From a bacterium (GTDB lineage Archaea > Nanobdellota > Nanobdellia > SCGC-AAA011-G17 > GW2011-AR17), in the NCBI GenBank assembly GCA_030697685.1, contig JAUYPF010000059.1:1-38526 (forward strand): a stretch of 38,526 nucleotides of DNA, read 5' to 3'. Numbering within the stretch: the stretch's first letter is position 1; the number at the start of each line of letters is the position of its first letter. Positions 1 to 38,526 of this stretch are shown here, in pieces. The position numbers were made by a program, and so were the translations under genes. Below the pieces are notes generated by a model that was not told where the DNA came from, did no database searches, and worked only from the letters and a program-made list of their open reading frames with translations.

Positions 1-141
1 TATGAAGCATTGGAAACGGACTGTTCTAACTGTGCACTGAAATTCAAACTGATGGATCTAAAAATAAGCCCATCAACAAACTTAATGGTATGCATCAATT
101 GTTTTACCTACCCAGGTTCTAAAATTAAAAGAATTCGATAA
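1..141 (+). CDS. C-terminal end of a zinc-ribbon protein (5' truncated by window)
   Basis: Frame 1 is open from the window edge to a TAA at 139-141 and gives the last 46 residues of a protein that starts outside the window. Two cysteine pairs, CSNC and CINC, lie 23 residues apart, the spacing of a small zinc ribbon or treble clef. The end is basic (GSKIKRIR). Nothing more specific can be recognised from the tail. The next gene begins 30 bp downstream with its own TATA box, so co-transcription is not required. Confidence 0.7.
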   Translation, partial: YEALETDCSNCALKFKLMDLKISPSTNLMVCINCFTYPGSKIKRIR

Positions 142-150
142 CTTTTTAAA
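141..150 (+). promoter_or_regulatory. TATA box for the 300-aa gene
   Basis: ACTTTTTAAA is centred about 26 bp before the GTG at 172, the archaeal spacing between TATA box and transcription start. The mRNA would begin at or next to the GTG, so the gene is probably leaderless, which also supports the GTG start. Confidence 0.55.
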
Positions 151-171
151 ATTCTAAAAGAACAGAATATT

Positions 172-1074
172 GTGGCCCCAAAATATGCATATACAGCAAT
201 TTCAAATTATGTAGAAGGAAATGTAGGAAACAGAATCATAGAAATCTATAAACATCTAGATAGATTTATAGGAGAAAACGGGCCAGTTATAGAAGATATT
301 CAACAGCGAACAAGAATTATGGATAACCTTCCTTTTGGAAAACTAAAAAGAAGCATAATTGAAGATAGTTTGAGAAATGATTTAACATCGGCAAAAAAAG
401 GGCTTGCAATATACAATAGGATTTATGGACGAACAGATTTATATCTAGGATTAATGACCTCTAACTTCAAACTTCCAGAATTTCTAAAGAATAATAATAT
501 TCCGGCAGATCAAATAAGTTACTTTCAGAGTGAATTACAACTCTATTGGGAAGCAACCTATGGACTTCATCTCAATCATTTAGAAAGATGTAAAATTATC
601 TTAGATAAACTCCGAAACATTTTATATCAAGAAGTAAAATTCCTCGAAAAAATTCCTCAAGAATCGTATCTTATTGCAGTTGATGATAATGACATCTTAA
701 GAGCCTTATTCCAAGAAGAAAGAAACACTTTTTGGCTGCTTGCACAAACTGCACAAATGAAAACAGAAGAAACAAATCAACTTAAAAATATTGTTAAAAC
801 ACAAATACAAAAAACACAAGTAGAAGTAAAAGCATTCGCAAATATTGTAAAAAGTGGTGTAGGAAAAGACATCGAAGCAAGTAGAACCCTACTGGAGAAA
901 TCAATCATTACATTAACATATCTTATAGGTGCATTAAAAATCATTTCCGAAATCCCTAAAACATTTAAGAAAAAAGTTTTACTCAATATATTTAACAGAG
1001 TTACTGACGAAGAAAGACTTTCAAATTCTGGAAAAGTTCTTCTTGCAGAAGCAATAGAACTTCTTGCTAGTTAA
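172..1074 (+). CDS. Hypothetical helical protein, 300 aa
   Basis: The ORF starts with GTG and has no recognisable catalytic motif, signal peptide or transmembrane segment. It is rich in Glu, Lys, Ile and Leu throughout. Residues about 190-235 look like a long amphipathic or coiled-coil helix (runs such as KTEETNQLKNIVKTQIQKTQ). The composition suggests an all-alpha cytosolic protein. It is followed after 2 bp by the 3' end of tRNA-Thr on the opposite strand. Family and function are not recognised. Confidence 0.75.
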   Translation: MAPKYAYTAISNYVEGNVGNRIIEIYKHLDRFIGENGPVIEDIQQRTRIMDNLPFGKLKRSIIEDSLRNDLTSAKKGLAIYNRIYGRTDLYLGLMTSNFKLPEFLKNNNIPADQISYFQSELQLYWEATYGLHLNHLERCKIILDKLRNILYQEVKFLEKIPQESYLIAVDDNDILRALFQEERNTFWLLAQTAQMKTEETNQLKNIVKTQIQKTQVEVKAFANIVKSGVGKDIEASRTLLEKSIITLTYLIGALKIISEIPKTFKKKVLLNIFNRVTDEERLSNSGKVLLAEAIELLAS

Positions 1075-1076
1075 TA

Positions 1077-1160
1077 AGCCTCAGGAGAGATTTGAACTCC
1101 CGACCTTCTGATTTCCTTATACATACAAGTCAGATGCTCTACCAGCTGAGCTACTGAGGC
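1077..1160 (-). tRNA. tRNA-Thr (UGU) with a short anticodon-loop intron
   Basis: The reverse strand folds as a tRNA: acceptor GCCTCAG/CTGAGGC, D arm GCTC..GAGC with AGCTGGTA, anticodon stem TCTGA/TCAGA, T arm GGGAG-TTCAAAT-CTCTC, discriminator T. The loop reads CT-TGT-A, so the anticodon is UGU (Thr). Eleven extra nucleotides sit between positions 37 and 38, the canonical archaeal intron site; the gene is 84 nt and the spliced product 73 nt. CCA is not encoded. Discriminator U73 agrees with archaeal tRNA-Thr. Confidence 0.93.
1113..1123 (-). other. Intron of tRNA-Thr, 11 nt
   Basis: TGTATAAGGAA lies between nucleotide 37 (A) and nucleotide 38 (A) of the tRNA and must be removed to give a 7-nt anticodon loop. 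The exact cut may shift by a base or so. Splicing by the tRNA endonuclease at a relaxed bulge-helix-bulge is expected. Confidence 0.8.
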
Positions 1161-1184
1161 ATAGCCTAAAAGAGAAAAATCCAA

Positions 1185-1194
1185 GCTTAAAAAG
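1185..1194 (-). promoter_or_regulatory. TATA box of tRNA-Thr
   Basis: Read on the minus strand the site is CTTTTTAAGC, about 29 bp before the tRNA 5' end at 1160. It lies just past the stop codon of the eS1 gene, so the tRNA may have its own promoter besides readthrough from the ribosomal operon. Confidence 0.5.
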
Positions 1195-1198
1195 ATTA

Positions 1199-1777
1199 CT
1201 ATTCCCTAACAAAAGCACGCATTTCTATTCCAGAAACAGGATAGACTTTTTTCAATTCTGCTTTCAAATCTTTGTATATATCACCCATAAGGATTATATT
1301 CACAAATTCATTAAAATTTGTTTCCTGAGCAACTTTTGCAAAATAATCTCGAGCAATAAACCGGAGAGAAGTAAGCAAACTATGCTGGACATTATCTTTT
1401 ACTAAGATCATTGGTTTCAAACGAACTTTTACATCATCTTTTGTTGTAACAATAAAAGAATCATCAACTCGTTTCTTTGCTCTCTTCACAATCCTTTTCA
1501 CATGAGGAGGAAGAATTTCCATACTCATTAATTCAGTCATACAAATATTCCCTTGTACTTCCGTGATCTTAAAACGAACTTCCATATTTTGTTTTTTTAC
1601 AGAGCGAATAACACTACTTAAATTTGTTTTTATTCCTCTTCCAGTTAAAGATTCAGGTTCAGCTGCAAGTGTTTCTCCAAACACAACATTGTTGAAAATT
1701 TTTGGAGCTTGCACTGTATACCACCTTTTCTTAATGATAGATACTCGTGCTTTTTTTGTGATAACTTTTTTTGCCAT
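1199..1777 (-). CDS. rps3ae: Small-subunit ribosomal protein eS1 (S3Ae)
   Basis: The 192-aa product is recognisable as archaeal/eukaryotic eS1: basic N terminus with KKRWYTVQAP, then FGETLAAEPESLTGRGI, which matches the conserved family block (GET.A..P..L.GR). The length is near the usual 190-230 aa. The protein sits on the platform of the 30S subunit near the mRNA exit. Its ATG follows the uS15 stop after 1 bp, so the two genes form an operon driven from the promoter before uS15; tRNA-Thr lies directly downstream. Confidence 0.95.
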   Translation of the reverse strand: MAKKVITKKARVSIIKKRWYTVQAPKIFNNVVFGETLAAEPESLTGRGIKTNLSSVIRSVKKQNMEVRFKITEVQGNICMTELMSMEILPPHVKRIVKRAKKRVDDSFIVTTKDDVKVRLKPMILVKDNVQHSLLTSLRFIARDYFAKVAQETNFNEFVNIILMGDIYKDLKAELKKVYPVSGIEMRAFVRE

Positions 1778-1778
1778 T

Positions 1779-2234
1779 TTACTCTAAATATAATTTCGCC
1801 TGTATTCTGTTATATGCCCAGTTCTCTGGAAGAACTTTCCTTGCTTTATAATATTTTGCGAGTCGTTTAATTTTGGACTCAGTAAGTTGTATCCCTCTAT
1901 GAGCAACCATATCATGTTTATTGCTTTCCATATGTTTCATTTCAGCAATATTTTTTTTGATAAGGAAAATAAGATCTTCAGGAATTTTTTTACCTAATTT
2001 TTTTTCCTTGATAACTTCCATAATACTCTTTCCAAGAAGAGCTTTCACAGAAGGAATACCATAAGAATCTCTCAAGATAATTCCAATAAGGCTAGAACCT
2101 TTTTCTTGTTTTACTAATTTAACAATAAGTTGTTCTACTTCAGCTGGTTTGTAAGTAACCCAAATAGGAACAGTTTTATCAAGAGGTTTATGACTACCTG
2201 CTTTTCCTCTGCTCTTTGAATATAATTTTGCCAT
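1779..2234 (-). CDS. rps15: Small-subunit ribosomal protein uS15
   Basis: The 151-aa product matches archaeal uS15: an N-terminal extension ending in a W-V-x-Y-x-P motif (WVTYKPAEVEQLIVKL), the Y-G-I-P-S-V loop, and the C-terminal helices with HRGIQLTESKIKRLAKYYK. Archaeal and eukaryotic uS15 have this N-terminal arm, bacterial S15 does not. It binds the 16S rRNA central domain as a primary binder. It is the first gene of the uS15-eS1 operon, with a TATA box about 90 bp upstream and hence a leader of roughly 60 nt. Confidence 0.95.
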   Translation of the reverse strand: MAKLYSKSRGKAGSHKPLDKTVPIWVTYKPAEVEQLIVKLVKQEKGSSLIGIILRDSYGIPSVKALLGKSIMEVIKEKKLGKKIPEDLIFLIKKNIAEMKHMESNKHDMVAHRGIQLTESKIKRLAKYYKARKVLPENWAYNRIQAKLYLE

Positions 2235-2320
2235 TGTTTAAAATAATGGAGAAAGAGTATTTCTCCGGTATAGTCTTGCTTTCACAATCCTATCCATTGA
2301 TTGTAGGGAAAAATTCAAGG

Positions 2321-2330
2321 TATATAAAGC
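2321..2330 (-). promoter_or_regulatory. TATA box of the uS15-eS1 operon
   Basis: On the minus strand GAGAAAGCTTTATATAC gives a purine-rich BRE followed by an excellent TATA box. The predicted transcription start is near 2296, leaving a leader of about 60 nt before the uS15 ATG. A 21-nt block just upstream is repeated in inverted orientation at 3325-3345. Confidence 0.75.
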
Positions 2331-2341
2331 TTTCTCTAGCC

Positions 2342-2362
2342 TTGTATTGTTAGGTTAGCGGG
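2342..2362 (-). repeat. Inverted promoter-upstream repeat, copy 1
   Basis: A 21-nt block (TTGTATTG...GCGGG on the plus strand) is identical to the reverse complement of 3325-3345. The similarity continues into the adjoining sequence up to the TATA box (GCTTTCTCTAGC here, GCTTTCTATATC in copy 2), so about 35 bp are shared. Both copies lie immediately upstream of a BRE/TATA and drive transcription outward. Confidence 0.85.
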
Positions 2363-2396
2363 TGTTATTCCTTCTGTTTTGGTTGATTTTGAGTTT

Positions 2397-2866
2397 TTAA
2401 TAATCTCTATCCATACATAATTGAAAGAATTCTTCTATTTTTTGTAATGCTTCATTATCAGAAATAGCATTAATTCTCTTCATCTTGTTATATTTTTCAT
2501 TTTGTTCATATTCAGAGATTTTTTCTCCAGTTGTAAATATTATTGTATTATGGGTGCTATCGAACTAAGGTATAGAGCATATTCAATATTTCTGACAATA
2601 TCATTAGGCTCATTTTCTATATTTTCAGGCTCGGTTATCCTCTTTAATCCCGCAGAAATAAGGTCTTTATTTTCTCCGGCTTTTGAATCTTCATCTAATA
2701 TCTTTTTAAAATCCTTGCCAGAAATAACAATATGGTCTTTTTTATGTTCTTTAGAATATACATTAATTTTCATGAGTTTAATTAGAAGGTAAGGTTTACC
2801 TTTTATATGCTTATCATAAAAATATTTATCGCAGACTATTCTACTCGGGAGTACTACTTTCGTCAC
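2397..2866 (-). pseudogene. Unknown gene, probably broken by a frameshift near 2565
   Basis: A 108-aa ORF (GTG at 2866, alternative ATG at 2773) stops at about 2540. From 2564 another frame is open down to TAA at 2397-2399 and encodes 55 residues including NTIIFTTGEKISEYEQNEK, without a start codon near its beginning. A single indel near 2565 would join them into one protein of about 150 aa. The joined product (IVCDKYFYDKHI at the start, FTTGEK near the end) vaguely recalls the order of motifs in PIN-like nucleases, but this is weak. Its 5' end overlaps the preceding gene by 26 bp. A sequencing error cannot be excluded. Confidence 0.5.
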
Positions 2867-3092
2867 TGTCTTCCCCGCCTAAAACTGTTTTCAAATAATC
2901 CACATCAATAATATCGATAGATATAATTTTTAGAGAAGATATACTTTTTCCAACTCTAACTAGAACATCATCATCTAAATTGAAAACAGTATCTTTGATT
3001 CTCAAATCTGTGAAAGTTATATCCTTGTCACTAGAAAACAAAGACTTTACATCAGAAGCTAAGTCCACATCAAAAATAATTTTATCTGCCAT
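2841..3092 (-). CDS. Hypothetical acidic protein, 83 aa
   Basis: The ATG at 3092 is preceded by GTGGAGAAAA, a good ribosome binding site, and a TATA box lies at 3172-3179. The product is acidic with a charged tail (GGEDSDESSTPE) and no transmembrane segment. The 3' end overlaps the following frame-disrupted gene by 26 bp, so the pair was presumably one operon, in the manner of a toxin-antitoxin pair. No family is recognised. Confidence 0.65.
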   Translation of the reverse strand: MADKIIFDVDLASDVKSLFSSDKDITFTDLRIKDTVFNLDDDVLVRVGKSISSLKIISIDIIDVDYLKTVLGGEDSDESSTPE

Positions 3093-3324
3093 TTTTTCTC
3101 CACTTCTCGAGGAATTTTTCTTCCCTTAATAAGTGTTTCCCCTATCTTGAATAATGCTTATGTCCTTAGAATTTATAAACTCTTCTTTTTCTCTCGATAA
3201 ATATATCAAATTAAACCATTTATTTTTTTTCTAGTTGTAGTGTTGGTATAGCTACTTCGTAAGATACTTTCCTAGTGCTTGGTGTTTTTATATGGATTAT
3301 AGCTATATAACCTTTACTAAAACT

Positions 3325-3345
3325 CCCGCTAACCTAACAATACAA
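3325..3345 (+). repeat. Inverted promoter-upstream repeat, copy 2
   Basis: This copy is the exact reverse complement of 2342-2362 and lies directly before a GAAAGC BRE and CTATTTAAG TATA box (3353-3366) pointing at the 46-aa ORF. A shorter direct copy (TAACTTAACAATACA, 14 of 15 matching) occurs at 3605-3619, just past that ORF. Confidence 0.85.
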
Positions 3346-3357
3346 AGATATAGAAAG

Positions 3358-3366
3358 CTATTTAAG
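3358..3366 (+). promoter_or_regulatory. TATA box of the 46-aa ORF
   Basis: CTATTTAAG preceded by AGAAAG. The predicted start is near 3388, giving a leader of about 23 nt that contains AAAAGGAAA as a weak ribosome binding site. Confidence 0.55.
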
Positions 3367-3410
3367 CAAAATTGTCGTTACATTAATTTTAAGAGAAAAG
3401 GAAATAAAAA

Positions 3411-3551
3411 ATGAACCCAACCAAAATAACTAAAAAAAACATCTATAAAATTTCAGAAAACGATAGGAGAATATTAAAATTAGTTAAAGTAGCTAGTGAA
3501 GTAGTTCTAAGAGAGGATAAACGCCTCTTTAAAGAATTAGCAAAACATTAA
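3411..3551 (+). CDS. Hypothetical 46-aa basic protein
   Basis: A short ORF from ATG 3411 to TAA 3549-3551 lies correctly downstream of a strong BRE/TATA that shares its upstream element with the uS15-eS1 promoter. The product is lysine/arginine rich and mainly helical (KISENDRRILKLVKVASEVV). A ribosome binding site is only weak. The shared promoter element is the best reason to consider it real; function is unknown. Confidence 0.5.
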   Translation: MNPTKITKKNIYKISENDRRILKLVKVASEVVLREDKRLFKELAKH

Positions 3552-3627
3552 AAAAAATTTTCTTTTTCAATTACACCCTTATTTTTTCTAAAGTAAAACA
3601 CTCATTAACTTAACAATACACCCAAAT

Positions 3628-4341
3628 TTAATTCCTCCCCTGTTTCTTCAATTCCCAGTAATCAAAAGGCCTATCCTTAAACATGTGTTTGCATTTTACT
3701 GAATTATCAAGATAAAACTCAAAGCCATTCGCCCAGACATCTACCCCTAACCATCGATCATCCCAAGCATCCATTTCTAAAGAATAGTGAAACTCTATTT
3801 TTTCTAACACTTTTCTTTTAATCAGTATACAGCCCATTCCTGCAAATGCAATTTTTAAGAGTTTAGGCTCTTCCCAGATCTCAGAATCAAGAAGATATCC
3901 TGTATGATCCCAATCTCCAATTTCTTTAGAAAACACCCAAGCAAAGGGCATAGTTTTTATTTCTCCTCCAATATCATGTGGCCCAAAAAACATTGCAGAG
4001 ACAACATCTTTATCATGGCTCATAAGCTTTTCAATAACATCCTTCGGAGGAATAACATCAGAATCTAAAATAAGTAAATAATCATAGCCACCATCAAGCA
4101 TTTTTTGTCGGATAGTATTATGATCCCTTGTTACCATATCACGAATTCTATGCAAATGTTCACTTTTTTCTACATTGAATCCATCAGCAAACACCCTCTG
4201 AAAAAAACGCATTCCTTGAGAATTATCTACTAAAAAAATATCCTTCTTAGGATACGTCAAACTTTTCAAAGCTTTAGAAAATTCTGGATAGCAATATTCA
4301 TACCATTCACAAACTGGTGCAGCAACAAGGACTTTTCTCAT
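3628..4341 (-). CDS. Glycosyltransferase-like protein (GT-A fold)
   Basis: The 237-aa product begins with the beta strand KVLVAAPV and has ILDSDVIPP at about residues 91-99, where DSD fits the DxD metal/nucleotide-sugar site of GT-A enzymes. GMGCILIKRKVLEKI near residue 170 is a typical acceptor-side segment of GT2-like proteins. There is no membrane anchor. The start has its own TATA box about 25 bp upstream (near 4366), hence likely leaderless. The substrate is unknown; it could act on surface glycans or S-layer sugars. Confidence 0.7.
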   Translation of the reverse strand: MRKVLVAAPVCEWYEYCYPEFSKALKSLTYPKKDIFLVDNSQGMRFFQRVFADGFNVEKSEHLHRIRDMVTRDHNTIRQKMLDGGYDYLLILDSDVIPPKDVIEKLMSHDKDVVSAMFFGPHDIGGEIKTMPFAWVFSKEIGDWDHTGYLLDSEIWEEPKLLKIAFAGMGCILIKRKVLEKIEFHYSLEMDAWDDRWLGVDVWANGFEFYLDNSVKCKHMFKDRPFDYWELKKQGRN

Positions 4342-4386
4342 AAGCTAAAAAAGAAACTTAGTCTTTAAAAGAATTTGGAATAATAC

Positions 4387-4848
4387 CTAAATCACAAATA
4401 AGTGTAGAACAGAAGTTCCATTATGCTCTAGGTCAACAGCAGCTTCCAAAAATTGGATACAACTATTTATTAATTCTAGAAAGCGCTTGTACAATTTTGG
4501 AGCAAAAACCATATATCCCTTAAAATCCCTTCTTTTCAAATCTTGTCTAATATTTAAAATTTGGTTTTGAGAAATCAAAAACTTACTTTCTATTTTTTGA
4601 ACCTTGACTTTAAACTTAGATATACGTTCCGCTCGTGCCATGATTTCACTATATTTTTTAATTAGGTCATTTGTATCCTTATCAAATTGAAGAAGTTTGC
4701 TTTCATACGCATCATATAATTTCTTAGGGTCAGATGAAGAAAGAAAAGGAGCATAGACATCATTATGTGCAAGATCTTTTTCCCACTTGGTTAGAAGAAC
4801 AACTAATTTTCCTTTTTCACGATCAACAATAACACACTTTTCACACAT
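4387..4848 (-). CDS. Hypothetical protein, 153 aa, helical
   Basis: An ORF with MCEKC at the N terminus and long amphipathic helices between residues 45 and 100 (FKVKVQKIESKFLISQNQ). A TATA box lies about 26 bp upstream (4869-4879), consistent with a leaderless transcript. No catalytic motif is visible and the family is not recognised. It stands between the glycosyltransferase-like gene and the O-methyltransferase, all on the minus strand with separate promoters. Confidence 0.65.
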   Translation of the reverse strand: MCEKCVIVDREKGKLVVLLTKWEKDLAHNDVYAPFLSSSDPKKLYDAYESKLLQFDKDTNDLIKKYSEIMARAERISKFKVKVQKIESKFLISQNQILNIRQDLKRRDFKGYMVFAPKLYKRFLELINSCIQFLEAAVDLEHNGTSVLHLFVI

Positions 4849-4888
4849 ATCACATAAAGAGATTTAAAGATTTATAAAGATTTAGATA

Positions 4889-5437
4889 TTAATGACTACT
4901 CACTTTCTGACTACAAGCAAGGCCATCTAAGATAAGGATAATCTCTGTCTGCAATTGAGGATGATTTTGGACACGTTTTCGATATTCTTGAACATCAAGA
5001 AACATAATATTATCCGCAATAATATATCCACCAGTTTTCAAAAGGGAAATACAATTTTCTAGGACTGTAAAGTATTTTTTCTTCGCAAAATCAATAAAAA
5101 TGATATCAAACTGTTTATGATTTCTTACATCCTTTGCTAATTTTTCTACTTCAAGAACCGCATCACCAACAATAACTTTCGCTTTCACTTGAAAAAAGGA
5201 ATAGTTTTTCTTCGCTTCTTGCACAATAATAGGATCTAACTCAATAGTTAATAATTCTGCCCCTGTACTTCCAAGAATACATCCACTATATCCATTCGCA
5301 CTTCCTAATTCTAAAATTTTTTCTGGTTGCAAAGCCTGGATTTTATCATACAACCATTTCCCCTTCTTTGCACCAACTATAGGAATACCTCGAGCAACAC
5401 TTTCCTGCTCTAACAATAGTAAATCTTCAAATTTCAT
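4889..5437 (-). CDS. Class I SAM-dependent O-methyltransferase-like protein
   Basis: The 182-aa product has the COG4122-like layout: KILELGSANGYSG (motif I, residues 40-52), LLTIELDP with the acidic end of strand 2 at 64-68, VIVGDA, FDIIFIDFAKKKY (motif IV region) and GGYIIADNIMF. It is shorter than typical 210-220-aa members at the N terminus. The methyl acceptor cannot be deduced. A TATA box sits about 25 bp upstream, within the 3' end of the transporter remnant. Confidence 0.85.
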   Translation of the reverse strand: MKFEDLLLLEQESVARGIPIVGAKKGKWLYDKIQALQPEKILELGSANGYSGCILGSTGAELLTIELDPIIVQEAKKNYSFFQVKAKVIVGDAVLEVEKLAKDVRNHKQFDIIFIDFAKKKYFTVLENCISLLKTGGYIIADNIMFLDVQEYRKRVQNHPQLQTEIILILDGLACSQKVSSH

Positions 5438-5468
5438 ACTTTTCCATCAAAATTATAATTTAAAAAGC

Positions 5469-5600
5469 TTACTCTTTTATCAAACAATAACAAATTATCG
5501 CAGGAATAATAAATAAACTAGAAAAAGCTAATACAGCCTTAGCACCAAACACATCAGCCAAAGTCCCAAAGGTAAGATAAAAAATAACTTTAAAAGAATA
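5469..5600 (-). pseudogene. C-terminal remnant of an MFS-like transporter gene
   Basis: A minus-strand frame ending in TAA at 5469-5471 encodes a hydrophobic tail with YLTFGTLADVFGAKAVLAFS followed by a second hydrophobic helix ending ICYCLIKE. This looks like the last two helices of a major facilitator superfamily permease. No start codon exists: the frame runs straight back into tRNA-Gln. It is therefore a truncated fragment fused to the tRNA 3' flank. Confidence 0.6.
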
Positions 5601-5650
5601 TCGAAAAAAGAAAAATAGCCCCACCAGGATTCGAACCTGGGTCTCGACCT

Positions 5651-5667
5651 TACTTCATGTTGCCACT
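5651..5667 (-). other. Canonical-position intron of tRNA-Gln, 17 nt
   Basis: AGTGGCAACATGAAGTA separates nucleotide 37 (G) from nucleotide 38 (A). Without it the anticodon loop is CTTTGGA. A one-base shift of the borders is possible. Confidence 0.8.
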
Positions 5668-5696
5668 CCAAAGGGTCGAATGATTGGCCGCTACAT

Positions 5697-5728
5697 TCCA
5701 TAAATATTGCAAAAAACAACACTTTCTA
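5697..5728 (-). other. Non-canonical intron of tRNA-Gln between acceptor and D stem
   Basis: Thirty-two nucleotides stand between the 5' acceptor strand and the D stem where only nucleotides 8 and 9 belong, so about 30 nt must be removed. The segment is T/A rich and can form TTG-TTTTTTG-CAA. The exact splice sites cannot be fixed by eye. Confidence 0.7.
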
Positions 5729-5776
5729 TGGGGCTATAAATGCGACCAAGGGTAAGGATTAAAAAAGAGCTTCCCT

Positions 5777-5784
5777 ATTTAAAC
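5777..5784 (-). promoter_or_regulatory. TATA box of tRNA-Gln
   Basis: TTTAAATA on the minus strand, in the 53-bp gap after the upstream methyltransferase gene. The predicted start is near 5753, so a 5' trailer of about 18 nt would be removed by RNase P or the transcript begins further down. Confidence 0.5.
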
Positions 5785-5788
5785 TTTT

Positions 5789-6550
5789 TCAAGAGCTTCT
5801 TTTAATAATATAATAGACTTCAGTCCCTAAGTTAAACTTTTCAGCTCCAGGAACCAACTGCTCAAACCACTTTAATCGTCTAGCAGAAATAACCTTTCCC
5901 CCACCAATACTCCGAGTAGCAAAACTCGCAACAATATAAGGGCTTGTTATTTTCTTCAATAACTTCTCTGTACTTCCTCGTTCAAGAGCTTCTAAACCTT
6001 CAAGAACCTTAAACAAAAAACAGACATCTGTTTTCACAAAAGTATCAAAACTTAAAAGATCCCCCCAACGAACTCCACCCGTTAAATGAAACTTTTCAAG
6101 ATATGCATTACAAAAATCAACATCATCTTTATTCACATCAATTCCATAATACTGCACATGCCCCATCCAAGGACGAGAAAAGACATTCATCCCACAGCCA
6201 AGATCCAAAATAGTTTTATAATGGATTTTACTTTGTAATTTTGAATACAATTTAGAATAGTATCGCAATCGTTCTTGACTAGAAACATGCAAAGATAAAA
6301 TCCTTTCACATTTCTCTATATCATTCCACTTTGTCATAATAGCAAGATATTTTTTTCTTCGTTCATATCCTGGAACAAGAAATGCACCATAGAGTTCTCT
6401 TAATCGTGCTCGCGCATCTTTAATCAATTTCTTTTTTTCTTTCTCATTATATTCATTATATTGTAGTGTATAAGGCTTGATCACACGAGAAACAAATGCA
6501 TCACTAAGTCCACGATACTCTTTTTTGTCTTTAACATCATTGAGAAGCAT
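5789..6550 (-). CDS. 16S rRNA methyltransferase of the Arm/FmrO type (aminoglycoside-resistance methylase-like)
   Basis: The 253-aa product has an N-terminal helical region (1-105) ending in LSLHVSSQERLRYYSKLYSK, which matches the HxS..ERL..Y..LY block of ArmA/Rmt/FmrO enzymes, followed by TILDLGCGMNVFSRPW (motif I, 113-128), YYGIDVNKDDVDFCN, and LFKVLEGLE. The known family methylates N7 of G1405 in the decoding site of 16S rRNA. Length is right for the family (250-280 aa). It is leaderless (TATA 6572-6579). Whether it modifies the host ribosome in the same place is inference. Confidence 0.72.
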   Translation of the reverse strand: MLLNDVKDKKEYRGLSDAFVSRVIKPYTLQYNEYNEKEKKKLIKDARARLRELYGAFLVPGYERRKKYLAIMTKWNDIEKCERILSLHVSSQERLRYYSKLYSKLQSKIHYKTILDLGCGMNVFSRPWMGHVQYYGIDVNKDDVDFCNAYLEKFHLTGGVRWGDLLSFDTFVKTDVCFLFKVLEGLEALERGSTEKLLKKITSPYIVASFATRSIGGGKVISARRLKWFEQLVPGAEKFNLGTEVYYIIKRSS

Positions 6551-6605
6551 TCTCTAAACACAAAATCTAGGCTTTTATAAACTTTATTAAAAAAATAAAA
6601 GAAAA

Positions 6606-6941
6606 CTAAAAGGTTTCATAAAAACGTCTTCCAAGCTCATCATAAAGAGAAATAGTTCTTACAAAACCTGTACCTATTAGTCCTAAAGAATCTAAGACTT
6701 TAGCTTGAATAGAATCAGCACTACGTATACCAATAAGTTGAGCACCATAAGCCTGGGTTAAGACCAAAGCCCCAATATTAATATAAAAATCTGTACCAAA
6801 AAGAGTTTTATCCTGTTCATCAAGACCTGAATCTCTTCTATTCCGTGCAGAATTTGTAGCCCAGATCAACTTTTGAGGATTAGATCGAATATCCCCAATA
6901 ATAGCATCTACCACTTTACCAATATTTTCTGTAACTTCCAT
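6606..6941 (-). CDS. Hypothetical protein, 111 aa, downstream of KH gene
   Basis: The start is placed at the ATG at 6941, where AGGAG precedes by 6 nt; a GTG at 6956 would add five residues but overlaps that ribosome binding site. The product has an amphipathic N terminus and a moderately hydrophobic middle (FYINIGALVLTQAYGAQLIG) but no clear transmembrane helix. It is the last gene of the RIO1-KH operon, following the KH stop after 15 bp. The family is not recognised. Confidence 0.65.
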   Translation of the reverse strand: MEVTENIGKVVDAIIGDIRSNPQKLIWATNSARNRRDSGLDEQDKTLFGTDFYINIGALVLTQAYGAQLIGIRSADSIQAKVLDSLGLIGTGFVRTISLYDELGRRFYETF

Positions 6942-6956
6942 TTTTTCTCCTATCAC

Positions 6957-7505
6957 CTACATAAACGTCCTATCAGCAAACTTTCTTCGAATAGTCTCCC
7001 TTCTTTTATCCTCTAACCACTTATAAACATTTCCATGTGGCGCACCTTCAAGAAGCATTTCTATAGCCTGCCGTGACATAGCAACAGCCTCAACATTTCC
7101 AATAATTGCAATAGTCTTTCCATACACAGAGATATACGTTTCTGTTAATGACTCAATCATTTTTCGAGACTTCCCTTCTTGTCCAATAACTCTTCCACGC
7201 AATCGTAAAAGTTTCTTTTGTGAATTCCCACTAAAATCAGAAATATTAATCAAATCCAAATTATTCTCTTCATTATATAATAATTCTGCAATCTCAGGGT
7301 TAAACCCTCTTCCAATTGCTTTCACAATATTCAAAGTTTCATAAACAGCAACACTATCATTTCCAGAAACAACAACATCACCTTCAGTAGAATTAATTTC
7401 TAAGCGAACTTGTTTTTTATTTTCTATACGTTTCTTCACTTCGCCATTCTTTCCTATAAGAACTGCCACACGATCTACAGGTATTTTTAATTCTTGACTG
7501 TCCAT
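6957..7505 (-). CDS. KH-domain RNA-binding protein, Dim2/Krr1 type
   Basis: The 182-aa product has two KH domains: LIGKNGEVKKRIE (about 16-28) and RVIGQEGKSRKMIE (about 105-118), the second with the standard GxxG loop. The C terminus ends AMEMLLEGAPHG-like (EMLLEGAPHGNVYKWLE), a hallmark of the archaeal Pno1/Dim2 homolog that binds the 3' end of 16S rRNA during 30S maturation and partners aIF2-alpha. Its ATG overlaps the end of the RIO1 gene by 19 bp, matching the usual RIO1-KH pairing. Confidence 0.92.
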   Translation of the reverse strand: MDSQELKIPVDRVAVLIGKNGEVKKRIENKKQVRLEINSTEGDVVVSGNDSVAVYETLNIVKAIGRGFNPEIAELLYNEENNLDLINISDFSGNSQKKLLRLRGRVIGQEGKSRKMIESLTETYISVYGKTIAIIGNVEAVAMSRQAIEMLLEGAPHGNVYKWLEDKRRETIRRKFADRTFM

Positions 7506-8173
7506 ATTCTCATGAATTCCTTTTCTTCATCAAGCTTCAATCCCAATTTTTTAAAGTACACAACCAAATTATGCACATCTCTTTGTAAGAGTCTTTGCAC
7601 ATGAGGGTACTTCAAATCAAGCGCATGCGAAAAATCAATTAATACAGGTTTTTCCTTATCATTAAGGATATTGTATTCAGATATATCTGCATGCACTAGT
7701 CCTGCACAAAAAAGCTTCTGAAGCTCACTTATAAGCCTTTCGTAGAAATCCTGAGGGTTTTTAGGGGCTTTATACAAAAGTAAAGGTGCATCAAAATACT
7801 CCATGACAAGGATATTTTTATGAACGGTATATGGCATAGGCACATGCACATTTTTTTCTCTCGCTCGTAAAAGATTCCTATACTCTTTTTTTGCCCAAGT
7901 ATAAATGATAGAAAGCTTTGTCCCTTTCATTCCAGAAAATCGTGGATCAGGTTTCATATATTCATACATTTTTTTAAAATTTGCAGAAGTTCGATAAATT
8001 TTAACAACTCGTTTTTCATTCTTATATTGAACAGTAAACACATTACTTTCCTTTCCAGTAGAAATAGGCCCTTCAATATTATCAAAATACCCCTGTCCAG
8101 AAAGGTTGAATAATCCTCTGAGAGTACTCTCATCAAAAACATTTTCATAAGCAATAAATTTATTTTTAGACAT
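7487..8173 (-). CDS. rio1: RIO1-type serine/threonine protein kinase
   Basis: The 228-aa product has the RIO kinase signature: STGKESNVF nucleotide loop (38-46), VVKIY with the conserved Lys at 58, LVMEYF hinge (122-127), LVHADISEYN catalytic loop (159-168) and LIDFSHA metal-binding motif (178-184). RIO kinases act as ATPases in small-subunit rRNA maturation. Length is near the archaeal norm of about 250. A TATA box at 8195-8204 implies a leaderless mRNA. It forms an operon with the KH protein. Confidence 0.95.
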   Translation of the reverse strand: MSKNKFIAYENVFDESTLRGLFNLSGQGYFDNIEGPISTGKESNVFTVQYKNEKRVVKIYRTSANFKKMYEYMKPDPRFSGMKGTKLSIIYTWAKKEYRNLLRAREKNVHVPMPYTVHKNILVMEYFDAPLLLYKAPKNPQDFYERLISELQKLFCAGLVHADISEYNILNDKEKPVLIDFSHALDLKYPHVQRLLQRDVHNLVVYFKKLGLKLDEEKEFMRIWTVKN

Positions 8174-8208
8174 ATATATAATTAATAAAAAGAACTTTAA
8201 AAATCTAT

Positions 8209-8556
8209 CTAGAATTCTTCTAAATCAACAGTAACTTCTTTAATATACCCTTTTCTTCTCAACCACTCTGCTTGGGAAGGTCTATACTTGTAAATAACAT
8301 CTCCTTTATCTTCTCCACCATACTCCCAAGGTTCTACAAGAACAATATCATTCTCTCTAACCCAAAGATTTCTTTTTAAACTTCCTGGAATACGGCATAC
8401 ACGAATCTTTCCATCATAACATCTAACACGCATCCTTCCATTACCGAGTCTGGTCTCTATCAAACCAATAGATTGCTTTCCTCTTGGCAGCTTCACTCGC
8501 ATAATCTCTTGCTGTTCTTGCTGTTGTTTCAGCTCTTCTTCTCTCTTCTTATTCAT
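8209..8556 (-). CDS. eif1a: Translation initiation factor aIF1A
   Basis: The 115-aa product carries the S1-like OB fold of aIF1A: VKLPRGKQSIGLIETRLGNG, RVRCYDGKIRVCRIPG, LWVRENDIVLVEPWEY and GDVIYKYRPSQAEWLRR. The N terminus is a charged helix with polyglutamine-like ELKQQQEQQE, unusual but short. The factor binds the A site during initiation. TATA at 8579-8588 lies about 27 bp before the ATG, so it is leaderless and transcribed separately from the neighbouring genes. Confidence 0.95.
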   Translation of the reverse strand: MNKKREEELKQQQEQQEIMRVKLPRGKQSIGLIETRLGNGRMRVRCYDGKIRVCRIPGSLKRNLWVRENDIVLVEPWEYGGEDKGDVIYKYRPSQAEWLRRKGYIKEVTVDLEEF

Positions 8557-8580
8557 AGAACTAAAAAGAACTTAGCCTAT

Positions 8581-9537
8581 TTATAAAGCTTTGCTCTCGA
8601 GGATAAGTGAAATTTTTTCTTGTATTTTTTCTGAAGAATCTAGCTTTGTAAGTTCAGCACGCAATTGACTTCCTCCTCGATACCCCTTACTAAACTGAAT
8701 AAACGCTTGCTTCACAAGCTCATCACTATAAATATTGTATTTTTGCAATAAATAAATATATTCTTGAAGTAATCCCATCTTTTCCTGAAAAGGAATTTCT
8801 GGAAGATGTTCTCCAGTTTTCAAATAATGATTTGCCTTTGTAAAAAAGAAAGGATCTTTCATTGCAGCTCTTCCAATCATAACATAATCACATTTTGTTT
8901 CTTTCATCATCCGAGAAACATCTTCAACACTTTGTATATCACCATTGCCAATGACAGGAATAGACACAATCTCCTTCACTTTTTTTATATAACTCCAATC
9001 AGCCTTTCCAGAATATCCTTGCTTTTGTGTTCGCGGATGGACTGCAATTGCACAACATCCTGCTTTTTCTGCAATCTTTGCAATCTCAAGAGCAACAATA
9101 TGTTCTTCATCTATTCCTAGACGAATCTTACAAGAAATGGGAGTCTTCAAAGTATGCAGTTGTTCTAAAATCTCTTTAATTCGTTGAGGATTTTTCAACA
9201 ATGCTGCACCGCCGCCACAAGCAAGAATCTTTGGTGCAGGACAACCTATATTAAAATCAATAATGTCTGTTTTTCCTTGAAGAAACTCTGCAGCCTCAAA
9301 TATTTTTTTAGGGTCTTCACCAAACACTTGTGTAACTACAGGTCTTTCTTCTTCAACAACATCAAACACAGGATTATCTATTGCATTTTTATAGCGAATC
9401 AATGCATCAGCACTCAGAAATTCAGTATAACAAATTCCAGCACCCATTCGTTTACAAATAATTCTATATGCTACATTTGTCACACCAGCCATCGGTGCAA
9501 GAATTAAAGGTGAAGAAAGTTTAAGAGGGTAATCCAT
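8581..9537 (-). CDS. dus: tRNA-dihydrouridine synthase (DUS family)
   Basis: The product has the DUS TIM-barrel pattern: [43 protein letters not shown] with the catalytic Cys, [42 protein letters not shown] and [16 protein letters not shown]. It reduces uridine in tRNA using FMN and NAD(P)H. The start is set at the ATG at 9537, preceded by GAGGAG; an upstream ATG at 9555 is possible. It overlaps or follows the NMD3-like gene by a few bases at the end of the aIF2-beta operon. Confidence 0.93.
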
Positions 9538-9538
9538 C

Positions 9539-9889
9539 TTACTCCTCTTCATCATAATTTCTTTCTGGCTTCAATCGAAATAAAACTGTTGCTCGGGATA
9601 ATTCTCTATCACTCATTCTATCACGAGTATGCATTTTTTTAGTAATGAGCAATATACCTTTTGGAAACTTTCGTTTTAATAATTGCCCTAAAGTCCGTGC
9701 ATATCGTTGAGAACTAAAATAAATATCTATTCCTGTTTTTAATTCATCAATTTTAGAAATAAAATATTCAGGATTCTTTTTATTTTTAATTTGTTGTTCA
9801 ATAAACTCAAAAACATCTGGATCAAACGGGCGCAGTTGAATAGTTGCTTCAAAATATTTAGGATTGTTAGCGTGTGTAGATTTGGGCAT
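9539..9889 (-). CDS. NMD3-like domain protein, short form
   Basis: The product (116 aa from ATG 9889, GGAG 6 nt upstream; a TTG at 9904 would add five residues) contains [34 protein letters not shown] and RATVLFRL, which resemble the middle and C-terminal core of archaeal NMD3 homologs. The zinc-binding CxxC N-terminal module typical for the family is missing. NMD3 is a large-subunit export/maturation factor in eukaryotes. The gene overlaps the end of DUF424 by 23 bp, so it is translationally coupled within the aIF2-beta operon. Confidence 0.75.
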
Positions 9890-10148
9890 GAGGAACTCCT
9901 TCAATGGCTATAATATCACCATCATTAATAAAACCAGCATCTAATGCAATATCAATAACTTTTTTTCCAACAAGATTCATACTTATAGCATTTTCAAGAA
10001 CTTCAAGAATTTGTCCCTTATCCATTTCTTCACCTTTGTAAAATAATTCACTAATGTTTAAAGAGAATTTTCCTTCCTCAAATTTTTTTCCAATAAGTTC
10101 AGTATCACAAAGAGAAACTACATTTTCGTGAAATTTAACAGATATCAT
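9867..10148 (-). CDS. DUF424 family protein
   Basis: From the ATG at 10148 the product is 93 aa and shows the DUF424 pattern: CDTELIGKKFEEGKFSLNIS, then NLVGKKVIDIALDAG and the diagnostic IEGVPHAQ near the C terminus. The ATG overlaps the aIF2-beta stop in an ATGA, so it is translationally coupled and this start is preferred to the GTG/ATG-like codons further up. The family is archaeal and its function is unknown; linkage to initiation-factor genes suggests a role around translation. Confidence 0.9.
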   Translation of the reverse strand: MISVKFHENVVSLCDTELIGKKFEEGKFSLNISELFYKGEEMDKGQILEVLENAISMNLVGKKVIDIALDAGFINDGDIIAIEGVPHAQIYTR

Positions 10149-10552
10149 ATTTTCGTCTGTACAAGCGATTTGTTTCCACAAGCAGTACATTTTTTTATTA
10201 ATTTTCCATCCTCAGTAATGAGTTGCGTATCTGGTTTACTACACTGATCACAAAGAACAAAAGTCGTAACATAACTTTGCATCTTTTCATTAATCATCGC
10301 ACTCGTTAATTTTCGCCCAAAAACAAGTCTTTTATCTGAAAAAAAACCAGGTGTAGCCAATTCTCTCTGGAGATACTTAAGAATATGCTCGGGCTGTCGT
10401 GCAATAAGATCTGCAATAGAGAAAATATTAATAATAATAGTTTTATTTCCTTCTACATGCCCTTGAATCTTAGGCACAACAAAACGTTCAGACTTGCTTT
10501 GTACCTTGGGAAGCTTCTCTTTCGCTAATTTAAGCATTTCTTCATATTTCAT
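10145..10552 (-). CDS. eif2b: Translation initiation factor aIF2 subunit beta
   Basis: The 135-aa product has the aIF2-beta layout: N-terminal helix binding gamma (MKYEEMLKLAKEKLP), core domain with RPEHILKYLQRELATPG-like sequence (ARQPEHILKYLQRELATPGF), then a C-terminal zinc ribbon CDQC (101-104) and CTAC (122-125). Together with alpha and gamma it delivers initiator tRNA. Length equals the archaeal standard. TATA at 10575-10584 is about 27 bp upstream, so a leaderless mRNA heads the operon aIF2-beta, DUF424, NMD3-like, Dus. Confidence 0.95.
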   Translation of the reverse strand: MKYEEMLKLAKEKLPKVQSKSERFVVPKIQGHVEGNKTIIINIFSIADLIARQPEHILKYLQRELATPGFFSDKRLVFGRKLTSAMINEKMQSYVTTFVLCDQCSKPDTQLITEDGKLIKKCTACGNKSLVQTKI

Positions 10553-10585
10553 AAAGAAAAAGAAAAAAGAGGACTATATAAAGCT

Positions 10586-11239
10586 TTACACAAGCCTATA
10601 AAATCCTTTTTTCGGAGAAAAAATTTCTCCTTCTTTCAAAAGATCATACAAAGCAACCATAACTTTATCTTTAGACATTTTACACTCTTCTACAAGAATA
10701 TCCTCTGCAACTTCTTCATGTTTTTCAATAGTATTCAATATTCTTTCTCGAGCAGCTAAAGAAGGCTCTACTTCTGGTACAGAACTATTCTCTTTGACAA
10801 GAACAACTTTTTCCTCTTTTGTAGGAACACCATATTCTTTAATCAGCTCTAATCTTCTCAATAAAGCCCAGTCTAAATGAATAGAACGAATAATCTCTGG
10901 TCTTATATACCTCTCATCCTGATAATCTGCAAGCCTTCCCACAACAAGAATAAAATCTCCAATATTTTTACCTTCAATCAAAGAAAGATCATCCCCCCAA
11001 ACTTTCACACGCACTTGCGCAGACCCATCATCTATGATAAGGCTGCCATAACCACCGGAATAAAAAGAACCAATAACACTCCCAATAACATTCACTCTAA
11101 CAATATGCTTTCCTGCAATAGAAAAATAAGGAAAACCAGAATTTTCATCAACTTTACTTTCAGCTAGATGTACTTCCTTGAGCCAAATCTTATAAGCAGT
11201 TTGCCTCTTTAATGGAATAGAAACACTGTCTTGTACCAC
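10586..11239 (-). CDS. RPA32-like single-stranded DNA-binding protein (OB fold plus winged helix)
   Basis: The 217-aa product has an OB fold at about residues 45-125 (VNVIGSVIGSF, DDGSAQVRVKVWGD, IGDFILVVGRLADYQDERYI) followed by a linker and a C-terminal winged-helix domain (LAARERILNTIEKHEEVAED, DKVMVALYDLLKEGEIF). This is the domain order of RPA2/RPA32. It would bind ssDNA or protein partners in replication and repair. TATA at 11263-11270 gives a leaderless transcript. No large RPA subunit is in the window. Confidence 0.85.
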   Translation of the reverse strand: MVQDSVSIPLKRQTAYKIWLKEVHLAESKVDENSGFPYFSIAGKHIVRVNVIGSVIGSFYSGGYGSLIIDDGSAQVRVKVWGDDLSLIEGKNIGDFILVVGRLADYQDERYIRPEIIRSIHLDWALLRRLELIKEYGVPTKEEKVVLVKENSSVPEVEPSLAARERILNTIEKHEEVAEDILVEECKMSKDKVMVALYDLLKEGEIFSPKKGFYRLV

Positions 11240-11289
11240 ATAATAAAATAAGACAAAAAACAGTTATAAACTATTGTATACTCTTCTAG

Positions 11290-12381
11290 CTATTTTCCCA
11301 ATATCCTTTTTCGAGCAATAGCATCAGCAACACATCGTGGGCATCTTCCTTTTTCTGCAAGAATAAGTTTTGTATTCTTGACAACTTTCTGTTCAACGAG
11401 CTTCCACATTTCTTTAACATTACCACCTTTATACTCTACATACGAACTAATCACTCCCCCGGCATTTGCGACAAAATCAGGAATAAATAAAATCCCTTTC
11501 TTATGTAATTTTTCTTCAGTTGCATGGCTCATAGGAATATTTGATCCTTCAACAATCAAGGAAAAGTGTAAACGAGAAACATCACTTTCTTTAATAAGAT
11601 CTTTTACTGCAGCAGTAATCAACACATCACATTGAACATCAAGAATTTCATTTGGCTCAGAAACTTTTCCTTTTCCATACGCAACAACACTTCCTTTTTT
11701 CTCTTTCACTTTTTTTAATCGAACAAAATCAATTCCTTTTGGATCTATAATGACTCCTTGAGAATCAGAAACTGCAACAAGTTTTGCTCCTGCTTCACAA
11801 AGATATTTTGCTGCAAACTCTCCAACATTTCCAAATCCTTCTACAGCAAAAGTAATATTTTTTACATCTTTCCTCAAATATTTCAATGCAACCAATGTAG
11901 AATGATATACACCAAATCCAGTGCTTCCCAATTCATGAGGGATGCCTCCTAATCGCTTTGGTTTTCCAGTAACACATTTTTTATTCCCATTCCCTTCAAC
12001 AATCCATGCCATTTCTTCTTCAGCAGTATTCATATCAGGAGCAGAAACATATTCAGAAGGGGCAAGATGTTTAATTGCTTTCCCATACGCAACAAGCAAA
12101 GTCTTTTTTTGTTTCTTACTTAATTTTTTTGGATCAGCGATAATACCAGATTTTCCTCCACCAAAAGGCAGATCAGCCATAGCACACTTAAAAGTCATTG
12201 CTCGTGCCAAACGAAAAACTTCTAATTCATCAACATCTGGCCGTAAACGCACTCCTCCTTTTGCAGGCCCTCTTCGAGTATTATCAATAATAAGATATCC
12301 TTTCAATCCACTTTTTACATCATAGAAACGAACAATTTTTTCAGGACCAATCTGATCATACATATGTGCTTCTTCACTCAA
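11290..12381 (-). CDS. gdhA: Glutamate dehydrogenase (Glu/Leu/Phe/Val dehydrogenase family)
   Basis: The 363-aa product has GGVRLRPDVD, MTFKCAMADLPFGGGKSGI with the catalytic-site lysines, YVSAPDMNT with the catalytic Asp, GIPHELGSTGFGV, and the NAD(P) fold with FAVEGFGNVG (179-187). It interconverts glutamate with 2-oxoglutarate plus ammonia. It is shorter than the usual 410-450 aa, mainly at the N terminus and the C-terminal helix region. The start codon is TTG at 12381 with TAGGTGA upstream; an ATG at 12363 is an alternative. Cofactor preference cannot be settled. Confidence 0.92.
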   Translation of the reverse strand: MSEEAHMYDQIGPEKIVRFYDVKSGLKGYLIIDNTRRGPAKGGVRLRPDVDELEVFRLARAMTFKCAMADLPFGGGKSGIIADPKKLSKKQKKTLLVAYGKAIKHLAPSEYVSAPDMNTAEEEMAWIVEGNGNKKCVTGKPKRLGGIPHELGSTGFGVYHSTLVALKYLRKDVKNITFAVEGFGNVGEFAAKYLCEAGAKLVAVSDSQGVIIDPKGIDFVRLKKVKEKKGSVVAYGKGKVSEPNEILDVQCDVLITAAVKDLIKESDVSRLHFSLIVEGSNIPMSHATEEKLHKKGILFIPDFVANAGGVISSYVEYKGGNVKEMWKLVEQKVVKNTKLILAEKGRCPRCVADAIARKRILGK

Positions 12382-12451
12382 AAATTTTCACCTAGAAAAA
12401 GAGAAGGCAAGATATTTTAAAAACCTTTTGTAATTCAAAAAAGAGGTATTT

Positions 12452-13348
12452 TTACTTCTGCAAATAATAATACACACCTTGTGCAGCAATAGACCCTTCA
12501 GCAGCAGAAGTAATAAACTGTTTCAAAGAAGTCGCATTTGTAATATCACCTGCAGCAAAAACTCCATGAATATTCGTTGCATGATTTTTATCTACAGGAA
12601 TAAATCCCTTTGCATCAAGCTTCACGCCAATACTCTTTGCTAAAGCACTCAATGGAAGATGCCCTATCTCAACAAACACTGCATCAACTTTAATATCCTT
12701 TTTTGTATCTGTTTTTATACCCTTCACAAATTTATCTCCATAAATCTCAACCACATTAGTATTATGAATTACCTCAGCCTTTTTCATTTTATACACTTTC
12801 TGTGCAGAAATAGGCTCTGCTCGTAATTTCCCACCGCGATAAATCACATAAATCTTTTTTGCATATCCTTCCATAAATAAAGTCCCTAAAGCTGCTGCAT
12901 CACCACCCCCAATAATAGCAACAGTCTTTCCTGGATATAATGGACCATCGCATGAATAACAATAATGCACACCCTTCCCAGCAAATTCTTTTTCTCCAGG
13001 CACACCTAATTTTCTATGTGTCATCCCATTCGCAAAAAGAATTGTTTTACTTTCATAATTTTTTTTATCTTTTGTTTTAACAACAAATCCTTTTTTTATT
13101 TTCTTAATTGATTCTACTTCTGCTTCAACAAGAGGAACTTTATACTCCTTGACATGAGAAACAAACTTTTGCATAAGATCAGGCCCAGTAATTCCAGGTT
13201 CTCCAATCCAATTATCAACGAGATGTGCAATATTTCCTGTGCCTCCATAATCTTTTGCAATAACTGTAGTTTTCAATGTAAATCGCGCACAATACAAAGC
13301 AGCACCTAAACCTGCAGCCCCTCCACCTATGATAACAACATCTTCCAT
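12452..13348 (-). CDS. trxB: Thioredoxin reductase (FAD-dependent)
   Basis: The 298-aa product has the FAD dinucleotide fold IIGGGAAGLGAALYCARF (6-23), the redox pair CYSC at 130-133 followed by DGP, the NADP fold VAIIGGGDAAALGT (143-156) and the C-terminal FAD motif HGVFAAGDITN. The usual CATC is CYSC here. It reduces thioredoxin- or glutaredoxin-like partners; none is encoded nearby. The promoter is shared back to back with the CPBP protease gene through a single TATA element at 13373-13380. Confidence 0.92.
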   Translation of the reverse strand: MEDVVIIGGGAAGLGAALYCARFTLKTTVIAKDYGGTGNIAHLVDNWIGEPGITGPDLMQKFVSHVKEYKVPLVEAEVESIKKIKKGFVVKTKDKKNYESKTILFANGMTHRKLGVPGEKEFAGKGVHYCYSCDGPLYPGKTVAIIGGGDAAALGTLFMEGYAKKIYVIYRGGKLRAEPISAQKVYKMKKAEVIHNTNVVEIYGDKFVKGIKTDTKKDIKVDAVFVEIGHLPLSALAKSIGVKLDAKGFIPVDKNHATNIHGVFAAGDITNATSLKQFITSAAEGSIAAQGVYYYLQK

Positions 13349-13372
13349 ACCATCCTCTAAAAAGAAATAAGC

Positions 13373-13380
13373 TTTATATA
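13373..13380. promoter_or_regulatory. Single TATA element serving two divergent genes
   Basis: TTTATATA (plus) reads TATATAAA on the other strand, each a good TATA box. It lies about 27 bp before the plus-strand ATG at 13403 and about 28 bp before the minus-strand ATG at 13348. No other TATA-like site exists in the 54-bp gap. Confidence 0.65.
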
Positions 13381-13402
13381 ATTAACGCAGATCTAAGAAA
13401 GG

Positions 13403-14086
13403 ATGAACAAAAAAGAAACAAGTATTTTATTTGCACTTATCTTCATTCCTCCTATCCTTCTTCTCATCAGTAGACAACTTCTCCCGACAAACTATCTTTC
13501 CTCTTCTCTGTACAAAATAACTTTCCTTTTTCCTTTCTTCTACTACATCTTTCTAGAGAAAAAATCACTAAAAACAATCTACAAAGAAAATTTCTCCCTA
13601 AAAATATTCAAAGAAAACTGGAAAAAGATGTTAGTTCTAGGCATCACTGCTGCATTAATCTATCTCGGAACATTTTTTCTTCTCAAAGGATTTCTAGATC
13701 TCCCAACAATCACAGACAAACTCCAAACATTAGCATCTATTAACACGACAAATATTATTTTCATAGGAATTTACATTATAATCATAAACTCCTTACTCGA
13801 AGAATTTTTTTGGAGAGGGTTTTTATTTAAAAAGTTAAAAGAGAACATTGGAAACAAATCCTATTTCATTACTGGCCTAGCTTTCTCCTTTCACCACATC
13901 ATGTTTTATTATGATTGGTTCACTCTTCCATTTTTCCTTATAATCACAGGAGGATTAACAATCTATGCAATAATAATGAACTACATCTTCAACAAATATC
14001 AAGACCTCTATTCATGTTGGTTTGTACATGCAATAGCCGACACTGCACAGATACTTATTGCATTAATTATTTTTGGAATACTCTAA
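13403..14086 (+). CDS. CPBP (CAAX/bacteriocin-processing) intramembrane protease
   Basis: The 227-aa product is strongly hydrophobic with about six to seven helices and has the CPBP motifs: EEFFWRG (133-139), FSFHH (161-165) and SCWFVHAIAD with His at 209. These residues form the glutamate/histidine active site of Rce1-like proteases. It acts in the membrane; the substrate is unknown. The ATG is probably leaderless. The 3' end overlaps the MCM gene tail by 4 bp in a convergent arrangement. Confidence 0.9.
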   Translation: MNKKETSILFALIFIPPILLLISRQLLPTNYLSSSLYKITFLFPFFYYIFLEKKSLKTIYKENFSLKIFKENWKKMLVLGITAALIYLGTFFLLKGFLDLPTITDKLQTLASINTTNIIFIGIYIIIINSLLEEFFWRGFLFKKLKENIGNKSYFITGLAFSFHHIMFYYDWFTLPFFLIITGGLTIYAIIMNYIFNKYQDLYSCWFVHAIADTAQILIALIIFGIL

Positions 14087-16104
14087 ATCTTTTGCAACCA
14101 ACCTTTCTTCGGCTCATAGAAATCACCAGCACGTTTGAGCATATCAATTGCTTCTTCTAATTTCTTCTCAGTAATACCTTTCGCAAACACCTTAGGCTTT
14201 AAATCATCTTCAACACTAATAGGCCCGCCTTGCTTTTCCTCAGAAAGTGCATACAATACTTCTTTCACATCAATAATTCTCCCACGTACAGAAGCACTAA
14301 TCCCAGTAGTCATGCGATCAATATCGATCTTTCCAGTCTCTGGATCCATTCCAACTTCTGTCATACACCATTTCATAAGAGCTATAGCTCGCAAAGCATC
14401 TTCTTCTTCGACTTCTTTTTTTAATTTAATTCGTGCAGAAGCCTCTGCTAATCGCACAATTGCTTCTAACTGCCGCGCAGAAATAGGAATAGGTTTGATT
14501 GCAGCATTACCCATAGATCCAGTCGAACGCAATTCAACGTAAAATTTCTTAATAGTCTCTACAGCTTGGTCAGTAAGCACAGGGAATATTTTTTGCTTCG
14601 CATAGGCAAGATATTTTCGCAAAAAAGGTCCATCAATTTCTGGAGCAACATCCTTATAAGAATGTGATTGAAGAACCCGTGTAGCAATATTCCCATCCAA
14701 TTCCTTATTTGGAATATCTCGAATAATAAAAATAAGATCAAATCGATTAATTAAAGCTGGAGGCATATCAATTTGTTGAGGTATAGGTGTAAATGGATCA
14801 AACCTTCCTAATTTAGGATTAGCTGCTGCAAGAATAGATGTTCTCGTGCGTAAAGTTGCTTGAATGTTCGCTTTTGCAATACTCACTTGCTGTTGCTCCA
14901 TCGCCTCGTGAAGCGCAGAAGTATCTTCATCAGAAATTTTATCCATTTCATCAAGTACAAGAATTCCTTTATCAGCAAGAACCATTGCTCCGGCTTCTAA
15001 AGCAAAGCCTCGCAAGAATTCATCCTTAACAATTGCAGCAGTTAAACCAACCCCGCTAGCAGATCGTCCTGCAACATATCGTGCTTTCGGTGCAGTTTTA
15101 TGAACAAAAGTAAGCAATTGGCTTTTTCCCGCACCTGGATCACCACATAAAAGTATATGAGAATCTCCCCTAACAATAGTTCCATCCTTCTTCACTTTTC
15201 GTATACCACCAAACATCTGCAAAATAATTGCCTCTTTAATTTTTTCATGTCCATAAATAGAAGGGGCAACACTTGCTATCAATCGCTGGTATACTTTTGG
15301 ATCTTTCGCTAATTTTTTAATTTCTTTCTCATCCTCTGGTGTAATATTAATCTCAGAATAATCTTCTTCCACAGGCTCAATATAATTTGCTTGCATCGCT
15401 AAATCAAACCGTGTCGATGTTGCACCAGTTTTTGTTTGTATAGGCACTTCATACAAAGACCCATTCACCACAATTCGTGTTCCTGGTGTTGTTCTTTTCT
15501 CCATTCGCGGCTCTACAAGATCTTCTCTCAAAAAAATCTGCATCCTCTTCGGTTGCGCACCACCTTCAAGATTTTCAGGAGACTCTTCAATAACCAGTCG
15601 TTGCACATCCACAAGATCTTTAGAGAGTAAGCGAAATTTTCCTTTCCTTCCACAACTGCATCTGCTTGGTTCTCGAAACTGCTGATCAACTTGAGGCATA
15701 GTAATCGTATTCCCACATGAAGGACACTCAAACTTTGCACTCACTGCTTGTGGCCGTACTTCAGAGCTTTGTCTGATTACGCCTTCCATCGCAATAAAAC
15801 GATTGAGATGCTTGCTTCGCAAATTACGAATATAAATTTCTTCAGATTTAGGTAAATTTCGAAATCGCACACGAAAACCTTTTTTTACTTCAAACTGCTC
15901 TAAAGCCATTTCTGCAGCTTTCACAGTTTCTTCTGGTTCCAAAAGCAACTGGTCTGCAAGTTTAGGATCATATTTTGTAAGATCAAAGAAATCAATGAGT
16001 ATAAATTGCAAACCTTTATTCATATGTTCATGCAATTGCTGTTGATAGCTCTGCTCAATAAACTCCTGAAATTTTTCTATTTGCTCTGCTGCATCTATAG
16101 CCAT
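14083..16104 (-). CDS. mcm: Replicative helicase MCM
   Basis: The 673-aa product has the full archaeal MCM order: N-terminal A domain, zinc site CPSC (127-130) paired with CSC (149-151, a CxC rather than CxxC), OB-fold beta hairpin region, AAA+ core with Walker A GDPGAGKS (321-328), Walker B VLDEMD (383-388), sensor 1 AAANP (426-430), INRFDLIF arginine-finger region (453-460), and a C-terminal winged helix ending FYEPKKGWLQKI. It unwinds DNA at the fork as a hexamer. No intein is present. A TATA box at 16127-16135 gives a leaderless mRNA; a repeat operator-like site lies between it and the PIN gene. Confidence 0.97.
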   Translation of the reverse strand: MAIDAAEQIEKFQEFIEQSYQQQLHEHMNKGLQFILIDFFDLTKYDPKLADQLLLEPEETVKAAEMALEQFEVKKGFRVRFRNLPKSEEIYIRNLRSKHLNRFIAMEGVIRQSSEVRPQAVSAKFECPSCGNTITMPQVDQQFREPSRCSCGRKGKFRLLSKDLVDVQRLVIEESPENLEGGAQPKRMQIFLREDLVEPRMEKRTTPGTRIVVNGSLYEVPIQTKTGATSTRFDLAMQANYIEPVEEDYSEINITPEDEKEIKKLAKDPKVYQRLIASVAPSIYGHEKIKEAIILQMFGGIRKVKKDGTIVRGDSHILLCGDPGAGKSQLLTFVHKTAPKARYVAGRSASGVGLTAAIVKDEFLRGFALEAGAMVLADKGILVLDEMDKISDEDTSALHEAMEQQQVSIAKANIQATLRTRTSILAAANPKLGRFDPFTPIPQQIDMPPALINRFDLIFIIRDIPNKELDGNIATRVLQSHSYKDVAPEIDGPFLRKYLAYAKQKIFPVLTDQAVETIKKFYVELRSTGSMGNAAIKPIPISARQLEAIVRLAEASARIKLKKEVEEEDALRAIALMKWCMTEVGMDPETGKIDIDRMTTGISASVRGRIIDVKEVLYALSEEKQGGPISVEDDLKPKVFAKGITEKKLEEAIDMLKRAGDFYEPKKGWLQKI

Positions 16105-16150
16105 ATCCCTAAAGGACTATTTTTCAAATATAAAGATTTAGGTGTTTTTT

Positions 16151-16165
16151 CCGGAAGATTTTCGG
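16151..16165. promoter_or_regulatory. Dyad operator-like element, site 1 (MCM / PIN1)
   Basis: CCGGAAGATTTTCGG, with CCG and CGG ends in dyad symmetry, lies between the MCM TATA box and the PIN1 TATA box (TCTTTTTAAG, 16181-16190). Together with the following GATTTTTCGT it matches the right half of the site at 36551. Confidence 0.55.
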
Positions 16166-16211
16166 ATTTTTCGTATAAGGTCTTTTTAAGCCGACAAGTC
16201 TACTAGCTAAA

Positions 16212-16619
16212 ATGACAAAATATTATATAGATTCTTGTATTTTGTTGAATCTTCTAAACAAAGAACAAAATAAAGTACAAGGAATACCTGTATGGAAGAT
16301 TGCTGAACTATTTTTAGAGCAGTATAAAAAGGATATCACCTTCTCAGATTTTGTAATAAATGAGCTCTATAATAAAATAAGTGAAGATCAGATAAAATAA
16401 TTAATTAAATATGGAGAAATGATCAATACAACAACAGAAGAATATGCTTTTGCAAAGGAAATAGAATCTTTAGAAAGATACACACTTTCTTTTTATGACT
16501 GCATCCATCTAGCTATTTGTATAAAACGAAATATAGTTCTTATAACAAGAGATAAAGAACTTCTTGAAAAAGGAAACAAATATATAACCACAATAAAACC
16601 AGAAATAATTATATACTAG
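16212..16619 (+). pseudogene. PIN-domain toxin gene interrupted by an in-frame TAA
   Basis: The frame starting at ATG 16212 hits TAA at 16398-16400 and then continues in the same frame to 16619. The two parts together align end to end with the intact 136-aa PIN protein at 16905-17315: same start (MTKYY.DSCI..LN), same NKEQNKVQG, same LSFYDCIHL and LITRD. The Asp residues of the PIN active site are kept, so the nonsense codon may be recent. TATA lies 26 bp upstream. Its 3' end overlaps the opposing small gene by 11 bp. Confidence 0.8.
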
Positions 16620-16797
16620 ATTTTTTAAATACAATACCTGCTTTTTTAAGTTTATCATCTACTTCTTTTTGCATTTTCTGAACATCTTCCCATGACTTAA
16701 TCTTCTTAGACTCTTCCCAACGAAACTTTCGAATATCTGCAATAGTCTGCTCACTCTCAGAAAGAGGCTTTTGTTTCATAACACTCACTGTTTTCAT
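16609..16797 (-). CDS. Putative antitoxin of the PIN pair, unit 1, 62 aa
   Basis: The product begins MKTVSVMKQKPLSESEQTIA and its first 34 residues are identical to the 61-aa protein at 17305-17490, after which the C termini diverge (SWEDVQKMQKEVDDKLKK). Small charged helical proteins with an IRKFRWEESK-like segment next to PIN genes are typical antitoxins. The gene runs towards the PIN gene and overlaps its tail by 11 bp. TATA at 16820-16828 is about 27 bp upstream. Antitoxin function is inferred from context. Confidence 0.7.
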   Translation of the reverse strand: MKTVSVMKQKPLSESEQTIADIRKFRWEESKKIKSWEDVQKMQKEVDDKLKKAGIVFKKSSI

Positions 16798-16843
16798 ACC
16801 CTAAGAAAGAAATCTAAAACTTATAAAAGTTTCTGTCCCTTTT

Positions 16844-16857
16844 CCGAAGGATTTCCG
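16844..16857. promoter_or_regulatory. Dyad operator-like element, site 2
   Basis: CCGAAGGATTTCCG lies between the minus-strand TATA of the unit 1 antitoxin (16820-16828) and the plus-strand TATA of PIN2 (CTTTTTAAGC, 16875-16884). Its position between two divergent core promoters suits an operator. Confidence 0.6.
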
Positions 16858-16904
16858 CTTTTTTCTCAGAAGAGCTTTTTAAGCAAATAAATCTTATAGG
16901 TTAA

Positions 16905-17315
16905 ATGACAAAATATTATGTAGATTCTTGTATTTGGTTGAATTTTCTAAACAAAGAACAAAATAAAGTACAAGGTTTGCCAGTATGGAAGCTTACAGAA
17001 GAATTTCTAAGGCAATGTGATGATAAGATAATTACTTCAAAATTTGTAGTGAAAGAAATTGCCGATAAAGTCAAAGATCAAAGAATGATGTTAAGACTAG
17101 AGAGATATATTTCAACAAAATGGACAAAAGAAGAGATTTTTCCATTAGCAAAAGAAATGGAATCAAAAGAAAAATATATGCTATCTTTTTATGATTGTAT
17201 ACACCTCTGCATTGCAATAAAAGAAAACTACGTACTAATAACCAGAGATGAAAGGCTTCTTACAATCGCAAAGAAATATATTGAAGCCATAAAACCTGAA
17301 GAAATTATTTATTAG
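16905..17315 (+). CDS. PIN-domain ribonuclease, VapC-like toxin
   Basis: The 136-aa product starts MTKYYVDSCIWLN with the first PIN Asp at residue 7 and has Glu in VVKEIADKV, then LSFYDCIHLCIA and LITRDERL with the later acidic residues, the normal PIN order. VapC-type toxins cleave tRNA or rRNA. TATA is 25 bp upstream, so leaderless. It is a tandem duplicate of the broken copy at 16212; similarity is very high at the 5' end and around the FYDCIH segment and lower between. It converges on an antitoxin-like gene with an 11-bp overlap. Confidence 0.88.
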   Translation: MTKYYVDSCIWLNFLNKEQNKVQGLPVWKLTEEFLRQCDDKIITSKFVVKEIADKVKDQRMMLRLERYISTKWTKEEIFPLAKEMESKEKYMLSFYDCIHLCIAIKENYVLITRDERLLTIAKKYIEAIKPEEIIY

Positions 17316-17490
17316 CTTTAATTTTCTTATAAAGAGTATCTATTTCTTCATCTAAATCTTTACAATACTTCTCAAAATCTTCATAAGTCTTAATCTTCTT
17401 AGACTCTTCCCAACGAAACTTTCGAATATCTGCAATAGTTTGCTCACTCTCAGAAAGAGGCTTTTGTTTCATAACACTCACTGTTTTCAT
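17305..17490 (-). CDS. Putative antitoxin of the PIN pair, unit 2, 61 aa
   Basis: The N-terminal 34 residues equal those of the unit 1 protein (start MKTVSVMKQKPLSESE), but the C-terminal half differs (TYEDFEKYCKDLDEEIDTLY). This is what is expected if the C terminus recognises the cognate toxin and the N terminus shares another role such as DNA binding or folding. The TATA box at 17512-17520 is about 26 bp upstream. It overlaps the 3' end of the PIN gene by 11 bp. Function is inferred from context. Confidence 0.7.
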   Translation of the reverse strand: MKTVSVMKQKPLSESEQTIADIRKFRWEESKKIKTYEDFEKYCKDLDEEIDTLYKKIKANK

Positions 17491-17536
17491 ACCCTAAGAA
17501 AAAGATCTAAAACTTATAAAAGTTTCTCTCACCTTT

Positions 17537-17551
17537 CCGAAGGATTTCCGG
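17537..17551. promoter_or_regulatory. Dyad operator-like element, site 3
   Basis: CCGAAGGATTTCCGG lies between the minus-strand TATA of the unit 2 antitoxin (17512-17520) and the plus-strand TATA of vapB (GATTTATTAAG, 17567-17577). The 14 bases shared with site 2 are identical. Confidence 0.6.
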
Positions 17552-17598
17552 ATTTTAGAACAAAAGATTTATTAAGAAGTAATACTAGTAATACAAGT

Positions 17599-17844
17599 AT
17601 GAAAACTATACAACTGAGTGTAAAAGAAGTGAATGAAGAAATATTTAGAGAATTTAAAGCAGAATCAACAAGAGAGGGTCTAAAGGTAGGGCAAGCCTTA
17701 ACCTTAGCAATGGAACAATGGCTGAGTCACGAAAAAAGAAGACCAAAACTAAGCCTTCTAAACCTAAAGCCTATAAAGGGAGGAAAGGGAACAGAAAGAT
17801 TAAGTGAAAATATAGACAAAGTTCTGTATGAAGAAGAATGGTAA
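17599..17844 (+). CDS. vapB: VapB-like antitoxin, ribbon-helix-helix type
   Basis: From ATG 17599 the product is 81 aa; a longer frame upstream covers the promoter and is not used. Residues 1-45 (KTIQLSVKEVNEEIFREFKA, then VGQALTLAMEQWL) fit a ribbon-helix-helix DNA-binding domain: one strand and two helices. The C-terminal part (KPIKGGKGTERLSENIDKVL) would wrap the toxin. The gene overlaps the PIN gene by 7 bp, the standard VapBC layout. Autoregulation through site 3 is plausible. Confidence 0.8.
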   Translation: MKTIQLSVKEVNEEIFREFKAESTREGLKVGQALTLAMEQWLSHEKRRPKLSLLNLKPIKGGKGTERLSENIDKVLYEEEW

Positions 17845-18239
17845 TTTTTATTGATGCGAATATTTTCTGTGCAATCATAAATGAAAATGATGTCCACCAC
17901 AAAAAAGCAAAAGAGATTATAGAAAAATACACAAAAGAGAAACAACACTTCATAACAACAGACTATATTTTTGACGAAGCAGTAAGCGTAACACAACGAA
18001 AACTAGGAAAACAAGCAGCAATTCTATTAGGGAGACACATCCTTCATGGAGAAGTATATTTTATTCAAATAGACAAAAAAAAATGCAATAAAGCATGGAA
18101 AATCTTTCAAGAAGAGAATAATTTTAGCTTTACAGATTGTACAAATATAGCATGCATGCAAGAGCTAAACATAAAACAAATAGCAACATTTGATAAAGAA
18201 TTTAAGAAAGAAAAAGGAATTGAAGTTATTGATAACTAA
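17838..18239 (+). CDS. vapC: VapC-like PIN-domain toxin
   Basis: The 133-aa product has the PIN residues in order: MVIFIDANIF (Asp6), YIFDEAVS (Glu), FSFTDCTNIACM (Asp) and IATFDKEF (Asp). It is a different PIN branch from the two upstream copies. It starts inside the vapB 3' end (7-bp overlap) and is translationally coupled. Its stop codon overlaps by a few bases the end of a small-gene remnant on the minus strand. Confidence 0.9.
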   Translation: MVIFIDANIFCAIINENDVHHKKAKEIIEKYTKEKQHFITTDYIFDEAVSVTQRKLGKQAAILLGRHILHGEVYFIQIDKKKCNKAWKIFQEENNFSFTDCTNIACMQELNIKQIATFDKEFKKEKGIEVIDN

Positions 18240-18335
18240 TAAACATAAATTTTTTTCCCAATGATACGTTCAAATTCATCATGAGCTTCTTTTTCATACT
18301 TTTGAAGATCTTCCAAAGTTTTTTTGAAATATTTC
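18236..18335 (-). pseudogene. Remnant of an antitoxin-like gene converging on vapC
   Basis: A minus-strand frame ending in TAG at 18236-18238 encodes KTLEDLQKYEKEAHDEFERI and a short tail, resembling the C-terminal half of the 61-aa protein at 17305 (TYEDFEKYCKDLDEEIDTLY). The N-terminal half and the promoter are missing; the neighbouring gene cluster begins instead. It repeats the tail-to-tail geometry of the two preceding units. Confidence 0.5.
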
Positions 18336-18339
18336 TACT

Positions 18340-18690
18340 CTAAGAAGCCATAAATTCCAAAAGAGACGCAGGAATGCCAGAACAAATACCTACACAGAGG
18401 GCCATGCTAGAACCAATAAAACCTAAATAACTTATAAGTACAGGTTTTGTGTAATTCCATCGTTTTGCACGAAGTTCAGGTGTCTCAAAAACACGAGGAT
18501 CAAGATCTTCTCCTGTAAAAGCTTTGTGAACACCAAGAGTAACACCCTGACCAATACCTTCACCAACAGCATAACCTAAAGATGTTGCATAAGCAGAACC
18601 TAATTTTGGTAAAAAGCTTCGAACACCATACGCACCACCAGCGATAAGTCCAGCTGTACCAGTAACAATAGTTATAGTTTCAAGATCCAT
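18340..18690 (-). CDS. Hypothetical membrane protein, 116 aa
   Basis: Glycine/alanine-rich N-terminal hydrophobic stretch (TIVTGTAGLIAGGAYGV) and a second one near the C terminus (ISYLGFIGSSMALCVGICSG) suggest two membrane segments around a polar loop with PRVFETPELRAKRW. It is the last gene of the cluster downstream of TBP and starts 2 bp after the previous stop with GGAGAGGG as ribosome binding site. No family is recognised. Confidence 0.75.
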   Translation of the reverse strand: MDLETITIVTGTAGLIAGGAYGVRSFLPKLGSAYATSLGYAVGEGIGQGVTLGVHKAFTGEDLDPRVFETPELRAKRWNYTKPVLISYLGFIGSSMALCVGICSGIPASLLEFMAS

Positions 18691-18692
18691 TT

Positions 18693-19025
18693 TTATTCCC
18701 TCTCCAAAGCAGATCTATATAAGTTTCGCAAAGTCACACCAGTACCATCATCAAAATAAACACCATGACTCACCCTTCTATCCAAAGGAATGATAAGAGA
18801 AACAGCAGCTCGATAAATAACACTTCCTTTTCCAAAACTCCAACAAGAAAGACTATACTGAAGAGCTTCATCAGAAAGAACACGAAAGAAAACACCTTCA
18901 CCAACAAGATCTTTTCGCGTGAAAGAAAGGCTCTCTACTTTTGCAAACAAATCTTCCTTTGTGAGAAGTCTATTCTTAGTCAAATTCTTCAAACTAGTAC
19001 TTTCAAAAGCCTGAACAGAATTCAT
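18693..19025 (-). CDS. Hypothetical soluble protein, 110 aa
   Basis: The product lacks membrane segments and has a mixed alpha/beta look (FGKGSVIYRAAVSLIIPLDR, then GVYFDDGTGVTLRNLYRSAL). It is the only clearly soluble member of the small-gene cluster behind TBP. Its ATG overlaps the upstream stop as ATGA with AGGAG before it, so translation is coupled. Family and role are not recognised. Confidence 0.75.
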   Translation of the reverse strand: MNSVQAFESTSLKNLTKNRLLTKEDLFAKVESLSFTRKDLVGEGVFFRVLSDEALQYSLSCWSFGKGSVIYRAAVSLIIPLDRRVSHGVYFDDGTGVTLRNLYRSALERE

Positions 19026-19222
19026 GATATTCTCCTCTCTTCTTTTTCTTTAAATATTTCAGAAATATCTCCACCATCTCTTTCACTTGAAAGACCAAGT
19101 CTATCTGCACAACAAAAATAACTCAAAGTACCTATTCCAACAACAAGAACAGCTAATCTATAAGGGAGAGGAATACTCAAAATTTCTCGATCTAATTCTC
19201 GTAATTCATATTCTAATCCCAT
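19022..19222 (-). CDS. Hypothetical single-span membrane protein, 66 aa
   Basis: One hydrophobic helix at about residues 20-40 (YRLAVLVVGIGTLSYFCC) is preceded by an acidic N terminus and followed by a charged tail. TAGGAGAATACAATG gives a clear ribosome binding site overlapping the previous gene's stop. It is part of the tightly packed TBP-linked cluster. No family is recognised. Confidence 0.72.
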   Translation of the reverse strand: MGLEYELRELDREILSIPLPYRLAVLVVGIGTLSYFCCADRLGLSSERDGGDISEIFKEKEERRIS

Positions 19223-19231
19223 TGTATTCTC

Positions 19232-19426
19232 CTACCATCCATTCCGTGCAAGAACACCAACAACTAAAACAACACTAAGTCCAAAAAACATTATAGCAAA
19301 GTTTGAAGAACTAACTGTTCCATTCAGAAAATAAGTCATCAACAGATAAACTACTGACCAGATAAGAGAAATAAGAACAGCATCCTTTCCTTTGAATAAT
19401 ATCTTAGGTATAGCTTTTTTTATCAT
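19232..19426 (-). CDS. Hypothetical two-span membrane protein, 64 aa
   Basis: Two hydrophobic helices (LISLIWSVVYLLMTYFL at 18-34 and FAIMFFGLSVVLVVGVLA at 43-60) are joined by a short polar turn and preceded by a basic N terminus, giving a hairpin with both ends inside. The ATG directly follows the preceding TAA. No family is recognised. Confidence 0.75.
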   Translation of the reverse strand: MIKKAIPKILFKGKDAVLISLIWSVVYLLMTYFLNGTVSSSNFAIMFFGLSVVLVVGVLARNGW

Positions 19427-19729
19427 TTAATTCACCTTCCCTTCTATAGTTTTTCTATTTCTATAAAGACTAATTATACCTACAGCCCCAAAAAGCATTG
19501 CACCTGCACCAGCATAAGGAAAAGACTTTTCTTCAACTAAATCATGTACTTCAGAAGGAGATTCTCCGGTGATCAGATTTTTTTGGGTATCATATCCAAA
19601 ATAGTTTAAAACAGGAATGCTACCTAAAAGTATAGCACCAAGAGCAGCAGAATAAAAAAGACCTTGTGAAAGAAATCTTATCCTCTCAAAACTTATTTCT
19701 GGTTCAAAATCATAAGGGTTATCTTTCAT
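19427..19729 (-). CDS. Hypothetical two-span membrane protein, 100 aa
   Basis: Hydrophobic segments at about 30-50 (FYSAALGAILLGSIPVLNYF) and 73-90 (YAGAGAMLFGAVGIISLY) flank a polar loop of about 22 residues. AGGAGAAAATA precedes the ATG. It follows the upstream gene after 12 bp. No family is recognised. Confidence 0.75.
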   Translation of the reverse strand: MKDNPYDFEPEISFERIRFLSQGLFYSAALGAILLGSIPVLNYFGYDTQKNLITGESPSEVHDLVEEKSFPYAGAGAMLFGAVGIISLYRNRKTIEGKVN

Positions 19730-19741
19730 TATTTTCTCCTA

Positions 19742-20032
19742 TCACCGTAAATAAGCATTGCCTTTCTCATCAAAAGATAAAGTATATCTTTTACTCATAT
19801 CTAAAGTACTAGGTAACTCAATCTTTCCATCCTTGTCTTCATCTTGAAGTTCTATTTCTAATGGATTTAAAACACCTTGTTTCATATCATCAATTTTTGA
19901 GATAGAAAATACTGCCACACCCACAATAAAAGTTATTCCTACCCCTAAAAGAGTTAAAGGATGATAAATAACTGCCTTAAAATCCTCTAGACTTATTGAT
20001 TCTGGCGATCTCTCAGGAAAAAGTTCTCCCAT
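19742..20032 (-). CDS. Hypothetical single-span protein with an EF-hand-like loop, 96 aa
   Basis: One membrane helix at about 29-48 (LTLLGVGITFIVGVAVFSI) separates an N-terminal arm from a C-terminal domain of about 45 residues. That domain has DEDKDGKIELPS, which fits the spacing of an EF-hand or dockerin-type calcium loop (D-x-D-x-D-G-x-I). The ATG comes 2 bp after the TBP stop codon, so it is co-transcribed with tbp. Calcium binding is only a suggestion. Confidence 0.75.
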   Translation of the reverse strand: MGELFPERSPESISLEDFKAVIYHPLTLLGVGITFIVGVAVFSISKIDDMKQGVLNPLEIELQDEDKDGKIELPSTLDMSKRYTLSFDEKGNAYLR

Positions 20033-20034
20033 TT

Positions 20035-20583
20035 CTACTTATAACCCACCTTAGCCAATTCTTTAATCAAAAGGTCAACAGCTTCATGCAATTTTGCTTC
20101 TGATCGTGTACCAGTACAAACAATCTTTCCATTACTGAAAAGCAAGAACGTCGCTCGAGTATTAGGTAATTTATACACCAATCCTGGAAATTGTTCAGGT
20201 TCATATTCAGTATTACTTAATTGAATAGCCAATGCATTCAGGTTCAAATCTATCCCAATAGAACCAGCTGCAACAAGGTTTTGTACAGTAAATTTAGGCT
20301 GTACAGTAATTTTCACTTTGATCTTTTCTACATTCTTAATAATCATATCAATAGAATCTTTCACAATTTGCATGCTTTTCGCACCAGTACAAACAATTTT
20401 ACCAGAACTAAAAATTAATGCAGAAGTTTTAGGGTCTTTAATTCTCATAACCAAACCCGGAAACTGCTCAGGATTATACTCTGTATTAGGAAGTGCCTCA
20501 GCCAACTTCACTAAAGGAATTGCTCGCTCAAGAGAAGCAGTAGCAACAATATTTACTATTTTAATTTCTTTTTTTACTGCCAT
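20035..20583 (-). CDS. tbp: TATA-binding protein
   Basis: The 182-aa product shows the two direct repeats of about 90 aa that form the TBP saddle: repeat 1 with NTEYNPEQFPGLVMRIKDPK and FSSGKIVCTGAKS, repeat 2 with NTEYEPEQFPGLVYKLPNTR and FSNGKIVCTGTRS. It recognises TATA boxes for all promoters. Unlike most leading genes here it has a leader, with GGAGG 9 nt before the ATG and TATA boxes at 20633-20650. It heads a run of seven genes. Confidence 0.98.
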   Translation of the reverse strand: MAVKKEIKIVNIVATASLERAIPLVKLAEALPNTEYNPEQFPGLVMRIKDPKTSALIFSSGKIVCTGAKSMQIVKDSIDMIIKNVEKIKVKITVQPKFTVQNLVAAGSIGIDLNLNALAIQLSNTEYEPEQFPGLVYKLPNTRATFLLFSNGKIVCTGTRSEAKLHEAVDLLIKELAKVGYK

Positions 20584-20632
20584 TGTATAGCCTCCAAGAT
20601 ATATTTTAACTGTTTAAGTGAGTCAAAACCTC

Positions 20633-20650
20633 TTTATAAAGGTATTTAAA
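20633..20650 (-). promoter_or_regulatory. TATA region of the tbp cluster
   Basis: Two adjoining AT-boxes on the minus strand, TTTAAATA and TTTATAAA, lie 50-67 bp before the tbp ATG. Two alternative starts or autoregulation by TBP occupancy are possible. Confidence 0.5.
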
Positions 20651-20746
20651 GCTATGCTATCCCCTAGAAGAGACTATTTAAGAAGAATTCTTGTAATTTA
20701 AGTAAAAGCAAAACTTCTTTAAAAGTGTATGCTTTAGGAAAAGAAG

Positions 20747-20851
20747 ATGAAGAAACTAAAAACGAAAGAATATTCAGAATCTGAAATTCAAGAATTTGAA
20801 AAACTCATCAAAGGGCATAAAAAACTCTTAGAAGCAATTGGAAGACTTTAA
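20747..20851 (+). CDS. Hypothetical 34-aa charged protein
   Basis: The ORF runs from ATG 20747 to TAA 20849-20851 (MKKLKTKEYSESEIQEFEKL at the start) and is highly charged and helical. A TATA-like TCTTTAAAAG at 20716-20725 lies 27 bp upstream, the leaderless spacing used by neighbours. It overlaps the 3' end of the SDR gene by 4 bp. Short length makes this tentative. Confidence 0.4.
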   Translation: MKKLKTKEYSESEIQEFEKLIKGHKKLLEAIGRL

Positions 20852-21594
20852 TGAGGATAATACTTCATGAGATAATAAAACCTTCTCCAAATATTTAATA
20901 ACCTAACCTTAATTATCCAAAAGATATCCCGAGAAGCCAAAGCAACAATATACTCTGCAACATCTTGAGAACGCAACATCTTCCATTTCTTTCTTTCCAC
21001 AGCTAAATCATTCAAAATATCAGTATCCACACCAGCAGGATGTACAAGAGAAATTCGAATATTATTTTTCTTTAGTTCCCAACGCAAACTCCTTTTGAAC
21101 CCAGTTACTGCATGCTTCGAAGCACAATACGCACTTCTCCCTGGCAATGCAATTAATCCTAGCACAGAAGACACAGTTATAATATGCCCTTCTGTTTTTT
21201 TCTTCAACATTAATCGTACAGCTTCTTGCGTACAATAAAAAACCCCAGAAACATTGATATCCAAAGTATCCTGCCAATCCTTCAAAGAAGTATCTACAAG
21301 ATCAAAATTTCTTCCAATACCAGCATTATTCACTAAGACATCCACATGCCCAAACTCTTTTTCCACAAGATAAAATAATCTCTGTACATCTTTTTGTTTC
21401 GCAACATCAGTTTTGATAGCAATACAAGGAACTCCCAAAGAAAGAATTTTTTCTTTCAACTTTTCTAATCGTTCTAACCTTCGCGCAACAAGAACAAGAG
21501 TACATCCTTCTTTTGCAAAAGCTAAAGCACTTGCTTCTCCAATACCAGAACTTGCTCCTGTAAGAACAACTACTTTATTTTGTAAAGAAACCAT
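20848..21594 (-). CDS. Short-chain dehydrogenase/reductase (SDR)
   Basis: The 248-aa product is a classical SDR: VVVLTGASSGIGEA cofactor motif (8-21), NNAGIG (89-94), VSSVLG with the catalytic Ser (about 142-143), Y156-CAS-K160, and HPAGVDTDI after it. The RR in VLVARRLERL after strand 2 favours NADP(H). The substrate is unknown. The C terminus (IIKVRLLNIWRRFYYLMKYY) is basic-hydrophobic and may contact the membrane. Confidence 0.92.
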   Translation of the reverse strand: MVSLQNKVVVLTGASSGIGEASALAFAKEGCTLVLVARRLERLEKLKEKILSLGVPCIAIKTDVAKQKDVQRLFYLVEKEFGHVDVLVNNAGIGRNFDLVDTSLKDWQDTLDINVSGVFYCTQEAVRLMLKKKTEGHIITVSSVLGLIALPGRSAYCASKHAVTGFKRSLRWELKKNNIRISLVHPAGVDTDILNDLAVERKKWKMLRSQDVAEYIVALASRDIFWIIKVRLLNIWRRFYYLMKYYPH

Positions 21595-21618
21595 AAAAAA
21601 AGAATAAATACTTTCTTT

Positions 21619-22476
21619 TTAAGACTGACGCTTTTTATCTTCAATAACTTTTTTTGAAGAACCTTCTAAATATTTTTTTGCATTCTCAGAACTAACAACA
21701 CTTCTTCCCAATTGTTTCTCAATATCCTTTCGTGCATTCCCTGCAACACTTCCTCCCTTCACAGCAATACCCTTACTTTCCACAAAAGTTTTAGGATTCT
21801 CCTTTTTTGAAATCTCTGTTGTTGTAGCTTCTGCAAGCATATTCAAAACAAGTTCTATATTAGTCATATTATCCCTCAAACTCTCCATTTTGAGATTTTT
21901 TAATTGCTTATATTCCGTAACAGTTTTTCCTGACCAAGCTTTCGTAATCTCATTAGTCAGTATAGCATAATCAGATTGTTTCTCTATGCCAGACCTATTC
22001 CACTCATCAGTCAAATCTTTTCTGATCTCAATAGTCTTAAGCCTTTGATTAATCCATTCCTTTGAATAACCCTTTTGCAGATATGTTCTCATAGCTCTCT
22101 CAAATGCAAGCTCTGGATCCTCTGTTTCCTCAATTCGTTCATATCCTACTTTCGCAAGCCAAATTTTGAATGGCTCTGCATTTTTTGATGGTATGGATTG
22201 CACAAGACGAAGAACTTGCTCTGTATCTGCAACATCTGTAAGTCTCATCTTACCATCTGGAGCAAGCATTTTCAACACGTTACAATTTGTAACGCTTTGA
22301 TTACCTTCATCAAGTAATCGTTTCTTTAAAACTCTCCAATATACTTGAGGATTCTCACTAATAGTAAGAACTTCTATAACATCAACTATTGAAAAATACC
22401 ATTTTTGTTCATCTTCAACCCACTGAACCCGTACATTTTTATTTTCAAATAACTTAATGGAATGATCTTTGTTCAT
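21619..22476 (-). CDS. BRO-N domain protein (DinD-like)
   Basis: The 285-aa product has the BRO N-terminal pattern: IKLFENKNVRVQWVEDEQKW, FSIVDVIEVLT, YWRVLKKRL, LAPDGKMRLTDVADTEQVLR and LVQSIPSKNAEPFKIWLAKV. The rest resembles the DinD/DNA-damage-inducible relatives with a predicted helical C terminus. BRO-N domains bind DNA and are common in phages, viruses and mobile elements, so this may be an acquired gene. It has a strong ribosome binding site AAGGAGG 11 nt before the ATG and its TATA box at 22531-22540. Confidence 0.85.
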   Translation of the reverse strand: MNKDHSIKLFENKNVRVQWVEDEQKWYFSIVDVIEVLTISENPQVYWRVLKKRLLDEGNQSVTNCNVLKMLAPDGKMRLTDVADTEQVLRLVQSIPSKNAEPFKIWLAKVGYERIEETEDPELAFERAMRTYLQKGYSKEWINQRLKTIEIRKDLTDEWNRSGIEKQSDYAILTNEITKAWSGKTVTEYKQLKNLKMESLRDNMTNIELVLNMLAEATTTEISKKENPKTFVESKGIAVKGGSVAGNARKDIEKQLGRSVVSSENAKKYLEGSSKKVIEDKKRQS

Positions 22477-22541
22477 GATACACCAACCTCCTTGATTTTA
22501 AAAGTGCCATTAAATGTACAAACCAAAAAGGCTTTATAAGA

Positions 22542-22565
22542 TTGGCGCACACCCGGTGCCGAACG
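22542..22565. promoter_or_regulatory. GC-rich imperfect dyad upstream of the BRO-N gene
   Basis: GGCGCACACCCGGTGCC is a GC-rich imperfect inverted repeat (GCAC/GTGC arms) in otherwise AT-rich DNA, immediately upstream of the minus-strand TATA box (CTTATAAAGCC). Its position fits an operator for autoregulation; no partner site is known in the window. Confidence 0.35.
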
Positions 22566-22671
22566 TGTCAATCTGTCAATGTGGTCAAATTCAAGGGATA
22601 TAAGCCTTGTAGTGGCAAAATAATTTTGTCCAAGACTTGTCCAACAAGAGCACACTCACCAAAAATAGAAT

Positions 22672-25536
22672 TTACAATCTCTCAAAACCAATCACAAACT
22701 TCTTCCCACGAATCTCCCCTTCAGCCATATGAGAAAACTTTTTAGTATGCTCTAAATGCACTATCTTCGCACCACAACGTTCTGCAAGCGCCCCAGCCCA
22801 AGCAACAAGATGTACTCCTTCTACATGCACAGCTAACTCAATTCTATCTTCCTTCTTCAATCCAGCCTCTTTTCGCAAAGCCTGTACTCTTCGCATGATC
22901 TCACGAGCAAAACCTTCTTCTTCTAAAGCTTTCGTTGTTGCAAGATCCAAAACTACAGCACCATAAGGAAAAGTAACTGTATGTTCATCAGCAGCCATAG
23001 AAACATTCGTAGGAACAAATTGTAAACCCTTCAAATTCACTTGTTTCAAAAGAAGAGGAAGAAATATTTTTATTTTTTCTTCTATTTTATCATGCCCCTC
23101 ACCAAGATACACAACTGCTTTTTCCAATGGCCAACGCACATTCACTTTTTCTTTATCTCGTGCAGCCATCAGTGCTTGCAAAACAACAGCAGTCATACTC
23201 ATTCCATCCTCAAACTCTCCATCAATCAAATCTTCTTGAACTTTTGGCCACTTTTGAAGATGAATCGATTCAAAGCAAAATAAATCTATATTAATTTTTT
23301 CGGAAATAAAAGGAAGGAATGGAGCTAAGAGCGTAATTCCACTCAAATATGAATCATACAATACTTTTTGTACACCCTTATCATCTAAATCATCCCGAAT
23401 AAACTGAACATATGTTTTTGAGAGATCAAATAAAAGATAATTCTTAATAGCTTCCATTGCCTTATGATATTCTAAACCATCCAAATATCCTGTCACATCT
23501 TGCACCAATCGTTCTCTTCGTGAAACAATCCATCGACTTGCAGGATCATCACTATTTATCTCTCCTTTCTTTTGACAATTTTCCTTCACATATCGTGCAA
23601 GATTAAGTATAATCAACAAATGCCTATGAACTTCTTTCCCAGGGCCATATCCAAAGCAGATATTATACTGTGGATTCTGTGAACAATATTGCCAACGCAT
23701 AATATCAGCACCCATTTTTTGCACAGCATCATCAAACCAAATAGCATTACCTGCGCTCTTATGCATAGCTTTTCCTTTTTCATCTCGTACTTCTTCATAT
23801 GCAAGGATTCGTTTATACGGCGCAACACCTTCTAAAACAACAGACATAAACAGCTGTGCATAAAACCATAATCGTACTTGTGCACGCATTTCAATTTCTA
23901 ATTCTATAGGAAACCATTTCTTCCAATAATTTTTATCTTCAAAATATTTCAAAGTAGTAAAAGGAACAATGCCTGCATCCAACCAACAATCTCCGACATC
24001 AGTAATTCTTTCTATTTCTGCTCCACAAGAACATTTGATTTTCACAGCATCAATCCAAGGCCTATGCAATTCTGGAAGATCATCAACTAATTTTTTATCC
24101 ACTGCTTTTTCCCGTAATTCTTTTCGTGAACCAACAACAGTTAAATTATTACAAGTAGAACACTCATAGAACATCAATGGTAATCCCCAATATCTTCTTC
24201 GAGAAATATTCCAATCCTCCATATTATCCAACCAATCTTGCATGAGCTTTCCCACATGCTCTGGATACCATTGAACTGTTGCAGCTGCTTCTTTCATTCT
24301 TGGTCGTAGTTCATCACATGCAAGGAACCAAGAAGAATCTAATCGGAACACCAATTCATGTTTGCATCTCCAACATACAGGATATCTATGTTTGTAATTT
24401 TCTACAGCAAAAAGAATATTTCGTTTTTCAAGTTCCTTTACAATCTCTTCTTTTGCTTTCATAACCCCTTTTCCAGTCAACCAAGAAAAGCCTTTGTTAT
24501 ACACACCATAATCATCTAAAGCTGGATCTAAAATCTTTAAACCTAACTTTTTTCCTAATTCATAATCCTCCTCACCACAACTAGGAGCAATATGCACAAT
24601 TCCAGTCCCCTCACTTTCTCCAACTTCATTCCATAGAATAACTTTGTGTACAATTCCTTTTTGTACTTCAAAATCCGGATAGAAAGATTCATACTCCCAT
24701 CCCAGCATTTCTTTTCCCTTGAGTTTTCTAAGAATAGTATAATCTTTCTTTAATTTTTGTACGAGCGCTTCAGAGATATAATATACATCATCTCCTTTTT
24801 TCACTGCAACATACATATGTTCAGGGTTCACTGCCGCAGCAACATTACTTGAAAGTGTCCACTCTGTTGTCGTCCATAATAATAAATATTCATTCTCTTT
24901 ATCTTTTAACTTTGCTTTGACATAAAGAGAAGGATGCACCAATTCTGCATAACCATCATCACTCATTTCATGTTTTGAAGAACTTGTACCACATCTAATA
25001 CACCAAGGAAGAATTCTCTTTCCTTTATACAACCAACCTTCTTTGTGGCACTTTTGTAAAAAAAACCAAATCCCTTCAATATTACTATCAGCCATAGTAA
25101 AATAATCCTTTCCCCAATCCATCCATTGTCCTAGCTGTTGTGATTGTTCTGTTTGCACAGCAGAATATTTTTCTACACGCGCACGGCATGCTTGGGAGAA
25201 TTTATCCAAACCAAAATGCTCAATATCTTTTTTTGAATTAAACCCTAATGATTTTTCAGTTTCAACTTCTAACCAAAGCCCTTGACAATCAAAGCCATTT
25301 TGATAGCGTTCATCTTCTCCTTTCATTGCATGATATCTCTGATAAAGATCTTTCAGCGTCCTTCCCCACGCATGATGCACCCCCATAGGATTATTTGCTG
25401 TGATTGGTCCATCTAAGAAAGAAAAGTTTTTTTGTCCAGAATTTTGCTTTCGCAATTTCTCAAAAATATTCTTCTCTTTCCAATACACAAGAATATCCTT
25501 TTCTAAATTGTAAGTACCAGTACTTTCCATATACAA
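22672..25536 (-). CDS. ileS: Isoleucyl-tRNA synthetase, variant signature motifs
   Basis: The 954-aa product has class Ia order: N-terminal catalytic segment FLDGPITANNPMGVHHAWGR (39-58, HHAW in place of HIGH), a CP1 editing domain with LWTTTEWTLSSNVAAAVNPE and GTGIVHIAPSCGEEDY, zinc-type pairs CWRC, CSTC and CSC, KAMHKSAGN near residue 590 (in place of KMSKS-GN), and an anticodon-binding C terminus. It charges tRNA-Ile and edits Val. TATA at 25549-25556 is close upstream; the start may be the second ATG at 25530. Confidence 0.95.
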   Translation of the reverse strand: MYMESTGTYNLEKDILVYWKEKNIFEKLRKQNSGQKNFSFLDGPITANNPMGVHHAWGRTLKDLYQRYHAMKGEDERYQNGFDCQGLWLEVETEKSLGFNSKKDIEHFGLDKFSQACRARVEKYSAVQTEQSQQLGQWMDWGKDYFTMADSNIEGIWFFLQKCHKEGWLYKGKRILPWCIRCGTSSSKHEMSDDGYAELVHPSLYVKAKLKDKENEYLLLWTTTEWTLSSNVAAAVNPEHMYVAVKKGDDVYYISEALVQKLKKDYTILRKLKGKEMLGWEYESFYPDFEVQKGIVHKVILWNEVGESEGTGIVHIAPSCGEEDYELGKKLGLKILDPALDDYGVYNKGFSWLTGKGVMKAKEEIVKELEKRNILFAVENYKHRYPVCWRCKHELVFRLDSSWFLACDELRPRMKEAAATVQWYPEHVGKLMQDWLDNMEDWNISRRRYWGLPLMFYECSTCNNLTVVGSRKELREKAVDKKLVDDLPELHRPWIDAVKIKCSCGAEIERITDVGDCWLDAGIVPFTTLKYFEDKNYWKKWFPIELEIEMRAQVRLWFYAQLFMSVVLEGVAPYKRILAYEEVRDEKGKAMHKSAGNAIWFDDAVQKMGADIMRWQYCSQNPQYNICFGYGPGKEVHRHLLIILNLARYVKENCQKKGEINSDDPASRWIVSRRERLVQDVTGYLDGLEYHKAMEAIKNYLLFDLSKTYVQFIRDDLDDKGVQKVLYDSYLSGITLLAPFLPFISEKINIDLFCFESIHLQKWPKVQEDLIDGEFEDGMSMTAVVLQALMAARDKEKVNVRWPLEKAVVYLGEGHDKIEEKIKIFLPLLLKQVNLKGLQFVPTNVSMAADEHTVTFPYGAVVLDLATTKALEEEGFAREIMRRVQALRKEAGLKKEDRIELAVHVEGVHLVAWAGALAERCGAKIVHLEHTKKFSHMAEGEIRGKKFVIGFERL

Positions 25537-25630
25537 AGAAAAAATTACTTGCTTTAAATAACTTTGGCTGAAAAAAAAGAAAAGTTAGAGTAAAATTCTA
25601 GATTTATCCATAAGTAGTAACATCCGAAAG

Positions 25631-25640
25631 TCTTATAAAG
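25631..25640 (+). promoter_or_regulatory. TATA box of the 98-aa gene
   Basis: TCTTATAAAG precedes a leader that contains AAAAAGGAG at 25655-25663. That ribosome binding site is closer to GTG codons at 25668/25671 (a 27-codon frame that overlaps the gene start) than to the ATG at 25694. Confidence 0.5.
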
Positions 25641-25693
25641 GATCTAAGACCCTTAAAAAGGAGAAAAGTGGTGATATCTATGAATATACAAAG

Positions 25694-25990
25694 ATGGAAG
25701 AACTCATTGAAAAACCTATGTTGGTCATGCAAATCCGCCCTGAATTCTCTATAGTCTATAAAGCTAATCCTAAACTTAAATTAAAAAAAGAGCATCTTAA
25801 AACAAAAAGAGAATTTACTGATTATCTCTCAAAAACTACAAAAAACTGGAAAGAAGGAGAATATTTCTTACGCTCAAACCTTGGTCCCTTCGCAGCTTTC
25901 CATGTAAAAAAAGGTGGAAAAATAACTTTATTCAAAGAAAATAAAAATAAAATTCCTTATTTATGTTGGTCAATTATGGGCAACAAATGA
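25694..25990 (+). CDS. Hypothetical protein, 98 aa
   Basis: A basic soluble protein (LKLKKEHLKTKREFTDYLSK) with a beta-rich C terminus (FAAFHVKKGGKITLFKENK). No family is recognised. The ATG at 25694 has no ribosome binding site directly before it; the frame is open upstream but without an ATG. Its TGA overlaps the next gene's ATG, so the two are coupled. Confidence 0.6.
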   Translation: MEELIEKPMLVMQIRPEFSIVYKANPKLKLKKEHLKTKREFTDYLSKTTKNWKEGEYFLRSNLGPFAAFHVKKGGKITLFKENKNKIPYLCWSIMGNK

Positions 25991-26346
25991 AATTTCCTCC
26001 AGAACTAACAAAGGAAAAGACATCACAAGCAGGAATTTTTTTAGGGACAGTAGTACTAGGTGAAATAAGTAAAATGGACCTTGTAACAGGATCACCATTA
26101 GAATTAAGCATACATAATTATGGAACTGATGTCCTATACCCATTAGGATTATATTTTTTCACGAGATATCTTGGAATATCTCAAATAACTTCAATAATGA
26201 CCGTGGCTACATTATCTATTCTTTCAGAAATAAGCGATACCTTTGATGGTGGTGTGTACGACCCAAGGGATTTTTTAGCATATGGTTTAGGTTTGGGCAT
26301 TGGGTATCTTATTGATAGTAGAATTTCAAAAAAAAATACCCTTTAG
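25987..26346 (+). CDS. Hypothetical membrane protein, VanZ-like features, 119 aa
   Basis: The ATG at 25987 overlaps the preceding stop as ATGA and is preferred to a start 24 bp upstream. About three hydrophobic segments are visible (AGIFLGTVVLGEI, DVLYPLGLYFFTRYLG, DFLAYGLGLGIGYLID). The segment EISDTFDGGVYDPRDFLAYG resembles the acidic loop before the last helix of VanZ-like membrane proteins. The role is not known. Confidence 0.65.
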   Translation: MKFPPELTKEKTSQAGIFLGTVVLGEISKMDLVTGSPLELSIHNYGTDVLYPLGLYFFTRYLGISQITSIMTVATLSILSEISDTFDGGVYDPRDFLAYGLGLGIGYLIDSRISKKNTL

Positions 26347-26433
26347 AGGAAAAATCCTCCAATAATATCACCAAAACTCTTATAAACTTTACAAAACCCC
26401 CATTTAATCATTAAATTAGGAGTTAATTAAAAA

Positions 26434-26736
26434 ATGAATACATACCAAAAACCAGTTGAAGTAGGTGACGAAATAGAAGTAACAATAGAAAGCACCGGTG
26501 CAAAAGGAGATGGCATCGCAAAGGTAAACAACTTTGTAATAATCATCCCTGGTGCAAAAGAAGGGGACAAAGTAAAAGTAAAAATTACAAGAGTCCTAAA
26601 GAAAATGGCTTTCGCAGAAGTAATTACTGAAGGAAGTTCTAGTGCTTCTGATGAAGATGCTACTGCTTCTAATGAAGAAATACAAGAAGAGAGCTATGAA
26701 GAAGAAGAAGAACAGAGTTCTGACGAAGAAAACTGA
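26434..26736 (+). CDS. TRAM-domain RNA-binding protein with acidic tail
   Basis: Residues 1-68 are a TRAM domain: VEVGDEIEVTIESTGAKGDG, IAKVNNFVIIIPGAKEGDKV and FAEVI, close to the archaeal small TRAM proteins that bind RNA. The C-terminal 30 residues are almost all Glu, Ser and Asp (EEEEEQSSDEEN), which is unusual for these normally compact 60-70-aa proteins. AGGAG stands 11 nt before the ATG, and TATA near 26375 implies a leader of about 30 nt. Confidence 0.9.
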   Translation: MNTYQKPVEVGDEIEVTIESTGAKGDGIAKVNNFVIIIPGAKEGDKVKVKITRVLKKMAFAEVITEGSSSASDEDATASNEEIQEESYEEEEEQSSDEEN

Positions 26737-26779
26737 GCAATCTAAAAATTTATAAATCTCTTTATTTTTTATATTTTTT

Positions 26780-29700
26780 ATGCAAGACTCTACAATTTGG
26801 ACAGAAAAATACCGCCCACAAAAATTCTCAGAAGTCAAAGGCCAAACAAAGATAGTAGAGCGAATAAAAGCATTTGTAGAACAAAAAAATATGCCACACA
26901 TCCTCTTAGCAGGTCCGGCCGGCGTTGGAAAGTGTATAAAGGGAGATACCCCAATACTTACAGGACAGGGTGAACTAACCACAATAGAAGAAGCTTATAA
27001 TCAAAAATGTAAAGAAGTCATGTCTATTAATCATCAAGGAAAAATAAAAAAAGGAAAAATAGCCTATTTTTACAAAGGCAAAACAGAAAAAACAATCTAT
27101 ATAAAAACAGAAAAAGGTGATGAAGTCACATCAACTCCAGATCACCCTTATTTAATATTAAGAGAAGGTTTACCCATTTGGTGTAAAGCTGAAGAACTAA
27201 AACTAAGTGATTTAGTAGCTACCCCAACAAAAACAATTTTTTCTATAAAGAAGCCAACTATCACTTGGGGAGGAATACCAAATATTTGGGCAGAATTATT
27301 TTCTCCAGAAACAAGACCAAGCAATCAAATGTATATAGGAGTAAAAAAAGATATAATAGTCTATTTAGAAAAGAAGATTTTTTCTTCAAGTATAGATATA
27401 GCAAAAGCAACAAAAACAAAAAGGGGAACAGTAAACATCTGTCTAAACCAATTAAACAATGAAGGAATCATATCTTTCCAAAAGAAATATCCACTAACGG
27501 TAAAATTAGAGAAAAAAGAAATCCTAACAAATACATTACCTCTTGAAAAAATAAAAGATTTATCTACAATCAAAAGGGTCTTTGATAAAACACAGAATAA
27601 AACCTCTACAAAAATTACATTTTTTCAAAATCCCAGTCCAGCTTTTTATGAATGGCTAGGATATGTATGGGGAGATGGCCATATTACAAATTCTTCAATT
27701 ATTTTAACAAATAAAAACGAAGGAATAAGAAAAAATTTTATCCAACTTTCAAAAGAAATATTTGGACCAGAATTAAAAATAGTTGAAAGAACAACAGGGA
27801 AAGAAGAAGTAAATATTCAAAAAGTCAGTTCAATTTGTAAGTTATTAGAAATAAATTACAAGATTAAAAGGGACAAGAAAAAGGCGCATTTAATAACAGT
27901 TCCAAAAGAATTATACAGATGTGAATCAGAGTATATTACAAGATTTATAGACGCATTTTACTCTTGTGATGGATATTACTCAAAAAAGAAAAGGTACATT
28001 GAAATTTCCTCAAGAAGTAAATCTTTTATTATGGGTTTAAAATACTTATTAGTAAGATTAGAGATCCTATCTAAAACACATACAAAATATGGGCAATATT
28101 ATTTAACTGTTTCTGGTGGGAAAGATGTAGAAAAATTTAGAGATACAATAAAACCAAAATTTAAAAAAATACCTGAGAAAATACTCCATGAAACAAATAA
28201 TGATTTACTTAAAATACCTAAGAACCTATCATTCACTCTACAATCATTAGGCATTAGAAGAAAAGAATTAGGAAGAAAAAAAGAGCTAGAGTATCTTTTT
28301 GAAAGAAAAACAGGTTCAAGAACCAAAATTATAAATCTCTATAAAAAAATTATCTCACTTTCAAGAGACAGGATTTTTGAAGCTTTAAAAACAATTGAGC
28401 TAATTAATTCAGTTAAAGAAGAGTCTTTAAAAGAGATGATAGAAAGCCATTTAAAAAAACTAAAGGACTATTCCTTTCGTAAACAGATACAACAAAAATC
28501 AAAAATAAAATACGACCGATTAAAAGAGTATTATAATCATAAAAGACAACCCAACCTTAAGAACTTATTAAAAGTTATTGATTCTATAGGAGAAATAACA
28601 AAAGAAAACCAAGAATTAGGAGAAAAAATAAGAAAAAAAGTAACTATCACCTTAGCAATTATAGAAACACTTCAAAAATTAAACATTAGCTTCGAAGAAA
28701 TTGCAAGAAAAAACAAATATCTAGTAAAATCCACATCTACAAATTATATATTAAGTAACAACAATAATATTTCCTTAGAAGGAGTCTATAACTTAGAGAC
28801 AATCTCAGAAACAATTAAAGAAATTATAACTGAAAGAATATATTCCGAAGAGACTATAAAAACACTTGAGGCTATAGAATTCCTTTCAGAAGCAGATTTA
28901 GCTTGGACAAAAGTCAAAGAAAAAAGAGAAGAGGGAGAAGCAACAGTTTTTGATCTCAACATAGAAGAATATCACAATTTTATTGGGGGACATGGCCCAT
29001 TAGTCCTACATAATTCAACTTTAGCCTTAGTAGTCGCAAAAGAACTTTTCAAAGAGGACTGGAAACAAAGTTTTTTAGAGCTTAATGCGTCGGATGATCG
29101 CGGCATCGATGTCGTAAGACACACTATTAAAGAATTTGCAAAAACAAAATCAATGAACAATGTACCATTTAAAATTATTTTTCTTGATGAATGTGACTCA
29201 TTAACAAAAGAAGCACAACAAGCATTAAGAAGAACCATGGAAAGCTACGTCGTTACAACTCGCTTCATCCTCAGTTGCAATTTTTCATCAAAAATAATCG
29301 ACCCAATACAAAGTCGCTGTTCTGTCTTTCGCTTTAAACCTCTTATAGAATCAGAACTCAAAGATTATATTCTAAATATCGCACAACGCGAACAGTTGCA
29401 AATTAATGATAAAGCAATTACTGCACTTGTAGATATAAGCAATGGTGACGTAAGAAGAATAACCAACATCCTTCAAAGTTGTTCTTCTATTGATAAGAAC
29501 ATTACAGAAGAATTAATTTATTCTTTAGTCTCGGCAGCAGAACCAAAAGAAATAAAAGAAATTCTTACTTTAGCAATAAATAGACAATTCATCAAAGCAA
29601 GATCTCTCTTATTAGATACCATGCTCAAGCATGGATTATCAGGTATAGATATTCTCAAGCAAATTCAAAAAGAAACTCTAGAACTATCTACAATTTCTGA

Positions 29701-29812
29701 TGAAAAAAGAATTGAGCTCATTGATAAATGTGGAGAGATAGAATTTAGAATGGTAGAAGGGTCAGACGAATTTATCCAACTTGAAGCCTTACTTGCGAGT
29801 TATGCAAAATGA
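26780..29812 (+). CDS. rfcS: Replication factor C small subunit, precursor with intein
   Basis: The 1010-aa precursor gives, after intein removal (residues 52-745), a 316-aa clamp-loader subunit: TEKYRPQKFSEVKGQ, P-loop GPAGVGK-(intein)-STLALVVA, LNASDDRGIDVVR, Walker B IIFLDECD, sensor 1 FILSCNF and the QSRC arginine-finger motif. It loads PCNA with RFC-L. The last codon overlaps RFC-L's ATG (ATGA), so both are translated together. Splicing is essential because the intein divides the ATP-binding loop. Confidence 0.96.
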   Translation: MQDSTIWTEKYRPQKFSEVKGQTKIVERIKAFVEQKNMPHILLAGPAGVGKCIKGDTPILTGQGELTTIEEAYNQKCKEVMSINHQGKIKKGKIAYFYKGKTEKTIYIKTEKGDEVTSTPDHPYLILREGLPIWCKAEELKLSDLVATPTKTIFSIKKPTITWGGIPNIWAELFSPETRPSNQMYIGVKKDIIVYLEKKIFSSSIDIAKATKTKRGTVNICLNQLNNEGIISFQKKYPLTVKLEKKEILTNTLPLEKIKDLSTIKRVFDKTQNKTSTKITFFQNPSPAFYEWLGYVWGDGHITNSSIILTNKNEGIRKNFIQLSKEIFGPELKIVERTTGKEEVNIQKVSSICKLLEINYKIKRDKKKAHLITVPKELYRCESEYITRFIDAFYSCDGYYSKKKRYIEISSRSKSFIMGLKYLLVRLEILSKTHTKYGQYYLTVSGGKDVEKFRDTIKPKFKKIPEKILHETNNDLLKIPKNLSFTLQSLGIRRKELGRKKELEYLFERKTGSRTKIINLYKKIISLSRDRIFEALKTIELINSVKEESLKEMIESHLKKLKDYSFRKQIQQKSKIKYDRLKEYYNHKRQPNLKNLLKVIDSIGEITKENQELGEKIRKKVTITLAIIETLQKLNISFEEIARKNKYLVKSTSTNYILSNNNNISLEGVYNLETISETIKEIITERIYSEETIKTLEAIEFLSEADLAWTKVKEKREEGEATVFDLNIEEYHNFIGGHGPLVLHNSTLALVVAKELFKEDWKQSFLELNASDDRGIDVVRHTIKEFAKTKSMNNVPFKIIFLDECDSLTKEAQQALRRTMESYVVTTRFILSCNFSSKIIDPIQSRCSVFRFKPLIESELKDYILNIAQREQLQINDKAITALVDISNGDVRRITNILQSCSSIDKNITEELIYSLVSAAEPKEIKEILTLAINRQFIKARSLLLDTMLKHGLSGIDILKQIQKETLELSTISDEKRIELIDKCGEIEFRMVEGSDEFIQLEALLASYAK
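26933..29014 (+). mobile_element. RFC-S intein with LAGLIDADG homing endonuclease, 694 aa
   Basis: The intein starts with Cys (CIKGDTPIL, block A), has TSTPDHPYLI (block B), two LAGLIDADG-like motifs (LGYVWGDGHI and FIDAFYSCDGYY), VFDLNIEEYHNFIG (block F) and ends HN before an extein Ser. It sits between Lys and Ser of the P-loop, the site known from other archaeal RFC inteins. Between block B and the first endonuclease motif lies a winged-helix-like segment (SIDIAKATKTKRGTVNICLN), and after the second motif about 200 residues of helical, basic sequence. It is larger than most inteins (350-550 aa). Confidence 0.93.
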
Positions 29813-30972
29813 TCCCATGGACGAAAAAATACGAACCACAAAAAAGTAAAGATATTCTTGGTCAGGAACTAGCACTCTTTAAACTCAAAGAAGCATTAAA
29901 ACTAAAGCGTACAGTTCTTATATATGGTCCTTCTGGAACAGGAAAAACCTCTTCAGTACAAATAATTGGAAAAGAACTTGGCCTAGAATTATTTGAAATA
30001 AACGCGTCAGATGCAAGAAACAAAGAAAACATTGAGCAAACTATTGGAAACTCCTTAACACAGCAAAGTCTTTTTGCAAAAGGAAAAGTTATTCTCATTG
30101 ATGACATTGATGCATTATCTGGAACAAAAGATAGAGGTGGACTCCCAACAATCCAATCACTAATAGAAAAAACAAAATATGCAATAGCAATAACTTGCAT
30201 AAATCCTTGGGAGGATAAATATTCTAAACTGCGAAAACAATGCCTTCTCATTGAATTCCAAGCCCTAAAAAAAGAAAACATTCTCAACCATTTAAAAAAT
30301 ATTGCAGATGCAGAAAGTATCCAATATCAAGAAAAAGATCTTCTGGGGATAATTAAATCAAGCAAAGGGGATCTCAGGGCAGCAATTACAGACCTACAGA
30401 CATGTAGTATAACCAAAACAGTAAACATAGAAGAAGATAATGAACGTGATCATGAAGAAGACATGCAGTATTGCTTAAGAAAAATTCTAAAAAGTAAGAA
30501 ATGGGAAGAAACATTTAATGTATTCGATAAAGTAGATGAAGATTTGAATGAATGTCTACTCTGGCTAGATGAAAATCTTCCCAAAGAATACAACTCAGAA
30601 GATCTAAAAAAGGCATATGAATATATTTCTAAAGCAGATGTCTACAATGGAAGAATTCGAAGATGGCAGCATTGGAGATTTTTAATCTACATTAATATGC
30701 TTATAACATCTGGTGTTGCAAATGCAAAAAAAGAAACAAACATCAATGCAATAGAATATACCAGAACAATGAGAATTCTCAAACTCTGGCAGGCAAACAT
30801 GAAATATGCAAAAAAGAAGTCTATTGCAAATAAAATCGCAGAACACACACATACCTCAACAAAAAGAGCAATAAAAGACTCTTTTCCATATCTCAAGAAC
30901 ATTCTTCTTCAAAAAGAGGTAATGGTTGAATTAAAATTAGATGAAGAAGAAATTTCCTGGTTAAGAAAATAA
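29809..30972 (+). CDS. rfcL: Replication factor C large subunit
   Basis: The 387-aa product has WTKKYEPQKSKDILGQ, intact Walker A GPSGTGKTS (40-48), NASDARN, Walker B VILIDDIDAL (94-103) and a helical C-terminal collar. It pairs with RFC-S in the clamp loader. It is shorter than typical archaeal RFC-L (about 450-500 aa) and ends LKLDEEEISWLRK without the PIP-box-like QxxLFxF tail. No intein interrupts its own P-loop, although RFC-S has one at the same motif. Confidence 0.93.
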   Translation: MIPWTKKYEPQKSKDILGQELALFKLKEALKLKRTVLIYGPSGTGKTSSVQIIGKELGLELFEINASDARNKENIEQTIGNSLTQQSLFAKGKVILIDDIDALSGTKDRGGLPTIQSLIEKTKYAIAITCINPWEDKYSKLRKQCLLIEFQALKKENILNHLKNIADAESIQYQEKDLLGIIKSSKGDLRAAITDLQTCSITKTVNIEEDNERDHEEDMQYCLRKILKSKKWEETFNVFDKVDEDLNECLLWLDENLPKEYNSEDLKKAYEYISKADVYNGRIRRWQHWRFLIYINMLITSGVANAKKETNINAIEYTRTMRILKLWQANMKYAKKKSIANKIAEHTHTSTKRAIKDSFPYLKNILLQKEVMVELKLDEEEISWLRK

Positions 30973-32016
30973 CTATGATCTTTTAAGGATTTCACGAACC
31001 TTAGTTAATTGCAACATCTCTATACTTTGTTGGATTTCTAAAAAAGAATTTTGTAATTGATTTTGTTGTTCCAAAGATAATCTTGGATAAATAACTTTCA
31101 ATTCCTCCGAATAAATCATAGCAAAATTAACATTTCCTTTCTCTAAAGCTTTTTGTGATTTTTGAATAAGCTCTACACATTGTTCGAAAGAATCTAAATC
31201 AGAAAGAATTTCTAAAGAAGACCCATAAACTTTTTTCTTAAGAAAAACTATAGGAAGAACTTGAGGAACAGTCTCCTGTATATGTTGTATTTTAGAAGAG
31301 TTAGATAGTAATTGATGAGAAAAGGAAATATGTAAATGCTTTTTAAGTTTTTGTCGTACAAAACGAAGATGAAGCATTTCTAAATCCTGCTGCAATTCAA
31401 CAAAAATAGGATGTATTTCAGACCTTTGCTGTGAAGAGATTCGCAAATAAAAAGGTTTTAATTCCTCATAAAAAATTTGTGCATAATTTAAGTTTCCATT
31501 TTGTAAAGCCTTTCTACATTTTTGTAAGAGTTCATTGGTTTTTTCCAAGGGATTAGGAAATTTTTCTTCCTCTTCAGTCAATTCAGAGAAGCTAATACTA
31601 TTTGAAGATTCTTTTATCTCAGAAAAATCTTCTTTTTGCTGAGCAAGCTCTGGAAAAGTAATATTTTTAGGATTTAAATGTGGAGAATCTTGTTTTTTAA
31701 AAGAAGCTAATTCAGGAAAACGTATTTTTTTTGAATGAGTTTTTTTCTCCAACTCTGGAAAAGTAATTTCTTTTTGGGGGAATAGTTTCTTACGAGTACT
31801 AATAAGATTATTCTTTAGAGGAAGTAATGAACCTTTCTCAAAAATATTTGCAAAAATGGAATGCTTATATTCTAATTTAGGGATTTGTAAAGTTAATTTT
31901 TTAGGACGAACAAGTAGCTTTCCAATCTGAAAGCCTTTCCTTTTAGGAAGATGTATTGGTGCTTCTAAAACAATAGACGATATATTTACCTCGCCACCTC
32001 TTTTTTTCTTTACCAT
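30973..32016 (-). CDS. Hypothetical repeat protein with FPEL motifs and a duplicated helical domain
   Basis: The 347-aa product contains four copies of an I-T/R/S-F-P/S-E-L motif (residues 84-89, 98-103, 119-124, 141-146) in a low-complexity linker, then two copies of a helical domain of about 65 residues (161-226 and 281-346). These share patterns such as ALQNGNLNYAQIFYEELKP and ALEKGNVNFAMIYSEELKV. The gene abuts RFC-L tail to tail without a gap. TATA at 32043-32051 is about 30 bp upstream. The motifs look like repeated peptide ligands; no function is known. Confidence 0.8.
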   Translation of the reverse strand: MVKKKRGGEVNISSIVLEAPIHLPKRKGFQIGKLLVRPKKLTLQIPKLEYKHSIFANIFEKGSLLPLKNNLISTRKKLFPQKEITFPELEKKTHSKKIRFPELASFKKQDSPHLNPKNITFPELAQQKEDFSEIKESSNSISFSELTEEEEKFPNPLEKTNELLQKCRKALQNGNLNYAQIFYEELKPFYLRISSQQRSEIHPIFVELQQDLEMLHLRFVRQKLKKHLHISFSHQLLSNSSKIQHIQETVPQVLPIVFLKKKVYGSSLEILSDLDSFEQCVELIQKSQKALEKGNVNFAMIYSEELKVIYPRLSLEQQNQLQNSFLEIQQSIEMLQLTKVREILKRS

Positions 32017-32143
32017 GAACTAAAAAAATAGAAGAATAAAGAATATATAAACTTTTTTAAAGTTGGATTCAACAAAAAAGATAAGAATTCTAAACTTGAA
32101 GCACCCAAAAACCTTAAGAAGCTAAAACCTATTCTAAAAATCA

Positions 32144-34822
32144 ATGGCCTTTAACATTATCGTAGGAAGAAACGAAGAAGACAAAAAAAAATTTGGAGAT
32201 AGAGGAACTATCCTCCTAGGAAGAGCCTATGTAAAAATGGGACAAACAACATCTCTTTCTAACTATGTCTACCTCGATGTAATCAAAGCCCATGTGGTGT
32301 TTGTCGTCGGCAAAAGAGGATCTGGAAAATCCTACTCAGCTTCTGTCATCGCAGAAGGCATAATCGACCTCCCAGAGGAAGCATCAAAAAATATTGCAGT
32401 GATTATGTTAGACACCATGGGCGTATTCTGGACGATGAAATATCCCAATGAAAAGGATGCAGATTTATTAGAAGAATGGAATCTAAAACCCAAAGGCATG
32501 GAAAAAATAAAAGTATTTACACCATTCGGAAAATTTGAAGATGCAAAAAATAAAGGTGTCCCCACAGACTATCCTTTTTCTATCAAAGCTTCTGAACTCA
32601 CTGGAGAAGATTGGCGCCTAGCATTTGAACTACCAGCATCACACCCTGTTTCTATTCTTATTGAAAAAGTCCTAGGAGATTTTGCAGAAAATAAAATTGA
32701 AGAATATACCATTGATATGATGATTACTACATTTGAAAAAGAAAATACATTCCCAGTAGATGTACGCAATGAAGGAATAAACAAATTACGAGCTGCAAAA
32801 CGTTGGGGTCTTTTCTCAGATGAAGGAACTAAGATTGATGTACTCATTAAAGGTGGAACAGTTTCTATCTTAGATATGTCTGCATATGCAACTTCTGAAG
32901 GTGGCTGGGGCGTCAAAGCTCTAGTTGTAGGTTTAATTTGTAAAAAAGTATTCATTGAACGAATGATCTCCCGTCAGTTAGAAGAAGTAGAAGCAATCAA
33001 AGTAGGTTATTCCTATTTCAAAATGGAAGAAGAAGTAGAAACAGAAGAAAAAAAACCTTTAGTCTGGTTCCTTTTAGATGAATGTTTAACAGGAAAAACC
33101 ACTATAGATACATCCTATGGAAAAGATAAACTTTCAAATATAATTAAAAAACACAAACAAGGAGAAAATATAACAGTGCTTTCATTTAATCAAATAACTA
33201 AAAAGCTAGAATATAAGCCTATCACAAAGGTGTATGAAAAAGGAAAGAAAGAGATTATAAGAATAAAAACTGAAACAGGTCAGGAATTAGAATGCACAGA
33301 GAATCATAAAATTCAAACAATAAATGGCTTTCAAGAAGCTTATTTAGCAGAAGAAATTGCTATTCCTATCAATACACCTTACAGAAATAATAAAGAGCTC
33401 ATAATAGCACGTTTATTTGGATCAATCATTGGTGATGGCTATCTAAACCAAAAAGGAACTGTAGTCGGATTTTCAGGGAAGGGCTCAGAAGAAGATCTTT
33501 TAAGAATAAAAGAAGACTTAAAAGAATTAGGATTTACATCCAGTAAAATTCAAACCAGACAAACAAAGTCATATATAACTACCACTTACGGAAAAACACA
33601 CGAAGTAATAGGAATAAGCCAGGAGTTTACTTCTAGCACAAAATGCCATAAATTCTTTAAAGAGAAAGGTGCTCCTATAGGCAAAAAAATACAAAGCGCA
33701 TTCAGAATCCCAAAATGGCTAAAAGAAGCAAACCTAGAAGTCAAAGCAGAATTTCTAGCTGCATTATATGGAGCAGACGGAATGGCACCAAGTATTTCTA
33801 AAGCCTGCAAAAGAGATTTTAATCCTATTAGGCTTAGTTTCAATTATATCCTCACCAATGAAGAACATGCAAAAAAATATACAGAAGATTTAGTAAAACT
33901 TTTAGAGGATTTAGGAATACAAAAAAATAAAATCTCTCAAAGAGAAGGAAATATAAGAAAAGATGGAAAAAAAACAGGAAAAATAATTATTACCTTGTCT
34001 AAAGAAACAATAAATACCATTAGATATTTAGATAATATAGGATACCGATATTGTAACAAAAAAGAAGTCGCAGGAAAAAAATGGCTTGAATATCTTAAGG
34101 CAAAAAAATTTGAAGAAAGTAGAATCCTAAAATTAAAAGAAACTGCAATAACTATACATAAAACACAAGGCCTAGGAAAAATAAGAATTGCAAAAATTCT
34201 AGATGTTAAACCCTATCAAGTAAGAGACTGGATTTATTATGATATTAAAACGAGAAGCCAAAATTCTTTTCAAAATTTTGAAGAATGGGTAAAAGAAAGA
34301 GTATTTGAAAATCAAATTTTTGAGAGGATCATAGAAAAAGAGAAACTTGGCCAAAAAGAGGTTTTTGATATTTCTGTAGAAGGGAACCATACATTTATAG
34401 CAAATAGTTATATTGTACACAACTGCCACGAACTCCTTCCAGCAGAGGGAAAAACTGCAGCAACAGATGCTCTGGTTACAATCCTCAGAGAAGGAAGACA
34501 ACCAGGAATTTCTCTTTTACTTATTTCACAACAGCCTGGAAAGATCCACTCAGATGTATTAACACAATCAGATATTGTTATTGGGCATAGACTTACTGCA
34601 AAACGTGATATAGACGCACTGAACTCTATGATGCAATCTTATTTAGGAAACACTTTAACAGGATACTTAAACACACTTCCTTCAGAGCCAGGAGCGGCAA
34701 TCCTTCTCGATGATAACTCTGAAAGACTTTTTCCCATTCGAACAAGGCCTAAGTTCTCTTGGCATGGTGGAGAAGCACCTACAGCAATCAAATACAAGCG
34801 TTCTGCAAATCTAGGCATCTAA
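32144..34822 (+). CDS. HerA-like/DUF87 ATPase, precursor with intein
   Basis: The 892-aa precursor contains, after removal of residues 314-760, a 445-aa ATPase of the HerA/FtsK group: VVFVVGKRGSGKSYSASVIA (Walker A 56-63), IAVIMLDTMGVFWTMKYP, SILDMSAYA, Walker B VWFLLDE-(intein)-CHELLPAEG, then LREGRQPGISLLLISQQPGK with the sensor-like QQP and DIVIGHRL. HerA-type motors translocate DNA, often with NurA; NurA is not seen here. The RlmE gene begins 1 bp after the stop. Confidence 0.9.
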   Translation: MAFNIIVGRNEEDKKKFGDRGTILLGRAYVKMGQTTSLSNYVYLDVIKAHVVFVVGKRGSGKSYSASVIAEGIIDLPEEASKNIAVIMLDTMGVFWTMKYPNEKDADLLEEWNLKPKGMEKIKVFTPFGKFEDAKNKGVPTDYPFSIKASELTGEDWRLAFELPASHPVSILIEKVLGDFAENKIEEYTIDMMITTFEKENTFPVDVRNEGINKLRAAKRWGLFSDEGTKIDVLIKGGTVSILDMSAYATSEGGWGVKALVVGLICKKVFIERMISRQLEEVEAIKVGYSYFKMEEEVETEEKKPLVWFLLDECLTGKTTIDTSYGKDKLSNIIKKHKQGENITVLSFNQITKKLEYKPITKVYEKGKKEIIRIKTETGQELECTENHKIQTINGFQEAYLAEEIAIPINTPYRNNKELIIARLFGSIIGDGYLNQKGTVVGFSGKGSEEDLLRIKEDLKELGFTSSKIQTRQTKSYITTTYGKTHEVIGISQEFTSSTKCHKFFKEKGAPIGKKIQSAFRIPKWLKEANLEVKAEFLAALYGADGMAPSISKACKRDFNPIRLSFNYILTNEEHAKKYTEDLVKLLEDLGIQKNKISQREGNIRKDGKKTGKIIITLSKETINTIRYLDNIGYRYCNKKEVAGKKWLEYLKAKKFEESRILKLKETAITIHKTQGLGKIRIAKILDVKPYQVRDWIYYDIKTRSQNSFQNFEEWVKERVFENQIFERIIEKEKLGQKEVFDISVEGNHTFIANSYIVHNCHELLPAEGKTAATDALVTILREGRQPGISLLLISQQPGKIHSDVLTQSDIVIGHRLTAKRDIDALNSMMQSYLGNTLTGYLNTLPSEPGAAILLDDNSERLFPIRTRPKFSWHGGEAPTAIKYKRSANLGI
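33083..34423 (+). mobile_element. HerA-like ATPase intein with LAGLIDADG endonuclease, 447 aa
   Basis: It begins with Cys (CLTGKTTIDT), has LECTENHKIQTING (block B), LAGLIDADG-like LFGSIIGDGYL and FLAALYGADGM, block F EVFDISVEGNHTF and ends VHN before extein Cys. The insertion lies directly after the Walker B acidic pair DE. A helix-turn-helix-like segment (GLGKIRIAKILDVKPYQVRD) follows the endonuclease core. A functional intein is suggested by complete splicing residues (C1, TxxH-like TENH, HN, C+1). Confidence 0.93.
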
Positions 34823-34823
34823 A

Positions 34824-35393
34824 ATGGCATACAACAAAAAAGATTATTATTTTAACAAAGCAAAAAAAGAAGGTTTTCGTGCACGTTCTTCTTACAAATT
34901 AATAGAGATTGCAAAAAAATATCAACTACTAAGAAAAAATGATTCTGTTCTTGATATTGGCTGTGCTCCTGGATCCTGGTTACAAGTTGTGAAACAAATG
35001 ACAAAAGGAAGAATTGTCGGTGTTGACCTTGTTTCTATAAAACCAATAGAAGGGGTGACATTTATTCAAGGGGATATTGAAGATACAGAAATAAAAAAAC
35101 AACTCAAAGGAAAATTTGATTTAATCATTTCAGATATCGCACCAAAAACAACAGGAATGAAAGAAAGAGACCAAGCAGTATCTTACATTCTTTCAAGAGA
35201 ATCATTTCTCATTGCAAAAAAACATCTCAATACAAATGGAAACTTTCTGGTAAAAACTTTTCAATCACAAGAAACAGAAGATCTTGTCAAAGAAATGAAA
35301 TCTTTTTTTACTTTTGTAAAAAGATACAGCCCTCAATCAACAAGGCAAGGTTCAAAAGAAATTTATATTGTTGCAACAGGATTTAAGTTGTAG
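34824..35393 (+). CDS. rlmE: 23S rRNA 2'-O-methyltransferase RlmE/FtsJ
   Basis: The 189-aa product has the RlmE layout: ARSSYKLIEI with K25, SVLDIGCAPGSWLQV (motif I, 41-55), FDLIISDIAP with D104, NFLVKTF with K144 and SKEIYIV with E179, giving the K-D-K-E catalytic tetrad. It methylates a ribose in 23S rRNA helix 92 in known family members. It starts 1 bp after the HerA-like gene stop, so it is in the same operon, and its 3' end overlaps the opposite MTAP gene by 11 bp. Confidence 0.96.
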   Translation: MAYNKKDYYFNKAKKEGFRARSSYKLIEIAKKYQLLRKNDSVLDIGCAPGSWLQVVKQMTKGRIVGVDLVSIKPIEGVTFIQGDIEDTEIKKQLKGKFDLIISDIAPKTTGMKERDQAVSYILSRESFLIAKKHLNTNGNFLVKTFQSQETEDLVKEMKSFFTFVKRYSPQSTRQGSKEIYIVATGFKL

Positions 35394-36174
35394 ATAAATT
35401 TAATAAATGTTCAACAATCTGAACAATATCTTTTTTTGCAATAGCCATAACTCTTTTTGTTTCTTCATGATCAACAATTGCACCTGGAACAATACCATTT
35501 GCATAATTAACATTAGAGCAAATTGCAGCAAAAGGAATCTTCATTTGTGATAAAAGCATTCCTTCCGGAACAGTCGTCATACCAACAACTCTATAAGGCT
35601 TTCTTCTTTGAGTGAGTTCATCAAGTACTGCAATCTCATCACTGCTTTCAAAACAATCTCCCCCATTATAAATATACAATCCATTTTCTAATGCCATACA
35701 GCCAGTCTCTCGTATTGCAAGTCCAATTTTTTTTTGTAGCCCTAAATCAAAAATATCATCTAAGCTTGAATGAACATTTTTAGATTTGTTTCCAAAGCTA
35801 TGCCGAGATGCAGCAAAACCTCTAAAAACTCTAGCAGGGACAACAAATGCATGTTTGTCTGCAATTGGAATATCAAGATCTAAAGCACCTACTGCACTAA
35901 AACCATACACAAGATCAACACCTTCTTCATAAAGCCTTAAAACATTTGCTTCATATCCTTTTTCTTGAATAAGTTCTGCAGGACTGCGAATAGGTTTTCC
36001 ATCTTTCTCTCCATGCCGTGGAAGCAGCAAAACATCTAAATTCTGATATGTCCCAGTTTTGTAAGGAAGCACACGGCCATAAGAATTGTGAGTCTCTTTA
36101 TGATATCGAATATCCAATAAAAGCTTATCAAACGCTGTACTCAAACCACTCCCTAAAAGAAAAGCTATTTTCAT
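35383..36174 (-). CDS. 5'-methylthioadenosine/purine nucleoside phosphorylase family
   Basis: The 263-aa product has the PNP/MTAP family pattern: IAFLLGSGLS, LLPRHGEKDGKPIRSPAELI (phosphate-binding HG..H-like region), YGFSAVGALDLDIPIADKHA, and VVGMTTVPEGMLLSQMKIPF followed by AAICSNVNYANGI, matching the MT.PE..LA.E block. It cleaves a nucleoside by phosphate, probably for purine salvage or MTA recycling; substrate choice cannot be read. TATA near 36200 gives a leaderless mRNA. Confidence 0.85.
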   Translation of the reverse strand: MKIAFLLGSGLSTAFDKLLLDIRYHKETHNSYGRVLPYKTGTYQNLDVLLLPRHGEKDGKPIRSPAELIQEKGYEANVLRLYEEGVDLVYGFSAVGALDLDIPIADKHAFVVPARVFRGFAASRHSFGNKSKNVHSSLDDIFDLGLQKKIGLAIRETGCMALENGLYIYNGGDCFESSDEIAVLDELTQRRKPYRVVGMTTVPEGMLLSQMKIPFAAICSNVNYANGIVPGAIVDHEETKRVMAIAKKDIVQIVEHLLNLSTT

Positions 36175-36230
36175 AAAAAGAAAAAGAAAATGCCCCTTTT
36201 TAAAAATAATGTAAATGAAAACTAGAGTTT

Positions 36231-36470
36231 TTACTTCATAAAAGTCAAGGCTTTCTGCATCAAAGGCATAACTGCTTCTGCTTCTTCTTTAAAGAGTCGT
36301 CCTAATTTACTAAAACTATACTCACCAGTATTATTACTTAAATCTTCTCGAGATATTTGTAATTTTGCTGTTCCTTCATTATAAGACATAACACTCACTG
36401 TTATTCTTGTAGTTTCAAATTTTATAGTCTCACTAAATAATGCTTTATCCAAATTTTTGTCAAATGCCAT
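36231..36470 (-). CDS. Hypothetical protein, 79 aa
   Basis: A small soluble protein: beta-rich N-terminal half (ETTRITVSVMSYNEGTAKLQ) and an alpha-helical C terminus (LFKEEAEAVMPLMQKALTF). A TATA element GTATTTAAAA lies about 26 bp upstream at 36489-36503. A dyad element like those in the TA island lies further upstream, between this promoter and the tRNA-Leu promoter. No family is recognised. Confidence 0.7.
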   Translation of the reverse strand: MAFDKNLDKALFSETIKFETTRITVSVMSYNEGTAKLQISREDLSNNTGEYSFSKLGRLFKEEAEAVMPLMQKALTFMK

Positions 36471-36520
36471 AAACTAAGAAAAAATTCTAGTTTTAAATAC
36501 TTTTGCTTATCGACGAGACA

Positions 36521-36566
36521 CCGGAAATCCTTCGAAAAAGAAAGAATTTTTCGGAAATCTTCCGGA
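36521..36566. promoter_or_regulatory. Double dyad element, sites 4 and 5
   Basis: CCGGAAATCCTTCG at 36521-36534 is, in reverse, CGAAGGATTTCCGG, the core of sites 2 and 3. TCGGAAATCTTCCGGA at 36551-36566 contains a perfect CGGAA-ATC-TTCCG dyad and is followed by TTTTTCGT as at site 1. The two halves face opposite promoters: the 79-aa gene (minus) and tRNA-Leu (plus, TATA at 36580-36591). Confidence 0.6.
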
Positions 36567-36614
36567 TTTTTCGTGTAAAGATTTATTAAAACAATTTACC
36601 TAAAGATATTTTGT

Positions 36615-36734
36615 GCTGAAATCGCATAATCTGGTAGTGCGAGAGCCTTAAGGGATCCTTAGTAACCAGGACTAAAGATCAGAGACAGCTCTTGTCTCCC
36701 CCGAGACTTCTGGGTTCAAATCCCAGCTGCAGCG
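36615..36734 (+). tRNA. tRNA-Leu (UAA) with intron and an odd acceptor stem
   Basis: D arm GCAT-AATCTGGTA-GTGC, anticodon stem AGAGC/GCTCT with loop CT-TAA-G, a long variable arm GTCTC-CCCC-GAGAC, and T arm CTGGG-TTCAAAT-CCCAG define a class II tRNA with anticodon UAA (Leu). A 34-nt intron follows position 37; the spliced form is 86 nt. The acceptor GCTGAAA/CTGCAGC has A-G and A-C mismatches, and discriminator G73 is unlike the usual A73 of tRNA-Leu. Promoter TATA lies about 30 bp upstream. Identity by anticodon is clear; full function is less so. Confidence 0.75.
36653..36686 (+). other. Intron of tRNA-Leu, 34 nt
   Basis: The segment lies between nucleotide 37 (G) and 38 (A) of the anticodon loop, the canonical archaeal position. 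It contains CCTTAG...CTAAAG, allowing pairing inside the intron and with the loop, as expected for a bulge-helix-bulge precursor. Confidence 0.75.
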
Positions 36735-36743
36735 CATAAATCG

Positions 36744-36802
36744 TCCAAAGAATTAAACTTTTTGGATAAGCAAATTTCACAAAAACAAATAGCGAGAGCT
36801 AT
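36744..36802 (+). promoter_or_regulatory. Two hairpins in the leader of the HEVAH gene
   Basis: TCCAAA (36744-36749) can pair with TTTGGA (36761-36766). At 36789-36802 ATAGC-GAGA-GCTAT forms a 5-bp stem with a GNRA-type tetraloop, ending 3 nt before the AAGGAG ribosome binding site. No separate strong TATA box lies between tRNA-Leu and the gene, so the leader may come from the tRNA transcript. Confidence 0.4.
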
Positions 36803-36817
36803 GCAAGGAGACAAAAA

Positions 36818-37312
36818 ATGAAACAAGAAATGGAAATACAAAAATATATTCAAGAAAATGGTTGGAATATAAACTATGATGGAAATACTGCAACAAATAT
36901 TTTTGGTACAGAATATAATGTAACCATTCAAGATACAAAAGATTATTTTGATTTTTCTAATGTGCAATTAAAAACAAAGGAAATAACAATCAAAGATATA
37001 TGTGAATTCCATCAAGATGTTTTCAACGCAGAAGGGGGGACAGAACATATGGCCTATGCACTTGCACATGAAGTAGCACACACAGAAACATACGCAATCC
37101 ATTCTGCACTAGCCCTAGGCCTATTAGGATTAGGACTAGTAAGAACAATACAAAGCAAAGACCCAAAAACCTTCCTAAAATGGTCATTTTCTGCTTTACT
37201 AGGAACATATTTTCTCAGCGAAGCAACAGCAGAAGCAGGCGCATATTTCATTCATGGAGCCAGAATAGAAGGAAACCTTGGCCTCTACAAAACATTGTTA
37301 GACTTACTTTAA
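36818..37312 (+). CDS. Putative membrane metalloprotease with HEVAH motif, 164 aa
   Basis: Residues about 1-75 form a polar, beta-rich N domain. ALAHEVAHTE (about residues 85-94) contains HExxH, the zinc motif of gluzincin-type proteases. It is followed by a hydrophobic segment (SALALGLLGLGLVRTI), a second one (WSFSALLGTYFLSEATAEAG), where a Glu in SEATAEAG could be the third ligand as in M48-like enzymes. The protein is short for a protease. AAGGAG lies 7 nt before the ATG. The 3' end overlaps Trm5 by 4 bp. Activity is inferred. Confidence 0.65.
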   Translation: MKQEMEIQKYIQENGWNINYDGNTATNIFGTEYNVTIQDTKDYFDFSNVQLKTKEITIKDICEFHQDVFNAEGGTEHMAYALAHEVAHTETYAIHSALALGLLGLGLVRTIQSKDPKTFLKWSFSALLGTYFLSEATAEAGAYFIHGARIEGNLGLYKTLLDLL

Positions 37313-38223
37313 ACAATGAAATCAATACAGACACGGAATTTTTTCGGAGCATACTGCCCGCACTTTACCACTGAAAGAACTTTGAAAGAAGGAATTTTTT
37401 CTTTGATGAGAGACAAAGGTTTTGTAGGAATTTCTTCTGCTGCAGCAAAAGTATAGAAGTGGATTGTTCCTTTTTTTTTCAAATATTTAACTGCAACATG
37501 CAAGAATTCCTCTGCAGACTTTGGCAAAGGCATAAGCACCCTATCAAATTTTTCAGAAGAAGAGAAATCCTTTGCATCTATGTTATATAATTGAATCTGA
37601 GGATATTTCTTACAATTCTCTACAGCATATTGGTGTGCTACAGGATTCTTCTCTACTCCTACTATCAAAGAAGCCTTACTATACCTCGCAAAAATCAATG
37701 GATAAGGCCCAACCCCAGAAAAAAGAATTAACACTTTCTCTCCTGGCTGAATCATCTGTGCAATACGCAATCGTTCTGTGCCTAATCGAGGAGTAAAATA
37801 ACATTTTTCTACATCAAGTTTCATCTGTATACCACTTTCTCTGTATACAGTCTCTTTTCTTTTCTCTCCAGCAATCCATTCTAAGTCTTGTGTGCGAAAT
37901 TCCCCATGGTATAATCCTTCTCTTCGAAGAACGACTTTCACATCTACTTTTTGGAGAAGTTTTTTTGCTTCGGAATCTTTCACTTCTTTTCCAACAATAA
38001 TAATATCTCCAATTTGATCATACGCGCCACTATACTCTTCTTTCTTTTCTTTAAGAGGAGCATTTTTTTCTACAAGTGTATATCCTTTCACTTCTTTGTT
38101 CACAGGAAAATAAATGTACTCTCTTCCAGGAAGAGGACTATACCCTACAGCAAAAGCTCCTTTTTCTAAAAGCTGCTTTTTTATCTTCTCTGCATCCTTC
38201 TTGAGAACTTTCACACATTTCAT
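37309..38223 (-). CDS. trm5: tRNA (guanine37-N1)-methyltransferase, Trm5/TYW2 family
   Basis: The 304-aa product has the family layout: N-terminal D1/D2 region, YFTPRLGTER (142-151), VLILFSGVGPYPL (motif I, 164-176), VGVEKNPVAHQYAVEN and the diagnostic VLMPLPKSAEEFL (229-241) in place of NLPxxAxEFL. It methylates N1 of G37 next to the anticodon, or performs the related wybutosine-branch step. Length is near the archaeal Trm5 range. TATA at 38247-38256 is about 28 bp upstream. Confidence 0.9.
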   Translation of the reverse strand: MKCVKVLKKDAEKIKKQLLEKGAFAVGYSPLPGREYIYFPVNKEVKGYTLVEKNAPLKEKKEEYSGAYDQIGDIIIVGKEVKDSEAKKLLQKVDVKVVLRREGLYHGEFRTQDLEWIAGEKRKETVYRESGIQMKLDVEKCYFTPRLGTERLRIAQMIQPGEKVLILFSGVGPYPLIFARYSKASLIVGVEKNPVAHQYAVENCKKYPQIQLYNIDAKDFSSSEKFDRVLMPLPKSAEEFLHVAVKYLKKKGTIHFYTFAAAEEIPTKPLSLIKEKIPSFKVLSVVKCGQYAPKKFRVCIDFIV

Positions 38224-38320
38224 AGAGAAGAAAAGAATCTAAGAATTTATTAAAGTTCGTATAAGGATTGTTAAATCCAATCCAAAAACGGCGCTAACTT
38301 TCTCACCCTCTTTAGAAAAC

Positions 38321-38330
38321 TTTATATATA
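38321..38330 (+). promoter_or_regulatory. TATA box of the last gene
   Basis: TTTATATATA preceded by GAAAAC is a strong BRE/TATA, 27 bp before the ATG at 38353, predicting a leaderless mRNA. Confidence 0.65.
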
Positions 38331-38352
38331 GGTTTAATCTAATTTATTTATA

Positions 38353-38526
38353 ATGACAAAAGAAACAAAAAAGATTACATTAGGTTTAATTTTAAGTTGG
38401 ATTTTCGGAGTGTTATTTGGAATAAGCGGATTAACTTTTCTTTTTAGTGGTTCAATAGTTGCAGGTGGTTCTCTTATCCTTGCATCATTAGTATTGCTTC
38501 CGCCTATGAATAAATTTGTAAAAGAA
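38353..38526 (+). CDS. Membrane protein, 3' truncated by the window edge
   Basis: Fifty-eight codons from ATG 38353 are open to the end of the window. Two hydrophobic helices separated by a short turn are seen (LGLILSWIFGVLFGISGLTF and IVAGGSLILASLVLLP), preceded by a basic N terminus. Such a glycine-rich double helix occurs at the N terminus of many small archaeal membrane proteins, and no more specific family can be named from this part. Confidence 0.75.
   Translation, partial: MTKETKKITLGLILSWIFGVLFGISGLTFLFSGSIVAGGSLILASLVLLPPMNKFVKE

Follow-up and report, generated by a model that had tools for sequence, protein, structure and literature searches.

The gene for the TATA-binding protein (tbp) is followed, on the same strand, by six small genes, g1 to g6, most of which encode likely membrane proteins. 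The reading that we favour, and hold to be somewhat better than an even bet, is that tbp leads an operon that ends, on its 3′ side, in small membrane-protein genes particular to the genus and subject to rapid turnover, a set that expanded into the widespread junction between tbp and mcm. This tail is probably an accessory gene island rather than a fixed six-part machine. The genes lie in the window, that is, the whole stretch of DNA analysed, a single contig of 38,526 nucleotides from a genome of 1.07 Mb in 65 contigs. The relevant features are:

20632..20651, minus strand: promoter-like element CTTTAAATACCTTTATAAAG upstream of tbp, with a conserved TTTATAAAG core
20035..20583, minus strand: tbp, TATA-binding protein, 182 aa (Pfam PF00352, 197 bits), heading the operon-like run
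19742..20032, minus strand: g1, 96 aa, one predicted transmembrane (TM) helix followed by an acidic C-terminal part that contains an incomplete EF-hand-like loop
19427..19729, minus strand: g2, 100 aa, two predicted TM helices
19232..19426, minus strand: g3, 64 aa, predicted two-TM hairpin with conserved F[KR]G[RK]DAV and RNG motifs (alignment A1)
19022..19222, minus strand: g4, 66 aa, one predicted TM helix; ortholog in genome G006 (alignment A3, 48% identity)
18693..19025, minus strand: g5, 110 aa, predicted soluble
18340..18690, minus strand: g6, 116 aa, predicted TM helix, glycine-rich middle, TM helix (alignment A2)
18236..18334, minus strand: decayed remnant, antitoxin-like, immediately after g6, at which the membrane-gene tail ends
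14083..16104, minus strand: mcm, replicative helicase, 673 aa (Pfam MCM, 305 bits), about 3.9 kb from tbp

The successive gaps from tbp through g6 are 2, 12, 0, 9, −4 (an overlap) and 2 bp. An earlier note on this DNA, made from the sequence alone, had described six small codirectional genes 2 bp behind tbp, five with hydrophobic helices and one soluble, and both descriptions hold. With a hydropathy cut-off of 1.6 for TM segments in small genes, five of the six proteins have a TM-like segment (best 19-residue Kyte-Doolittle means of 2.41 for g1, 1.83 for g2, 2.41 for g3, 1.67 for g4 and 1.97 for g6), whereas g5 (1.13) has none. The six ORFs are real genes rather than chance ORFs, as judged from their codon usage and, for g3, g4 and g6, from the existence of orthologs: the codon-usage scores of g1, g2, g4, g5 and g6 exceed those of all 97 spurious ORFs of similar size, that of g3 exceeds 96 of the 97, and all six fall among the scores of real gene segments. 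Scores like those of spurious ORFs were obtained for two antisense ORFs, including that at 18765–19121. The remnant behind g6, whose frame reads KTLEDLQKYEKEAHDEFERIIGKKIYVY, resembles antitoxin-like copies by eye, and carries at 18269–18314 a third copy of the repeat D3 (72%). PIN-domain genes (Pfam) adjoin the tail in the window, and a Bro-N gene and toxin-antitoxin debris lie near it.

The tight packing reported by the earlier note is there, with gaps of 0–12 bp and one 4-bp overlap, but the individual GGAG sites that it gave to each gene precede only four of the six (g2, g4, g5 and g6); g3 is preceded by GGTGA and g1 only by GGTGGG, inside tbp. GGAG or GAGG was found upstream of 49 of 243 ORFs longer than 150 aa in a genome sample, a figure lowered by uncurated starts. 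The putative Shine-Dalgarno sites of the tail are in keeping with genes inside a polycistronic message, without proving one. Same-strand gaps of at most 12 bp are ordinary in this genome (90 of 200 sampled), so that packing alone is no argument for a complex. The seven-gene run of the window, tbp included, is the longest tight run across five stretches of the genus; elsewhere in 318 kb of the genome, small same-strand genes never follow one another in runs longer than three. A TM segment was predicted for 11 of 14 small genes in tbp tails versus 1 of 36 elsewhere in the five tbp-centred genus stretches, a count that leaves out G006 and takes some orthologs more than once. The excess is weaker in the wider sample of 318 kb of the window's own genome, window included, where five of the six tail genes versus 17 of 84 other small genes have one (p = 0.003, post hoc).

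Upstream of tbp, the TTTATAAAG core recurs at a similar distance, together with a GGAGG site, in all seven sequences compared, and the CTTTAAATACCTTTATAAAG element, if it acts as the promoter that it resembles, is the probable start of a shared transcript. TBP itself shows 93–99% identity in the five further genomes of the genus that yielded a match. In five of six genus genomes (that of the window, G000, and G001, G002, G003 and G006) 2 nt separate the tbp stop codon from the start of the first tail gene; in G004 the distance is 52 nt. The slot behind this joint is occupied by four gene families, g1, the g3 copy of G002 and the first ORFs of G001 and of G003, with no significant mutual similarity (shuffle z from −0.2 to 2.4). 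Of 200 gaps in the genome sample, six measure 2 nt, and two of these six lie within the tbp-tail run. G012, from another genus of the same family, has the same joint, there leading into a lipoprotein-like ORF; the start of MCM in G047 lies about 1 nt behind tbp. The persistence of the joint across unlike families points either to selection for coupled translation or to inheritance of the joint while the gene bodies were exchanged; it may have been inherited rather than selected. Co-transcription of tbp with g1 to g6 is likely, given the gaps of at most 12 bp, the recurrent 2-nt joint and the Shine-Dalgarno sites.

The neighbourhood of tbp and mcm is itself widespread in the order. A search for TBP in 60 genomes, own genome included, was positive in 55 (threshold, E 1e-10), and in 51 of the 55 stretches around these matches MCM lies downstream of tbp in the same orientation; the stretches are not independent, the genomes being related. 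In G010, G021, G056 and G059, no MCM was seen over the 0.7 to 5.1 kb inspected behind tbp. As estimated from tblastn ends, the tbp-mcm gap is at most 300 bp in 36 of 45 cases outside the genus and above 600 bp in nine, whereas it is about 633–4315 bp in all six genomes of the genus that have a TBP locus (3930 bp in the window); membrane genes therefore occupy a widened junction. In the genus, this gap opens with one to six small, mostly membrane-protein genes, which differ between genomes. Six of the nine long gaps outside the genus also carry lipoprotein-like or TM ORFs in the same orientation as tbp, namely those of G012 and, from other families, of G030, G032, G045, G055 and G058 (G032 and G058 are related); the long gaps of G015, G029 and G054 have no clear ORF of either kind. 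In its remaining part, the widened gap carries larger unrelated ORFs in G001, G004 and G006, toxin-antitoxin genes in G000 and G003, and nothing notable in G002, a mixed cargo that makes it a general insertion site and not a slot for membrane genes alone.

The content of the tail changes among close relatives. Directly behind tbp, G002 has g3-g6, G006 has g3-g4-g6, and G004 has another ORF and then g3, as compared with the full g1-g2-g3-g4-g5-g6 of the window; G001 has three other small ORFs and G003 one, and neither has g3 or g6 at this site. The hydropathy of the lone tail ORF of G003 (1.44) and of the first of G004 (1.42) is below the TM cut-off. G005 gave no TBP match and hence could not be placed. 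The earlier note had proposed conservation of gene order in relatives as a check on its proposal; the order g3-(g4)-g6 is indeed kept in G002 and G006, but the whole six-gene set is not conserved. In profile searches, g3 has a strong match in 4 of 103 genomes of the order (E <1e-30), always in the tbp tail, and in 2 of 371 genomes of a phylum sample at 1e-4, from which G004 and G006 were apparently left out. Matches to g6 were obtained in 3 of the 103 genomes, all of equal length in the three genus genomes, the other copies being 65–68% identical to that of the window; searches of G001, G003, G004 and G005 (four of the seven genus genomes, several of them incomplete) did not find it, and beyond the genus only one chance-level match appeared among 371 phylum genomes. 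As compared at the tbp loci, g4 is present in two genomes, that of the window and G006. No credible relative was found for g1 in 20 genomes, for g2 in 60 (one weak match) or for g5 in 20 and then 371.

Several weak matches were dismissed as chance: P0002 in G013 (E 0.006), P0001 in G020, G019 and G002 (E 0.04–0.35; the ORFs at those loci look unrelated), P0005 in G004 (E 0.03) and in G156 (7e-4 per genome, 371 genomes), profile A2 in G180 (E 0.006), and profile A1 in G014, G023, G027, G096 and G097 (E 0.002–0.008). Block shuffles of 42 pairs of tail proteins gave z >2.5 only for two known ortholog pairs. Among 91 pairs drawn from 14 tail proteins, six g3-g3 pairs stood out (z 10–15), and two marginal pairs, g2 with g4 (z 3.2) and g6 with an ORF of G001 (z 2.8), each at 2 of 300 shuffles, are at about chance level for 91 tests. 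MAFFT produced no convincing alignment when g2 was combined with four ORFs from the tails of G001, G003 and G004, and the third tail ORF of G001 did not match L121:13293–13676. We do not claim a hidden common family of the replaced tail genes, although they may be very remotely related. The DNA identity of tbp to the window copy is 0.92 in G002, 0.86 in G006 and 0.83 in G003, and 0.93 for the pair G001-G004. On this pattern, the simplest history is one in which the ancestor of the genus already had g3, with later loss in G001 and G003; g1, g2 and g5 would be gains in the lineage of the window, or may have been lost elsewhere.

Nei-Gojobori estimates of omega, which are rough as several dS values are about 1 or above, are 0.03 for tbp, 0.06 for mcm (one pair), 0.25–0.42 for g6 and 0.27–0.57 for g3; the value for g4, from one pair, is 0.78 and denotes weak constraint. 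For the same genome pairs, dN of g3 and g6 is some 7–40 times that of tbp. Thus g3 and g6 are constrained yet evolve far faster than their neighbours.

That none of the six proteins is recognised, as the earlier note stated, was borne out: none scored above the curated cut-offs of Pfam, where no type IV pilin family came up, or of NCBIfam, and there was no credible match in PHROGs (best, 0.03) or PADLOC. For g6 and g5, PDB sequences gave nothing meaningful: profile A2 gave two matches at only E 0.16 and 0.64, and P0005 gave none. The single-chain AlphaFold models are of low confidence (mean pLDDT of 47.7 for g6, mostly helical, and 42.8 for g5), and we claim no fold. An EF-hand loop has Glu at residue 12. 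The EF-hand-like loop noticed before in g1, DEDKDGKIELPS, has Ser at this position, and its Pfam EF-hand score is 12.3 bits against a cut-off of 25.4; we do not regard g1 as an EF-hand protein. A genus family of proteins with one TM segment followed by an Asp-rich loop, with a copy in the window's own genome (L111:10747–11100) and matches in G002, G005 and G006, is like g1 in having one TM segment and then a D-x-D-x-D-G loop. The two differ, however, in that there is no significant sequence match (E 0.32) and the own-genome copy is not beside tbp; they share an architecture only, and homology was rejected.

In a tbp-led operon of the kind that we favour, RNA polymerase would initiate at the tbp promoter and read on through the tail; the first tail gene would be translated by stop-start coupling to tbp across the 2-nt gap, and the remaining genes would mostly rely on Shine-Dalgarno sites of their own. 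The tail products would insert into the cytoplasmic membrane, in amounts tied to those of TBP. A smaller core is possible, in which g3 and g6, with g4 in some species, would form a pair or small complex, g1, g2 and g5 being species-specific additions. The tail proteins may then be envelope factors facing a changing partner, be it the host cell, a virus or a competitor. Turnover together with fast evolution under constraint would fit such factors, as proposed for the membrane type of archaeal dark matter island (Makarova et al., 2014; PMC4158269). By analogy with that class, and from the turnover and the evolutionary speed, an envelope or interaction role is probable.

Dark matter islands were defined, with arCOGs in 147 genomes, as contiguous five-gene regions in which at least four genes are uncharacterised or virus-related and present in at most five archaeal genomes; they are enriched in small and TM proteins, and most of their membrane and secretory systems are held to serve conflict and communication (Makarova et al., 2014; PMC4158269). 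The importance of lineage-specific hypothetical proteins has also been stressed for archaea in general (PMC9258230). In the tail, at least four of five contiguous genes occur in at most five genomes (g1, g2 and g5 in one, g4 in two, g6 in 3 of 103 and g3 in 4 of 103), with genome-by-genome searches within this archaeal phylum that covered 20 genomes for g1, 60 for g2, and 20 and 371 for g5, and with g4 compared at the tbp loci. The families are likewise uncharacterised in Pfam, NCBIfam, PHROGs and PADLOC. As far as tested here, the tail is a dark matter island by the operational definition. It shares with the membrane class of these islands, as outlined in that study, a small, narrowly spread, uncharacterised and TM-rich run that varies between close relatives, and fast evolution, here of g3 and g6. 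It differs from them, as they are outlined there, in being joined codirectionally to a core gene, mostly by a 2-nt joint, between tbp and mcm, and in that no mobile-element gene was recognised in the tail run itself.

De novo birth is an unlikely alternative. Read-through from tbp would lead to translation of a T-rich spacer, from which TM-coding ORFs would emerge, to be kept or lost, as in the TM-first model from yeast (PMC7005711). The tail resembles TM-first proteins in its lineage-restricted small TM ORFs, some of them T-rich: each lineage has different small, mostly TM ORFs, and T makes up 38–42% of the coding strand of g3, g5 and g6, as compared with 33% for tbp and 29% for mcm. However, g1 and g2 (34–35%) are barely T-richer than tbp, g1, g2 and g5 already have the host-like codon usage of established genes, and g3 and g6 are common to several genus members and constrained. 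A broader proposal, which we put forward as speculation and with less confidence, is that the tbp operon serves as a standing expression platform, whose stop-start joint would repeatedly capture or give birth to dissimilar membrane micro-proteins and tie the make-up of the envelope to the supply of TBP; the ORFs in long gaps outside the genus would be further uses of it.

Another reading places the tail proteins in a conflict or addiction system, as small toxins or immunity proteins in the membrane, with a link to the toxin-antitoxin genes nearby. The PIN-domain genes that adjoin the tail in the window and, by sequence resemblance, in G003 would agree with this, but g3-g6 of G002 sits directly before mcm, with no PIN genes, and PADLOC gave no match; we consider such a role improbable. 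Slightly more improbable is a remnant of an integrated virus or plasmid as the source of the genes. Small, hydrophobic, fast-evolving ORFans near toxin-antitoxin debris and a Bro-N gene would suit a mobile region, and one tail ORF of G001 has a weak PHROG match (phrog_28582, E 0.007, function unknown). Against this origin, the tail has no recognisable integrase or capsid gene and no credible PHROG for g1 to g6, pattern-seeded searches of viral contigs returned no relative of g1, g2, g3, g5 or g6 and searches of phage and plasmid records none of g6, and the distribution of g3 and g6 tracks the genus; in scans of this scope, neither mobile-element or virion genes nor viral homologs were recognised for the tail. 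Least probable is the stoichiometric envelope complex of six proteins made with TBP that the earlier note had suggested, in keeping with the tight packing, the five membrane proteins and the order g3-(g4)-g6 in G002 and G006, because, among the genomes searched, four have g3, three have g6 and two have g4, and g1, g2 and g5, for which no credible relative was found, occur in one, so that only two or three of the six recur, because G001 and G003 have other genes instead of g3 and g6, and because g6 was not found in G001, G003, G004 and G005 (several incomplete, G005 with no TBP locus).

We found no paper describing a tbp-linked membrane-gene tail among the titles and beginnings of abstracts searched, which included few subscription journals. 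Relative to the published dark matter islands, the codirectional joint to a core gene is what sets the tail apart. A recurrent slot beside a core gene, with changing membrane-protein cargo, offers a natural record of the origin and spread of membrane genes in archaea with reduced genomes, and the tail supplies a short list of candidate envelope proteins in organisms whose interactions with partners are difficult to investigate. Should co-expression with TBP be confirmed, the composition of the envelope would be linked to the general transcription capacity of the cell.

The same-strand order tbp followed by mcm was found in 51 of 55 stretches across the order, and OB-fold-like and aIF2-beta-like ORFs were recognized by eye downstream of mcm in several genomes. 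The genome G007 is listed with a completeness of 100%, yet a TBP search of it found no match at E 1e-10; in G014, which belongs to the same genus as G007, a divergent TBP is present (about 60% identity). Of nine long tbp-mcm gaps outside the genus of the window, four hold an ORF on the tbp strand with a lipoprotein-like N-terminus, as judged by eye; these are L096 (G032), L098 (G058) and L082 (G030), all three from other families, and L040 (G012), from another genus of the same family.

Further elements located in the window are as follows:

5616-5735, weak Rfam tRNA match (30.6 bits, 120 bases)
16129-17556, toxin-antitoxin-like unit: PIN toxin (+ strand) and antitoxin-like ORF (- strand)
16905-17315, + strand, intact PIN copy of the duplicated unit (Pfam)
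17599-18239, VapB-like ORF and PIN toxin, adjoining the tail of small, mostly membrane-protein genes behind tbp
21619-22476, Bro-N domain gene
26780-29812, intein-bearing region, replication factor C gene
32144-34822, intein-bearing region, HerA-like helicase gene

The tRNA match is absent from the ARAGORN output and may represent an intron-bearing tRNA. The Bro-N gene, a member of a family frequently associated with viruses, is flanked by an SDR-family gene and by a gene for a class I tRNA synthetase of the I/L/M/V type. A small-protein family of the genus has an Asp-rich loop of the form D-x-[DN]-x-DG together with a conserved NW motif; its loci are L111:10747-11100, in the window's own genome, and L129, L130 and L131, with matches in G002, G005 and G006 at 35-41% identity, and complete copies show, by eye, a hydrophobic N-terminal stretch.

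In-frame intein and LAGLIDADG endonuclease domains lie within the MCM of two other genomes of the genus, G003 (L033:1-5067) and G001 (L037:922-4723). A Pfam scan of the window's own MCM detected neither domain; intein domains are also found in the replication factor C and HerA-like helicase genes of the window.

Within the tbp-mcm junction of the window, the toxin-antitoxin-like unit is present as a tandem duplicate, with a spacing of 693 bp (repeats D1 and D2), and its other PIN copy seems to be broken, leaving short ORFs at 16212-16400 and 16419-16619. Look-alikes of the VapB-like ORF and PIN toxin were recognized by eye between the tail and mcm in G003 (L033). Because the window pair has these apparent counterparts at the G003 junction, toxin-antitoxin genes also belong to the widened junction.
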